A stretch of 51,864 nt of DNA from Verrucomicrobiales bacterium (GTDB lineage Bacteria; Verrucomicrobiota; Verrucomicrobiia; Verrucomicrobiales; DEV007): NCBI GenBank assembly GCA_022361255.1, contig JAKSBG010000171.1:1-51864 (forward strand), in the 5' to 3' direction. Both the position numbers and the translations under genes were made by a program. This document shows positions 1 to 51,864 of this stretch, in pieces (the stretch's first letter is position 1; each line of letters begins with the position of its first letter). Below the pieces are notes generated by a model. That model was not told the DNA's origin. It searched no databases and worked only from the letters and a program-made list of their open reading frames with translations.

Positions 1-84
1 ATCGCGGATCCCGACACTCCGGAAGAAGAGAGACAATCATTGAAAATGATTCTGGCAAAGCAGAATGCATGGAGGGCGACTTGA
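1..84 (+). CDS. C-terminal end of an unknown gene (5' truncated)
   Basis: Frame 1 is open from the window edge to a TGA at 82-84 and gives a 27-residue charged tail (IADPDTPEEERQSLKMILAK...). It stops shortly before the start of the next plus-strand gene, as expected in a tandem pair. There is too little sequence to name a family, and it could be a chance open frame. Confidence 0.4.
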   Translation: MADPDTPEEERQSLKMILAKQNAWRAT

Positions 85-115
85 TGCGACACGGGTTTTG
101 GGAGAGGTTCTTCAG

Positions 116-982
116 ATGAGTTGCTTGCCGTTGCAGATCCGGGTTTCTTTGATTTATCTGGTTGGACTTTTTTCGGTCCCGGAGGGGGTTTCAGGGGATT
201 ACAGCGGTCTGATTCTTCGGAAGATTGCTGAAATGCCGCGGTCGGGAGTTTATGCTTCCTATCGGAAAGACCTTCCCGAGGGGCAGCGGTTACGTGATTT
301 GGAGCAAACGGTGGGGGATCTTGGTGCTGCCTTAAAGGTCGGGCCGGGTGGAAAACTGAAAGTGAATCCCTCGGCAGCTGATAAATTGAGTTTTTGCTCC
401 AGCGCCACCTACCTGTTGTTCTGTGATGTTGTCGCTGAATTGCAGAGAGAGGGGATCGTTCCCTCTGATCGCCAGTTGAGCCGTGAGCTGGCTGATGTCG
501 GAGAAAGGGAGAAAGTGATAGCGGGAAAGATGGATGGTGTCGGCATTTTTGGGCACTGGAATGCAGATGGCCCGGGAACGGCAATGCTGTTTCACCGGCT
601 GGGACTGGGCAGGAATTTGTATGGCCTCGAACACGCGCGCCCCGGGGATTTTCTCAAAATCTTCTGGAATGAAAACATCGGAAAGGGGGAAAAGGGGCAC
701 CTCGTTGTTTTTCTTGGTATGAATTCTGCCGGCAATGCTGTGCAGGTTTGGTCGAGCAATCTTAAAAACTCAGACGGATCTTCCGGTTACGGTACAATGT
801 GGGTCGAAAAGGAGAGGATCAAGCGGGCTGTTCTCTCGAGATTGGAGCATCCTGAGAACCTTCATCGTTGGCTGAAGTTTTCAAATTCGGAGAAAACGAG
901 CGACTACCTGGTAAGGATTCGACAGACCGGTTCCACTGGAGAGGAAATGAAAAGAGCAGTCGGGGCGATCGATTTTCCGTAG
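116..982 (+). CDS. secreted papain-fold (NlpC/P60- or CHAP-like) hydrolase candidate
   Basis: The product is about 288 residues. I chose the ATG at 116, not the in-frame ATG at 65, because it follows a GGAGAGG sequence and starts directly on a hydrophobic signal-peptide-like segment (SLIYLVGLFSV). Around residue 98 there is FCSSATYLLF, a plausible nucleophile Cys at the head of a helix. About 90 residues later comes GDFLKIFWN followed by KGHLVVFLGM, the usual layout of the catalytic His strand in papain-like cell-wall hydrolases. This order, Cys helix then GD..., then GH.V.F, suggests an exported amidase or peptidase, but the overall sequence is not one I recognise. The gene may be the second of a tandem pair; the start of the following gene is preceded by an AT-rich gap. 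Confidence 0.65.
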   Translation: MSCLPLQIRVSLIYLVGLFSVPEGVSGDYSGLILRKIAEMPRSGVYASYRKDLPEGQRLRDLEQTVGDLGAALKVGPGGKLKVNPSAADKLSFCSSATYLLFCDVVAELQREGIVPSDRQLSRELADVGEREKVIAGKMDGVGIFGHWNADGPGTAMLFHRLGLGRNLYGLEHARPGDFLKIFWNENIGKGEKGHLVVFLGMNSAGNAVQVWSSNLKNSDGSSGYGTMWVEKERIKRAVLSRLEHPENLHRWLKFSNSEKTSDYLVRIRQTGSTGEEMKRAVGAIDFP

Positions 983-1034
983 CGCTCCCTGATTGCAATC
1001 CCGCATCAATAATACCGGGGAAGGGGAATTTTGG

Positions 1035-1115
1035 AAATTCCCTAAAAAACTAAAATAATGGCAAAAATTTTCGTTTAATTATTGTAAATATTTTAGATAT
1101 ACGTAATATTTCCAC
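1035..1115 (+). promoter_or_regulatory. AT-rich upstream region of the pyruvyl transferase gene
   Basis: The gap before the ATG at 1116 is much more AT-rich than its surroundings. It contains TTGTAA at 1083-1088 and TAATAT at 1104-1109, a loose -35/-10 pair with a short 15-nt spacer. The -10 would lie so close to the ATG that the mRNA would be almost leaderless, and no Shine-Dalgarno is visible. The exact promoter is uncertain. Confidence 0.25.
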
Positions 1116-2663
1116 ATGAGCCATAAGCGCAGTGGGGTAAAATTTGGGAAATTGGTTGATTCTTCAGCGAGCGTATCGACGAAGAGGAAAGCGGTTCCGG
1201 GGAGTTCTTCTCATCACCACCGCCCCGGATTGGACTGGCTTGGGCCTGTTGAAGAAACGAATCAGGTAACGACTCCCGCGAACGACGGTTTGCTGGTCGG
1301 CCCCGCAGACGGTTACCGGGTCGGGGATATGCTCCGACCTCACGTGTTAACTCGAGTCCTCAATTTCTCACGCTTCCGGTGTGCGGGGCTTCGGAGCGCT
1401 GATATGACAGGATTCGGCGGACACTCTGTGCGAAACTACGGGGAGAGCGCCCTGGAAATGACAGGAAAAGGCCTACGGATGATCCATTTCGGCGGAGAAA
1501 CTCTCGGAGGGGATCTCATTGAGAGTTATCGAGAAGTAAACGCAAACACCGGGCAGGGTGGTGAGGGGGAGCGTTTCGAGTCTCTTTCTGTTATCAGTGA
1601 CGAAGACCAGTTGCGCGAGTATGTGCGCAGAAGAACAGGCCAGTTGGATGACTTTGGCTATGTCCTGGCCCCGGACGGTGAATTCCACGGTGCTCGCACC
1701 AGCTTTCATGGAGTAGGCCTTGCTGAGCCGGATAAACTTAGCGACAATCGAAAAGAACGATTGTTGGAAGTGATGAGCAGGGCTGATTTCGTGGGCATCA
1801 GGGATGATGCAGGCTGCGAGTATCTCGAAGCAAATGGTATCAGAGTGCACCGGATGCCGTGCCCTCTCACGGCTTTGCCTCAGGTCTGTGCCAGACAACT
1901 CCGGGAGCACAGAGACAGTGATTCGCTCGAAGAAATGCGGCACCGTTTTCCTAACGGTTGGATTGCTGTGGAGATCGGGCAGGTGAAAGATGAGCAGTTC
2001 GCAAGGCTGACTCAGGCGTTGCGTAGCATTGCTGAAAAAGAGGATCTGGGCATCGTATTTTTCGACGCGACACATTGTGGGGAAAATGAGCCATCGTCCC
2101 GGATTCGAAAATGGGTGGAAGTATTTCCGGAGTGGATTGCTGCCGGATTTCCATCAGCAAATATATGGGAAGTGGCATCGATGCTTTTGCATGCCAGGCT
2201 GTATTGTGGAACCTCACTCGATTGTCGCATTATATGTATGTCTGCCGGAGTGGCCCGTATCAACATCCCGGTCGGTGAAAAGGCAACCCGCAGTTACTGC
2301 GAATTGTGGGAACACGACGATGTCCCTATTGAATTTTCTCCTGATGATACACTGGAGGAAGCAATTAATGAAGCGCTGCAGGTCGACCTGTCCATGCTGA
2401 GAAAGCATGCCAAGGGCCTTCACACGGCCTATTTCTCAGCATTGGAGGTTTTTTCACGAGAGACCGGCATCTATCCCAGGTTACTACCGGGAGAAGAAAA
2501 GTCCGAGCATCAGGCAGCTTCAGCAGTTTTGCATCATTTGCATGACGAATGGTTGAGCGATGAGAAGAGTCTCAAAAAATTTCGCAGACTGAACCGGAAG
2601 AAGAAGGGGATGTTCTCCGCGTTCAGCGCAAAGGTCGAATCACGCGAGAAATCTGCTACTTAA
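1116..2663 (+). CDS. polysaccharide pyruvyl transferase family protein
   Basis: This 515-residue protein resembles the polysaccharide pyruvyl transferase family, which adds ketal-linked pyruvate to sugars of exopolysaccharide or cell-wall polymers. A conserved-looking early segment (IHFGGETLGGDLIESYREV) matches the family's glycine-rich N-terminal motif. The core segment ADFVGIRDDAGCEYLEANGI followed by MPCPLTAL matches the highly typical pattern in which an Arg-containing strand precedes a helix and a D/C-P-x motif. The C-terminal half carries the GT-B-like second domain (IWEVASMLLHARLYCGTSLDC). Residues 1-60 are basic and Ser-rich with no clear signal peptide, so the enzyme is probably cytoplasmic. 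Its 3' end overlaps the convergent aldehyde dehydrogenase gene by 8 bp. No glycosyltransferase or polymer-export gene is adjacent, so its substrate cannot be inferred. Confidence 0.8.
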   Translation: MSHKRSGVKFGKLVDSSASVSTKRKAVPGSSSHHHRPGLDWLGPVEETNQVTTPANDGLLVGPADGYRVGDMLRPHVLTRVLNFSRFRCAGLRSADMTGFGGHSVRNYGESALEMTGKGLRMIHFGGETLGGDLIESYREVNANTGQGGEGERFESLSVISDEDQLREYVRRRTGQLDDFGYVLAPDGEFHGARTSFHGVGLAEPDKLSDNRKERLLEVMSRADFVGIRDDAGCEYLEANGIRVHRMPCPLTALPQVCARQLREHRDSDSLEEMRHRFPNGWIAVEIGQVKDEQFARLTQALRSIAEKEDLGIVFFDATHCGENEPSSRIRKWVEVFPEWIAAGFPSANIWEVASMLLHARLYCGTSLDCRIICMSAGVARINIPVGEKATRSYCELWEHDDVPIEFSPDDTLEEAINEALQVDLSMLRKHAKGLHTAYFSALEVFSRETGIYPRLLPGEEKSEHQAASAVLHHLHDEWLSDEKSLKKFRRLNRKKKGMFSAFSAKVESREKSAT

Positions 2664-4041
2664 GTATTTTGCGCAGTCTTTCGAGAGCGTTTTCGTATGG
2701 CGGTTCCAGCGTGAAAGGGTCTTTCCAAAAATACCGTTTTGTGACGGAACGTGAGTAAGTGAATGTCTCGAATCCGGCTTTGCCTCTGTAGCGCCCCATG
2801 CCGCTGGCGCCAACTCCTCCGAAGGGGAGGTCAAAGTTTGTCGCCTGTTTGATCACATCGTTATAGCAAATTGAACCGGAGGGCATTGATTGCGCAATCG
2901 ACTCACGAAATTTGCTGTTCCGGGAAAATATATAGAGGGCGAGTGGAGGGGGGAGCGCGCGCAGTTGCTTCAGCAAGTCGTCAATATCGTGGAAAGAAAC
3001 GACAGGCAATACCGGTCCAAAGATTTCCTGATTCATGGAGGCGTCCGTCCACTTGGCACGGGGAAGTAATTTGGGGGATATCTTCAGCGATTTGCGATTG
3101 TTGCCGCCTGTTTCATACACTGGCCCAACCACCACCTTCATAATCTCGTCAAACCTTCCCGGATCGATCATACGAGCGATGTCCTCTTCGCGATTGTTGC
3201 CATATCTTTCTTCCAACAGCTGGCGAATTTTGTCAGAGAGAGGCTTCCGGATCGATTCCTCGGCTGCTACAAAATCGGGTGCCATGCAGGTTTGTCCGGC
3301 ATTGAGGAATTTTCCGCTTACAATTCTTTCGGCAGATATATCGATGTCTGCAGTTCGGTCGACAATGCACGGTGATTTACCCCCCAGTTCGAGAACCACT
3401 GGAGAAAGATGTTTTGCAGCAGCTGCGGCGACGACCCGTCCCACTTTCTCTCCCCCCGTGAAGAAAAATAAGTCGAATGGTATCTCGAGCAGGGCGGATG
3501 CTACATCCGGACCTCCGGTGACGACAGTCGCATGAGCAGGCTCAAACACCTCGGAAACGATCTGTTTCAATATTGTAGATGTTGCCGGTGCCTTCTCGGA
3601 AGGTTTTAAGATAACGGTATTCCCGGAAGCAATCGCACCGATGAGGGGGCTGAGAGAAAGTTGAAAGGGGTAATTCCACGGGGCCATCGCGAGGACTGTG
3701 CCAAAGGGCTCTCGCCGGATTTCACTTTTTGCCGGTAGAAAGTAAAACGGGTTTCTGGCTTTTTCCGGCTTTACCCACCGCCTGAGCATCTTTCGGGTCC
3801 GTCGAATTTCATGGAGCAGAAAATAGACTTCGGAAACGTAGCTCTCGACTTCCGGTTTCCCGAGATCCGTTTGGAGGCATTTCAGAATTTCCCTCTCGGA
3901 ATCTCTGATCGTCTTCTCAAGTTTCCCGAATTTTTCCAGCCGGTATGCGACTGATTTTGTCGTCCCGGAAGCAAAGAAGTTCCGTTGGCTGTCGTGGAGT
4001 TCGGGAATGGTCAAGTGCGCTTTGTGTTTGTCTCCAGCCAT
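2656..4041 (-). CDS. aldH: aldehyde dehydrogenase (class 3-like), probably carotenoid aldehyde dehydrogenase
   Basis: This 461-residue NAD(P)-dependent aldehyde dehydrogenase has the class 3 (ALDH3/AlkH-like) layout. It shows the APWNYPFQLSLSPLIGAIA cofactor strand, FFTGGEKVG, the general-base region LELGGKSPCIV, and the catalytic Cys in FLNAGQTCMAPD; the substrate/cofactor loop EIFGPVLPV follows. The start ATG has a good ribosome site (GAAGAG). It lies divergently from the crtN-like gene with about 167 bp between starts. In staphyloxanthin biosynthesis an AldH oxidises 4,4'-diaponeurosporenal to the carboxylic acid, so this position strongly suggests the same job here, as a carotenoid aldehyde oxidising step before glycosylation. 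A general fatty-aldehyde role cannot be excluded from sequence alone. Confidence 0.88.
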   Translation of the reverse strand: MAGDKHKAHLTIPELHDSQRNFFASGTTKSVAYRLEKFGKLEKTIRDSEREILKCLQTDLGKPEVESYVSEVYFLLHEIRRTRKMLRRWVKPEKARNPFYFLPAKSEIRREPFGTVLAMAPWNYPFQLSLSPLIGAIASGNTVILKPSEKAPATSTILKQIVSEVFEPAHATVVTGGPDVASALLEIPFDLFFFTGGEKVGRVVAAAAAKHLSPVVLELGGKSPCIVDRTADIDISAERIVSGKFLNAGQTCMAPDFVAAEESIRKPLSDKIRQLLEERYGNNREEDIARMIDPGRFDEIMKVVVGPVYETGGNNRKSLKISPKLLPRAKWTDASMNQEIFGPVLPVVSFHDIDDLLKQLRALPPPLALYIFSRNSKFRESIAQSMPSGSICYNDVIKQATNFDLPFGGVGASGMGRYRGKAGFETFTYSRSVTKRYFWKDPFTLEPPYENALERLRKILK

Positions 4042-4208
4042 ACTCTTCAGGTTGTCTTATCTGATTACGTTTCGAATGCGCGTGACGGGCATGCGTTTTC
4101 TGCTGCATCCGAAGTGGCTCGGCACGCGTTTCAGAATCAGTGCTTTTGATTCCTCGCCCCAGGCGGCCTGGGAAGCACACATCATTCACGCTAAAGAAGG
4201 GTTGCCCC

Positions 4209-5771
4209 ATGTCCACTCCTGAAAAGAGAGCCAACGAGTCGGTATATTACAATTATTCGAGACCTCCAAAAGTAGTTATCGTTGGCGGTGGCCCGGGTGG
4301 GGTGGCCAGTGCGCTTCTTCTCGCCAGTCGAGGATTCAACGTCCATCTCTACGAAAAACAGAATCGCCTGGGAGGTCGAACCGGGGCCATTGAAGAGAAG
4401 GGGTATAAGTTCGATATCGGTCCGACATTTCTCATGATGAAGGATCTACTCGACAGGATCTTTGAAGAGGCGGGTAAGAATTCAACTGACTATCTGACGA
4501 ACGTGAAGCTCGATCCAATGTATGAGCTCCATCTCCCGGATAAAGTGTTCACAGCCTACTCCGATCCCTCCAAAACCAAACAGGAAATTGAGCGACTCTA
4601 CCCCGGAAAAGGCAGTGGGTTTGACCAGTTTCTAAAAACGGAAGGGGAGCGACTCCGAAGGCTCCTTCCTGCTCTGCAAATGGATTTTTCTTCGCCGGTC
4701 AGTGCTCTGTCCCCGTCGCTCCTGCCCACTATACCTCACCTTTCTTTGGGGCGATCCGTGTTTGATAATTTGAATCGCTATTTCAATGATCCGGAACTGG
4801 CATTGCTTTTTTCTTTCCAGAGCAAATATCTGGGAATGTCGGCTTGGGACTGTCCGGGAGCGTTCGCGATGCTGTCTTACATGGAGCATGCCCACGGGAT
4901 CTACCACACCATGGGCGGGCTCTGTGAAATTCCGGTTGCACTGGGGAGGGCGGCAGAGGATGTCGGGGCTCGAATTCACACCGGTACTCCAGTGCGCCAG
5001 TTAGTGTTGAATGGTCGAAAGGTTACCGGAGTGGAGCTGGAGAACGGTGAAGTCGTCGAAGCGGACCAGGTCATTGTGAATGCCGACTTTGGACATGCAA
5101 TGAAACATCTCGTTCCACGCGGGGCGCTCAAAAAATATACTCCGAAGAAGCTGGGGCGCATGAAATACTCATGCTCTACTTTTATGATGCATCTGGGCGT
5201 CAAGAGGCAGTATGATTTGCCACACCATACGATTGTATTCGCAAAAGACTACAAGAAGAACGTGGATGAAATATTTACCAACGGGCTTGAGTCAAGCGAC
5301 ATCTCTTTCTACATCCGCAATGCAGGGGTTTCAGATCCGACTCTGGCGCCAGAGGGGAAATCAAGTCTGTATATACTTGTTCCGACACCTAATCTTGATG
5401 CGGGCATCGATTGGGATGCTGCAAAAAACCGGTATCGACGTCTCGTTTTTGAGGGGCTGCGCGAGCGCTTTGGTATTGATGATCTGGAGGAGAATATCGA
5501 AGTGGAGAAGGTGTTTACTCCCAAAACCTGGGAGCAGGATTTAGACATCTTCAAGGGTGCTACTTTCAATCTTTCTCACTGCCTGAGCCAGATGGCATTC
5601 AACCGTCCGCGAAACCGGTTTGAGGATCTCGAAAACTGTTTTCTGGTCGGAGGCGGGACACATCCCGGAAGCGGGTTGCCGACCATCTTCGAATCTGCAA
5701 GGATCTCATCCAATCTCATTTCAGACGGATACGGGGTGGCCTACCCGAGCCGTGAAGCTGCAGCGCTATGA
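4209..5771 (+). CDS. crtN: CrtN-like diapophytoene desaturase (carotenoid desaturase)
   Basis: The product is about 520 residues and belongs to the CrtI/CrtN flavoprotein amine-oxidase superfamily. A dinucleotide-binding motif lies near the N-terminus (VIVGGGPGGVASALLLASRG, then YEKQNRLGGRTG), followed by FDIGPTFLMM. The C-terminal carotenoid-desaturase signature is GGGTHPGSGLPTIFESARIS. The start at 4209 is preferred over the upstream ATG at 4140 because AAGAAGG lies about 8 nt before it and the FAD motif then falls at the usual place. It would introduce double bases into the C30 backbone dehydrosqualene (or C40 phytoene; sequence alone does not separate them). Its stop overlaps the next start by ATGA, indicating translational coupling. 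The C30 assignment rests on the crtQ- and crtO-like genes that follow. Confidence 0.88.
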   Translation: MSTPEKRANESVYYNYSRPPKVVIVGGGPGGVASALLLASRGFNVHLYEKQNRLGGRTGAIEEKGYKFDIGPTFLMMKDLLDRIFEEAGKNSTDYLTNVKLDPMYELHLPDKVFTAYSDPSKTKQEIERLYPGKGSGFDQFLKTEGERLRRLLPALQMDFSSPVSALSPSLLPTIPHLSLGRSVFDNLNRYFNDPELALLFSFQSKYLGMSAWDCPGAFAMLSYMEHAHGIYHTMGGLCEIPVALGRAAEDVGARIHTGTPVRQLVLNGRKVTGVELENGEVVEADQVIVNADFGHAMKHLVPRGALKKYTPKKLGRMKYSCSTFMMHLGVKRQYDLPHHTIVFAKDYKKNVDEIFTNGLESSDISFYIRNAGVSDPTLAPEGKSSLYILVPTPNLDAGIDWDAAKNRYRRLVFEGLRERFGIDDLEENIEVEKVFTPKTWEQDLDIFKGATFNLSHCLSQMAFNRPRNRFEDLENCFLVGGGTHPGSGLPTIFESARISSNLISDGYGVAYPSREAAAL

Positions 5772-7282
5772 GTTTATTTACCCCGTGCGGAAAAAGCGCT
5801 GTTGTTATTGGAGCAGGACTGGGCGGGCTTTCCGCAGCCATTTCCCTGAGAGTGAAGGGATACGACGTAACTCTAGTGGAGAAAAACAACCATGTGGGTG
5901 GAAAACTGAATGAGAGGGATGTGGACGGGTTTTCTTTCGATCTGGGGCCTTCGATCTTCACGTTGCCTCATATTTTTCGTGATCTCTTCCGGCGCGCAGG
6001 TAAGAACATGGAGGACTATCTTTCGCTTGAGCGCGTTACTCCACACTGGAGAAATTTTTTCGAAGACGGAATCAGACTGGACCTCTACGAAGAGCCGCAG
6101 TTGATGCAGGATGAATTGAAAAAGCTCGACGGTGACCCGGACAAAAACTGGAACGACTTACAATCGTTCCTCTCGTATGCGAGACAGCAATATCATCTGA
6201 TAGACGAAGGATACTTTCGGAGGGGGCTGGATACTTTGCGGGAGATGTTGAGCCACTACGGTCTTCTCCGCCTCGCCGGTCAATTCGACTGTCGGAAAAC
6301 GATGTCAGAAAGAATCGAGTATCACTTTTCCGACCCCTATTTGCGGTCCGTGTTCGAGTACTTCATCAAGTATGTTGGTTCGTCAGCAAAGGATGCTCCC
6401 GGCTACATGAATATGATGCCGGTGATTCAGTATGACTACGGCCTCTGGTATGTGAAAGGCGGGCTTTATGAACTGGCAAGGGCCTTGAAAAGACTCGTGG
6501 ATGAACTCGACATCGAACTGCAACTTGGTTCGGAAACAAAAACGATCGAGCGAAGTGGGGACGGAAAAATGGTAACAAAGGTTGTCGTCGAAAACGGGGA
6601 AAAGATCGAGGCTGACCTGGTGGTTTGTAACATGGAGGCAGTACCAGCATACCGGTATCTGCTTCGCGAATCGGAAGGATTTCTGAACAAGTTGGAGAGA
6701 CGGTTTTCCCCTGCTTGCTCAGGGCTGGTGATTCACGTGGGGACAGATCGAGTGTATGATCAGTTGGCGCATCACAATTTCTTCTTTTCGGCCGATCAGG
6801 ACGGCCATTTTGATTCCGTATTCCAGCGGGGGGAGCTTCCCGAAGACCCAACGATTTATCTTGTCGCCCCTACGAGAACTGACGCATCAAAAGCACCTGA
6901 GGGATGTGACAATCTGAAGATTCTTCCGCACGTTCCACCCATTGATCCCGACCATCCATTGTCTAATTCCGACTACGAGGGTTTCAAAGAACGAGTGCTC
7001 ATCAAGCTCGAAAAAATGGGCCTTTCTGACCTTCGCAGGCATATCGTTGTAGAAGACACTCTGACTCCCGTCGATATCGAAAAAATGTACCGGTCTAACC
7101 GGGGCTCAATTTATGGGGTGGTGAGTGACTGGAGGAAAAACCGGGGCTTCAAAATACCGAAGCAATCGTCAAAATATCGAAATCTTTTTTTTACCGGAGG
7201 GAGTATCAATCCGGGAGGAGGAATGCCAATGGCAGTGCTGTGCGGGCAGAAGGTGGCAGACCGGATCGCTGACGCAAATTAG
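5768..7282 (+). CDS. crtP: CrtP/CrtNb-like diapocarotenoid oxidase (desaturase paralog)
   Basis: This second CrtI-family flavoprotein (504 residues) has the N-terminal FAD motif VIGAGLGGLSAAISLRVKGY with EKNNHVGGKLNE, then DLGPSIFTLP. Its C-terminal motif GGSINPGGGMPMAVLCG differs from that of the preceding desaturase. In Staphylococcus-type pathways the second desaturase paralog (CrtP/CrtNb) is a terminal methyl oxidase producing the aldehyde that AldH takes to the acid. With aldH, crtQ- and crtO-like genes around it, that is the best role. It starts within the stop of the crtN-like gene (ATGA) and is followed after 6 bp by the glycosyltransferase, so these genes are cotranscribed. A second desaturation step rather than oxidation is the main alternative. 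Confidence 0.82.
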   Translation: MSLFTPCGKSAVVIGAGLGGLSAAISLRVKGYDVTLVEKNNHVGGKLNERDVDGFSFDLGPSIFTLPHIFRDLFRRAGKNMEDYLSLERVTPHWRNFFEDGIRLDLYEEPQLMQDELKKLDGDPDKNWNDLQSFLSYARQQYHLIDEGYFRRGLDTLREMLSHYGLLRLAGQFDCRKTMSERIEYHFSDPYLRSVFEYFIKYVGSSAKDAPGYMNMMPVIQYDYGLWYVKGGLYELARALKRLVDELDIELQLGSETKTIERSGDGKMVTKVVVENGEKIEADLVVCNMEAVPAYRYLLRESEGFLNKLERRFSPACSGLVIHVGTDRVYDQLAHHNFFFSADQDGHFDSVFQRGELPEDPTIYLVAPTRTDASKAPEGCDNLKILPHVPPIDPDHPLSNSDYEGFKERVLIKLEKMGLSDLRRHIVVEDTLTPVDIEKMYRSNRGSIYGVVSDWRKNRGFKIPKQSSKYRNLFFTGGSINPGGGMPMAVLCGQKVADRIADAN

Positions 7283-7288
7283 GAAATC

Positions 7289-8398
7289 ATGGGACTGCTT
7301 CTTCTGATTCCTTTGGCGGTAGCTCTGCTTTGCTGGCTTTCGGCATGGGCAATGTTTCGACATCTCGTAAAAGAGAATGAGCACCGCCAGTCCGTGATGC
7401 GGGGGACAGTGGAGATCAGCGTGGTGATTCCCGCGCGTAACGAAGAGGAAAATCTCCGCCGGCTCCTTCCAGCGCTGGCAAATCAGGACTACCCGTTCCG
7501 TGAAATCATTGTGGTCGACGATGAGTCGAACGATCGCACCTTCTCGGTAGCGAAAGAGGGAGGGGCGAAGGTTGTTTCCGGGAGGAAATTGCCTGAAGGT
7601 TGGAACGGGAAACCGTGGGCTCTGAAACAGGGGCGGGAAGCAGCAGCAGGGGACTGGCTTTTGTTTCTTGATGCTGACACGATTCCGCTTCCCGGTTTTG
7701 CTTTGGAGTTGGTGCAGCTTGCTCAACCCGGCGTTTCTGCAATCTCCTTCTGTCCCTACCACCGCATCGAGTCTTGTTATGAGAATTTATCGGCTTTCTT
7801 CCAGCTCTCGATGGTTGTTGGTACGAACGCCTTTGGATGGAGAGGGGATCGAGCTCCACAGATTGAGTTCGTCGGACAGTGCTTGTTTGTCAGAGCGGAA
7901 GACTATGACCGTGCCGGAGGACATGAATCAGTAAAAGCGATGGTACTGGAGAATTTCCATCTCGCGCATCAGTTCAGATCTCTGGGAATGCAATGCAGGA
8001 CATACTCAGGAAAAAATCGTATCGAGATGCGAATGTATCCAGATGGTTTTACGTCTATGAGAAACGGATGGCTGAAAGGGTTTTCATCCGGTGCTGAATC
8101 AACCCCGGCACCTGCCCTGGTATCGATTTCGGTATGGTTTACCGGGCTGTCTATTGTGATCGTGTCACTCGTCCTTCTGCCTTTCCTGCCCGCTGTTGCC
8201 TCTGCTTTTTCCTTAGTGCTTTATCTTTTATATGCTGTTCAATGCGCCGTTTTCTTTCGGCGCACTGGCAACTATTCTCTTCTCACAGCGTTCATGTTTC
8301 CGGTAACCTTTCTCTTTTTTCTGGCAGTTTTTATACATGGCTGTAACCGGAGGGCTAGAGGGGCCGCTTCACTGTGGAAAGGTCGTGATGTGGCTTAA
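7289..8398 (+). CDS. crtQ: CrtQ-like family 2 glycosyltransferase
   Basis: This 369-residue membrane-anchored GT2 enzyme starts with a hydrophobic N-terminal segment. A GT-A domain follows: ISVVIPARNEEENLRRLL, IIVVDDESNDRT (nucleotide-binding Asp pair) and LLFLDADTIP (DXD-type metal site). The segment LPEGWNGKPWALKQG is typical of the CrtQ / hydroxyacyl-carotenoid glycosyltransferase group. Two to three transmembrane segments form the C-terminus (from about residue 280). It would transfer a sugar to the carotenoid carboxyl group, as CrtQ does with glucose in staphyloxanthin. A clear ribosome site (AGGA, 5 nt before ATG) is present. The 3' end overlaps the acyltransferase gene by 11 bp. Confidence 0.85.
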   Translation: MGLLLLIPLAVALLCWLSAWAMFRHLVKENEHRQSVMRGTVEISVVIPARNEEENLRRLLPALANQDYPFREIIVVDDESNDRTFSVAKEGGAKVVSGRKLPEGWNGKPWALKQGREAAAGDWLLFLDADTIPLPGFALELVQLAQPGVSAISFCPYHRIESCYENLSAFFQLSMVVGTNAFGWRGDRAPQIEFVGQCLFVRAEDYDRAGGHESVKAMVLENFHLAHQFRSLGMQCRTYSGKNRIEMRMYPDGFTSMRNGWLKGFSSGAESTPAPALVSISVWFTGLSIVIVSLVLLPFLPAVASAFSLVLYLLYAVQCAVFFRRTGNYSLLTAFMFPVTFLFFLAVFIHGCNRRARGAASLWKGRDVA

Positions 8399-8870
8399 TT
8401 TGCCAGCGTGGTGCATCGGGATCACGAACCTGATCCTCATTCCGGCCGTTCACATCACGGTATCCTGGTTTTTTGAGAAAAAGGTCCGAAGAGATGTTTT
8501 TCAACCCGACCGCTTTCCCTTACGGACATTTGGGTGGGAAAAGGATCGTCGTGTCTATGAAACGTTCTTCCGGGTTAAGCAGTGGAAAGACTGTGTTCCG
8601 GACGGAGCAAAATGGGTCGGCGGATTTGAAAAATCCCGTCTTCGCGAGAGCTCGAAGGTTTTTTTGGAGGACTTCCGGAAAGAGACCTGCAGAGGGGAGC
8701 TTGCCCATTGGGTCCAGATGGTTTTCCTGTGGGCTTTCGTGATTTGGAATCCGGGTATCGCTGCAGGAATCATGTTGGTCTACGGAGCGCTATCAAATTT
8801 GCCCTGTATTATTATTCAGCGGTATAACAGGTGCCGACTCGAACGGGTTTTGCTTCGACACAGTCTGTGA
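8388..8870 (+). CDS. crtO: CrtO-like glycosyl carotenoid acyltransferase
   Basis: This protein of about 160 residues matches the size and layout of staphylococcal CrtO, the glycosyl-4,4'-diaponeurosporenoate acyltransferase. It has an N-terminal membrane segment (LPAWCIGITNLILIPAVHIT), then the family-like FGWEKDRRVYETFFRVKQWKDCVPDGAKWVGGF. A conserved E-T-x-R-x-E-x-x-HW element (ETCRGELAHWVQM) and a second membrane hairpin ending in NLPCIIIQRYNRCRL follow. The start at 8388 is chosen over 8337 because GGAAAGG precedes it and residues before it have no counterpart in the family. It would attach a fatty acid to the sugar of the glycosylated carotenoic acid, the last step of a staphyloxanthin-type pathway, at the membrane. 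Confidence 0.85.
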   Translation: MWLNLPAWCIGITNLILIPAVHITVSWFFEKKVRRDVFQPDRFPLRTFGWEKDRRVYETFFRVKQWKDCVPDGAKWVGGFEKSRLRESSKVFLEDFRKETCRGELAHWVQMVFLWAFVIWNPGIAAGIMLVYGALSNLPCIIIQRYNRCRLERVLLRHSL

Positions 8871-8980
8871 ACTTGCCCTTGCCCGAAATCCTGAGGATCG
8901 TATGGTGTTTCTTCGGAAAGCCGAAACGATGAGAGAAACTCCCCCCTTTCCGTATTCGTCTTCCACCTTCAAAGAACGTG

Positions 8981-10285
8981 ATGCGTCGATATGCTCTCAT
9001 AGCCTTAGCTATCGGTGGAGGGGCCGTCCTGGTGGCGTCCCTTCTCGATTTCGCGGGTGCCTTTAACCCGCTGAGTACGTGGCTGCGCGAATGGTATGGG
9101 GAAAAAGGGCTTTTCCCGGTATCGAAACCTTTCTCGGCCATGTGGCTGGATCTCTTTTTTCTGGCTGCAATTACGTTCGGAGTCACGTGGTGCATCGTTG
9201 ATGTTTCGCGGGTTTCTTTGAAAATTCTGGTCCTCCTCTGTTCAGTGGTCCTTGTGCATGGATTGTCGATTACCGGAGCATTGCACGGTTGGTTTTTTGA
9301 ACCCTTTTCGACCCTCACATCGCTCGTTTTGGCAGCGGCGGCAGGTTTTGTCTTCGCGGGAACTGAAAAGGGAATGAGGAAACGCGTACTCGAGGATGTC
9401 GTTGGTAACCGGGTTTCACGTTCCACTTTTGATGAACTTCTCGATGCACCGGATCCGCCCGATTTCAGTGGGGCCGTATCCGATGTCACTGTGCTGACCT
9501 GCAGACTTTTCGATCACCGGGAGCTACGAGAAAAACTCGAACCTTCAGAGCTCATTCAAATGAGCAACCTGTTTCTACGAAGTGTCTCGACCTTTCTCGC
9601 TTCGAGGGGTGCCTATCTCGATGAGTCAGGTCCTGAACTCGTCCGCGGATATTTTGGTTTGCTTCGTCCGGACGAGAATCACGCAATAGAGGCTTGTCGA
9701 GCGGCTCTTGAGTTACGCGCCCGCCTTCGCAATCTCCGTCAGGAATGCGAGACTCGCTGGTTTCAGGCTCCTAAGTATGGTATGGGTATCAGCACGGGGC
9801 CAATGACGGTGGGTGTGTATGGAACGAGGGAGCACCGGTTTTTCAGTGGTATCGGAGCCGAAACAGATTATTCCCGGCGACTTGCTCATGCCAATTACAG
9901 ATACGGTTCCGATATTCTGGTCGGCCCTCTGACCTACACCCGAATCGGTAGGGAATTAGAGGTGCGCCCCCTTGAGATGTTCTACGATCCCGAGGCGGAT
10001 GTGATGACAGAAATATATCAACTCCTCTCAACTCCTGATGCCTTCAGTGAAGAGGAAAGAACCAGGCGTGATCTGTTCTGGGAAGGGGTAATTCGTTTTC
10101 GGGAGAAGGAATATGAAAAAGCTCTCGATATTCTCAGTCATGCAAGACGTCCGGGTGAAGATGACGGTCCGCTGGAGTTCTTTCTGGAGAAGTGTCAGGC
10201 AGGACTCGCAGGTGAGAATGTCCAGCCAGATGATGGCAAGCCGAATTCGGAGGACGGCCACGCCCGGTTACTTAACCTTATGTGA
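8981..10285 (+). CDS. membrane protein with degenerate class III nucleotide cyclase domain
   Basis: About 434 residues. The first 130 residues contain four hydrophobic segments (e.g. YALIALAIGGGAVLVASLL, LTSLVLAAAAGFVFA). From about residue 155 comes a class III adenylate/guanylate cyclase fold: VSDVTVLTCRLFDH, YLDESGPELVRGYFG, and YGMGISTGPMTVGVYGTREH with FSGIGAETDYSRRL. In active enzymes the first strand carries a metal Asp (F-A-D-I/V) and the second hairpin a G-D; here these read V-L-T-C and S-G-P, so both metal aspartates appear missing. A short TPR-like C-terminal tail (FREKEYEKALDIL) follows. It is probably a non-catalytic sensor or scaffold. It sits 107 bp after the carotenoid genes and 21 bp before recR, so it may share a transcript with either. 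The ATG at 8981 is preferred over the GTG at 8978. Confidence 0.75.
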   Translation: MRRYALIALAIGGGAVLVASLLDFAGAFNPLSTWLREWYGEKGLFPVSKPFSAMWLDLFFLAAITFGVTWCIVDVSRVSLKILVLLCSVVLVHGLSITGALHGWFFEPFSTLTSLVLAAAAGFVFAGTEKGMRKRVLEDVVGNRVSRSTFDELLDAPDPPDFSGAVSDVTVLTCRLFDHRELREKLEPSELIQMSNLFLRSVSTFLASRGAYLDESGPELVRGYFGLLRPDENHAIEACRAALELRARLRNLRQECETRWFQAPKYGMGISTGPMTVGVYGTREHRFFSGIGAETDYSRRLAHANYRYGSDILVGPLTYTRIGRELEVRPLEMFYDPEADVMTEIYQLLSTPDAFSEEERTRRDLFWEGVIRFREKEYEKALDILSHARRPGEDDGPLEFFLEKCQAGLAGENVQPDDGKPNSEDGHARLLNLM

Positions 10286-10306
10286 AGGAATTCCCTGATT
10301 TGACTG

Positions 10307-10918
10307 ATGGCCAACGTTGACTATCCCGAGCCGGTGAGGGCGCTTATCATCCACCTGAAGCAACTTCCCGGGATCGGCCCGAAAAGTGCTGAGCGCATCG
10401 CTGTATGGCTTATGCAGCAGGGGCAGGAAATGAGTGGCCCGTTCGCAGAAATTCTTGCGCGAGCGGGTAGAGAGGTCATCGAATGTCGTATCTGTGGATT
10501 TTTCGCAACTGAAGCGGGGGGGTGTGCGATTTGTGACGCTGTTCAGCGGGAGGAGGTCTCGCTCTGCGTTGTCGAGCAACCGACTGACATTCTGCCACTC
10601 GAAAGATCGGGGGCATTTCGCGGACACTATCATTCATTGAGAGGGCGCATTTCCCCGCTTGATGGAATCGGACCGGGGGAACTGCGTATAGGGGAATTGA
10701 TTGAGAGAATTCGTTCAGGCAAATTTGAAGAAGTTATTATCGCGCTCAGTTCCGATGTGGAGGGGGAGGCGACGGCTAACTATCTCGCAGAAGTGCTTGC
10801 TCAGTTCCCGGAACTTAAGGTAACCCGCCTTGCTCAGGGGATGCCTGCGGGAGGAGGTCTTGAATCAGCCGATGAGCTGACCCTGATGAGGGCAATGCAG
10901 GGAAGAACCGGTATTTAG
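10307..10918 (+). CDS. recR: recombination mediator RecR
   Basis: This 203-residue protein is RecR, which works with RecF/RecO to load RecA on gapped DNA and acts in the cytoplasm. All hallmarks are visible: an N-terminal helix-hairpin-helix (LKQLPGIGPKSAERIA), a four-Cys zinc finger (CRICGF...GGCAIC), a Toprim domain (SLCVVEQPTDILPLE) and the C-terminal Walker-B-like region (GRISPLDGIGPGELRI, then ALSSDVEGEATANYLAE and TRLAQGMPAGGGLESADELTL). Length is normal for the family. No dnaX or YbaB/EbfC gene, the usual neighbours, is upstream. The ribosome site is weak. Confidence 0.97.
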   Translation: MANVDYPEPVRALIIHLKQLPGIGPKSAERIAVWLMQQGQEMSGPFAEILARAGREVIECRICGFFATEAGGCAICDAVQREEVSLCVVEQPTDILPLERSGAFRGHYHSLRGRISPLDGIGPGELRIGELIERIRSGKFEEVIIALSSDVEGEATANYLAEVLAQFPELKVTRLAQGMPAGGGLESADELTLMRAMQGRTGI

Positions 10919-11031
10919 AAAATACCCGGTAGCTTTCTACGGGAGCGGCAGTTCACGGCAGAGTTTGGTGAATCTGTTCGGGGGAACCTTGACGGTTTTT
11001 AATCGATAGTCCATTTTGGCAGGGCAAAGTT

Positions 11032-13437
11032 TTGTCCGAACGTTCTGCCAGCATTTGTCAAACATGCCAGCTTCCCATTCCGGATGAAGCACCCGGAGGG
11101 CTGTGCCCCCGTTGCCTTTTCAAGGTGGGATCTGCTTCTGGCGGGGAAAATGCTGCCGGTATCGATGAAGAGAGCATATTGGCAGAAAGTGGTATCACCC
11201 GTCAAGAACTCGATTTCGCTTTTCCGAAATTACAGATCATCGAATTGCTGGGGAGTGGAGGCATGGGTATTGTCTATAAAGCCATTCAGAGCGGACTTGA
11301 TCGTGAGGTCGCCTTGAAGATACTGTCGTGTCCTGCCGGGCAATTTGAATCGTTCTCTCTTCGATTCGAACAGGAAGCGAAAATCCTCGCGAGATTGAAT
11401 CACCGCGGAATTGTAACCGTTTTCGATTCAGGAAAAGTTATGCTCAGAGAGGGCAGTGCTCCGCTGTTCTATATTTTGATGGAATATGTGGAGGGTGGAG
11501 ACTTGCAGCATCTTTTGAGCAAGGGGGCGATGGAGCCGGAAGAAGCGTTTCGGGTGATCGCAGATATCGCGGAGGCCTTAGGCTGCGCCCACGAAAACGG
11601 GATTCTCCATCGTGATATCAAGCCGGCGAACCTTCTTGTATCGGAAAGCGGGGAGGTAAGGATTGCAGATTTTGGAGTGGCGCGCCTGATTGCTTTGGAC
11701 GGCAAAAATGGCGAAAGCGGATTAACCATAACCGGGACAACAGTGGGTACCCCTTTCTATATTGCACCTGAAGTGTGGGATGATCCAGAATCCGTGGACC
11801 ATCGAGCTGATATATATGCGCTGGGGGTAGTGCTCCATCATATGCTTACCGGAGAGCGTCCAACCGGGCATCTGGAGTCTCCTTCCCGTCTGCTGAATTT
11901 TCCAGGGTGGATTGATAAGCCGGTAATGAAAGCGATATCCCGTAAACCGGAGGATCGCTATGACAGCGTTGGGGAGTTCAGTAGCAATGCTCGAAAGATT
12001 GCTGAGAGGATAGGTAACCTGCCTCGACAGCGAATACGAAGGATTTACGTTGGGGTGGGCGTCATCGCTCTGATCTCACTGGTCGCTGTCACCAGATTGG
12101 GTTTTTTCCAAAGGGATGCGAATGCACCGGTTCCGACATCTGTTGATATTCTTGCCGGGGAAAACGAGCAAGGCAGGGTTTACATCCATTGTCACGGGGA
12201 CGAGCAGATAAATTCCCTGAACGCACTACCGGGTCAACTTGAGGAGGCGAAGTTTAGAGTCGTTCATACCAGGGATATTGGAGAATTTTCCAAACTCCCT
12301 GTCACGACGGAGGTCCGCTACTTCCGTGACCCGGAGGAGAAAGCGGGAGCAGAGAAAGTGTTAGGGATTCTTCGCAGATACAAAAACATTCCCCATCCAC
12401 GACTTCTTTTTGTATCCGGCTATAGCTCACGAAATCGGCAAAACCACTATGAAGTCTGGATGGGGCAGGACGCATTTGGAAACGAGGTCGGAGCGGGACT
12501 GAAATTTCGACGCCGAAACGCACAATGGTCAAAGGGAAAAGTGAGATCGAAGCCTGCCCACGACAGCTCGATTTTATCAGTCTTATCGCAAAGAAAAAAC
12601 CTATCTGATTTTCTATCCATTACAGCCAATGGGGAGCACTGGTACGCGCTTCGCGACAACGGGGAAATGATTTCCTCTCACCCGGATCATAATCGTAGAT
12701 ATGTCGATTCAGTATCACTTGGGTCGGAGGGCGTCATTGCCACCGTTGAGACGGGCGGAGAAATTGAGTTTCTGGGAGACTCGGAAATGTATCCTGCATC
12801 GCGCTATCCCGATGAACTGGTAAGTGTGGGAGTCGTGCAGCTCCAGGTGGGAGCTGGTCAATCCATTGCCCTTCTCGAGAATGGTGGTGTTGCAGCATGG
12901 GGACCTTGCTACGAAGAGCATTTGACTCCGTCTGGCATGACTGAAGCGAAAGGATGGGAGGAGCCTCCTGCTATCTCCACAGAGTGTCGGGATATAGCGG
13001 CGGGATCCAACTTTGCTGCTGCGCTGTCGGAAACCGGAGAAGTGATTGTTTGGGGAAAAGAAGGAATTGTCCACGTTAACGGGATCAATGACTACCTGCC
13101 AATCAGAGATATCGAATCCTCCGGTGAAGACCTGTATCTTTTATCAGAAAAGGGTATGGTATTGCAGTTTCGTATGGAGCGGGAATCCGTAAATTCCCCG
13201 GACGACCTTCCCGTCAAGGAGTCTGTGATCTTGAATGAAACCGCTTCCGCAGAAGTGATTTCCGGGAATCTGTACTACAATGAAGAGACGGGGTGGAGAA
13301 CTCTTCACCGCGACCCCTTTGTCGACAACCTTTTGGCAGGAATACCCAAAGTGGGGCCGGATCAAATCACTGTCATTCCCGGTTCTGGTGCTCAGAATGG
13401 GCAAAAGAAGGGGGCGAAAGTCTATTGGATTGAGTGA
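11032..13437 (+). CDS. zinc-ribbon Ser/Thr protein kinase with RCC1-like repeats
   Basis: 801 residues from a TTG start preceded by GGCAGGG. The order is: an N-terminal zinc ribbon (Cys 9, 12, 25, 28); a Hanks-type kinase domain with GSGGMGIVYKA, VALKIL, HRDIKPANLL (about residue 193) and ADFGVARL (about 212), then GTPFYIAPE; a transmembrane helix near 340-360 (VGVGVIALISLVAV); a region with EVRYFRDPEEKAGAEKVLG and EVWMGQDAFG; and from about 525 to 750 RCC1-like repeats (IALLENGGVAAWGP, FAAALSETGEVIVWGKEG). All kinase catalytic residues are present. The repeats lie beyond the membrane helix, so they may sense an extracytoplasmic ligand. It is convergent with the PDZ gene, 27 bp away. No dedicated substrate is evident. 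Confidence 0.88.
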   Translation: MSERSASICQTCQLPIPDEAPGGLCPRCLFKVGSASGGENAAGIDEESILAESGITRQELDFAFPKLQIIELLGSGGMGIVYKAIQSGLDREVALKILSCPAGQFESFSLRFEQEAKILARLNHRGIVTVFDSGKVMLREGSAPLFYILMEYVEGGDLQHLLSKGAMEPEEAFRVIADIAEALGCAHENGILHRDIKPANLLVSESGEVRIADFGVARLIALDGKNGESGLTITGTTVGTPFYIAPEVWDDPESVDHRADIYALGVVLHHMLTGERPTGHLESPSRLLNFPGWIDKPVMKAISRKPEDRYDSVGEFSSNARKIAERIGNLPRQRIRRIYVGVGVIALISLVAVTRLGFFQRDANAPVPTSVDILAGENEQGRVYIHCHGDEQINSLNALPGQLEEAKFRVVHTRDIGEFSKLPVTTEVRYFRDPEEKAGAEKVLGILRRYKNIPHPRLLFVSGYSSRNRQNHYEVWMGQDAFGNEVGAGLKFRRRNAQWSKGKVRSKPAHDSSILSVLSQRKNLSDFLSITANGEHWYALRDNGEMISSHPDHNRRYVDSVSLGSEGVIATVETGGEIEFLGDSEMYPASRYPDELVSVGVVQLQVGAGQSIALLENGGVAAWGPCYEEHLTPSGMTEAKGWEEPPAISTECRDIAAGSNFAAALSETGEVIVWGKEGIVHVNGINDYLPIRDIESSGEDLYLLSEKGMVLQFRMERESVNSPDDLPVKESVILNETASAEVISGNLYYNEETGWRTLHRDPFVDNLLAGIPKVGPDQITVIPGSGAQNGQKKGAKVYWIE

Positions 13438-13464
13438 GAAATTCTGGCTTAGCCGGACATTACA

Positions 13465-14373
13465 TTACTCCCGAAACTCAGGAATAATCACCAACTGGAC
13501 TTTTTCCACACCACGAATGACGGTGACTTTAGTTTCCTTCCCCGCTGTTAGACCGGCGCATATATCAGCAAGGTCATCAAAGGAATGCACCTTTGCTCCG
13601 TTTACGCGGAGAAAAATGTCGCCGGGCACAATGCCACTTCGGTCGGCGGGAGAGCCCGGTCGCACGGAGTGAACCTCAGGAGTGGTATTTTCCGCTTCGA
13701 AGAGAACCCCGAGCCGGATACTTCCAGACTTCCGGAATACCTCGAACTCACGAATCAGTTTCCGCAGTTTCGGCACCGGTATTGCCCGAGCCACTTGAGA
13801 GTCGGGTTCTTCGCGTCCGGTCAGAACGCCAACCACCTCCCCGTCCGGATTGAACAGCGGCATACCGGGGCGACAGAAGGCATCTGGATTTTCCAGTCGC
13901 ACGCGAATGAGAGGGGATGACGGGCCTGCCTTACCGTCTCCGGTCCGCGTACGCCCTGCGACCGTCGTGCGGCAATATTTGTTGCCGGAGCGACAATGCA
14001 AAGAAAGACCTGCGCGCAGCTTGCCTGATTTTGCGAGTGGGGACGGAGTGACACCCTCTATTTCCGATTCGGTTTCGATCAGGCACAGACCGTTGGCCTC
14101 GTCAGTGAAAAGAATCTTCGCGTTATGGAGCGTATTCTCAGTCGAGATCCGTGGGTTTTGGGCCACGCCGTATCCGAGGTTATTCGGGATGACGGAAACA
14201 AACCAGGTGTTTACTCCAAGGCAAATGGCGGGCGTGGAAATTTCTTCGTTCCACTGGACGGAAAGTCTGATTACCTTCTTCTCATTCGTTTCTGCCTGCA
14301 GAAGGGCAAATGGCAGAAGTAACGGGCAGGTCAGCGACAAAATCAGTGATCGTGTCGACATGGTTACTGGCAT
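13465..14373 (-). CDS. secreted PDZ protein with inactive trypsin-like (HtrA-type) domain
   Basis: About 302 residues with a signal peptide (LILSLTCPLLLPFALLQAE). The central part resembles a trypsin-like HtrA domain, but the triad is gone: the usual D-L-A strand reads NGLCLIET and the usual GNSGGPL reads CRPGMPLFN, followed by the normal continuation PDGEVVGVL. A C-terminal PDZ domain is clear (IRLGVLFE, SVRPGSPADRSGIVPGDIFLRVNG). It is the third gene of a minus-strand set after an ECF sigma factor and a small membrane protein. It may therefore act as a periplasmic sensor or binding partner rather than a protease. The start at 14373 lies one base after the upstream stop; an alternative ATG is at 14361. 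Confidence 0.78.
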   Translation of the reverse strand: MPVTMSTRSLILSLTCPLLLPFALLQAETNEKKVIRLSVQWNEEISTPAICLGVNTWFVSVIPNNLGYGVAQNPRISTENTLHNAKILFTDEANGLCLIETESEIEGVTPSPLAKSGKLRAGLSLHCRSGNKYCRTTVAGRTRTGDGKAGPSSPLIRVRLENPDAFCRPGMPLFNPDGEVVGVLTGREEPDSQVARAIPVPKLRKLIREFEVFRKSGSIRLGVLFEAENTTPEVHSVRPGSPADRSGIVPGDIFLRVNGAKVHSFDDLADICAGLTAGKETKVTVIRGVEKVQLVIIPEFRE

Positions 14374-14374
14374 C

Positions 14375-14809
14375 TTACAGTTCGCGAAGAGCACCCTTAA
14401 CACTGGCGGGAATGATTGATCCTTCGAGCGCCGGCGGCGTTGTTCTCGGTATTTTGAGCTGGATGACTTCGTTGGAGGATTCGGGAAAAGAGGGGAGATC
14501 TACGATTCCATCCGCGCGATCTGCAATTGAAGAAGCCGGCGTTACATTTTTGTCCGTTCCTGAAACCGCAAAGAACAGCCCTGCTCCGACAGCTGCCGCA
14601 GCCCCGGTTGGAACGAGCCATTTTGCGCTGCCCATTTCTTCAATCCAGAGGGAAACGCGTTCTGCAAGGATCGAGCGCGAAGACTGCTGCAACATTTCTG
14701 CACGTTGGCGTTCTTTGAAATCTTCGGCGAATTGCTGAAAATATTCCTCGCCTGGAGTCTCGTATCGTTTCAGGCGAATCAAACGTTGCACGTCTTCGGA
14801 GTCTTTCAT
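14375..14809 (-). CDS. single-pass membrane protein, possible anti-sigma factor
   Basis: About 144 residues from the ATG at 14809 (an upstream ATG at 14830 is in frame). A cytoplasmic-type charged N-terminus (LIRLKRYETPGEEYFQQF, DFKERQRAEML) is followed by one hydrophobic segment (WLVPTGAAAAVGAGLFFAVSG) and a short outer tail. The topology and position directly after an ECF sigma gene match RseA-like anti-sigma factors, although no zinc-binding anti-sigma (HxxxCxxC) motif is present. The name is therefore positional. It is followed immediately by the PDZ protein, its likely operon partner. Confidence 0.7.
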   Translation of the reverse strand: MKDSEDVQRLIRLKRYETPGEEYFQQFAEDFKERQRAEMLQQSSRSILAERVSLWIEEMGSAKWLVPTGAAAAVGAGLFFAVSGTDKNVTPASSIADRADGIVDLPSFPESSNEVIQLKIPRTTPPALEGSIIPASVKGALREL

Positions 14810-14889
14810 CGTGGGGCTGGCGAAATGCAAAGGTAAGGGTTGGAGGATCTAATTTCAATCACTGATCCAACTGCATTTTCACCCCGCTT

Positions 14890-15486
14890 TTATTTCCGAA
14901 AGTCGTCGAGATAAGTTTGCAGTTGTCTGTGAGCGTAGAAGAGCCGCGATCGGACCGTTCCCTCGGATACCCCGAGGATTTTCGCGATCTCCGCATGCGG
15001 CATCCCCTGGATGTCGAACATGGTGACCACAGCTCTGTGATCATCTGACAACTGCTGCATTGCCATGTTCAATCTTTCCTGCAATTCTGAAATGTTAGCC
15101 TCCCTTACGGGATCCGACTTTGATGTCGCTTCGATAAAATCCTCATCTCTCTCAATCGCGAGGTCGACGTCGTCGAGGCTGAAGGCCCGGCGTCGATTCC
15201 GCTTCTTCAGGAAGTTCAGCGTCATATTCGTCGCGATCGAATAGATCCAGGTGTAAAAAGCCGACTTGCCTTTAAAGCGCTTCAGCGCGCGATAGGCTTT
15301 CGCAAAAACGTCCTGCAAGATGTCGTTGGTATCCTCGTGGTTCGAGGTCATATGATAGACGAGGCCGTAAAGCTTCGGTGTGTATTTCACGACCAGCTCG
15401 TCGAATGCGGCGGTGTCCCCCCCGCGTGCACGCTGGACCAGATCGAGGTCGGGATCGACCTTTCGCATTTTGCGACGGTTGCTCAT
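14890..15486 (-). CDS. ECF-type RNA polymerase sigma factor
   Basis: This sigma-70 family factor has region 2 (AFDELVVKYTPKLYGLVYHM, DILQDVFAKAYRALKRFKGK, FYTWIYSIATNMTLNFLKKR) and region 4 (MAMQQLSDDHRAVVTMFDIQ, EIAKILGVSEGTVRSRLFYA). I chose the ATG at 15486 because AAGGAG lies 11 nt upstream. The frame stays open to an ATG at 15618, which would add a 44-residue low-complexity Ser/Asp/Lys-rich extension without a ribosome site. The sigma factor heads a three-gene set with a single-pass membrane protein and a PDZ pseudo-protease, the layout of an envelope-stress regulon, and probably autoregulates from the 177-bp region upstream. Confidence 0.92.
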   Translation of the reverse strand: MSNRRKMRKVDPDLDLVQRARGGDTAAFDELVVKYTPKLYGLVYHMTSNHEDTNDILQDVFAKAYRALKRFKGKSAFYTWIYSIATNMTLNFLKKRNRRRAFSLDDVDLAIERDEDFIEATSKSDPVREANISELQERLNMAMQQLSDDHRAVVTMFDIQGMPHAEIAKILGVSEGTVRSRLFYAHRQLQTYLDDFRK

Positions 15487-15795
15487 CAGGGAACGTTTCT
15501 CCTTACCGCCCTTTTCGCGTGTATCATCCGGGGAAGCTGATTGCGAACGCCCTGAGTGATCCGTCCCGGAGGAGTCGGATTTCGGCATTACATTCAGGCT
15601 GGTTTCGGTGATTTGCATCGCAGCGGTTCTGTTTAGAGCTGATATTTGGGGTTACGTGTAATTTAGACGTTTGGTAGCAGTAGTCCTTGCAAAGAATACG
15701 AAGTATTTACACTGATTCTTAGAACATTCGGTTCGGTTCATGACAAGCAGCCGCTAATTTCAGAATACGACCGCCTACCTGTAATTGTTTCAACG

Positions 15796-16509
15796 TCACC
15801 GCTTCGTGACACGTTCGGCAAGCTTCTCCAGTTCGCACCGGTAGTCCGCCGGGGTCCCGGGGTGGCCATGATTGATGAGAACACCGCCCGATAAATCGAG
15901 ATCCGCAGCCTTCGCGACACTGTCCGGGATTCTATCGGAATCGTCATTGAACCATGGCGGAGGTAGCTTGACCCGTTTTTGAAAGCTGGAAAAAAGATCG
16001 CCTGCGAACAGCAATTTTCGACTTTCCGAGTAAAGCCCGACGTGACCGACTGTATGCCCCGGCAGGCCGATAACTTCGAGGCCACCCCAAAAGGGGAATT
16101 TATCGCCGGGATTGATCCATTCATCGACTTCAGGAATTTCGTATCGGAAAAGCGATCGTGCTGCTTGTTCCAAACCTCCGCAGATTCTCGGCAAACCGCG
16201 GTAGGGAAAGTTTCCTTCCAAATGTAATTGATCCCGCTCCGGAGCAAAAATGCGCGCACCGGTCAGTTGTTTCCACTTCGCGAGATTCAGCGTGTGATCG
16301 ATGTGGCCGTGCGTCACAAGGATCGCCTCCACCTTTTCCGGACCAAAGCCCATTTTTTCAAATTCCGGCAGCCAACGGTGCGGAGTCGAGGAGAGAAAGC
16401 CTCCATCAATGAGCACGATTCCTCCATCCTGTGGCGAGGGCGGAAAGAGGGCGTAGTGGTGAACCAGCCGTCCGCGCAATTGGTAGCAGTGTTTCGCGAC
16501 CTGAATCAT
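15796..16509 (-). CDS. MBL-fold metallo-hydrolase
   Basis: This 237-residue metallo-beta-lactamase-fold protein contains the THGHIDH metal motif, a second His in GLPGHTVGHVGLY, the bridging Asp in LLFAGDLFSS and a final His in LINHGHPG. It lacks a signal peptide, so it is probably cytoplasmic. The spacing resembles glyoxalase-II-like or quorum-lactonase-like members, but the substrate cannot be assigned. It is divergent from the Tat-exported TIM-barrel gene, with about 50 bp between starts. Confidence 0.9.
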   Translation of the reverse strand: MIQVAKHCYQLRGRLVHHYALFPPSPQDGGIVLIDGGFLSSTPHRWLPEFEKMGFGPEKVEAILVTHGHIDHTLNLAKWKQLTGARIFAPERDQLHLEGNFPYRGLPRICGGLEQAARSLFRYEIPEVDEWINPGDKFPFWGGLEVIGLPGHTVGHVGLYSESRKLLFAGDLFSSFQKRVKLPPPWFNDDSDRIPDSVAKAADLDLSGGVLINHGHPGTPADYRCELEKLAERVTKR

Positions 16510-16559
16510 GCGATGGGAACGAGGTTGATTCCGTTTTCAGAAAATGGCAAGAAACCACC

Positions 16560-17528
16560 ATGCAGAATTTCCCTGAAACTGACTCTCCTCTCGATCGCCG
16601 TGGATTTCTTTCGAGCGCAGGACTTGCCGCCGGTGCCCTTGGCGGGCTGAGCCTCTCCAGCGCCGAAACCGGACGCGCGGCGGAGGAAAAACGCCCCTTC
16701 AAGCTCTGCCTCAACATGTCCACGATTCGCGGTCATGAACTGGACGCGGCGGAAGAAATCGAAGTCGCGGGGAAAGCCGGATACGACTCCATCGAGCCGT
16801 GGTTTCGGAAGATCAACGAGTACGTCGAAAAGGGAGGATCGCTCAAGGATTTGAAAAAGCGCATCGACGATCACGGACTCACTGTCGAGAGCGCGATCGG
16901 TTTTGCCAAGTGGATCGTAAATGATCCCGAAGCCCGCGCAGCAGGACTGGAGGAAGCGAAGCGCGACATGGACACGATTGCTCAGCTTGGCGGCATGCGC
17001 ATCGCTGCTCCGCCTGCCGGATCCGGAGGAAAGGATGTGATTTCCCTCGATGATGCGGCAGACCGCTACCGCGACCTGCTCGTTCTCGGAGAAAAAATGG
17101 GTGTCGTTCCGCAGGTCGAAATGTGGGGTGGACATCCCATCATCGGGACGGTCGAAAAAGCGATTTACGTCGCGGTGCGGGCGGGACATCCCGACGCGTG
17201 TTTTCTCGGTGATGTCTACCATACCTACAAGGGAGGGTCTTCTTTTGATTCCATTCTCATGATGGGGCCTCATGCCTTGAAGGCTTATCATATGAACGAT
17301 TATCCGGCCGATCCGCCGCGCGAAACGATCAAGGATGCTGACCGCGTTTTCCCCGGGGACGGGATTGCCCCGATTCCAGAGATTCTCAGAAAATTCAAAT
17401 CCGTAGGGGCGGCGCCCGCGCTTTCACTGGAGTTGTTCAATAAAACCTATTGGGAAATGCCCGTGATGGAGTGTGCGAAAACCGGCTTGGAAAAAATGAA
17501 AGCGGTCATCTCTGAAGCAGGGGTGTAA
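16560..17528 (+). CDS. Tat-exported sugar phosphate isomerase/epimerase-type TIM-barrel protein
   Basis: About 322 residues. The ATG at 16560 puts a twin-arginine signal at the start (DRRGFLSSAGLAAGALGGLS). The rest matches the xylose-isomerase-like TIM barrel / AP endonuclease 2 family: FKLCLNMSTIRGHELDAAEE, YDSIEPWF, ESAIGFAKWIV, a PQVEMWGGHP strand with a metal Glu, FLGDVYHTYKGG with Asp/His, and LSLELFNKTYW. Such exported proteins are common in Verrucomicrobia and Planctomycetes and usually act on sugars, but the substrate is unknown. Its end faces the WD40 kinase gene across a triplet-repeat element. Confidence 0.88.
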   Translation: MQNFPETDSPLDRRGFLSSAGLAAGALGGLSLSSAETGRAAEEKRPFKLCLNMSTIRGHELDAAEEIEVAGKAGYDSIEPWFRKINEYVEKGGSLKDLKKRIDDHGLTVESAIGFAKWIVNDPEARAAGLEEAKRDMDTIAQLGGMRIAAPPAGSGGKDVISLDDAADRYRDLLVLGEKMGVVPQVEMWGGHPIIGTVEKAIYVAVRAGHPDACFLGDVYHTYKGGSSFDSILMMGPHALKAYHMNDYPADPPRETIKDADRVFPGDGIAPIPEILRKFKSVGAAPALSLELFNKTYWEMPVMECAKTGLEKMKAVISEAGV

Positions 17529-17540
17529 CTCTGACAAAGC

Positions 17541-17600
17541 GACGAAACAGGGTTTAACCTGATACCCAACAGGGTGCAGTCAGCGATTGTACCCTGTCTG
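17541..17600. repeat. triplet-word intergenic element A
   Basis: Between the convergent TIM-barrel and kinase genes lie AACAGGGT (17546-17553), CAACAGGGT (17567-17575) and, inverted, ACCCTGTC (17591-17598). The first two are on the plus strand and the third on the minus strand, so RNA from either direction can form a stem. The same words recur in three other intergenic gaps of this window. Confidence 0.65.
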
Positions 17601-17640
17601 TAGGGAAGCAGAGACGGTTCTGCATTGATCGCAGAAACCC

Positions 17641-20600
17641 TCACCTGCGCAGCCCACCGCGTTTCACTGCTGCAATTGCCTCTGGATTGTCCGGATCGAG
17701 TTGGAGAGCCTCCCGGAGCGAATCGGGGGTGGAGCGCTCGATCAGGCCTTTCACATAGGTCCCCGTTGGAACGGGAATTCCCGGGGCAAGGTCCCGGCTT
17801 GCGGGGGAAGCGAGAAGCCATTTCGCGTAGCGATAGGCAATTTCCCCTTCGCCGGAATTCGGTAGAGCCTCTCCAAGAGCATCGAGAGATCGCTCGTCGA
17901 TCGGGCCGGAATGACTTCCCTTGATCCGCTTTCCCCCCATCTTCTCGCAGAATGTGAGGAACCACGGTGGAAGGTCAGGTGCCTTCGGCGGCAGATTCCA
18001 GAGATAGCGCTTTTCGTCCGTGGAAACTACGAGGAGGATTTCTTCGTTGTCCGTAAACTCCACCGTTCGGACTGGATAGGGGAAGGGAAAGCGAAAGGTG
18101 AGAGGCTGTCTTGTCAGGGTGTCCCACAATTGAACGAAGTTTTGTCCGCTGACGACCGCGAAGCGGGAACCGTCCGGAGACAGTTTTGCGGAGACAACCC
18201 CTTGAGATTGGCGGAAGGGATTGGTCGTTCCGTCAGAGGAGGGAATGGGAAAGCTGTTGGGGCGGTCGGGGAGGGCGAGTTCTTTCGTTTCGATTCGCCG
18301 CAAAGGCAGTTGCTCCGGATGGAAATGCCGGAGTCCCGACACGGCGCTGGAGGACCTGCTGAGGTCATAGAGTTGAGCAGAACGGCGCAGTTCGTTGCAG
18401 ACGAGAAGGAACTTTCCGGCCGAATCGAAGGCGGCCGCACCGGTTCCCCCGGCTCCACTCAGTGCTTCGCCGAGGCCGGTGCGGGGATTGCTGAGCCGCA
18501 CGTTGCCTCCCTTTTCTGCAATCAGGATTTCTTTGCCCGCCGGTATTGTCCCGGAGAAAAAAAGCGGATTCTCGAGAACGGCGTCCGCTGCGGTGAGCTC
18601 ACCGGTTTCCGGATCCCAGTATCGACCGGTGCCAGAGCTGTCTCCGGCAAAAAGCTGTCGCGATGCGGTATCGAAAGTCAGCGTGGTGATTGCTCCCGAG
18701 TGGGTGAGCGGGGCAGTCATCGCGACCATGTTCTGCATGCGGAAGAGGTTCACGGTTCCACTCTTGTCTCCGATTGCCACGGGATTGCCCGAAGGCGCTG
18801 CAGCAATAGTGGAAATGGCCGATTCGTGGGCAGTCGCATTCCATTGCTGAAACTCCGTCCGGCGATCCCAGACTCCAACCATTCCGTTTTCTGTTCCATA
18901 GACAATCGAGAAATCATTGGGACTCACAATAATCGACGTGATTTCCCCCCGTTCGATGGCAAAGGATGGCGCTTCCGGCAAAGGTTCGTCCGTCCAGTTC
19001 TCAGAGAGTCGCAGGGAGTGGATGCGTCCTTCTTCTGTTCCCCAGGCAATCGTGCGGAGCTCTGCATCGCAGTGGAGTGAAGTGATTGCGAAAGGACAAT
19101 CAAAAGAGTGGACGACCAGGCCGGGTTCGGTGAGCCGGCGTATCTCGATTCGGTGGCTGTCTGAAATGACGAAGCTTTTTCCTCCTTCAAAGGCCGACAG
19201 AAATTTCACGGGCGAGTCGAATCCTGTTGGAAATACCTTTTTCTCTTTCTCCGCAAAATCGAAGGAGACGAGACGCTGCGTTTCATCCCCGTGGACCCCG
19301 ACTGCGAGTGCTTTTCGTCCGGATGGAGATAGCACCGGGAACTGCAGCCGGGTGATGGTCGAGGGATACTTCAGCGGTTCGGTGACAAGTTTACGGAAGG
19401 ATTCGTGCGCGAGAATAGAGAGAAGGCAGGAAGCGGACGCGTGGTGCTCCGGATCTGTCCGCAGCGCGCGGCAGAGATAGGCGATGGAGTCACCGGTTCT
19501 GCGTCGTTCGTGCAATTGAGTGGCGAGGCGAAAATCGGAATTTCGAAACGATTCCCGCAGACTGATTTCACTTTGCTGAAGGTCGCGACTGAGATGAATC
19601 GCCCGGCTGTACTGGATCGAGGCGAGAATGATCCCGATGGCGAGGGCAATGGCTCCCAGCATCGCACCGGTGACAGCCGTCCGATGCCGTTTTACGAATA
19701 GGCGGAGAAAATAGAGGGGCGGCGGTGAGCCCGCCCCGACCGGGCGCGAGCGGAGAATGTTGTCGAGGTCTCCGGCAAGTGCCGCCGCACTTTCGTAGCG
19801 GTCGTCCGGATGTTTTGCCATTGCCTTTCTCGTCACCCATTCGATGGGACCGCGGAGTTCTGGCCGGTGGGAGGAAAGGCGGGGCGGTTCGTTTTCTTTC
19901 ACCTTTTGGAGCAACTCGAGCAGTGACTCCTTGCGACTTCCGGAAGCAGGGAAGGGCGGTTTTTCTGCCAGTGTTTCGTAGAGCAAAACCCCGAGACTGT
20001 AGATGTCGCTTCGAGCGTCGATCGCATTGCCGTCGAAGGAAGCCTGTTCCGGACTCATGTATCCCGGAGTGCCCACCAACTGATACATCTCGGTGTATAC
20101 TGTCCGGTCCGTCAACGATTCGTCGAGGGCACGAGCGATACCGAAGTCGATCACCTTTGTAGTGGTCGTTCCGTCGACGCGCGTCGCAAGCACATTGGAG
20201 GGTTTGATGTCGCGGTGCAGAACTCCTTTGAGATGGGCGTGGTGAACCGCGAGACAAATGTCGCGAATGATCTGAATGCGTTCGAGCCGCTCGAGGTTCT
20301 CTTCCCGGCAAAATTCGGTTACGGGAATTCCGTCGACATATTCCATCGACACCCAGGGGGCTCCGTCAGCCGTTTCCCCGGCAGAGTAGACGGTCGCGAT
20401 GCCGGGATGATCCATCAGCGCGAGGGCCTGGCGCTCTGCTTCGAATCTTGCCAGTATTCGGGGCGAAGAAATTTCGGGACGCAGAATTTTCAGAGCTACA
20501 CTGCGACGGACGGGTGCGAGCTCCCGGGCTTCGTACACCCTGGCAAACCCGCCTTCGCCGATCATCCGGATGATTTCGTGATTTTCGACCGGTCCTGACG

Positions 20601-20730
20601 ACGGAGTTTCGCAGAGCTTTCCCGTATCGCTGACGGCGTCCGTGACGAGGCAGACCGGACATAAACCCATCGGCGCGTCGGCGGGAATTTCCGAGCCACA
20701 GTCCGGACAGCTGTCGGGTTCTTCGATCAT
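17641..20730 (-). CDS. zinc-ribbon Ser/Thr protein kinase with WD40 repeats
   Basis: About 1029 residues. It opens with a zinc ribbon (Cys 8, 11, 24, 27), followed by a Hanks-type kinase domain: GEGGFARVYEA, VALKIL, HRDIKPSNVL (about 172) and VIDFGIARAL (about 195), then GTPGYMSPEQA. A transmembrane helix lies near 353-375 (TGAMLGAIALAIGIILASI). The long C-terminal part holds WD40-type repeats (HESAISTIAAAPSGNPVAIG, IVSPNDFSIVYGTENGMVGV, RTVEFTDNEEILLVVS) and a tail resembling a TPR. The ATG at 20730 overlaps the sigma factor stop as ATGA, so the kinase is translationally coupled to it; an upstream in-frame ATG at 20760 is less likely. It probably controls, or is controlled by, that sigma factor. 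Confidence 0.9.
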   Translation of the reverse strand: MIEEPDSCPDCGSEIPADAPMGLCPVCLVTDAVSDTGKLCETPSSGPVENHEIIRMIGEGGFARVYEARELAPVRRSVALKILRPEISSPRILARFEAERQALALMDHPGIATVYSAGETADGAPWVSMEYVDGIPVTEFCREENLERLERIQIIRDICLAVHHAHLKGVLHRDIKPSNVLATRVDGTTTTKVIDFGIARALDESLTDRTVYTEMYQLVGTPGYMSPEQASFDGNAIDARSDIYSLGVLLYETLAEKPPFPASGSRKESLLELLQKVKENEPPRLSSHRPELRGPIEWVTRKAMAKHPDDRYESAAALAGDLDNILRSRPVGAGSPPPLYFLRLFVKRHRTAVTGAMLGAIALAIGIILASIQYSRAIHLSRDLQQSEISLRESFRNSDFRLATQLHERRRTGDSIAYLCRALRTDPEHHASASCLLSILAHESFRKLVTEPLKYPSTITRLQFPVLSPSGRKALAVGVHGDETQRLVSFDFAEKEKKVFPTGFDSPVKFLSAFEGGKSFVISDSHRIEIRRLTEPGLVVHSFDCPFAITSLHCDAELRTIAWGTEEGRIHSLRLSENWTDEPLPEAPSFAIERGEITSIIVSPNDFSIVYGTENGMVGVWDRRTEFQQWNATAHESAISTIAAAPSGNPVAIGDKSGTVNLFRMQNMVAMTAPLTHSGAITTLTFDTASRQLFAGDSSGTGRYWDPETGELTAADAVLENPLFFSGTIPAGKEILIAEKGGNVRLSNPRTGLGEALSGAGGTGAAAFDSAGKFLLVCNELRRSAQLYDLSRSSSAVSGLRHFHPEQLPLRRIETKELALPDRPNSFPIPSSDGTTNPFRQSQGVVSAKLSPDGSRFAVVSGQNFVQLWDTLTRQPLTFRFPFPYPVRTVEFTDNEEILLVVSTDEKRYLWNLPPKAPDLPPWFLTFCEKMGGKRIKGSHSGPIDERSLDALGEALPNSGEGEIAYRYAKWLLASPASRDLAPGIPVPTGTYVKGLIERSTPDSLREALQLDPDNPEAIAAVKRGGLRR

Positions 20731-21473
20731 TCCGGAGACTGAAATGCCGAGAGAAGCCATTGGATCTCCTCTTCCACGTCGGCCTCGTCTTCGACGGTTG
20801 CAGCTATGTGGCGGAACAAGGTATTGCGGAACCGTTTCCGCATCCGGTGAACCGCCATTTTCACAGCGGCCTCGGACAGGCCGATTCTTTCCCCCGCTTC
20901 GGCATAGTTCAGGGAGGCACGTCGACCGTTGAGAAATTCAGACAGCGCAGTGAAAACTTCCTCTTTGTCCTGCTTGCGATAATCCTTCCGCAGTTCTTCG
21001 AGAACGTTTTCGAGCACGGTCATGGCCCATCGTCTTTCGAAGAGCTTTTCCGGCGAAAGCCGGTCGACCGGTTCAAGGGCGTAGCGCTTTTCGGCGTCGG
21101 CGGAATCGATGGATAAGGCTGGCTTTCCACCTCCGCGCTTTTCTGCGGAGCGCTTGCGGTAATCCTGGGAAAGAAAATGACTGACGGAAGTGGCGAGAAA
21201 GGAACGGAGTTTGCCGCGCTCCCGGTCGGCGCAGGCAAAATCCCTGCGTCGAAGAAATTCGGCAAAAAAAGCCTGGGTCAGGTCTTCTGCATCGTGAGAG
21301 CTTTTTCCGCGACGGCGAATGTAGGCGTAGACGGGATACCAGTAGAGTTCGCAGAGGTGGGCAAGAGCGTCTGAACCGAGCGTGTTCGGTTCAGACGCCC
21401 GGGCGAGAACTGTCCACGGCGTTTCGGGAAAGGCATTTGATCCGCCAGCGGCAGCGGGTTTCGGCTCAGACAT
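20727..21473 (-). CDS. ECF-like sigma factor coupled to a kinase
   Basis: About 248 residues with sigma region 2 (LCELYWYPVYAYIRRRGKS, DAEDLTQAFFAEFLRRRDF, KLRSFLATSVSHFLSQDYRK) and region 4 (LNYAEAGERIGLSEAAVKMA, VHRMRKRFRNTLFRHI). It belongs to the sigma subgroup commonly found beside zinc-ribbon Ser/Thr kinases in Planctomycetes and Verrucomicrobia. Starts at 21473, 21482 and 21518 are all in frame and none has a good ribosome site; 21473 is chosen because the conserved part (TPWTVLARAS) follows shortly. The stop overlaps the kinase start (ATGA). Confidence 0.88.
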   Translation of the reverse strand: MSEPKPAAAGGSNAFPETPWTVLARASEPNTLGSDALAHLCELYWYPVYAYIRRRGKSSHDAEDLTQAFFAEFLRRRDFACADRERGKLRSFLATSVSHFLSQDYRKRSAEKRGGGKPALSIDSADAEKRYALEPVDRLSPEKLFERRWAMTVLENVLEELRKDYRKQDKEEVFTALSEFLNGRRASLNYAEAGERIGLSEAAVKMAVHRMRKRFRNTLFRHIAATVEDEADVEEEIQWLLSAFQSPE

Positions 21474-21592
21474 TGCGATCATTCTGCGGCAGACGGGATG
21501 TCCGGTCAATTCATGCAAAAAAAATTGTGAGGCAGCCTGTTACCTTTCTACGGAAAACGCTCAACAGAGGGTGACAACAACTAACAAATCGA

Positions 21593-23197
21593 ATGAAACG
21601 ATCACAACTACTTATCACTGCAGGAGCGATTTCTATTTTGCTTTTCACCCCTTTGGTTCTCACAAAAACCCATGCCGGCCCCGTTTATCCGACGGAGTCG
21701 GCGGCAACCCGGGTTCTGGGGCAGCCTGATCTCACGACGAATGGCAACGGGGATGCCGCCAACCAGTTTTATTTCCCTCTCGATGTGGAAGTCGATCCCG
21801 CGACGGGGAAGGTCTTCGTTGCAGACGGGGGCAACAATCGAGTTCTCCGCTTCGCCTCGATCGATGACATCGCCGACGGGGCGGATGCGGAAGCCGTGCT
21901 GGGGCAAAGCGATTTCGGTCTGAGCGCAGCTGCCACGACAGCGAGTGGAATGAATGAACCAAGTGGACTCAAGATTGGTCCATCCGGGGAACTCTGGGTC
22001 GCAGAAAACGGGAACAACCGTGTTCTCCGCTTTGACAACGCGGCGACGGTATCCTCCGGTGCCAGTGCCGACGCGGTTCTTGGGCAATCCGATTTCACGT
22101 CGTCTACAAGTGGGGACGGTGCCGGGGAGATGAATGGGCCGCGTGATGTGGCTGTGGATGATGACGGAAATCTGTTCGTCACCGAGATACGGAACAGCAG
22201 GGTGCTGATTTTTCTCAATGCGGCATCGAAGGCGGATGGAGCAGACGCCGATCAGGTTTTGGGACAGACGGACTTTGATGAGAGCAGCACGGGCACCGAC
22301 GCTGATTCTTTTAAGAACCCGCAGGGAGCTGATCTCAGCGAAAACGGAACCCTTTACGTGGCTGATTCAGGAAATAACAGAATCATGATTTTCTCTGACG
22401 TGATCGCTTCGGGGAACGGACTCGATGCGGACGCTGTGCTGGGACAAGAGGATTTTGAGACTGGCGACGAGGGACTGTCCGCCTTTGAATTTGATTATCC
22501 CAACAAACTCTGCGTGAAAAGCGACGGCACCCTTCTCGTGGCCGACAAAGACAACCGGCGGATCCTCGTGTTTTACGATGTCGCAGGTCAGTCGGGAGAG
22601 GTCGCTGCCAATGCTGTCATTGGACAGGAAGATTTCGAATCAGAAGATCGTTATTCCGGTGCAACCGCAACGTCGCTTCCGCTGGGTGTTTGCGTGGATA
22701 CTGACGAGCGGATCTACGTAGCGGATTTCGACCGCCAGCGGGTTGCCGTGTTCGAATCCGAATCCACCCAGCCGGATCTGACCGTCGGTGCCACTTCATC
22801 GGAAAGGAAAGGGGACGACGTTTACAACAGTTCCGGCTCCGGGCAGAGAAAGAGCATTCGGATTACGAGGAGAAAAAGAGTGAAGTTTCACTGCTCCGTT
22901 GAAAATGACGGGTCGATTGACGAAAATTTCCTGATCTCAGGTAAGGGGAGCAATTCCAGATTCCGTGTGAAGCACTATCTTATTTCCGGAGGAAAAACGA
23001 ATGTTACCGGAGCGGTAAGGCGGGGGACCCACGAAACTTCGGATATTGCTTCTGCTGGAATGCTTCGCTACCGGATGGAGGTAAAGCCGAAGTCACGAAT
23101 GAAAAACAGGAGAGGTAATTTCAACACCTGGCTGAGAGGCCTCTCGTTGATTGACAGTGAGCAGGACAAAGTTCGAGGCCGAGTGAAGAAGCGATAG
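21593..23197 (+). CDS. secreted NHL-repeat beta-propeller protein
   Basis: 534 residues with a signal peptide (LLITAGAISILLFTPLVLTK, cleaved near HAG). The first 390 residues contain six blocks beginning with a VLGQ-x-DF or VIGQ-x-DF word, each followed by NHL-type blade strands (VEVDPATGKVFVADGGNNRV, LSENGTLYVADSGNNRIMIF), forming a six-bladed propeller. The remaining 140 residues are a basic beta-rich domain (FLISGKGSNSRFRVKHYLI, GGKTNVTGAVRRGTHE). It is likely an exported binding or surface protein, with no catalytic motif. It is divergent from the sigma/kinase pair, and no partner genes are evident. Confidence 0.85.
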   Translation: MKRSQLLITAGAISILLFTPLVLTKTHAGPVYPTESAATRVLGQPDLTTNGNGDAANQFYFPLDVEVDPATGKVFVADGGNNRVLRFASIDDIADGADAEAVLGQSDFGLSAAATTASGMNEPSGLKIGPSGELWVAENGNNRVLRFDNAATVSSGASADAVLGQSDFTSSTSGDGAGEMNGPRDVAVDDDGNLFVTEIRNSRVLIFLNAASKADGADADQVLGQTDFDESSTGTDADSFKNPQGADLSENGTLYVADSGNNRIMIFSDVIASGNGLDADAVLGQEDFETGDEGLSAFEFDYPNKLCVKSDGTLLVADKDNRRILVFYDVAGQSGEVAANAVIGQEDFESEDRYSGATATSLPLGVCVDTDERIYVADFDRQRVAVFESESTQPDLTVGATSSERKGDDVYNSSGSGQRKSIRITRRKRVKFHCSVENDGSIDENFLISGKGSNSRFRVKHYLISGGKTNVTGAVRRGTHETSDIASAGMLRYRMEVKPKSRMKNRRGNFNTWLRGLSLIDSEQDKVRGRVKKR

Positions 23198-23236
23198 GGG
23201 CGGGAATTCAGGCTTCACCGCGAAGGAAAGGGATGC

Positions 23237-24172
23237 TTACTCTTCGGCATCCCCTGTTTCCGCCACTTCTGAATTCGGAACTTCCGGTGACGGCCCTTTC
23301 TCCGCGCGGGCAATCATGGCATCAAACTGTTTGAACGTGCGGCTCGCAAAGCGGTAGCGGTGAGTGATTTCAATCTGACGTTCGTCTGAAAGGTTCTCCC
23401 AGACGCCGTTGTCTTCAGCTCTGGCCTGAAGCTCTTCAAACTGTTTCAGACAAAAGTGAATTTTGGAGCGGTATTTTTTCAACGTCTCAACCGGAATAGG
23501 GGTTCCGTTCACGGTGTTACTTTCCGTTTCGAGAAGATAGAGATTCATCGCTGCCGAAGCGGCTGTGAGCCAGGGTTCCGGATCCTCTTTTTCTTTTGAA
23601 ACTTCAGCAAGAGTTGCGTTGCCGACTGTGACGGCATGCTTCCGGGATTTGGAGTCGCCTCCAAAATCGTGTGTGGTAAGAAACAAATGGTAGGAATTGT
23701 AAGCTCCGTAGTGTCCCGGATCCATTTTGTAGCTTCTCAGGAGCATCAACTCGACTTCCTTTTTTACTGTTGCCAGATGTTTTTCGTTCAGGGAGAACGG
23801 ATTGGTTCTCGTATACTGCACGACGCGCATGTCATGGAACCATTTTTTCATCTGCTCAACGACAGGACGTTTCGGGGTTTCGCTCTCGTCCTTCGGGGTA
23901 TCGACTGCCTGGGGCATGGTGGAATGGGCAATGGATCCATCCATCACATGAGGAACGATCTGCTCCACACCGAGATGCCAAACGCGATCCACAGTTGTTT
24001 CTGAAAGGCGTGCCATCAATCTTCCATAAGCAGATCCGTAGATAGCCATCGGATTTCTGTCGTGTTGAAGGGCACCGTGCGAACGCAAATTCAAAACGCT
24101 GACAGAAGTCAGGATAATTCCAGTCACGGCCAGTAAGAGCGAGGAAATACAGGGGCGGGTCGATATTGTCAT
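23237..24172 (-). CDS. conserved hypothetical exported or membrane-anchored protein
   Basis: I do not recognise this 311-residue protein. It has an N-terminal hydrophobic segment (ISSLLLAVTGIILTSVSVLN) that could be an anchor or signal peptide. The rest is a soluble, mostly helical region rich in His and aromatic residues (NSYHLFLTTHDFGGDSKSRK, LTAASAAMNLYLLETES). The C-terminus is acidic (SEVAETGDAEE). It is the distal gene on the minus strand facing the NHL gene, and a long AT-rich gap lies upstream of its start. Confidence 0.65.
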   Translation of the reverse strand: MTISTRPCISSLLLAVTGIILTSVSVLNLRSHGALQHDRNPMAIYGSAYGRLMARLSETTVDRVWHLGVEQIVPHVMDGSIAHSTMPQAVDTPKDESETPKRPVVEQMKKWFHDMRVVQYTRTNPFSLNEKHLATVKKEVELMLLRSYKMDPGHYGAYNSYHLFLTTHDFGGDSKSRKHAVTVGNATLAEVSKEKEDPEPWLTAASAAMNLYLLETESNTVNGTPIPVETLKKYRSKIHFCLKQFEELQARAEDNGVWENLSDERQIEITHRYRFASRTFKQFDAMIARAEKGPSPEVPNSEVAETGDAEE

Positions 24173-24590
24173 GTAATCAAACAGGAAGTGAAAAGGAGCT
24201 GATAGTGAGTGGAAAAACGCTTGCGGGGAGTGAGTCAGTTGGAAACGAATCTCTGAACCAATCCGGTGAAATGGTCAGGGACGGAGAATTCGTATTCAAC
24301 ATGCGTGGATTCATTGCGTAGATATTATTTCAATAATTTTAATAATCAATCAAATTTTTAGTTTAAAGCTTGTTGTTTTTTGTGGATAATATTTCTCAAA
24401 CAGGTGCGGGGTTGTTCGTGCACGGCTGGTGGGAAGGCAGATAGAGTGTGCTTCCCCGCAGGTGTTGGTTGGGGGCGGATGGGCTCCGTATCAAGCTAGC
24501 GGAAGAGTTTTGTATGAAAATTATAATAAATATTGCAGTTTTCTAAAGATGTCTTAATTTATTTGCCACAATCACCCACTTCTTCCCAAA
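24173..24590. other. long AT-rich intergenic region with a DnaA-box match
   Basis: This 418-bp gap between divergent genes contains no convincing gene. Roughly 24310-24395 is strongly AT-rich and includes TGTGGATAA (24381-24389), the exact reverse complement of the DnaA box TTATCCACA. Only one perfect box was found, and no dnaA, dnaN or other replication gene is adjacent. A TATAAT (24522-24527) lies 63 bp before the ATG at 24591, but no matching -35 is visible. Confidence 0.5.
24522..24527 (+). promoter_or_regulatory. possible -10 element of the NicO-like gene
   Basis: A perfect TATAAT lies 63 bp upstream of the ATG at 24591, in an AT-rich context. The expected -35 position reads AGCGGAA-like sequence rather than TTGACA, so this is only a weak candidate. 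Confidence 0.25.
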
Positions 24591-25229
24591 ATGTCGTTCG
24601 AACAAATTCTCTTCTTGATCGGATTTTCATTCGTCCACGTGTTCTTTCCGGGGCATCCCACTCCGCTACTTCTTGCCACGGGCGGAATGACTCGCCGAAA
24701 GGCCTGGAATCTCACGTTCGGAATGGCAATCGCTCACGGCGTTCTCGATGCGACGGCCCTCGGACTCGGTCAGTTCGTGCTGCGAATGCTGGCGTCGGTT
24801 TGGCCCGCCGGAAAATTTTATCTGACGAATCTCGATATTCCGATCCTTACTATTCTTGGAATTTTTCTCCTTGTGGAAGCGTTTCGTCGCCACCCGGAAG
24901 AGGAGGGGGCAGCGAAGAAAGTTTTGAACTTCAAACGTCCGTTTCTTGCCGGAGCGGCAATTGGGCTGATCCCCGGGCCCGATACGATCGGCTATGCAAT
25001 GGTGGGGAGTGCACTTGGACTGCACGGACTTGCCCACGCACTCACTGCGGTGCTGGTTGTCTTTGTTGGCACCGCGTTGGGATTTTGCAGCGTCACTGCA
25101 GTGACAGGGTTTTTTCCGAGCCTCATCAAAAGTCCCAAACTGGGAACCGCCATCTGTCTGTTTACTGCCTTTCTCTGCTTTGCCAGCGTCTGCTACCGCA
25201 CCTGGAACACCTGGAGCGACTGGGCCTGA
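24591..25229 (+). CDS. multi-pass membrane protein, NicO/LysE-like exporter candidate
   Basis: This 212-residue protein has about six hydrophobic segments. Two Pro-Gly turns are visible, one near the N-terminus (FSFVHVFFPGHPTPLLLATG) and one in the second half (AAIGLIPGPDTIGYAMVG), as expected of a two-repeat exporter fold. A charged loop (RRHPEEEGAAKK) separates the halves. This resembles NicO/RcnA or LysE/UreH-type metal or solute exporters, but the His-rich loop typical of RcnA is absent, so the substrate is open. No Shine-Dalgarno precedes the ATG. A lipoprotein gene follows after 27 bp. Confidence 0.6.
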   Translation: MSFEQILFLIGFSFVHVFFPGHPTPLLLATGGMTRRKAWNLTFGMAIAHGVLDATALGLGQFVLRMLASVWPAGKFYLTNLDIPILTILGIFLLVEAFRRHPEEEGAAKKVLNFKRPFLAGAAIGLIPGPDTIGYAMVGSALGLHGLAHALTAVLVVFVGTALGFCSVTAVTGFFPSLIKSPKLGTAICLFTAFLCFASVCYRTWNTWSDWA

Positions 25230-25256
25230 ATCGCATTTTGCTCTCCTACCAAAACC

Positions 25257-25664
25257 ATGAAACGGTTTCCCTCAATACTATTGCTCTCAGTGGTCCTCAC
25301 TCTTGGTGCGTGCACTGGAAAGAAAGAAAAAGAAGTCCCTGAAGACTGGCATCCCGAGCAGGCTTCGGTTGCCCGCCATATCACCAGCGTGCACGGATTT
25401 ACGATCAGTGAAAAAGAGAATTCGCACCTCAGGGTCGAAAAGGTAGACAAGAAAATCGTGGCTACGTTTCGCGAGGACGTTCTCAAAGATCTGGGCGGAG
25501 AGAAAGCTCTCTACGTCTTTGCCTGGGAACAGAATCCCCAGACCGTTTCCCGCGCAGAGTATCTCTATTTCCTGGAAGCCCTCCACGCCTATCTCGTTCT
25601 GAATGCCCCGAAGTGGGATGGAGGGGAAGGTGCTTCCACGGAAGCGCCGAAGGCTGATTCCTGA
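25257..25664 (+). CDS. small predicted lipoprotein
   Basis: 135 residues beginning with a lipoprotein signal peptide whose lipobox is LGAC (ILLLSVVLTLGACTG), followed by a charged, mostly hydrophilic domain (EVPEDWHPEQASVARHITSV, YVFAWEQNPQTVSRAEYLYF). I do not recognise a domain. It is 27 bp after the NicO-like gene, so an operon is likely. Outer-membrane or periplasmic location is inferred from the lipobox. Confidence 0.65.
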   Translation: MKRFPSILLLSVVLTLGACTGKKEKEVPEDWHPEQASVARHITSVHGFTISEKENSHLRVEKVDKKIVATFREDVLKDLGGEKALYVFAWEQNPQTVSRAEYLYFLEALHAYLVLNAPKWDGGEGASTEAPKADS

Positions 25665-25668
25665 ACCG

Positions 25669-25726
25669 ACAACTGGGTAAGGTCGACGAGCAGACCCTGT
25701 CAGGTCCGCGACCAAACCCTGTTGAA
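25669..25726. repeat. triplet-word intergenic element B
   Basis: Between two convergent genes lie a degenerate ACAACTGGGT near 25669, then inverted ACCCTGTC (25694-25701) and inverted ACCCTGTTG (25716-25724). It is a variant of the element found at 17541, 35046 and 42611. Confidence 0.6.
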
Positions 25727-26479
25727 TCAGGCGAAATACTGCTTTCGATACTGCAATGGAGTGATTCCGGTGATCTTCCGAAATCGTTTGGTGAAGTGGC
25801 TCTGGTCGTAAAAGCCGACAGACGCTGCGATTTCGCTCATCGGCATCCTCGTCGAAGAAAGCAGACGTTGCGCTTCCTGAACACGCAGGGAAAGTACATA
25901 CTCCATCGGCGACAGTCGCAGCACTTTTCTGAAGAGGCGGTTGAAATGCGGGACGGATACTCCCGCGAGGTCCGCCAGTTTTTCAGAGGTGATCTCATCC
26001 ACGAAGTGGGAGTCCACGTATTCGATAGCTTTCTGCAACTTGCCGAAATAGGCGCGCTGATCGCCGGGGGTGTCGATCGGATACATGAGCCCTAACAAAC
26101 CAACGATTTTTCCGTCGGGTGCCCGGAGGGGGGATTTGCTGGAGAGAAACCAGCCCGGCGTTCCGCGAATGGTCGGGACCAGCCAAACTTCGTTGCGAAT
26201 CGTTTTTCCACTTTCAAAAACGACGCGGTCATTGGCTTCATAGGCGTCTCCGAGTAAAGCAGGGAAAAAGTTGCGGGCACGCTTGCCGATCAAATCTTCC
26301 GCTTTGATCCGGTCGTATCGGATCCGGTGAAAATCGTTGTTGTAGACGTATCGGCTTTCGAGGTTTTTGACGAAGAGACCGATATTGGGCATTGCTGCCA
26401 TGAGCCGGATCGGTTCCTCCAATCCGGGGCATTGATCGAAAAATTCACGGGTGAAACGATCGGTTTCTGATTTGTTCAT
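25727..26479 (-). CDS. PAS domain AraC-family transcriptional regulator
   Basis: 250 residues. The N-terminal half is PAS-like (PNIGLFVKNLESRYVYNNDF, EDLIGKRARNFFPALLGDAY). The C-terminal half is a two-helix-turn-helix AraC domain (EKLADLAGVSVPHFNRLFRK, MSEIAASVGFYDQSHFTKRF, then GITPLQYRKQ). It is divergent from the DUF1501 operon with about 93 bp between starts, so it may regulate that operon in response to a small ligand bound by the PAS-like part. Autoregulation is possible from the same gap. Confidence 0.9.
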   Translation of the reverse strand: MNKSETDRFTREFFDQCPGLEEPIRLMAAMPNIGLFVKNLESRYVYNNDFHRIRYDRIKAEDLIGKRARNFFPALLGDAYEANDRVVFESGKTIRNEVWLVPTIRGTPGWFLSSKSPLRAPDGKIVGLLGLMYPIDTPGDQRAYFGKLQKAIEYVDSHFVDEITSEKLADLAGVSVPHFNRLFRKVLRLSPMEYVLSLRVQEAQRLLSSTRMPMSEIAASVGFYDQSHFTKRFRKITGITPLQYRKQYFA

Positions 26480-26572
26480 GATCGTTATATACCAAAATGC
26501 GCTTTCGCGCTACAAGACCAAAGGGAGCACTATCGTTACGATTCGGTGTTCGAAACAACCTTGATTGTCATC

Positions 26573-27952
26573 ATGTTTGATTTTTTAACCGAAGGCAACG
26601 GTCCCATTTGCGGGCGAAAACGCTCGCGTCGCGAGTTTCTGAGTGTGGGTGCACTTGCACCGATAGGACTCTCGCTGCCTCAATACCTTTCCGCGAAACA
26701 GAAGGGGCATGTGAAAGGCGACGACACGAAGTCCTGCATCATGATTTTTAATCTCGGTGGTCCCAGTCACATCGACCTGTGGGACATGAAGCCGGATGCC
26801 CCTTCCGAAATTCGCGGGCCGTTCAAACCGATCCGAACGAAATCGGACGAGATCGATATTTCCGAAATTCTACCGATGCACGCGAAAGTTGCGGACAAAT
26901 TTTCGCTGATTCGTTCGTGCCATCATGACGGGGCGGCCGTTCACGATGCCGGCTGGCAGATCATGCAGACAGGCCGGCGCTTCACCGGTGGAGTGGAAAC
27001 TCCCCACGCCGGCGCAGTGGCTAACTACCTGATGCCGGCGCGCAATGACCTCCCGCCATTTGTCGTCCTTCCCGAGCTGATGGGGCGCGGGGGCGGAAAT
27101 CTCCCCAACGGCCAGGCCGGCGGCTTTCTGGGAAAAGCGCACGACCCTTTTGCCCTGATGGCGGACCCATCCAAGGAGGATTTCAAAGTGCCGGATTTGC
27201 TGCCTCCTGATCAGATTGGAGCGTCGCGTCTCGAAAGGCGCAAGTCGATGCGTGATCTCGTTGATCAGACGGTGAAGGATTTTGAGGAAAGTGAAGACGC
27301 GCGGCTTCTTGATGAAAATTTTCATTCCGCATTCCGCCTCATGACCAGCGAGCAGGCGCGTGCCGCTTTTGATCTCACGAAAGAGTCGAAGCAAACCCGC
27401 GAGCGCTACGGGATGAACCGGGTCGGTCAGTGTTTTTTGCTGGCGCGCCGACTCATCGAGAACGGGGTTCGCTTTGTGACGGTGAATACTTTCCTCACGT
27501 TCTTTAACGAGCTCTCCTGGGACATTCACGGATCAAAACCCTTCATCTCGGTCACCCAGATGAAGGAGCTGGTAGCCCCGATGTATGATCAGGCCTATTC
27601 CGCCCTGCTCGAGGACCTGCATCAGCGCGGCATGCTCGACGATGTTTTAGTGGCGGGCCTCAGTGAATTCGGCAGGACGCCAAAGGTGAATCCAGCCGGC
27701 GGTCGCGACCACTGGCCCCAGTGTTTTACGTGCAGCTTTGCCGGGGGAGGAGTCAAAGGGGGGCAGGTCATCGGCGCGAGTGATCCTATCGGAGGATTTC
27801 CTGCGGAGAGGCCGGTCGCCCCGGCTGATATGGTGGCGACGATTTTCCACTCCCTCGGTTTCGATCTCGAGGATCATCTTCCGGGGCCTTCGGGGCGCCC
27901 TTTCCCGCTGGTGGATTTCGGCAGCGAACCTGTAAAAGAACTTTTCGGATGA
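26573..27952 (+). CDS. Tat-exported DUF1501 (sulfatase-like fold) protein
   Basis: About 459 residues from the ATG at 26573. It has a twin-arginine signal (KRSRREFLSVGALAPIGLSL) and the DUF1501 core: CIMIFNLGGPSHIDLWDMKP, FSLIRSCHHDGAAVHDAGWQ, VLPELMGRGGGNLPNGQAGG, GLSEFGRTPKVN and GRDHWPQCFTC. The family has an alkaline-phosphatase-like metal fold and is very common in Planctomycetes and Verrucomicrobia. It nearly always lies beside DUF1549/DUF1553 proteins, as here. The start of the next gene overlaps its stop (ATGA). The catalytic activity remains unestablished. Confidence 0.93.
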   Translation: MFDFLTEGNGPICGRKRSRREFLSVGALAPIGLSLPQYLSAKQKGHVKGDDTKSCIMIFNLGGPSHIDLWDMKPDAPSEIRGPFKPIRTKSDEIDISEILPMHAKVADKFSLIRSCHHDGAAVHDAGWQIMQTGRRFTGGVETPHAGAVANYLMPARNDLPPFVVLPELMGRGGGNLPNGQAGGFLGKAHDPFALMADPSKEDFKVPDLLPPDQIGASRLERRKSMRDLVDQTVKDFEESEDARLLDENFHSAFRLMTSEQARAAFDLTKESKQTRERYGMNRVGQCFLLARRLIENGVRFVTVNTFLTFFNELSWDIHGSKPFISVTQMKELVAPMYDQAYSALLEDLHQRGMLDDVLVAGLSEFGRTPKVNPAGGRDHWPQCFTCSFAGGGVKGGQVIGASDPIGGFPAERPVAPADMVATIFHSLGFDLEDHLPGPSGRPFPLVDFGSEPVKELFG

Positions 27953-30423
27953 AAATGAGATTTCTTTTCCCGGCGATCGCCATCTTGTCGGTTTCTTCCG
28001 TTTTCGCAGCGAAGGAAGTGGTCATTCTCCCGGACACAATCACGCTGGAAGGGCCGGAGTCCCGTCAGCAGGTGATCGCCGTTGATTCGGTCGAGGGGGT
28101 GTTCCACGGGGAGTCGGAGTCTGCTGTTTTCTCTTCTGACAATCCGGCAGTGGTGAAAGTGGAGAACGGAATGCTCGTCCCGACGGGGGACGGCAAAACT
28201 ACGATTTCGGTGAAAACAAAGAACGGGACTGCGACTCGCGAGGTAACCGTTTCCCGCTTCCGTCAGGACTTTGACTGGAGCTTCAACAAGCATGTCCTTC
28301 CCATTCTGACCCGACAGGGCTGCAACATGGGGGCCTGTCACGGGGCCGTGGCAGGGAAGGGGGGCTTTATTCTCAGTCTCCGGGGCTACGATCCTCCTGC
28401 GGATCACTACACGATCACTCGCGAGGCGCGCGGTCGACGCATCGAAATGGCGGATCCGGCACGCAGCCTCCTGCTGACGAAGCCCACCATGGCAACTCCC
28501 CACAAAGGGGGAAAGAAGCTCGATTCCCGCTCCCGAGAGTACCGTATTCTCGCTGAATGGGTGGCGAACGGTGCCGTCCCTCCCGATCCGGAAGAGTCGG
28601 TCATTGAGCGGATCGAAGTTTTTCCTGCTCTTTCGGTTCTGAAAAAGGGCGACAGGCAGCGTGTCCTTGTCACCGCTCACTACGCGGACGGGAGCACGAT
28701 GGATGTGACCCGCTGGTCCAAGTTTGCATCGGCGGACGAAGCCATCGCCATTGTGGATGAAGACGGCGTGGTCGAAATTATCGGGAATGGTGAAGGCGCT
28801 GTCTCGGCACTGTATTCCAGTAAAGTAGCGCTCGCGCGGATTCGTTCCCCTTTCGGCAACAACATAGAACCGGAGGTTTTCACGAAAGCTCCCCGTGCGA
28901 ACCGGATCGACGACCTGGTTCTCGCCCAGCTGCAGCAGCTTGAGCTGATGCCCGGCGGTCGGTGCAGTGATCAGGATTTCATTCGCCGTGCCTTTCTCGA
29001 TACGATCGGGACCATGCCGACTTCCGATGAAGTGAGAACGTTTCTCGCCGATGAGGACCCTGACAAACGAACGAAACTGATCGATGGCCTCTTGCAGCGC
29101 GATGAGTTTGTCGATTACTGGGCCTACCGCTGGGCCGATGTGTTTCTTGTAAACGGTCAGTTGTTGCGACCGGATGCGGTAAAAGCCTACTACGAATGGA
29201 TTCGCGGCAGTGTGGAAAAGAATCTGCCCTGGGACGAGATGGCAAGGCAACTCGTGACCGCCAAAGGAGTAAGCACGGAGAACGGGGCGACAAATTTCTA
29301 TGCCGTTCATCAGGATCCGGAAACGATGGCGGAGAACGTGAGCCAGGCTTTTCTCAGTCTCTCGATCAACTGTGCGAAGTGTCATGATCATCCGCTCGAG
29401 AAATGGACAAATGATCAATACTACGCTTTCGCCAATATTTTCTCCCGCGTCCGGGCGAAGGGGTGGGGCGGCGATCCACGGAACGGTGACGGCATCCGCA
29501 CTGTTTACGTCGAGCCTCGCGGGGAACTGATCCAACCGCGCACAGGAGAGCCGCAGATTCCGGCACCTCTCGACGGTGATCCCATTGATCCGGAGTCTCC
29601 CGAAGATCGACGCGAGGCTCTCGCAGACTGGCTTACCAATCCGGAAAATTCCTATTTTTCCCGGGCCATCACGAATCGTGTCTGGGCCGCATTTTTCGGA
29701 CGGGGACTGGTCGATCCGGTGGACGATCTGCGCGCCTCGAACCCGGCCAGCAACGAACCTCTTCTGAACGAGCTGTCCGGTTTTCTCGTCGAAAACCAGT
29801 TTGATTTAAAGGCCCTGATGCGGTTGATCCTCGAAAGCGAGACCTACCAGCGAAGCGGTGAAGTGCTCTCAGAGAATCGTGAGGATACCAAATATTACTC
29901 CCGCTACTTTCCCCGTCGCCTCATGGCCGAGGTGCTCTACGACGGAATCGTTCAGGCCACGGAAGTGCCTACGGACTTTACCAACATTGTCCTGCGGGAC
30001 GGGAGCACGACTAAAACGGAATTTTACGAACCGGGAACCCGTGCGCTGCAGCTCTACGATTCTGCAGTGAAATCCTATTTCCTGAAAACCTTCGGGCGCA
30101 ACGAGCGGGAAATCACCTGCGAGTGCGAGCGTTCCAATCAGCCAAGTATGACGCAGGCCCTGCACCTTTCGAACGGTGACACATTGAACGTGAAACTGGC
30201 GGACGGGAAAAGCGTCGTGAGTCGCCTCCTGAAAGAGGGAATGGACGACGCGGACCGGGTTGACGAAGCCTACCTGCGAACGCTGGCCCGTTTCCCGACC
30301 CCGCGTGAGAAAGAGGGCCTGTTGGCTTTGCTCGAGGGTGCGAAGGGTGATGAGCGACGGGCGGCATTTGAGGATTTGTTCTGGGCGCTGATGACGTCCC
30401 GTGAGTTTCTTTTTCAACACTGA
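27949..30423 (+). CDS. DUF1549/DUF1553 cytochrome-like protein with Ig-like domain
   Basis: 824 residues with a signal peptide (FLFPAIAILSVSSVFA). A bacterial Ig-like domain (DSVEGVFHGESESAVFSSDN) is followed by a haem-type motif CNMGACH (C-x4-C-H) in a PSC1-like domain (NKHVLPILTRQGCNMGACHG). A second Ig-like stretch precedes DUF1549 (RCSDQDFIRRAFLDTIGTMP, DYWAYRWADVFLVNGQLLRP), with a CAKCH motif in NCAKCHDHPLEKWTNDQYYA. DUF1553 then follows (YFSRAITNRVWAAFFGRGLV, LNELSGFLVENQFDLKALM). It is periplasmic. It shares an ATGA with the DUF1501 gene and precedes the WD40-cytochrome gene by 17 bp, making one three-gene transcript. Confidence 0.93.
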   Translation: MKMRFLFPAIAILSVSSVFAAKEVVILPDTITLEGPESRQQVIAVDSVEGVFHGESESAVFSSDNPAVVKVENGMLVPTGDGKTTISVKTKNGTATREVTVSRFRQDFDWSFNKHVLPILTRQGCNMGACHGAVAGKGGFILSLRGYDPPADHYTITREARGRRIEMADPARSLLLTKPTMATPHKGGKKLDSRSREYRILAEWVANGAVPPDPEESVIERIEVFPALSVLKKGDRQRVLVTAHYADGSTMDVTRWSKFASADEAIAIVDEDGVVEIIGNGEGAVSALYSSKVALARIRSPFGNNIEPEVFTKAPRANRIDDLVLAQLQQLELMPGGRCSDQDFIRRAFLDTIGTMPTSDEVRTFLADEDPDKRTKLIDGLLQRDEFVDYWAYRWADVFLVNGQLLRPDAVKAYYEWIRGSVEKNLPWDEMARQLVTAKGVSTENGATNFYAVHQDPETMAENVSQAFLSLSINCAKCHDHPLEKWTNDQYYAFANIFSRVRAKGWGGDPRNGDGIRTVYVEPRGELIQPRTGEPQIPAPLDGDPIDPESPEDRREALADWLTNPENSYFSRAITNRVWAAFFGRGLVDPVDDLRASNPASNEPLLNELSGFLVENQFDLKALMRLILESETYQRSGEVLSENREDTKYYSRYFPRRLMAEVLYDGIVQATEVPTDFTNIVLRDGSTTKTEFYEPGTRALQLYDSAVKSYFLKTFGRNEREITCECERSNQPSMTQALHLSNGDTLNVKLADGKSVVSRLLKEGMDDADRVDEAYLRTLARFPTPREKEGLLALLEGAKGDERRAAFEDLFWALMTSREFLFQH

Positions 30424-30440
30424 TTTTTGAAAGCCAAACA

Positions 30441-33245
30441 ATGAAAAGCATTTTTGCGATCTGTGCCGCGGCGATCATTCCTCTGTTGGGGATTGCAGAA
30501 GAAGTGGCGAAACTGGACTACCAGACCGATGTCGCGCCTCTTCTGCGTGACTACTGCGCCGGTTGTCACAACGACTACGACAGGGAGGGCGATTTTTCCG
30601 TGGAGACTTTTGCTGCAGTCAACGAAGGAGGAGAGTCCGAAGACAGGAAAATCCTCGTACCCGGAAAACCGGAACAGTCCTACCTGCTCCAGACCATTTT
30701 AAAAACAGCCAAACCGGCGATGCCTCCGAAAAAGGAGCCGCAGCTCTCACAGGAAGAGATTGACCTTCTTGTTCGCTGGGTCAAAGAGGGGGCAATGGGT
30801 CCGGGGAAAGGAAAAGACTTTTCCATTCTCTCCAGGTTGACGGTGCCTGACATTGCAACAACAGATCACGCTGCCGAGCCGATTACGGCAATGAAGATTT
30901 CGCCTGACGGGAAGCAGGCGGCCCTGGCCCGCTACAGTCAGATCGACATCCAGGATCTGGGCACGGGAAAGGTCGTGGGAGTCTATCACGTCGATGATGG
31001 CAAAGTGAATGCTGTTAATTTTTCCCGCGACGGTAAGTATCTTATCGCTGCGACTGGAGTCACCGGGTTGAGCGGGGTTGCTGTTCTTTGGGACTTGAAA
31101 ACCGGAGAGGAATTGCGTTGCTTCGGAGAGGGGACGCACCGGGATATTCTCTTCGATGCCGAGTTTTCCCCGGATGGAACTATCGTCGCGACGGCGGGAT
31201 ATGACCGGGTGATCCGGCTCTGGGAAGCTGCCAGTGGAAAATACATTCGCCAGTTTCCGAGTCACAACGGGGCCGTGTTTGACCTTGCTTTTTCTCCCGA
31301 TGGAACCGTTCTCGCAAGTGCGAGCGCGGATTCAACATGCAAAATATGGGGAGTCGAAAGCGGTGAACGTCTCGATACCTTGAACCAGCCCCAGGGCGAA
31401 CAGTTCCGGGTCGATTTTACGCCAGATGGAAAATATATCGTCGGTGCCGGGGCGGACAATCGCATTCGGCTCTGGCGCTTTGTTTCCAAAGAAAAGCCGC
31501 GTCTCAATCCCCTGATTCATGCCCGCTTTGGTCACGAGGACGAGATTGTCGAGTTCAGTATTTCCTCTGACGGGAAGACGCTCATCACAACCTCCGGTGA
31601 CCGTGCTTTGAAAAAGTGGAGCCTGCCGTCACTCGAACTGATCGATGTATTTTCCTCGCAGCCGGATGTCCTGTCCGGTGTCGCTCTTCTTGAAGATGGC
31701 AAGGTCGCCGCGACCCGCCTGGATGGTTCTTTTGATCTCCTTCCGGCAGTAGCAAAGGTGGAGCTTTCCGACGGAAAAGCCGGCAGGAGTGCTGCGGTGA
31801 AGCCGATGGTATCTAAGCAGCAAAAGGAGGCACCGGAGGTGGTCGAGGAAGTGGAAGATGGTGAAGCCCCTCTCCTCGCAGTAGGCTCGACCGGAAAGGG
31901 GATCATCAGCCGGGCGGGTGATACGGATGCCTTCCGCTTCTTTGCCGCGAAAGGGGAGGAAATTGTTTTTGAAACGAACGCAGCGAGAAACAAATCGGAC
32001 CTCGATTCCCACATTGCGATTCTCGATGCATCGGGTGAGCCGGTCGAGCGGGTCGTCCTTCAGGCGCTGCGGGACTCCTGGCTGACTTTTCGGGGAAAGG
32101 ATTCGAAAGCATCGACAGATTTCCGCGTGCACAACTGGCGGGAGATGGAGTTGAACGAATACCTGTATCTCAATGGGGAAGTGGTCAAACTCTGGCACTA
32201 TCCGCGGGGTCCTGACTCCGGGTTTCTGGTATATCCCGGATTTGGAAACCGGCACACCTATTTCGGGACGACGTCGCTATCTCATCCGCTTGGGCAACCT
32301 TGTTACATTGTCAGGGAATTGCCGGCAGGATCCAGCCCGAGCCCGAACGGACTCCCGGTCTACCGGATTTACTACGAGAGTGACGACGATTCCACCCGTG
32401 AGCTGGGCAAGGATTCCAGGGTGATATTCCAGTCTCCCGCTGACGGAATGTATCAGGTCGTCGTCCGGGATGTTCGGGGGTTTGGTGGTGAAAACCATCA
32501 CTACGACTTGGTTGCGCGTTCGCCGAAGCCCGATTTCTCGGTATCTGTTGGCGGGAAAAATCTGGAGATCAGTCCCGGGAGCGGACGGGAGATTTCCTTT
32601 ACCGCAAAGCGGATGGACGACTTCAGGGGTGCAATCAGAATTGAGTTGAAAAATCTCCCCAAAGGAATCTCGTCGGTGGGGGAAGTGACAATCGAGGAGA
32701 ATCAGTTCCGTGCTTTTACGCCACTTCACCTTGCCGGAGGTACGAAGGAATTGGATGCCAAAGCGGTCGAGAAAATCGAGGTCGTGGCCAGCGCGGAGAT
32801 CAACGGGAACACCGTCAGGAAATCACTCGGAAATCTCGGAACAATCAAGCTCGGCAAGGAGCCACAGGTTCTCGTGGAGATTCAGCCTGACGGTGACAGC
32901 GGGAAAATCGCGGCTGACGGCGTGCTCGAGTTTACTGTTGCTCCGGGGGAAACCATCACGGCCAAGGTTATTGCACAGCGCCTCGGCTTGAAAAGTCGAA
33001 TCGATTTCGGCAAGGAGGACTCTGGAAGGAATCTTCCGCATGGACTCTATGTCGACAATATCGGCCTGAACGGACTGATGATTCCCGAAGGAAAGTCAGA
33101 GCAGCTCTTCTTCGTATCCGCCGCCAAATGGGTGCCGGAAACGGTGCGGGAGTTTCATCTGCGTACGACTCAGGACGGGAAGCAGTGCACGAAGCCGGTT
33201 CGGATTCGTGTGGTTTCAGGGAAAAAGCTTTCGCAGGTGGAGTGA
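30441..33245 (+). CDS. exported planctomycete-type cytochrome c / WD40 protein
   Basis: 934 residues. A signal peptide (FAICAAAIIPLLGIAEE) leads into a planctomycete cytochrome C domain with the CAGCH haem motif (LLRDYCAGCHNDYDREG, AKPAMPPKKEPQLSQEEIDL, LLVRWVKEGA). A WD40 propeller (PDGTIVATAGYDRVIRLWEA, NGAVFDLAFSPDGTVLASAS, ADNRIRLWRF) and C-terminal beta-sandwich domains of prepeptidase-C type follow, with RAGDTDAFRFFAAKGEEIVF as a typical entry. It is the last gene of the DUF1501 operon, and its stop abuts the stop of the convergent EEP-like gene. It probably anchors the complex and contributes electron transfer or ligand recognition. Confidence 0.92.
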   Translation: MKSIFAICAAAIIPLLGIAEEVAKLDYQTDVAPLLRDYCAGCHNDYDREGDFSVETFAAVNEGGESEDRKILVPGKPEQSYLLQTILKTAKPAMPPKKEPQLSQEEIDLLVRWVKEGAMGPGKGKDFSILSRLTVPDIATTDHAAEPITAMKISPDGKQAALARYSQIDIQDLGTGKVVGVYHVDDGKVNAVNFSRDGKYLIAATGVTGLSGVAVLWDLKTGEELRCFGEGTHRDILFDAEFSPDGTIVATAGYDRVIRLWEAASGKYIRQFPSHNGAVFDLAFSPDGTVLASASADSTCKIWGVESGERLDTLNQPQGEQFRVDFTPDGKYIVGAGADNRIRLWRFVSKEKPRLNPLIHARFGHEDEIVEFSISSDGKTLITTSGDRALKKWSLPSLELIDVFSSQPDVLSGVALLEDGKVAATRLDGSFDLLPAVAKVELSDGKAGRSAAVKPMVSKQQKEAPEVVEEVEDGEAPLLAVGSTGKGIISRAGDTDAFRFFAAKGEEIVFETNAARNKSDLDSHIAILDASGEPVERVVLQALRDSWLTFRGKDSKASTDFRVHNWREMELNEYLYLNGEVVKLWHYPRGPDSGFLVYPGFGNRHTYFGTTSLSHPLGQPCYIVRELPAGSSPSPNGLPVYRIYYESDDDSTRELGKDSRVIFQSPADGMYQVVVRDVRGFGGENHHYDLVARSPKPDFSVSVGGKNLEISPGSGREISFTAKRMDDFRGAIRIELKNLPKGISSVGEVTIEENQFRAFTPLHLAGGTKELDAKAVEKIEVVASAEINGNTVRKSLGNLGTIKLGKEPQVLVEIQPDGDSGKIAADGVLEFTVAPGETITAKVIAQRLGLKSRIDFGKEDSGRNLPHGLYVDNIGLNGLMIPEGKSEQLFFVSAAKWVPETVREFHLRTTQDGKQCTKPVRIRVVSGKKLSQVE

Positions 33246-34253
33246 TCACCGCGATTCCTCTTCCCGTGCGATCATCACTTCCGCGACGACGGCACGGTGG
33301 ATTGAACCGGGTAGACTTGCTGTTTCGGTCTCAAGAGGGATGAGATTCTCCGAAATCCAGATTTGATCGAGGCGCAGGAGAGGATACTCGCCCTTGAAAG
33401 TGTTTCCCCAACCATGCCCGGAGACGTGAAAGGAGTCCTGCATTCGGTTCGTTTCGAGAGGGCGGAAGATGTCGTCTCCGGGAGGTGTGTTGAAGCCGCC
33501 GGCAACCAGTCGAGCGGTGTTGGGACGGGTGATCGGATTTTCACCGAGACAACCACGGACGCGCTGGCGGTTTGTTTTTCGCAGTTCGGTCAGGGTGTCC
33601 CAGGTCGATTTTTTCCACAGATACGGGCTGGGAATACTAGCGGGCAGACTGATCCCGGTGATATCGATGAGAAATCCATCCTTTCTGCGCAAGCGGGCAT
33701 GAGCGCAGTTGTTCTCCGGATCCTCGAGAATGTTCAGGAATTCCCCTCGCGCGATGATCGCATTGTCACCGCCGGTGAAATAGGCTCCATCCATACCGAA
33801 GAGGTGGTCCGCGAGCTCGCGGATGGTTTCCTCTTTCGGATCGGACAGCTGCAATAGCAGGATGTCGGGTTTCAGATCCGAAATTCTCTGAAAATCCAAC
33901 TCACCGGTGGTGGATTGAAAAGAGGCAATGCGAAGCAGTTCCGCGTTTTCAGGAACCGTCTTCGGATCAATCGCTTCGCTAAGCTCGCGAAAGAGGGTGT
34001 GAGTTTCCTCCGAAAAGAAGAGGGAGGTAGCGAGCCACAGACAGAGCACGACAATCGAGGATGGACCCCGGAAAAAGATCCAGCTCAGGAGGCAGAGCAG
34101 GACTCCGACGGCAGCCCAGGCCCAGAAAGGAATCAGGGTGACTGCTACCATCGAGTCCCAGCGATTGAGGAAACAGACGAGAATTCCGCAGTAGAGCAGC
34201 AGGATGACGGCCGGAACAAAAGCGGAAAGAAATTTCTGGATGCGATGCCACAT
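33246..34253 (-). CDS. membrane-anchored EEP (endonuclease/exonuclease/phosphatase)-like protein
   Basis: About 335 residues from the ATG at 34253, where three membrane segments begin (FVPAVILLLYCGILVCFL, WAWAAVGVLLCLLSWIFF, VVLCLWLATSLFF). The remaining part has the EEP order: LLRIASFQSTTGELDFQRIS, PDILLLQLSDPKEE, VAGGFNTPPGDD, LLRLDQIWIS and HRAVVAEV. In active family members the GDFN motif carries an Asp that here reads GGFN, and other metal residues are also changed. It may be a catalytically impaired or diverged member. Frames that extend further upstream lie antisense to the araD gene and are rejected. Confidence 0.72.
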   Translation of the reverse strand: MWHRIQKFLSAFVPAVILLLYCGILVCFLNRWDSMVAVTLIPFWAWAAVGVLLCLLSWIFFRGPSSIVVLCLWLATSLFFSEETHTLFRELSEAIDPKTVPENAELLRIASFQSTTGELDFQRISDLKPDILLLQLSDPKEETIRELADHLFGMDGAYFTGGDNAIIARGEFLNILEDPENNCAHARLRRKDGFLIDITGISLPASIPSPYLWKKSTWDTLTELRKTNRQRVRGCLGENPITRPNTARLVAGGFNTPPGDDIFRPLETNRMQDSFHVSGHGWGNTFKGEYPLLRLDQIWISENLIPLETETASLPGSIHRAVVAEVMIAREEESR

Positions 34254-34350
34254 AAAGTCAGGTGATCGTGAGCGACTGTAGCGCAGGTTTGACGATTTTC
34301 CTTTCTCAATTGGGGCTTGCATGCGTAGCCGCATGGGCTTGGATAGCTCC

Positions 34351-35046
34351 ATGCTCGAAGATCTGAAAGAAGAAGTGCTGCACGCCAACCTCATGCTCGT
34401 GGAGGAGGGGCTTGTCCGCCTGACCTGGGGAAACGTGTCCGGGATCGACCGGGACAAGGGGCTGTTTGTGATCAAGCCGAGCGGCGTTGCCTATGAGAAT
34501 CTGACCGCTGATTCAATGGTGGTCCTCGATTTGGAAGGAGAGGTGGTCGAAGGAAAGATGCGCCCTTCGTCCGACACGCCGACCCATCGAATTTTGTACC
34601 GGGAGTTTGAAGAAATCGGCGGTGTCACGCACACGCACTCGGTGAATGCGACGATGTTTTCTCAGGCGGGCTGCGAATTGCCGTGCCAGGGCACCACACA
34701 TGCCGACCATTTCTATGGAACCGTTCCTGTCGTGCGGGAGTTGGACGAGGCCGAAGTTGCAGAGGACTACGAGACCAACACCGGACTGGCGATTGTGGAA
34801 TGCTTTCGGGAGAAGGAAATCAATCCCGTGGAAATGCCGGCCTGTTTTCAGAAATTCCACGCCCCTTTCACCTGGGGAAAAAACGCGATCGACTCTGTCA
34901 AAAATTCGGTCGCCCTCGAAGTCTGTGCACAAATGGCGCTCGGGACCTGGCAGTTGAACGCTGACCAGGGCGGACTGCCCCGCCATATTCTCGACAAGCA
35001 CTACCTTCGCAAACACGGAGCCGGTGCCTACTACGGTCAGTCGTAG
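34351..35046 (+). CDS. araD: L-ribulose-5-phosphate 4-epimerase
   Basis: About 231 residues. The ATG at 34351 begins MLEDLKEEVLHANLML, matching the N-terminus of the E. coli AraD family; upstream ATGs at 34321 and 34333 lack this match. The class II aldolase fold is plain: LTWGNVSGID, FVIKPSGVAYENLTADSMVV, SSDTPTHRILYREF, the zinc histidines in GGVTHTHSVNAT and KFHAPFTWGK, and TTHADHFYG. It interconverts L-ribulose-5-phosphate and D-xylulose-5-phosphate in the cytoplasm, for L-arabinose or related sugar catabolism. No araA or araB gene is adjacent. It is divergent from the EEP-like gene. Confidence 0.93.
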   Translation: MLEDLKEEVLHANLMLVEEGLVRLTWGNVSGIDRDKGLFVIKPSGVAYENLTADSMVVLDLEGEVVEGKMRPSSDTPTHRILYREFEEIGGVTHTHSVNATMFSQAGCELPCQGTTHADHFYGTVPVVRELDEAEVAEDYETNTGLAIVECFREKEINPVEMPACFQKFHAPFTWGKNAIDSVKNSVALEVCAQMALGTWQLNADQGGLPRHILDKHYLRKHGAGAYYGQS

Positions 35047-35051
35047 TGGAG

Positions 35052-35105
35052 CAACAGGGTACGGTTGACCGGGTAACCCTGTTGGGTGTTTGGATGGACC
35101 CTGTC
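35052..35105. repeat. triplet-word intergenic element C
   Basis: CAACAGGGT (35052-35060) and its inverse ACCCTGTTG (35076-35084) form a perfect 9-bp stem around a loop, followed by inverted ACCCTGTC (35098-35105). It lies between the convergent araD and SEC-C genes. This is the clearest hairpin of the family. Confidence 0.7.
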
Positions 35106-35127
35106 AGATCGAACCGATCCAGGCAGC

Positions 35128-36843
35128 TCAATTTGCAAATTTCATGCAGCACTGCTTGTACTTTCGACCGCTTCCACAGGGGCACGGGTCATTCCGGCCG
35201 ACTTTTGCTGCGGAGCGGCGGATAGTTTCATGCGGAACAGGTGAGGTATCCGGTCGGTAGTCGGCAAACCAGCGTTCGGCAGTGAGGTCGCTGAGTCTTT
35301 CATAGTAGTCCTCCTCGGTTCGCTTCCCGTCGGTGGCGGCCATCAGTTCCTCAATCACGGCCGATGCGATCGCGTGGATTGATTCATGGCGGGAAAGTCC
35401 CTCACTCATCAGTCTTTCCAGGGTCGCAGCGACCGGAATTTCGTCTCCCATTGCGACCTGGTTTTCCACCATCATGTGTAAGCGGGCGTGTTCCATCGCT
35501 CCCTCAACTTCAGATTCGTACTCCTCCACATATTGGATTACGATGAGTTCCTTCTCTCCTTCAGCCAGTTCATTCCAGTCCGGCTGGGGACGGTCGGGAT
35601 TGTAGAAAAGCTCATCCGGAATGTCAGCGAACTCGCTCAGGGGAGGCAGTGACATTTGCTCATCAAAGGCGTTGAGAAGAGCGTCCTGATCCATGACTTG
35701 CTGCATTTCCTCCTGCATCTCGGCGTCGGCCAGAATTTCGACTCGCCATCCTTCCAGTGCGGCACAGTCCTTTCCGGCGAGCACATGCCAGGTGTAGAGA
35801 ATCCGCGTGGCATCAATGGCTTCGTTAGGGTTGGCTATCCGGTCCACGAGTGACTGAGCCGCATTGATGCCGTCTATTGAACCCGTTGAAGCGAGAGTCT
35901 GAGCATGAAAGTAGAGCATCTCCTCCGAAGTTTCCCCCTTCAGGGTCGACACGATCTCTTCGCTATACTGCGCGGCTGGTAAATTGGCAAAAATTTCCCC
36001 GAGACGAATGCGGGTGTAATCATCGGCATCCGGATACAGCTGAAACAATTTTAGCACTTCGTCGCGACTGGTGAAGCGACAGAAGATTTCGCGGACGAGA
36101 TCCCGGGCCCAATCCCAGTCGAGCGTCAGATTCCGGAGAAGTATCCCGGCGTCGGGACTTTCCTCTGCCGCGATGGCGAGCTCGAGCGCAGTGGAAAGCC
36201 GGAACTCTGCCTCGTAGTCAGGGACTTCAGGATCGAACTCGTAGCTGAGCCAGGCCTCTTTTTCTTCTCGGGATATCACGTCCTTTTCCAGCAGAAACGG
36301 ACAGAGATCATGCAGCAGAATCATCTCCCGATCCGGGAAATCGAGGGCCATTTTTTCCGACGCGTCGGTGAGCAACTCTTCGAGCATTGCCCGGAGAGTT
36401 TCGGCGTCGAGGCCCTCACACTGTTTGCGGAAATGAATGCGTTCCTGAAAGGTCAAAAAAGAGTAGTTCAGGTCAGGTGATGCTCCGTAGATTTTATTCA
36501 GGGACTTCTCCGCTTTCGCAACCGTTTGAATCGGGGCGTCGAGCAGCCACTCGAGGAGGGAATCCATGCGACGATATTCATGCGCAGCCTGCTCCGGCAG
36601 AATGGAATCGAGAAAACGGAGAAGCCGGCCTGCCTGCTCCTCGTCAAGCTGGGATCGAAACCGGTTTGCCTCCAGAATAAATGCATCCTGGAGCCCCCGT
36701 TTCTCAAATGTGGAGAGCGTAGCTTTCGAAAACTCGAGCGATTTCTCTCCCCGCGTGGCGAGAAGATCCAGAGCGACACTCCGGACAATTCTGTCATCGT
36801 GATTCAGATTTCGCACCAGGCTGGCTGTGGAAAAAACCGACAT
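35128..36843 (-). CDS. SEC-C motif protein
   Basis: 571 residues ending in a SEC-C zinc-binding motif ([20 protein letters not shown]), as at the C-terminus of SecA. The rest appears helical and repetitive, with many short Glu/Leu-rich helices ([40 protein letters not shown]), perhaps HEAT-like. No transmembrane segment is present. The function is unknown; SEC-C motifs often mediate protein or ribosome contacts. It starts 2 bp after the phosphodiesterase stop, so the two are almost certainly cotranscribed. Confidence 0.8.
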
Positions 36844-36845
36844 GG

Positions 36846-38249
36846 TCAGGATGAGATGCAGTGATTCAGGAGAATATCGTGTACGGCAATCGCTTCCACT
36901 GTATCACTGAGGTCTGAGCTCTGAAAAGAACCAATCAGAAGGGGGTGATCCTTCGCACTTTCGGGGATGCGACCGTGCGAACCTTTCACGAGGGTCGCAT
37001 CAAGAGGAATCACATCCATCAGCATGCGGAATCCGAGCATCTTCCGCAGCAGACGATTCGCAATTCGGAGTTTGGGGAATTTGATTTTCGGATCGACGAA
37101 CAACTCTGCGGGGTCGTAGCCGGGTTTGCGGTGAATGTCGACGCACCGGGCGTAGTCAGGAGCCTTTCTATCGTTTTTCCAGAAGTAGTAGGTGAACCAG
37201 CTGCGCTCGTCTGACACAACCACAAAGTCGCCGCTGCGCTCGTTGTCGAGTCCGATCTCTGTTTGCTGTTCCCGGTTGTAGATTTTCTCGACGCCTTCCG
37301 TTTCACGAAGAACAGCGGCAACCTCGTCTTCGATTGCCGGGTCGTTCACGTAGACGTGGGCGATCTGGTGGTCGGGAATGGCAAAGGCCTTGCAGTTGCC
37401 GGGGTCGAGCACTTCACGCTTCAATTCCTCGCGCCAGGAGAGCCATCCTTTTTCGCGAAAAATGCGATTGAGATGGACAGGGTGATCCACAGCGGTGATT
37501 CCGTATTCGCTGAGAATGACGACTTCCACGCCGCGTTTCTCAAGATGCGTGACGAGCTCTTTTACAATCCGGTCAATGGCCTGCAGGTCTTCGGAAACGG
37601 CGAGGTCGTCCGGTCCGAGGCGTTGCAAATTGTAGTCGAGATGAGGGAGGTAGACGAGATTGAGTCCGGGGGAGAATTTGTCCTCAAACCACATCGCCGA
37701 CTTTGCAATCCAGTCGCTGGAGTCGATTCCTGCTGCCGGTCCCCAGAAGGCAGGAAAAGGGAATTTACCGAGCTTGCGTTTGATCCTTTTCCGCAAATCC
37801 ATTGGCCAGGTCTGGATGTCGAAGACCTTTTTCCCGTTGGCGCAGTAAATGGGGCGGGGGGTGATCTGGTAGTCGGCAGTGGAATACATGTTGTTCCACC
37901 AGAAGACTTTGGCGCAGGTGAAATCAGGATCGTGTTCGTCACGAATCTGTTCCCAGATTTTCCGGCCTTTCACGAGGTGGTTGGATTGTTTCCAGCAACG
38001 GTGCTCGGCGTAGTCCCGGTCATACCACATGTTGGCAACGATGCAGTGTTCGCCGGGTGATTTCCCGGTGAGAAAGCTGGCCTGCATCGTCGATGTGACC
38101 GCAGGAATGGTTGGCGTAACCGTGATGGTCCGGTTTTCCTCCCGCCGGGAAAATTCCCGCAAAAACGGCGTGTCGGGGCCGAGGTGTCGCGCGGTTAGGC
38201 CGACGACGTTCAGGATCGCAATTCTTCGGGTGGGGCTGGGTTCGCTCAC
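36846..38249 (-). CDS. alkaline-phosphatase-superfamily phosphodiesterase / nucleotide pyrophosphatase
   Basis: 467 residues of the type I phosphodiesterase/nucleotide pyrophosphatase family. Family marks include the nucleophile region [90 protein letters not shown] and [12 protein letters not shown]. The metal aspartates and histidines seem present. There is no signal peptide, so it is probably cytoplasmic. The sequence resembles the EboF-type subgroup known from ebo operons, but no other ebo genes are in the window. It is followed 2 bp later by the SEC-C gene. Confidence 0.87.
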
Positions 38250-38321
38250 TGGTTTCCGCTGGGGTGCAGGCGGAAGCTAGCGCGGGGTCGGGAAAAACTC
38301 CACCGGTGATGAAGAGGAATT

Positions 38322-38822
38322 TCAGGCGCGGATTTTCTGCCCGACGCGGTCCTGAAAGGCGCGTGCGAACGGAAGTTCGATGTAGCGCGGAAGCTTGTTG
38401 TGCTCTTTTCGGAAAGTGAGAAACATCCAGCGGTGCTCGAAAACATTGAGAACCGCGCTGAGATCCCAGAGCGGTGGAACGACGAGGGTTACCTTTCCGG
38501 AAGTGACCCGCTCCATTTCATCGAAGAAGGCTTTCGGGTCATCGACGTGTTCGATGGTGTGCGAGCACAGGGTGTGATCGAATTCATCGGTGCGAAAGGG
38601 CAGATTGCTGACGTCATCGACAACAACCAGATTGGGAACGTCAGCGTGGTTGACTATGTCTACATTGACACCGCCACCGTCCGTTTTCCCGCAACAGATA
38701 TTGAGGTCCCACTTTTTCCGTCTCCGGCGAATGATTCCTCCCATGATCCGGTAGCTGAGGAAATTCAGGGCCGGCAGGAGAATGATGAGAGAAGCAACAG
38801 TGCAAAGCAGGTAGAAGAGCAT
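38322..38822 (-). CDS. membrane-anchored methyltransferase-like protein
   Basis: About 166 residues from the ATG at 38822. One hydrophobic N-terminal segment (LFYLLCTVASLIILLPALNFL) is followed by a small class I methyltransferase-like domain: LNICCGKTDGGGVNVDIVN, LPFRTDEFDHTLCSHTIEHV, DDPKAFFDEMERVTSGKVTL. It is shorter than typical methyltransferases. A GTG at 38900, 5 bp after the antiporter stop, could extend it by 26 residues. It follows the Kef-type antiporter on the same strand, so an operon is plausible. Substrate unknown. Confidence 0.75.
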   Translation of the reverse strand: MLFYLLCTVASLIILLPALNFLSYRIMGGIIRRRRKKWDLNICCGKTDGGGVNVDIVNHADVPNLVVVDDVSNLPFRTDEFDHTLCSHTIEHVDDPKAFFDEMERVTSGKVTLVVPPLWDLSAVLNVFEHRWMFLTFRKEHNKLPRYIELPFARAFQDRVGQKIRA

Positions 38823-38904
38823 GGCGGAAAGTGAGATTGAAAGCTCAAGAAACCCTGAATTTGCGGCTTCACAAACGGGTGAAAGTAACGGTTTCGCCAC
38901 TTCA

Positions 38905-40596
38905 CTACTGCGGCTCTTCGACTCCGGGAGTGAGCAGGGCGCTCATTGCCTCCCGCAATCGCTGACCGGTGAGATATTCCTCATCGACAGCAATGGTGGC
39001 CCCGGCCTGTTCGAGGTCATCCACAAACATGTGATAGCGGGCACGAACGATGATGGAAACTTTTTCATTCAAGGTTCGGACTGATTCGACAATCCGGGTT
39101 GAAGTGCGTGGATCAGGAATGGTGACCACGATGGCCCGTGCGTGGGAAATCCCGTGGTGAATGAGAAAGTCGACGCTCCCGGCATCGCCGAGCGCGGCGC
39201 GGTGTCCCATCGAGCGGGCAAGGTCGATATTTTTCTGCCTCATGTCGATGACGAGGGGGGAAACTTCCGGATGATTTTTCAGATCCTCCGCAACACGCTG
39301 ACCGGAGGGGCCGAATCCGACGATGAAGACGAGATCCTTGCCTTCTTTCATCTCTCCGTGGTCTTCTAATTGATCGTCCTGCTGTTTCCGGCGGTTGAAA
39401 AGCGCCTCCAGTTTTCCCCCGAGCGGCATGGCTGTCCGAATGAGAAACGGGGTGAGGAAAAGGGTAACCAACGTGGAGGATACGAGTAGCCGGAACAGGT
39501 TGTCATCAACGAGAGCCGTACTCTGCGCGATTCCGGCGATGACAACCCCGAACTCACCCACCTGAGCGAGAACCAGTCCGGCAGCGAAGGCGTGCCGAAG
39601 GGGAAGGCGGAAAATGAGCCCCACGATCGTGATAATGACCGCTTTTCCCGCGAGAAGCAGGGCGGTGACACCGAGAACCGGAATGAAATTCCCGGCGATC
39701 CAGACGGGATCACCGAGCATGCCGACAGAGGCGAAAAACAAGGTGATGAAAATGATGCGCAGTCCGCCGATATCAGATCGGATCTGCGTTGCAAAAGGGG
39801 ATTCTGCCAGCATCATCCCCGCCATGAACGCACCGAGGGCGGGGGAGAGTTCCAGTTCGTGCGCGGCGAGAGCGGACCCAATCGCGAGAACAACGGCGAG
39901 TAGTACGAGTAGCTCCCGGTCCCTCGCGAGACTGAGCTCCCGCATCACATAGGGGAGGACATATTTTGAAAGAAGGAAAAATCCTGTTACCAGGCCGATA
40001 ATCAGCCCAACCGCTTTCAGCATTCCGACGCCGACTTCTGCGATCGAACCTCCTCCTCCTAACATGGTAACAAAAAGAACCAGCGGCACCACCGCGACAT
40101 CCTGGAGCAGAAGGATGCCCAGTGCGGTTCGACCGTGGACAGCCTCCAGCTCGGCGCGATCAGTGAGAACGCGTAGCACACACGCCGTTGAGGAAAGCGC
40201 GACCGCACTTCCGAAAGCAAGTGCGCTTTTTCCCTCGATTCCAAACAGCAGGCAGATCAGTGCGGCAATGCCGAGGGTGCCGGTGACCTGGACCGTTCCG
40301 CCGTATATGGCGGCGGGTCCGAGACCCAGAAGCCGCCGTGCTGAAAATTCCAGCCCGATCGCAAAGAGCAGCATCGAGACCCCCAGTTCCGCAATCACCG
40401 GAACGCCGGATTCCTCCTGCACGAGATCAAAAACCCCCGGACCCAACAGCATTCCGGCGAGCAGGTAACCGAGGATCGCCGACTGCCCGAACCGCTCGAA
40501 AAGCATCCCTATCGTAAGCGCGCTCGCCAGCAGAACGAGCAACTGGACCAGTACGTCCCAGACTTCGGAATGGCCTGCGGCAGCGGCGAGAATCAT
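38905..40596 (-). CDS. Kef-type K+/H+ antiporter with RCK domain
   Basis: 563 residues. The first 380 or so form a CPA2 sodium/proton exchanger domain with about 12 membrane segments (GYLLAGMLLGPGVF, GIAALICLLF, ALGAFMAGMMLAESPF). A Rossmann-type RCK/TrkA-N domain follows (LVFIVGFGPSGQRVAEDLKN, RAALGDAGSVDFLIHHGISH). It resembles YbaL/KefB-type potassium efflux systems that respond to nucleotide or glutathione adducts. The Asp and Gly motifs of the transport domain are intact as far as can be seen. It shares a promoter gap with the divergent selenoprotein candidate and precedes the methyltransferase-like gene. Confidence 0.92.
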   Translation of the reverse strand: MILAAAAGHSEVWDVLVQLLVLLASALTIGMLFERFGQSAILGYLLAGMLLGPGVFDLVQEESGVPVIAELGVSMLLFAIGLEFSARRLLGLGPAAIYGGTVQVTGTLGIAALICLLFGIEGKSALAFGSAVALSSTACVLRVLTDRAELEAVHGRTALGILLLQDVAVVPLVLFVTMLGGGGSIAEVGVGMLKAVGLIIGLVTGFFLLSKYVLPYVMRELSLARDRELLVLLAVVLAIGSALAAHELELSPALGAFMAGMMLAESPFATQIRSDIGGLRIIFITLFFASVGMLGDPVWIAGNFIPVLGVTALLLAGKAVIITIVGLIFRLPLRHAFAAGLVLAQVGEFGVVIAGIAQSTALVDDNLFRLLVSSTLVTLFLTPFLIRTAMPLGGKLEALFNRRKQQDDQLEDHGEMKEGKDLVFIVGFGPSGQRVAEDLKNHPEVSPLVIDMRQKNIDLARSMGHRAALGDAGSVDFLIHHGISHARAIVVTIPDPRTSTRIVESVRTLNEKVSIIVRARYHMFVDDLEQAGATIAVDEEYLTGQRLREAMSALLTPGVEEPQ

Positions 40597-40723
40597 CTTT
40601 CAGACAGAAGCATGGGAGAGGTGTGGGGGCAAGGGGGATGTGGAGAGTGGGCTCTCAAATTCAGGAGCAAACTGCCGCCCGATTGCGCCATTTGCGCGAA
40701 GTCGAAAGAAGAGAAACTTTCCC

Positions 40724-41080
40724 ATGATGAATATCTGGAAAGTTTTCCTGCCGATTCTGGCTATGCTGGTTTCTTTTGGTTTTGCAAGCGCGGACGATAA
40801 GAAAGCCAAATTGTCGTATTACTATCTCAAGGGATGACCCTTGTGTGATAAAGTGACGGCCATAGTTGATGGACTCAAAGCAGAGTATGCCGACGTTGTG
40901 GTTCTTGAAACGACGAAAGTCGGAGACGGGAATTCCAAAGAGGAAATCGAAAATTCAGACATCAAGGTCCACGGCATCATCGCTAAAAATGCTGATGGCG
41001 AAATTGTGACTACAGTGGAGGGGCACAGCTACGGGGAAGAGAAAGTGAAAGAAGTGATCGCGTTGTTGCTGGAGGATTGA
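40724..41080 (+). CDS. candidate selenoprotein: exported thioredoxin-like protein with in-frame UGA
   Basis: Reading through a single TGA at 40835-40837 joins two halves in the same frame into one 118-residue protein. The first half is a signal peptide (WKVFLPILAMLVSFGFASAD) plus a strand KLSYYYLKG; the TGA follows, then PLCDKVTAIVDGLKAEYAD, VVVLETTKV and IIAKNADGEIVTTVEG. This is a thioredoxin-like beta-alpha-beta order with the redox motif U38-P-L-C41 in the expected place. AGAAGAG precedes the ATG. Neither half makes sense alone: the first lacks a fold, the second lacks its first strand and signal. A downstream TTG (40841) has an AAGGGA before it, so separate re-initiation is possible. A nonsense mutation or sequencing error is the other alternative. 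It is divergent from the Kef gene. Confidence 0.72.
40858..40874 (+). promoter_or_regulatory. possible bacterial SECIS-like stem-loop
   Basis: Downstream of the TGA, CCAT (40860-40863) pairs with ATGG (40869-40872) around a loop AGTTG, with a further G-C pair (40858-40874) across one mismatch. The loop begins 26 nt after the TGA and has a G as its second base, features described for bacterial SECIS elements. The stem is short and could occur by chance. Confidence 0.4.
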
Positions 41081-41100
41081 TCTTCACCTGTCCTCGCGAA

Positions 41101-42555
41101 TCACTCGCCCAGCTCCGCCATCATCTCCCTGAATGCAGCTACGACCTTGGTTGATGCGTCGACTTCGAGATAGCTCGACTTCGCACGCCAGGTTTCATAG
41201 CCGCCCCATTCGTGCTGCTGCGGGGTGGGGAGATAGCCATTGTAGCCGTTGGCGAGTTCAATGAGAAAGGTGGCAAACGGGCTCGTTTCCTTCAGCTCCA
41301 ACCCGATTTCGACGAAGGTTTCGCAGGGGGTGGTGTTGATGCAGAGGTCACCGAGCCTGACCGATTGTAAACGAACGGGAACGGTGTCGGGATATTCGCG
41401 GAGCTGCAGTGTTTCGCGGGCGTAAATCGCTTCGCGGGCACGCAGGTTTCCGTTGATGAGCTGCTCGGGACTGCTGAGGATTTCATGAGCGCGTTTGAGG
41501 TCCTCTGCGGTGGGTTTGCGAACGCCAAGATCGAGATCACGGAAGGCGACCTTAATGGGGAATTCACTGCTGTATTTGATTTCCTGAAACGCTTTGTGTG
41601 CGGCGTTGGCGACGGAGGTGGCGACTTCGATCATTTTTTCGCCGGGGGCGTAGGATTTTTCGGGACGGGGCCGGGAAAAGTCGACGTTGTTGATGTCGCC
41701 GCTCGCTCCGTTGGAAAGAATGGCGACGTAGTCTGTGTTTCCCGGGGCCACTTTTTCAGCCATGATCTCAGCGAAGCGGGCGAAGTAGTCTCCGGAAAGC
41801 TGGCTTTTTCCTTCAGCGCTGCGCGGAGGATTCCCGACGTAGTGCAGGCAGTAGTTCGCAAGCAGGGCGATAGGCTTTTTCCCCGGCGCGGTGGAGCGGA
41901 CTGCGAGGACCGGCACGTCCGGATCGGTCGGTCCTGCGGGCTTCGAGACTTTGCCGCCGCCTTTGTCGAAGCCGGGATTCATCCGTACTTTGTCGCCGGT
42001 GCTGCCAAAGGGATTTTCGTATGGTTCATTCACAAACCAGCGGCGGTTGAATACCTGGGTCGGATCGCTGCCGACCGCCCAACCGGCCTCGGCCGGTTCC
42101 AGTTTTCTGTGTGCCTTGATGATGGATTCGGCAATTTTTTCGGTGAGAAAGATCTGGTAGGCGACAAGTGGATTGGATTGAAACGCCGGCGTCGAGGTCG
42201 GGGCGGAATGGGTGTGGGACGCCGCGATGTTGATATTCTCCGGCGGTATCCCGGTCGCGGAGTTTACGAGACGCTTTGCCGAATCTGCTATGTCGCGCGG
42301 GATGAGGCAGGAATCGACGATCGTGAAGCTCACGGTGGCTTCATCATTCCCGAGCATGATGGTGCGGCAGTGGATTCTCTCATCAGTTTTGTCGATGAAG
42401 TTTGCGGCCATCGAGCCGGCGGTGCTGATGGGAAAATGTTCCGCCAGCGGCGTGATGTCGGTCACGTCAGCTCCGGCACGGAGTTCGGCTCGGGCGTTCG
42501 CGGTGAAAATTCCGGAGAGAATCAGGCACAGTAAAATTGCTTTGGCTCGGTTCAT
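41101..42555 (-). CDS. secreted neutral/alkaline ceramidase-like hydrolase
   Basis: About 484 residues from the ATG at 42555, which starts a signal peptide (ILLCLILSGIFTANARAE). The family's core is recognisable: RAGADVTDITP, HCRTIMLGNDEATVSFTIVD, ENINIAASHTHSAPTSTPAF (metal-binding histidines), VLAVRSTAPGKKPIALLANY, CLHYVG, DYVAILSNGASGDINNVDFS and ELANGYNGYLPTPQQHEWGG. The sequence fits the N-terminal domain of neutral/non-lysosomal ceramidases, but many such proteins in Verrucomicrobia and Planctomycetes lack the C-terminal domain and have unknown substrates; this one also appears single-domain. The extra N-terminal residues of the longer frame have no RBS and overlap repeat element D. Confidence 0.85.
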   Translation of the reverse strand: MNRAKAILLCLILSGIFTANARAELRAGADVTDITPLAEHFPISTAGSMAANFIDKTDERIHCRTIMLGNDEATVSFTIVDSCLIPRDIADSAKRLVNSATGIPPENINIAASHTHSAPTSTPAFQSNPLVAYQIFLTEKIAESIIKAHRKLEPAEAGWAVGSDPTQVFNRRWFVNEPYENPFGSTGDKVRMNPGFDKGGGKVSKPAGPTDPDVPVLAVRSTAPGKKPIALLANYCLHYVGNPPRSAEGKSQLSGDYFARFAEIMAEKVAPGNTDYVAILSNGASGDINNVDFSRPRPEKSYAPGEKMIEVATSVANAAHKAFQEIKYSSEFPIKVAFRDLDLGVRKPTAEDLKRAHEILSSPEQLINGNLRAREAIYARETLQLREYPDTVPVRLQSVRLGDLCINTTPCETFVEIGLELKETSPFATFLIELANGYNGYLPTPQQHEWGGYETWRAKSSYLEVDASTKVVAAFREMMAELGE

Positions 42556-42615
42556 GGTTCGACTGTTGTAGCGTTTTGCCGGGTGGCGGAAAAGTCCCGA
42601 TTCGTGGGAGGGGCA

Positions 42616-42666
42616 ACCCTGTTGAGTGGAGGACCTGACAGGGTTGGGTCTGAGGTACAACAGGGT
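42616..42666. repeat. triplet-word intergenic element D
   Basis: Inverted ACCCTGTTG (42616-42624), then GACAGGGT (42637-42644) and CAACAGGGT (42658-42666) on the plus strand. This copy lies between divergent genes (ceramidase and VOC), unlike A, B and C, which lie between convergent ones. Confidence 0.65.
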
Positions 42667-42769
42667 TGAGTGAAGGAAGTGCGATGGTGCGTTCCATTTT
42701 TTTGAGAATGGCTTCCTTTGCGTTGAGTAAGAGAAGGTATTGCGCTTTGTTTCGGTTCGAAACGAACTG

Positions 42770-43144
42770 ATGAAACTGGATTTGGAAAAGTGCCTTCACT
42801 GCGTAAGCACCCAGCTCGTGGTTTCTGACATCGAAAGAGCGGTGTCGTTTTACACGGGATCCATTGGTTTCGGGTTGAACTTCAAGCAGGAAACCTATGC
42901 CGGGCTCGGTATCGGCCCTCATTCAATTCATTTGAAACTTGTCGACACGGTTCCGTCCCGTACGCGGGATGCGGACCAGGTGGATCTCGTGATCGGAGTC
43001 ACTGATCTGGATTTCTGTTACGAAGCAGTGCAGTCGGAAGATGTCCCGGTGATCCAACCGCTTCGGGAAACTCCCTACGGGCGGGAATTCTATATCGAAG
43101 ATCCGGATGGGAATCGACTCGCCTTTTTTGACGTCACCTCCTGA
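42770..43144 (+). CDS. VOC family (glyoxalase/bleomycin-resistance-like) protein
   Basis: About 124 residues from the ATG at 42770. The vicinal oxygen chelate fold is clear: STQLVVSDIERAVSFYTGSI, FGLNFKQETYAGLGIGPHSI, LVIGVTDLDFCYEAVQSEDV and a C-terminal FYIEDPDGNRLAFFDV, which is the family's signature strand with the metal Glu. It is a single-module protein that would dimerise. Substrate is not predictable. A TTG at 42740 could extend the start by 10 residues. No ribosome site is seen. Confidence 0.88.
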   Translation: MKLDLEKCLHCVSTQLVVSDIERAVSFYTGSIGFGLNFKQETYAGLGIGPHSIHLKLVDTVPSRTRDADQVDLVIGVTDLDFCYEAVQSEDVPVIQPLRETPYGREFYIEDPDGNRLAFFDVTS

Positions 43145-43169
43145 TCTCTGCGGGAGGTCGATGCCGGCC

Positions 43170-43185
43170 GGTAGCAGGCGCTACC
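43170..43185. terminator. hairpin between convergent VOC and xdhB-like genes
   Basis: GGTAGC and GCTACC form a perfect 6-bp stem around a 4-nt loop AGGC, located between the ends of two convergent genes. No strong T-run follows, so it may be a weak or bidirectional terminator. Confidence 0.4.
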
Positions 43186-43238
43186 AATAGGATCAAAATT
43201 ATTATTCAGGGAAAAGGAAGGATGAAGAACCTCCCCGT

Positions 43239-45644
43239 TCAGGCTTTCTTTTGTTCCGCTTCCTCTTTTTCCCGCAGGGCATTCGCAATGGCCTTGAAGG
43301 TGGCGAGCACCCGGGGCGGCGTCGCAGGGAGCGGGATTTCGATGTCGAGACCGGGTTCGAGGCCAAAAGCTCTCAGTGCGTGACGCAGTGCTGAACGAAT
43401 GGACGCTGCCAGCAGTACAGGCGCTTCACCGCAAGGATCGCCTGGAGTGGCCATGGGATTTCCAAGAGGGCGAAGCCTGTCGGCGTTGACCTCGAAGGGG
43501 GCGTCGGCAAACCCGGGGGTGCCGAGGTGCTCGAATGTGGAGGCATCCTCTGATTCGGCGGCCTGTAGAACCCATCCGCTTCCTATCTGAAAGGCGCGAA
43601 CGAGCTGAGCAAAGTCGCGATCATTTTGATTCGGGGAGGGGGATCCTTCGTGGACAACGTCGAGGCGCAGAACCTGGATTTCCCCTGTGAATGCGTCGAC
43701 TTGAATTTCTGTCACTGCCACGGCGTATGTGAAGGCGGAAAATGGCCAGCCGGCCCCGAGCTCGGGATCCCACCAGAGGTTTGGGGTCCGGTGGTAGCCG
43801 GTTTCGATGAGATTAACACGCTTGCGCCACGCACCTTCGACCACTTCGGTGAAATGGAGCGGGTCGGTAGGTGTAATGTCAGGACCGACCACTCCGTTGG
43901 AAAAGCGAATCGACTCCAGTTCGATCTCCGTCTGGCCTTTGGCGGCGAAAAGTTGCAGAGCGACTTCGCGAAGACGTTTGCGAAGGGCGGAGCAGGCGTC
44001 GTCGAGAGCGCGAAGGACGAGCCCCGCTGCGTCAGTGCCGATTACGGGAGTCGCCCGGGGAAGCGAGTCGAAGTCGTTGAGAATGACGTGGACGGAAGAC
44101 TCCTCGACGCCGAGTTTGTGGGATACTTCTTCCTGAATCTGGTGGTTCAATCCGTCGTTGAGATCAACGAGGCCCGCTCGAACGGTGACAGAGCCGTCGG
44201 CGAGAACCTGCACGATCACTGCTGCAGCGTTTCTTTCGGCGCGGGGATCTCCAACTCCGAATTTGACGGGGACTGCGGCGATCCCGCGCTTGTAACCCGG
44301 ATTCTTCCGGTTCCATGTTGCAATGGTGCTCCTGCGTTCTTCGAAATCACTGCTCCCCATTGCCTGATGCCATACCCGCTGAAGTGAATTGGGCTGCACG
44401 GGCTGGCCGTAGGGAGTGGTTTTCGGCTCGACATCTTCTGTGTAAAAATTCTTCTCCCTCACTTCTGAGGGGGGGAGCCCGGTTGCATCGGCAACTCGTT
44501 CGATGATTTCCTCGATCGCCCATGATCCCTGTGTGGCTCCTTCTGCGGGCATGGCCGAGGTAACGAGACGGTTGGTCTGAGCAAGTCGGGCGCTTACCTC
44601 GAGGTTGGGGATGCGGTAGGAGGCGTCCGCGTGCAACAAAGCCCGGTCGAGCGCGTTGAATGAATCGGCAAGGTAATAACCACCGTCAAGAGCCATGCGA
44701 ATGCGGATCGCATGAATTGTTCCGTCGTTCTCGTACCCTGCTTCGAAGGCGGTTCGGGTTTCATGACCGCGGGCGGTTCGGATCGCGGCATGAGGGGAGT
44801 TGGCAATTATGCGAATAGCACTCCCTGACTTCAGCACAGCATGGGTCGCCAGTGCCGCCAGTCTAACCGGTGCCAGCTCGAGAGCGCCGCTGAGTCCGGG
44901 GATGTCAAGGGGTTCGAGATGCACTTCCGATTCGGGGAGTCCGGCGGCTGAGGCAACCGCTGTTCGTACGAGCGTGGGGAGAAGGGCAGGGGCCTCAACG
45001 GCAAGTGAGGAGCCATTCTGCAGTGGTCGGATGACAAGCTCGCCTCCCAGGCGGGGGTGAGAAAGCCGGGCAGGTATAGTGAAAGCTCCTTCGATTCGGT
45101 TGGATGCGTGGGCGAGAGTGCCTTCTGCATCTCCTCTGCTGACAGTGCGGGCTTCTGCATGGAAATTCTCCATGGCCAGCGCCTGTTCGAGAGTCAGGAT
45201 GCCGCTGTCCTCATGGTATTCAATGTCGAGCTTCGCGGCGGCACGTCTGCAAGTGGCTTCATCGACTCCGATCACGAGGGCTACCGGTTGCCCTGTGTAG
45301 GTGACCTTCTCCTCCGCAAGAAGCGGTTCGCTCGACCATTGCTTTCCCAGCGTATTTTGGAAGGGGGGAAGGTCTTCCGAGAAGAGAACGGATGCGATCC
45401 CCTCTTCTCCGGCAGCTTCCCCTGCGTTTTTCCGTGCGATGGTGGCGGACGCGTGAGGGCTGCCGACAACGAGGGCCACGAGGCTCTTTTTACGTGACTG
45501 CCAGGATCTGGTATGACGGGGCGTGGTTTTTCCCACAATTTCGCGTCTTCGACGTCTGAGTCTTTCTCGAAAGGTCTCTCCGGATTCTGTCTCAGAAGAA
45601 TCAGGGAGGCGGAACGGGGTGATATTGTCTTCAGAGTCGCTCAT
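43239..45644 (-). CDS. xanthine-dehydrogenase large-subunit-like protein with altered cofactor motifs
   Basis: About 801 residues. The molybdopterin-subunit layout is recognisable: ALVVGSPHASATIARKNAGE, KVTYTGQPVALVIGVDEATC, the central domain with RRSTIATWNRKNPGYKRGIA, AVIVQVLADGSVTVRAGLVD, and the C-terminal PCGEAPVLLAASIRSALRHA. The last retains the Glu at the position of the catalytic base. However, the usual GGGFGGKE region reads IPGLSGALE, FRGFGGPQ reads MPAEGATQG, and MGQG reads LNDG, so the typical Moco contacts are altered. The ATG at 45644 is preferred over a TTG at 45656. It follows the xdhA-like gene by about 39 bp on the same strand. The activity could be lost or greatly changed. 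Confidence 0.8.
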   Translation of the reverse strand: MSDSEDNITPFRLPDSSETESGETFRERLRRRRREIVGKTTPRHTRSWQSRKKSLVALVVGSPHASATIARKNAGEAAGEEGIASVLFSEDLPPFQNTLGKQWSSEPLLAEEKVTYTGQPVALVIGVDEATCRRAAAKLDIEYHEDSGILTLEQALAMENFHAEARTVSRGDAEGTLAHASNRIEGAFTIPARLSHPRLGGELVIRPLQNGSSLAVEAPALLPTLVRTAVASAAGLPESEVHLEPLDIPGLSGALELAPVRLAALATHAVLKSGSAIRIIANSPHAAIRTARGHETRTAFEAGYENDGTIHAIRIRMALDGGYYLADSFNALDRALLHADASYRIPNLEVSARLAQTNRLVTSAMPAEGATQGSWAIEEIIERVADATGLPPSEVREKNFYTEDVEPKTTPYGQPVQPNSLQRVWHQAMGSSDFEERRSTIATWNRKNPGYKRGIAAVPVKFGVGDPRAERNAAAVIVQVLADGSVTVRAGLVDLNDGLNHQIQEEVSHKLGVEESSVHVILNDFDSLPRATPVIGTDAAGLVLRALDDACSALRKRLREVALQLFAAKGQTEIELESIRFSNGVVGPDITPTDPLHFTEVVEGAWRKRVNLIETGYHRTPNLWWDPELGAGWPFSAFTYAVAVTEIQVDAFTGEIQVLRLDVVHEGSPSPNQNDRDFAQLVRAFQIGSGWVLQAAESEDASTFEHLGTPGFADAPFEVNADRLRPLGNPMATPGDPCGEAPVLLAASIRSALRHALRAFGLEPGLDIEIPLPATPPRVLATFKAIANALREKEEAEQKKA

Positions 45645-45683
45645 TGAAACGGGCAACGACGGATGCGGAGAAAGGTGGATGTG

Positions 45684-47261
45684 TCAGGATGGGAGAGCGT
45701 CGAAAAACGGCTGATCCAGTCTGGCGAATTCGCCGGTCGCGGTCAACTGTCGCGGCCGGGTGCTGTCGTGGCGGGGGTGTTGGGAAAGGAATTTCTGGAA
45801 CAGAGTTACCACAAGTTGTTTCCGGTAGTCGGACTCTTCGAGGGTTTCGTCGACTTTGACAGTTTCATTGAGAATGGGCAGAGCATCCAAGCCGGTCGAC
45901 TCGTTCCATGCTTTCCCGACGAGAAATTCCTCCACTTCACGGATGCGGACGGGCGCTTTTCCGATTCCGGAATAGGCGATTCGAGCTTTGGCGATGGTGC
46001 GGTCCCTCAACTCAAGTGAAAAGGCGCCGGTTCCCCAGGGCCGGCTCAGGTTGCGGCGGGGACCTACGGTATAGACGTCTGTGATAGTGTTTGTGACACC
46101 GCGCCTGGCGAGTACGGAATCGGTCGCACGTGGAATGATCAGGGCACGTATGATTTCGTTCGGGGCAAGGATGGTAGTTCCTGAGTCATCAAAAAACCGG
46201 GACAGCGGTGCATCGCGCTCCCCGTCTTCGGATGTGAGCAGGATGCGGGAATTCAGAGCAAGCAGGAGCGGAGTGAGAGGGCCATCTTTCCAACCCGATG
46301 CGAGGTAGCCTCCGAGTGTCGCCCGGTTACGGATGGGGCGGGATGCGAGGCGACGAAGCACTTTTGGAAATGCGGGGCACTCGCGACCTATCAATTCGGA
46401 AATCTCAGTGAGTGAAATCGAGGCTCCAATTTCCCATTCCTCCTCCGTGGTGATAAAAGTGTTCAGTTCCTTGATGGTTTCGACAGAAATCAAATTCGGC
46501 CATTCGACATCTCCGGCGATGGAGGTCAATTCCGTTCCTCCTGAAACGATGCGCGAATTCGGATATTCCCGCTTGAGTCGAAGCATTTCGACAAGGGTGG
46601 CGGGGCGGTAAAATCTTCTCTTGGCTCCGTCAACGTAGTTCAGGGAGGGGCGCTCTTTCAGACGGAACAGCTTCTTGGTAAAGCGGTCTTCAAAAATGTC
46701 GCGTTTGCCGGTCCAGACGGAGCTTTCCAGGCCGGACTTTTCGGCACGCTGCGCTGCTTCATGGCGGAGCTGTTCGGTGGAGGCGAAGACTTGTGAGGCA
46801 ACCTCCCGTATAGAAGGGGTGTTTGCCGTTCGCGTAACCACTGAATCAAACTGATCATTGATTTGTCCCTGCCTACGGAGATCCGGACGGTAGTACCCTT
46901 CGAAAAGCAACACGCGCAAGGTGCCGGTACGTTCGCTGCCACATTCGAGCTGGCGGTTGCGCAATGCCAGGTTTACGGGGTGATCCGGTTCAGCATTCTG
47001 AATGCCTTCTGAAGTCCAGATCTGGCGACCGGCAAGCATGGGCAGCATGATAAGTCCGGCATCTATAACTCGAAAGCGATGGCGATCCCCCTCGACATCT
47101 CCCATCACGACAGGAACTCCGCCCTGCCATGGGTCGTGAATGGCAAAATCGCTGAAACAGGGGTCGAGCCGACTCAAAAAGGACGCAAGAGATCCGTGTG
47201 TATCTTCTTTTTCAACGCGGCATTCTTCACCGTCGAGCTCGAACGTAAACCAACTTTGCAT
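45684..47261 (-). CDS. xanthine-dehydrogenase small-subunit-like protein lacking iron-sulfur cysteines
   Basis: 525 residues with the XdhA fusion layout: an N-terminal ferredoxin-like domain, a helical [2Fe-2S] domain, a FAD domain (RIVSGGTELTSIAGDVEWPN, IRNRATLGGYLASG, FDDSGTTILAPNEIIRALII) and a C-terminal CO-dehydrogenase-type flavoprotein domain (FSLELRDRTIAKARIAYSGI). The positions that hold iron-sulfur ligands in the family are changed: the region of C-x4-C-x2-C reads AIHDPWQGGVPVVMGD, NSCL reads DAGL, CGFCTPG reads CGSERTG, and the CRCTGYR segment reads INDQFDS. The FAD domain looks intact. Electron transfer by the classical route is therefore unlikely. The gene heads a two-gene set with the xdhB-like gene. 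Confidence 0.82.
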   Translation of the reverse strand: MQSWFTFELDGEECRVEKEDTHGSLASFLSRLDPCFSDFAIHDPWQGGVPVVMGDVEGDRHRFRVIDAGLIMLPMLAGRQIWTSEGIQNAEPDHPVNLALRNRQLECGSERTGTLRVLLFEGYYRPDLRRQGQINDQFDSVVTRTANTPSIREVASQVFASTEQLRHEAAQRAEKSGLESSVWTGKRDIFEDRFTKKLFRLKERPSLNYVDGAKRRFYRPATLVEMLRLKREYPNSRIVSGGTELTSIAGDVEWPNLISVETIKELNTFITTEEEWEIGASISLTEISELIGRECPAFPKVLRRLASRPIRNRATLGGYLASGWKDGPLTPLLLALNSRILLTSEDGERDAPLSRFFDDSGTTILAPNEIIRALIIPRATDSVLARRGVTNTITDVYTVGPRRNLSRPWGTGAFSLELRDRTIAKARIAYSGIGKAPVRIREVEEFLVGKAWNESTGLDALPILNETVKVDETLEESDYRKQLVVTLFQKFLSQHPRHDSTRPRQLTATGEFARLDQPFFDALPS

Positions 47262-47379
47262 GATTCGGGCACGCGCCGTTTAGTTCATGATTCTTAAAGT
47301 TTAAGCAAACTGAACGGACGTGAACCCTCCTAATAACACAGAATTGTGAAAAAACCTACGTTAAAAATGGAGGGATGCT

Positions 47380-48072
47380 TCAACGCTTATGGTTCCACGC
47401 CGCAGAACTGTAGCGGTTCCTGCTCAGGGTGGCGGCTTCATTTTCTGCCCGATCCATCATTTCCGGAAAAACAGGAACGGTAGTGCCGGATAGCAAATCA
47501 GTGAATTTCGCGGTCCAGGGAGAATCGAGGGAGTGAAACGGAGGCGGGATGCGAAGACTCCCCTGATGGATGATCCCTTGTCTGGTTCGTCTCTGCGCTC
47601 CGCCTCCGATTTTTTCTCCCGTTGCAGGATCGAGGAGGTCCTCCGAAACGGGATTCTGGAAACAGGGCCCTGTCGCCCTGGTGGGGGAGGAACTGTCTCT
47701 GGAAACGGTAAGTCCCGCTATGTGAAGAGCTCTTCCAATCGCATCGTGTATGGTCCGGTAACGGAGTTCCGCCGGCTCGGGAAAGATTTTACTGGTCCGC
47801 GGAAGTGTCAGCAGAAATGTCAGATCTTTTCCATGCTCTACCAGGCCGCCCCCGGTAAACCGGCGTACAGCCCCTTCTACATAACAGGAGGCCTTATCAA
47901 AATAGCCGAAGGTGAATCCGGGGCGATGCCAGCGGTAGAAGCGTGCGAAGGAAATTCCCTCCTGTTCAGTAATGCGGAACAGGGCCTCATCCATAGCCAT
48001 CTGTTCGGCTGCGGTCCGATCAACCGGGTCGAGCCAAAGCTGAATGGGTGGGGAAATAACGGTCGCCGGCAT
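47380..48072 (-). CDS. lplA: lipoate-protein ligase A-type protein
   Basis: 230 residues with the biotin/lipoate ligase fold: MAMDEALFRI, FARFYRWHRPGFTFGYFDKA, VRRFTGGGLVEHGKDLTFLL (the RR-x-TGGG motif), GPCFQNPVSEDLL, and TGEKIGGGAQRRTRQGIIHQ, with the conserved Lys preceding GGGAQRR. It attaches lipoate or octanoate to lipoyl domains of 2-oxoacid dehydrogenases or glycine cleavage H protein. It lacks the C-terminal accessory domain of E. coli LplA, so it could be an octanoyltransferase (LipM-like). No partner gene is near. It is upstream of tRNA-Leu on the opposite strand. Confidence 0.87.
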   Translation of the reverse strand: MPATVISPPIQLWLDPVDRTAAEQMAMDEALFRITEQEGISFARFYRWHRPGFTFGYFDKASCYVEGAVRRFTGGGLVEHGKDLTFLLTLPRTSKIFPEPAELRYRTIHDAIGRALHIAGLTVSRDSSSPTRATGPCFQNPVSEDLLDPATGEKIGGGAQRRTRQGIIHQGSLRIPPPFHSLDSPWTAKFTDLLSGTTVPVFPEMMDRAENEAATLSRNRYSSAAWNHKR

Positions 48073-48193
48073 AAAGGGACAGGAGGGAAGATGGCGGGGA
48101 AAGCGTGCGAGGACAAATAAAACCGGTTGTCAGCAGGGAAATTCCATGTTTCTTACCGCTCGCTTCGGCCGGACGGTCGTTGGATGCCTCGCT

Positions 48194-48277
48194 GCTCACG
48201 TGGCGGAATTGGTAGACGCGCTAGATTCAGGTTCTAGTGGGGTTAAACCCGTGGAGGTTCGAGTCCTCTCGTGAGCA
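48194..48277 (+). tRNA. tRNA-Leu(CAG)
   Basis: An 84-nt cloverleaf: acceptor GCTCACG pairs with CGTGAGC, discriminator A at 48277. The anticodon arm CTAGA-TTCAGGT-TCTAG gives anticodon CAG (48228-48230), a long variable arm (TGGGGTTAAACCCG) is of the Leu type, and the T arm is GAGG-TTCGAGT-CCTC. CCA is not encoded. A T-run (ACTTTTTT) follows and may terminate transcription. Confidence 0.96.
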
Positions 48278-48361
48278 CTTTTTTCGGAAACGCCGATATG
48301 GGATTTTTTCAGGCCGGACGCAAGATATCGCAGAAGGTCTCGCGTTCGTATCCTTTTTGAC

Positions 48362-49075
48362 ATGAGCACGGTCGAACGCGATCAAAATCCCGAATTTGTT
48401 CATCGGGCGTTTTCCTCCATCGCATCGCGCTATGTGATGACAAATCATTTTCTCAGTGCAGGGATAGATGTTCTGTGGCGGAAAAAAGTGGCGGGAATGG
48501 TTGCCGAGGTTTCCCCGGTGTCGGTCCTCGACGTCGCGACAGGCAGTGGCGATCTCGCTAAAGCCGTGCAGGCGCGGACTCCCGAGGCGAGAGTGATCGG
48601 CTCGGACTTCTGCGCTCCGATGCTGGCTGAAGCAAAGAAGAGAGGGCTGAGGGACCTGATCGTTGCAGACGGGCTCCGGCTGCCTTTTCCGGATGATTCC
48701 TTCGATGCTCTGACAATTGGATATGGCCTGCGCAACATGGCGGACTGGTCAGCTGCGCTACGAGAGTTCTCTCGCGTGCTGCGAACCGGGGGGAGACTCG
48801 TCATTCTCGACTTTTCCCTTCCTCGCAATCGACTCCTGCTGGGGCCTTACCGTTTTTACCTTCACCGAATTCTTCCCCGAATCGCCGGATTTCTTACGGG
48901 TAACCGGGAGGCCTACGCTTACTTAGGAGAATCCATCGAAAAATTTCCTTCCGGAGCAGAAATGAGAAAATTGATCGAAGATAACGGTTTTTCAGATTCC
49001 TCGTGGCATCCTCTTTTCGGCGGTATCAGCAGTGTCTACGCGGCAACTGCAGAAAACTCTTCCCCGGTCGAATAA
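48362..49075 (+). CDS. ubiE: demethylmenaquinone/ubiquinone methyltransferase (MenG/UbiE)
   Basis: 237 residues of the UbiE/MenG family, a SAM-dependent C-methyltransferase late in quinone synthesis. Motifs include FSSIASRYVMTNHFLSAGID, SVLDVATGSGDLAKAV (SAM motif I), VIGSDFCAPMLAEAKKRGL, LPFPDDSFDALTIGYGLRN, FSRVLRTGGRLVILDFSLP and YAYLGESIEKFPSGAEMRKL. All are intact. It starts 84 bp after the tRNA. In Verrucomicrobia menaquinone is the usual quinone, so a MenG role is more likely than UbiE, but the sequence does not decide this. Confidence 0.95.
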   Translation: MSTVERDQNPEFVHRAFSSIASRYVMTNHFLSAGIDVLWRKKVAGMVAEVSPVSVLDVATGSGDLAKAVQARTPEARVIGSDFCAPMLAEAKKRGLRDLIVADGLRLPFPDDSFDALTIGYGLRNMADWSAALREFSRVLRTGGRLVILDFSLPRNRLLLGPYRFYLHRILPRIAGFLTGNREAYAYLGESIEKFPSGAEMRKLIEDNGFSDSSWHPLFGGISSVYAATAENSSPVE

Positions 49076-49270
49076 AAGGGACCGTGAAAATTCCGGCTCT
49101 ATAAAGCAATCTGGGAGGCAATTTTGCGAAATTCTTTTTCGAAGAAGTGTCACGCGCTGTAAAAGAGCGACAAAGACCAGTGAACATGAGGTGAAAAAAT
49201 CCTGAAATTTGGATTTACAACCGCCCCTGATGCTGTCATTCCATAGGGTTTATATCGTACGGATGATTGC

Positions 49271-49309
49271 GGGGGAAAGGCCAAGCCTCCTTCGTCAACC
49301 CATTCCCCC
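49271..49309 (+). promoter_or_regulatory. leader hairpin before the FHA-type exoprotein
   Basis: GGGGGAA (49271-49277) pairs perfectly with TTCCCCC (49303-49309), enclosing a smaller hairpin AGGC-CAA-GCCT (49278-49288). The base lies 10 nt before the ATG at 49319, where a ribosome site would be expected and none is visible. It may control translation or mRNA stability. Confidence 0.4.
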
Positions 49310-49318
49310 TACTACAAA

Positions 49319-51864
49319 ATGAGAACGATCATTTCCTCACTGCGTAAGAATCTGGGCTTCCAGTTTCTGATTCTGGCTGCTCTACTTCCGGGTCTAGGCC
49401 TTTTTCCGCTTGGGCTGCAGGCGAATCCAAGTGGTGCCAATGTCAGGGCCGGAACCGTCAATATTCAGGGTCTTGGAACCCGCAATGTTGATATCATGCA
49501 GTCGAGCAACAAGGCGATTATCAACTGGCAGTCATTCTCCATTCAAAAAGGGGAAACGACCACCTTCCATCAGCCAAGTCGCAGTTCGGTTGCATTGAAC
49601 AGGGTCGTAACCGGAAATCCTTCAGCTATTTACGGTCAACTCAGATCAAATGGCGGGGTGATTCTGATCAACCCGAACGGTATTGTTGTTGGTCCCGGAG
49701 GATCAGTAGACGTTGGTGGAATGCTGACAATGTCGACGCTCGACACAAAAGACAGCGACTTTCTAAACGGCGGATCCATTCGTTATAAGGGGAACAATGG
49801 AACCGGTGTGACGAACTACGGAGCGATTTCCAGTAGCGGTGGCGACGTCGTTCTTCTGGGTAATTTCCTGCAGAACTACGGAACAGTAAATGCACCTGAC
49901 GGTAACGTTGCTTTCGGAGCCGGTGGTGACATCATCGTTGACCAGACGGCATCAGGCGGAATGATCTCCGTTCTGGCAGGTGGTCCCGGCGGTGGCACGG
50001 GGATTGAGAATGCCGGTGAAATTGCGGGGGCGGCAGCTGAGTTGAAAGCTCACGGTAATGTGTATGCTCTCGCCATCAAGAACGATGGGCTGGTTCGCGC
50101 AAGTGGATATAATTTTCAGGGAGGGAAACTCACCCTGAGTGCAGGATCCCGTGGCAGCATTGTGAATACGGGCCAGTTGGTTGCGCGAAACGCCAACGGT
50201 TCCGGAGGGCAGATTGATGTCAGCGGCGGAAACGTTTCTCTTCAGGGCGGGCGTCTCGATGCATCCGGTGTTGTCGGGCAGGCTGGAGGTCAAGTGAACG
50301 TAACGGGACGGGAAGTCATGGTTTCCGATACCACAACGATTTCGGCGAGCGGTTCGGTCGGTGGTTCGGTCACGATCTCCGGCGCTACTGCAGCCACTGT
50401 TAACGGTGCAGTCGATGCAACCGGTGGTGTCGGAAATGGCGGGGCTGTTGATGTTTCAGCTGCTGAAGTGACAGTGGGCGCTACATCAGTCATTGACGCA
50501 TCGGGATACAATGCAGGCGGAACCGTCCGTATCGGTGGTGGAATGCAGGGCAATGACAGTGATATTCGTAATTCAGATTCAACCACGATCGAAAGCGGCG
50601 CGTTGATTCTTGTCGATGGTGAGAACGACGACGCGGGTGAGGCGATTGTTTGGTCTGACGGTGACACTATGTTCCGGGGACAGGTTTCGGCACAGGCCCT
50701 TGGTACTGTTGGAAACGGTGGATTTGTTGAAGTTTCCGGCGTTAACAGTCTTTCCTATCGGGGATATGTCTCAACGGCTGCGCAAAACGGTGCCACCGGT
50801 ACACTTCTTCTGGACCCGACTGATGTAATCATTGGCCCCGGAACCGGAACGACCATTTCCGATGCGGACCTCGTTGCTGCCGTTCTGCAGAACAATGTGG
50901 TCGTTCACACTGCCAGCGCGGGAACCGCGCAGGGGAATATCAGCATTCGGTCCGGATCAAATATTGTTTATGACAGTCCGAATTCTCTCTCCTTCTTTGC
51001 TCATGGCGATATCAGCGTGAGTGGTGATATCAAAAACCACGGAACCACAGACGCCGCTGGAACCGGCCACATTACGCTGGTTGCGGGATGGGACGGCACG
51101 AACGCTGCCGCTTTCAGCTTTGATCCTGACAATCCGGGAGCAGGCACCGCAAGCGGTCCCGGCATAAGTGCCCAGGATGTAATTGACGGTACATACGGGG
51201 CGTGGGGCGCCAACGAAGGTTCGGTGTTTCTGAACGATGCAGGTCTTGAGCCTGTTGAGGTTGGGAGCGCGAAAGGGGAGACGAATGCATTCGGTTATGA
51301 CATCGTAATGCGCGCCGGACAAGGGAACGAGCGATTTACTCAGCTTGGTTATCGCCGTGAGAATGACCTTCGAGGTGTGGCACTGAGAAATGACGGGGGA
51401 GTTGCTGCAGATTTCACCGGAATCGTGGCTGGGCTTGCTACCTCCGTCACAATTACCGCTGATGCGCCCGGTGGCGGCACGATTCAACTGATGGGTGACG
51501 GAACCGCTACCGTTAACGATCTTATCGCAGCATGGAATACAGCCAATCCGACAAATACGGTCACCCTCACCTCAGGTGACGGTACTCAAGTGGCTTCCAA
51601 TTACACACCGATCACTTTCTCGAATACGACAAACACTGCGGTTGGTGTCGACTTTGAGACCGGAGTTACGGGTAATATCAACGCGCACGCAAGGCAGGAC
51701 GTCTTGCTCCTTCCAGGCTCCAATGTTTCTGCTGAAGAAGGATTTAAAGCGAATGACCGTGCTTATGTGATGATCGGGCACGGAGGGATGCGGGAAAACG
51801 ATGACGGTATGGAAAACCGGGGAGGGACCGATTACGGTAGCGACAGCGGCCATATCTCTGTCGG
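49319..51864 (+). CDS. filamentous haemagglutinin-type secreted protein (3' truncated)
   Basis: Open from the ATG at 49319 to the window end, at least 848 residues with no stop. A long signal peptide (FLILAALLPGLGLFPLGLQA, residues 16-35) leads into the two-partner secretion / haemagglutination activity domain: VNIQGLGTRNVDIMQSSNKA, IINWQSFSIQKGETTTFHQP, LNRVVTGNPSAIYGQLRSNG, GVILINPNGIVVGPGG. A long Gly/Ser/Thr-rich beta-helical region follows (GGQIDVSGGNVSLQGGRLDA, GNGGAVDVSAAEVTVGATSV). It is probably exported by a TpsB-type partner that should lie beyond this window. The missing ribosome site and structured leader are noted separately. Confidence 0.92.
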   Translation, partial: MRTIISSLRKNLGFQFLILAALLPGLGLFPLGLQANPSGANVRAGTVNIQGLGTRNVDIMQSSNKAIINWQSFSIQKGETTTFHQPSRSSVALNRVVTGNPSAIYGQLRSNGGVILINPNGIVVGPGGSVDVGGMLTMSTLDTKDSDFLNGGSIRYKGNNGTGVTNYGAISSSGGDVVLLGNFLQNYGTVNAPDGNVAFGAGGDIIVDQTASGGMISVLAGGPGGGTGIENAGEIAGAAAELKAHGNVYALAIKNDGLVRASGYNFQGGKLTLSAGSRGSIVNTGQLVARNANGSGGQIDVSGGNVSLQGGRLDASGVVGQAGGQVNVTGREVMVSDTTTISASGSVGGSVTISGATAATVNGAVDATGGVGNGGAVDVSAAEVTVGATSVIDASGYNAGGTVRIGGGMQGNDSDIRNSDSTTIESGALILVDGENDDAGEAIVWSDGDTMFRGQVSAQALGTVGNGGFVEVSGVNSLSYRGYVSTAAQNGATGTLLLDPTDVIIGPGTGTTISDADLVAAVLQNNVVVHTASAGTAQGNISIRSGSNIVYDSPNSLSFFAHGDISVSGDIKNHGTTDAAGTGHITLVAGWDGTNAAAFSFDPDNPGAGTASGPGISAQDVIDGTYGAWGANEGSVFLNDAGLEPVEVGSAKGETNAFGYDIVMRAGQGNERFTQLGYRRENDLRGVALRNDGGVAADFTGIVAGLATSVTITADAPGGGTIQLMGDGTATVNDLIAAWNTANPTNTVTLTSGDGTQVASNYTPITFSNTTNTAVGVDFETGVTGNINAHARQDVLLLPGSNVSAEEGFKANDRAYVMIGHGGMRENDDGMENRGGTDYGSDSGHISV

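Follow-up and report, generated by a model that had tools for sequence, protein, structure and literature searches.

The 2026 catalogue of prokaryotic selenoproteins (PMC13188914) describes many families built on a UxxC motif, where U is selenocysteine (Sec). Two of its entries are among the known systems closest to the gene reported here. The Sec-containing thioredoxin (PF00085) shares with it the thioredoxin fold and a Sec that opens the UxxC motif where helix 1 begins, and the Sec-containing glutaredoxin (PF00462), with the glutaredoxin-like families of the same catalogue, shares the UxxC motif and a short thioredoxin-fold domain. Verrucomicrobia are named neither in that catalogue nor in the 2022 list (PMC9312934) nor in the deep-Sep paper (PMC12013277). 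A literature search for a described selenoprotein from Verrucomicrobia, or for one that lacks the cis-proline, gave nothing fitting, and among papers joining the terms selenoprotein, selenocysteine and Verrucomicrobi- none announces such a family in its title or in the opening of its abstract. As supplements and closed papers lay outside the search, the family may have been recorded before, notably in the large metagenome surveys. We read the gene as belonging to a candidate selenoprotein family that is new, absent from the catalogues examined and so far seen in Verrucomicrobiales alone.

The gene lies in a stretch of 51,864 nucleotides from a Verrucomicrobiales bacterium (contig JAKSBG010000171.1, positions 1 to 51,864), which we call the window. 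Between 40724 and 41080 the reading frame is interrupted only once, by the TGA at 40835-40837, and its translation runs MMNIWKVFLPILAMLVSFGFASADDKKAKLSYYYLKG-U-PLC and onwards. Mechanical calling of open reading frames breaks it into two pieces, of 65 residues up to the TGA and 79 beyond it. A first-pass annotation, made from the letters of the window, had described two open stretches in the same frame split by this codon and had read them as one candidate selenoprotein gene; the translation and the 43 loci described below bear out the split frame, and the selenoprotein reading is supported, with Sec insertion itself something we infer from sequence. Translation probably starts at the second of two ATG codons, because the second methionine is the first residue of the homologues, which gives a product of about 118 residues. 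N-terminal hydrophobicity is common to all homologues. The features are collected in Table 1. Elsewhere in the window, at 43239-47261 on the minus strand, two adjoining large genes resemble, by eye from the list of open reading frames, subunits of molybdenum hydroxylases of the xanthine dehydrogenase type.

Table 1. Features of the candidate selenoprotein gene, in window coordinates
Feature	Position	Strand	Detail
Putative selenoprotein coding sequence, one TGA read through	40727..41080	+	stop TGA 41078-41080; alternative ATG 40724
Putative signal peptide MNIWKVFLPILAMLVSFGFASA	40727..40792	+	read from sequence; probable cleavage past ASA
TGA, predicted selenocysteine U38, opening the UPLC redox motif	40835..40837	+	TGA in 43 Sec forms, Cys codon in 4
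Pro-Leu-Cys, remainder of UxxC; Cys41 invariant	40838..40846	+	alignment of homologues
Bacterial SECIS-like hairpin	40858..40874	+	stem 40858-40863 with 40869-40874; loop AGTTG 40864-40868
His83-Gly84, invariant, at the thioredoxin cis-proline place	40970..40975	+	alignment of homologues
His101, invariant, substrate groove	41024..41026	+	aligns after Gly92 of E. coli-type thioredoxin

Of 34 genomes of the genus searched with the single sequence, 5 have the protein, that of the window included, with one TGA in every copy and 47-78% identity between the window protein and the other four. A profile search across the taxonomic family gave 19 Sec forms, from five genera, together with four weaker, stop-free forms. 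The order-wide search brought the Sec form to 43 genomes (again counting the window's own) in 10 genera, two families and one order. At the sequence level, each of the 43 loci has exactly one in-frame TGA and in each it is the first residue of UxxC, with identity reaching down to 43%; such agreement is far more than chance would give. Four distant homologues, all from one genus (L046-L049), have a cysteine codon (TGC or TGT) at this position. The first-pass annotation had placed the UGA exactly where the first redox cysteine belongs, and this stands: every homologue carries Sec or Cys there and no other residue. The Cys forms have the motif CFLC, and most of them carry a signal resembling that of lipoproteins (LxGC or similar). 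In the tree they stand apart, on a side of their own that is well supported; one genome (G050) encodes a Sec form and a Cys form together. No further Sec form was present in 388 genomes drawn evenly across the phylum, which gave distant Cys thioredoxins only. Other phyla were covered by one pattern scan aimed at close relatives, and the two named relatives that it returned are metagenome-assembled genomes of Verrucomicrobiales and Akkermansiaceae. One Sec form (L101) departs from the others in having Gln for the Gly before Sec and Asp for Gly104, with the UGA, the hairpin and both histidines retained.

Purifying selection acts before and after the TGA alike (pN 0.09-0.41, against pS of 0.54 or more). 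As pN is well below pS downstream of the TGA, the downstream half is translated. This bears on the alternative that the TGA is a true stop in a pseudogene or truncated gene, or an error in a draft sequence. The assembly is indeed a draft in 548 contigs and the window's copy of the hairpin is weak when taken by itself, but the identical TGA recurs in 43 genomes, the part beyond it is under selection and the TGA-free relatives carry Cys and nothing else. The conservation of the TGA refutes a true stop, to which we give almost no credence.

The first-pass annotation had also pointed to a CCAT/ATGG hairpin beginning 26 nt after the UGA, with a G in its loop. The hairpin is present (CCAT at 40860-40863, ATGG at 40869-40872) and the loop does contain the G, but it is the loop, not the stem, that begins at 26 nt. 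The published model of bacterial SECIS elements has a stem of 4-16 bp, a loop of 3-9 nt and a distance of 16-37 nt from the UGA, with a G (followed by G or U) within the first two loop positions and a quoted energy limit of -7.5 kcal/mol. At the level of the family the geometry fits this model, as the earlier annotation had anticipated: all 36 distinct sequences have a loop of CGUGA or AGUU(G/A), hence N-G-U, at 26 nt on a stem of 4-6 bp. The window copy, at -3.3 kcal/mol over a 25-nt core, misses the energy limit and folds no better than shuffled sequences. It is weak by itself because of a G.A mismatch (40859/40873), from which its relatives are free. Two close relatives reach -10.5 and -8.1 kcal/mol and three others -3.3 to -7.1. 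The window copy is the weakest hairpin of the family, and the case for a SECIS element rests on the family rather than on this copy.

Most members have the hairpin GGUCAU-CGUGA-AUGACC, and the window's nearest relatives GGCCAU-AGUUG-AUGGCC. The six stem pairs are formed in 30, 35, 36, 35, 36 and 36 of the 36 distinct sequences, and in a set of 26 sequences 94.9% of cells pair, compared with 13-46% when the partner strand is slid. Three sequences show a C-G/U-A double change, all at one base pair; shuffles often reach a count of one, so we give this less weight and rely on the paired cells, the slid controls and the pattern of synonymous change. Synonymous divergence falls from about 0.79 to 0.39 at codons about 6-14 past the UGA and is equally low nowhere else. 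This valley is the hairpin. Within it an invariant Ile is written only as ATC or ATA and an invariant Val only as GTG or GTT, while the invariant Gly codons beyond it use all four possibilities. The loops fall into two classes, AGTT(G/A) and CGTGA, the first of which occurs on the window's side of the tree alone, in most cases together with Asp, not Asn, at residue 49. An Rfam scan of the stretch gave nothing above chance.

The genome of the window is a draft of 5.85 Mb that is 95.7% complete. It was expected to encode selA, selB, selD and tRNA-Sec if the earlier reading was right, and all four were found. selA scores 508 bits and selD 378 bits (L025, G000:C471:14075-15004), and a tRNA-Sec with the anticodon TCA lies above the Rfam cut-off and is also called by ARAGORN. 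selB is in two contig-end pieces: an N-terminal piece (L013) runs off the end of contig C471, which also carries selD and selA, and a second (L014), covering model positions 139-580, runs off the end of C114. The two are probably one gene. Directly upstream of the selB start, C471 has two membrane permease-like genes. The selD gene has an in-frame TGA of its own, in SSCAGUASK, which is the UxxK motif of the prokaryotic catalogue (PMC13188914); selenophosphate synthetase, by this motif a predicted selenoprotein itself, is a built-in positive control.

Across 387 genomes of the order, selA is present in 40 of the 43 that have the Sec form and in 80 of the 344 others (Fisher p about 1e-19, uncorrected for relatedness). 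The three Sec-form genomes without selA are 54, 59 and 72% complete. When the count is limited to the taxonomic family and to genomes at least 70% complete, selA occurs in 17/17 Sec-form genomes and 29/49 of the rest.

These results also bear on the possibility that the UGA is decoded by ordinary readthrough or under a reassigned code, for example as Trp. The protein alignment taken alone demands only a conserved stop that is read through, and to that extent would suit such decoding. Against it, the homologues carry Cys and not Trp, the genome encodes all of the Sec machinery and, in selD, another gene with a UGA of a known Sec type, the RNA hairpin of SECIS geometry is under synonymous constraint, and the presence of the Sec form tracks selA. 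We therefore regard readthrough or reassignment as very improbable. The active site almost certainly has a Sec written as the in-frame TGA, as judged from the gene and genome sequences.

The first-pass annotation had proposed a thioredoxin-like fold, and the predicted structure agrees. An AlphaFold model built from three sequences (pLDDT 78.7, pTM 0.68) has the order strand, UxxC, helix, strand, helix, strand, strand, helix, which is that of thioredoxin. In the model U38-P-L-C41 follows strand 28-36 and lies where helix 1 (39-55) begins, and a helix at residues 5-25 overlaps the putative signal peptide. Foldseek matches of the model are thioredoxins, thioredoxins fill the VIA-align list (Z up to 10.6, rmsd 2.5 over 80 residues), and a PDB search with the family profile likewise gives thioredoxins. 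Seven positions are invariant across an alignment of 20 Sec and Cys forms: Tyr33, U/C38, Cys41, His83, Gly84, Gly92 and His101. No member seen has a cis-proline before strand 3; an invariant His-Gly is there instead. The profile alignment puts His83-Gly84 at the thioredoxin residue pair that ends in the cis-proline, and His101 directly past the Gly of the substrate groove (Gly92-Ala93), each with a possible offset of one residue. The missing cis-proline, the two invariant histidines and the distribution of the family are additions to the first-pass annotation.

It seems likely that this is a genuine selenoprotein of a new family and that it is an exported selenol/thiol oxidoreductase with a UxxC active site. 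That activity is the default expectation for an exported UxxC thioredoxin fold. SelB and Sec-tRNA(UCA), aided by the hairpin 26 nt downstream, would decode the UGA as selenocysteine, and the signal peptide would export the product, which would fold as a small thioredoxin-like domain with UxxC at the start of helix 1 as its active site. Outside the cytoplasm the selenolate may attack a disulfide or another oxidised substrate, with Cys41 resolving the intermediate. The window's genome encodes a DsbD-type membrane protein, which makes re-reduction by such a partner possible. The export, the redox direction, the substrate and the partner are all what we infer for a protein of this build. The gene neighbourhood has no conserved set that would name a substrate, as its neighbours recur within about one genus only.

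The absence of the cis-proline together with two invariant histidines is unusual for a plain disulfide reductase, and it makes metal binding the main functional rival. Outside the cytoplasm the selenoprotein could serve to bind a soft metal or metalloid, or to deliver it, at a site made up of Sec38, Cys41 and His83 and/or His101, somewhat like Sco proteins, which have two Cys and one His at their metal site. Sec and Cys forms alike keep His83-Gly84 and His101 without exception, the pair aligns at the cis-proline of thioredoxin and His101 at its Gly92-Ala93 groove, and the cis-proline may keep metal off CxxC (PMC2757866). The alignment fits either His83 or Gly84 at the cis-proline place, though, and a histidine there could instead tune the pKa of the selenol, as Arg does for the Cys of peroxiredoxin. 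The neighbourhoods examined hold no recurrent metal-related genes. We consider metal binding or delivery unlikely, and think it quite unlikely that this is a selenocysteine-based extracytoplasmic metal-handling protein, confined to Verrucomicrobiales, which has lost the cis-proline and would use Sec38, Cys41 and both histidines for binding or reducing a soft metal or a metalloid.

The candidate family is an addition to the known selenoproteins, from a lineage missing from the current catalogue, and gene callers would overlook it, as they would split the gene at the TGA. Its SECIS signal is unusually clean, and the valley of synonymous change at the level of single codons makes it well suited to testing bacterial SECIS models. 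With its invariant His-Gly at the cis-proline site the family also poses a question that can be tested, namely what role such proteins have outside the cytoplasm. If the reading is true, redox or metal handling outside the cytoplasm would depend in part on how much selenium these Verrucomicrobiales are supplied with.

The window protein falls below every Pfam and NCBIfam cut-off (NCBIfam release of June 2026). Its best Pfam match is glutaredoxin PF00462, at 17 bits under a cut-off of 22.9; thioredoxin PF00085 matches 10 of 20 members weakly (best E 0.0015) and not the window protein, and the best NCBIfam match of any other member has an E value of 2.5e-5. The (seleno)protein families SaoT (NF040730), TsoX (NF045809) and DF (NF049942) each match 2-4 of 20 members (best E 0.003-0.025), which is chance-like in strength, and none matches the window protein. 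The GOS_C selenoprotein (NF045500) was dropped as a candidate relative: it is a 377-position model of Omp28 type that matched none of 18 relatives, and control genomes were equally silent.

Also close are the exported CxxC thioredoxins of other Verrucomicrobiota (L050-L056, mostly CIPCK), which match the family profile at E 4e-4 to 2e-7 and share the thioredoxin-like domain and an N-terminal hydrophobic stretch. They have Cys for Sec, keep the IP(T/V) cis-proline motif and are without His83-Gly84 and His101. In contrast to glutaredoxin, the solved relatives of the window family, by profile and by fold, are mostly thioredoxins. From the Sec-containing thioredoxin it differs in turn by its putative signal peptide and by the His-Gly that takes the place of the cis-proline.
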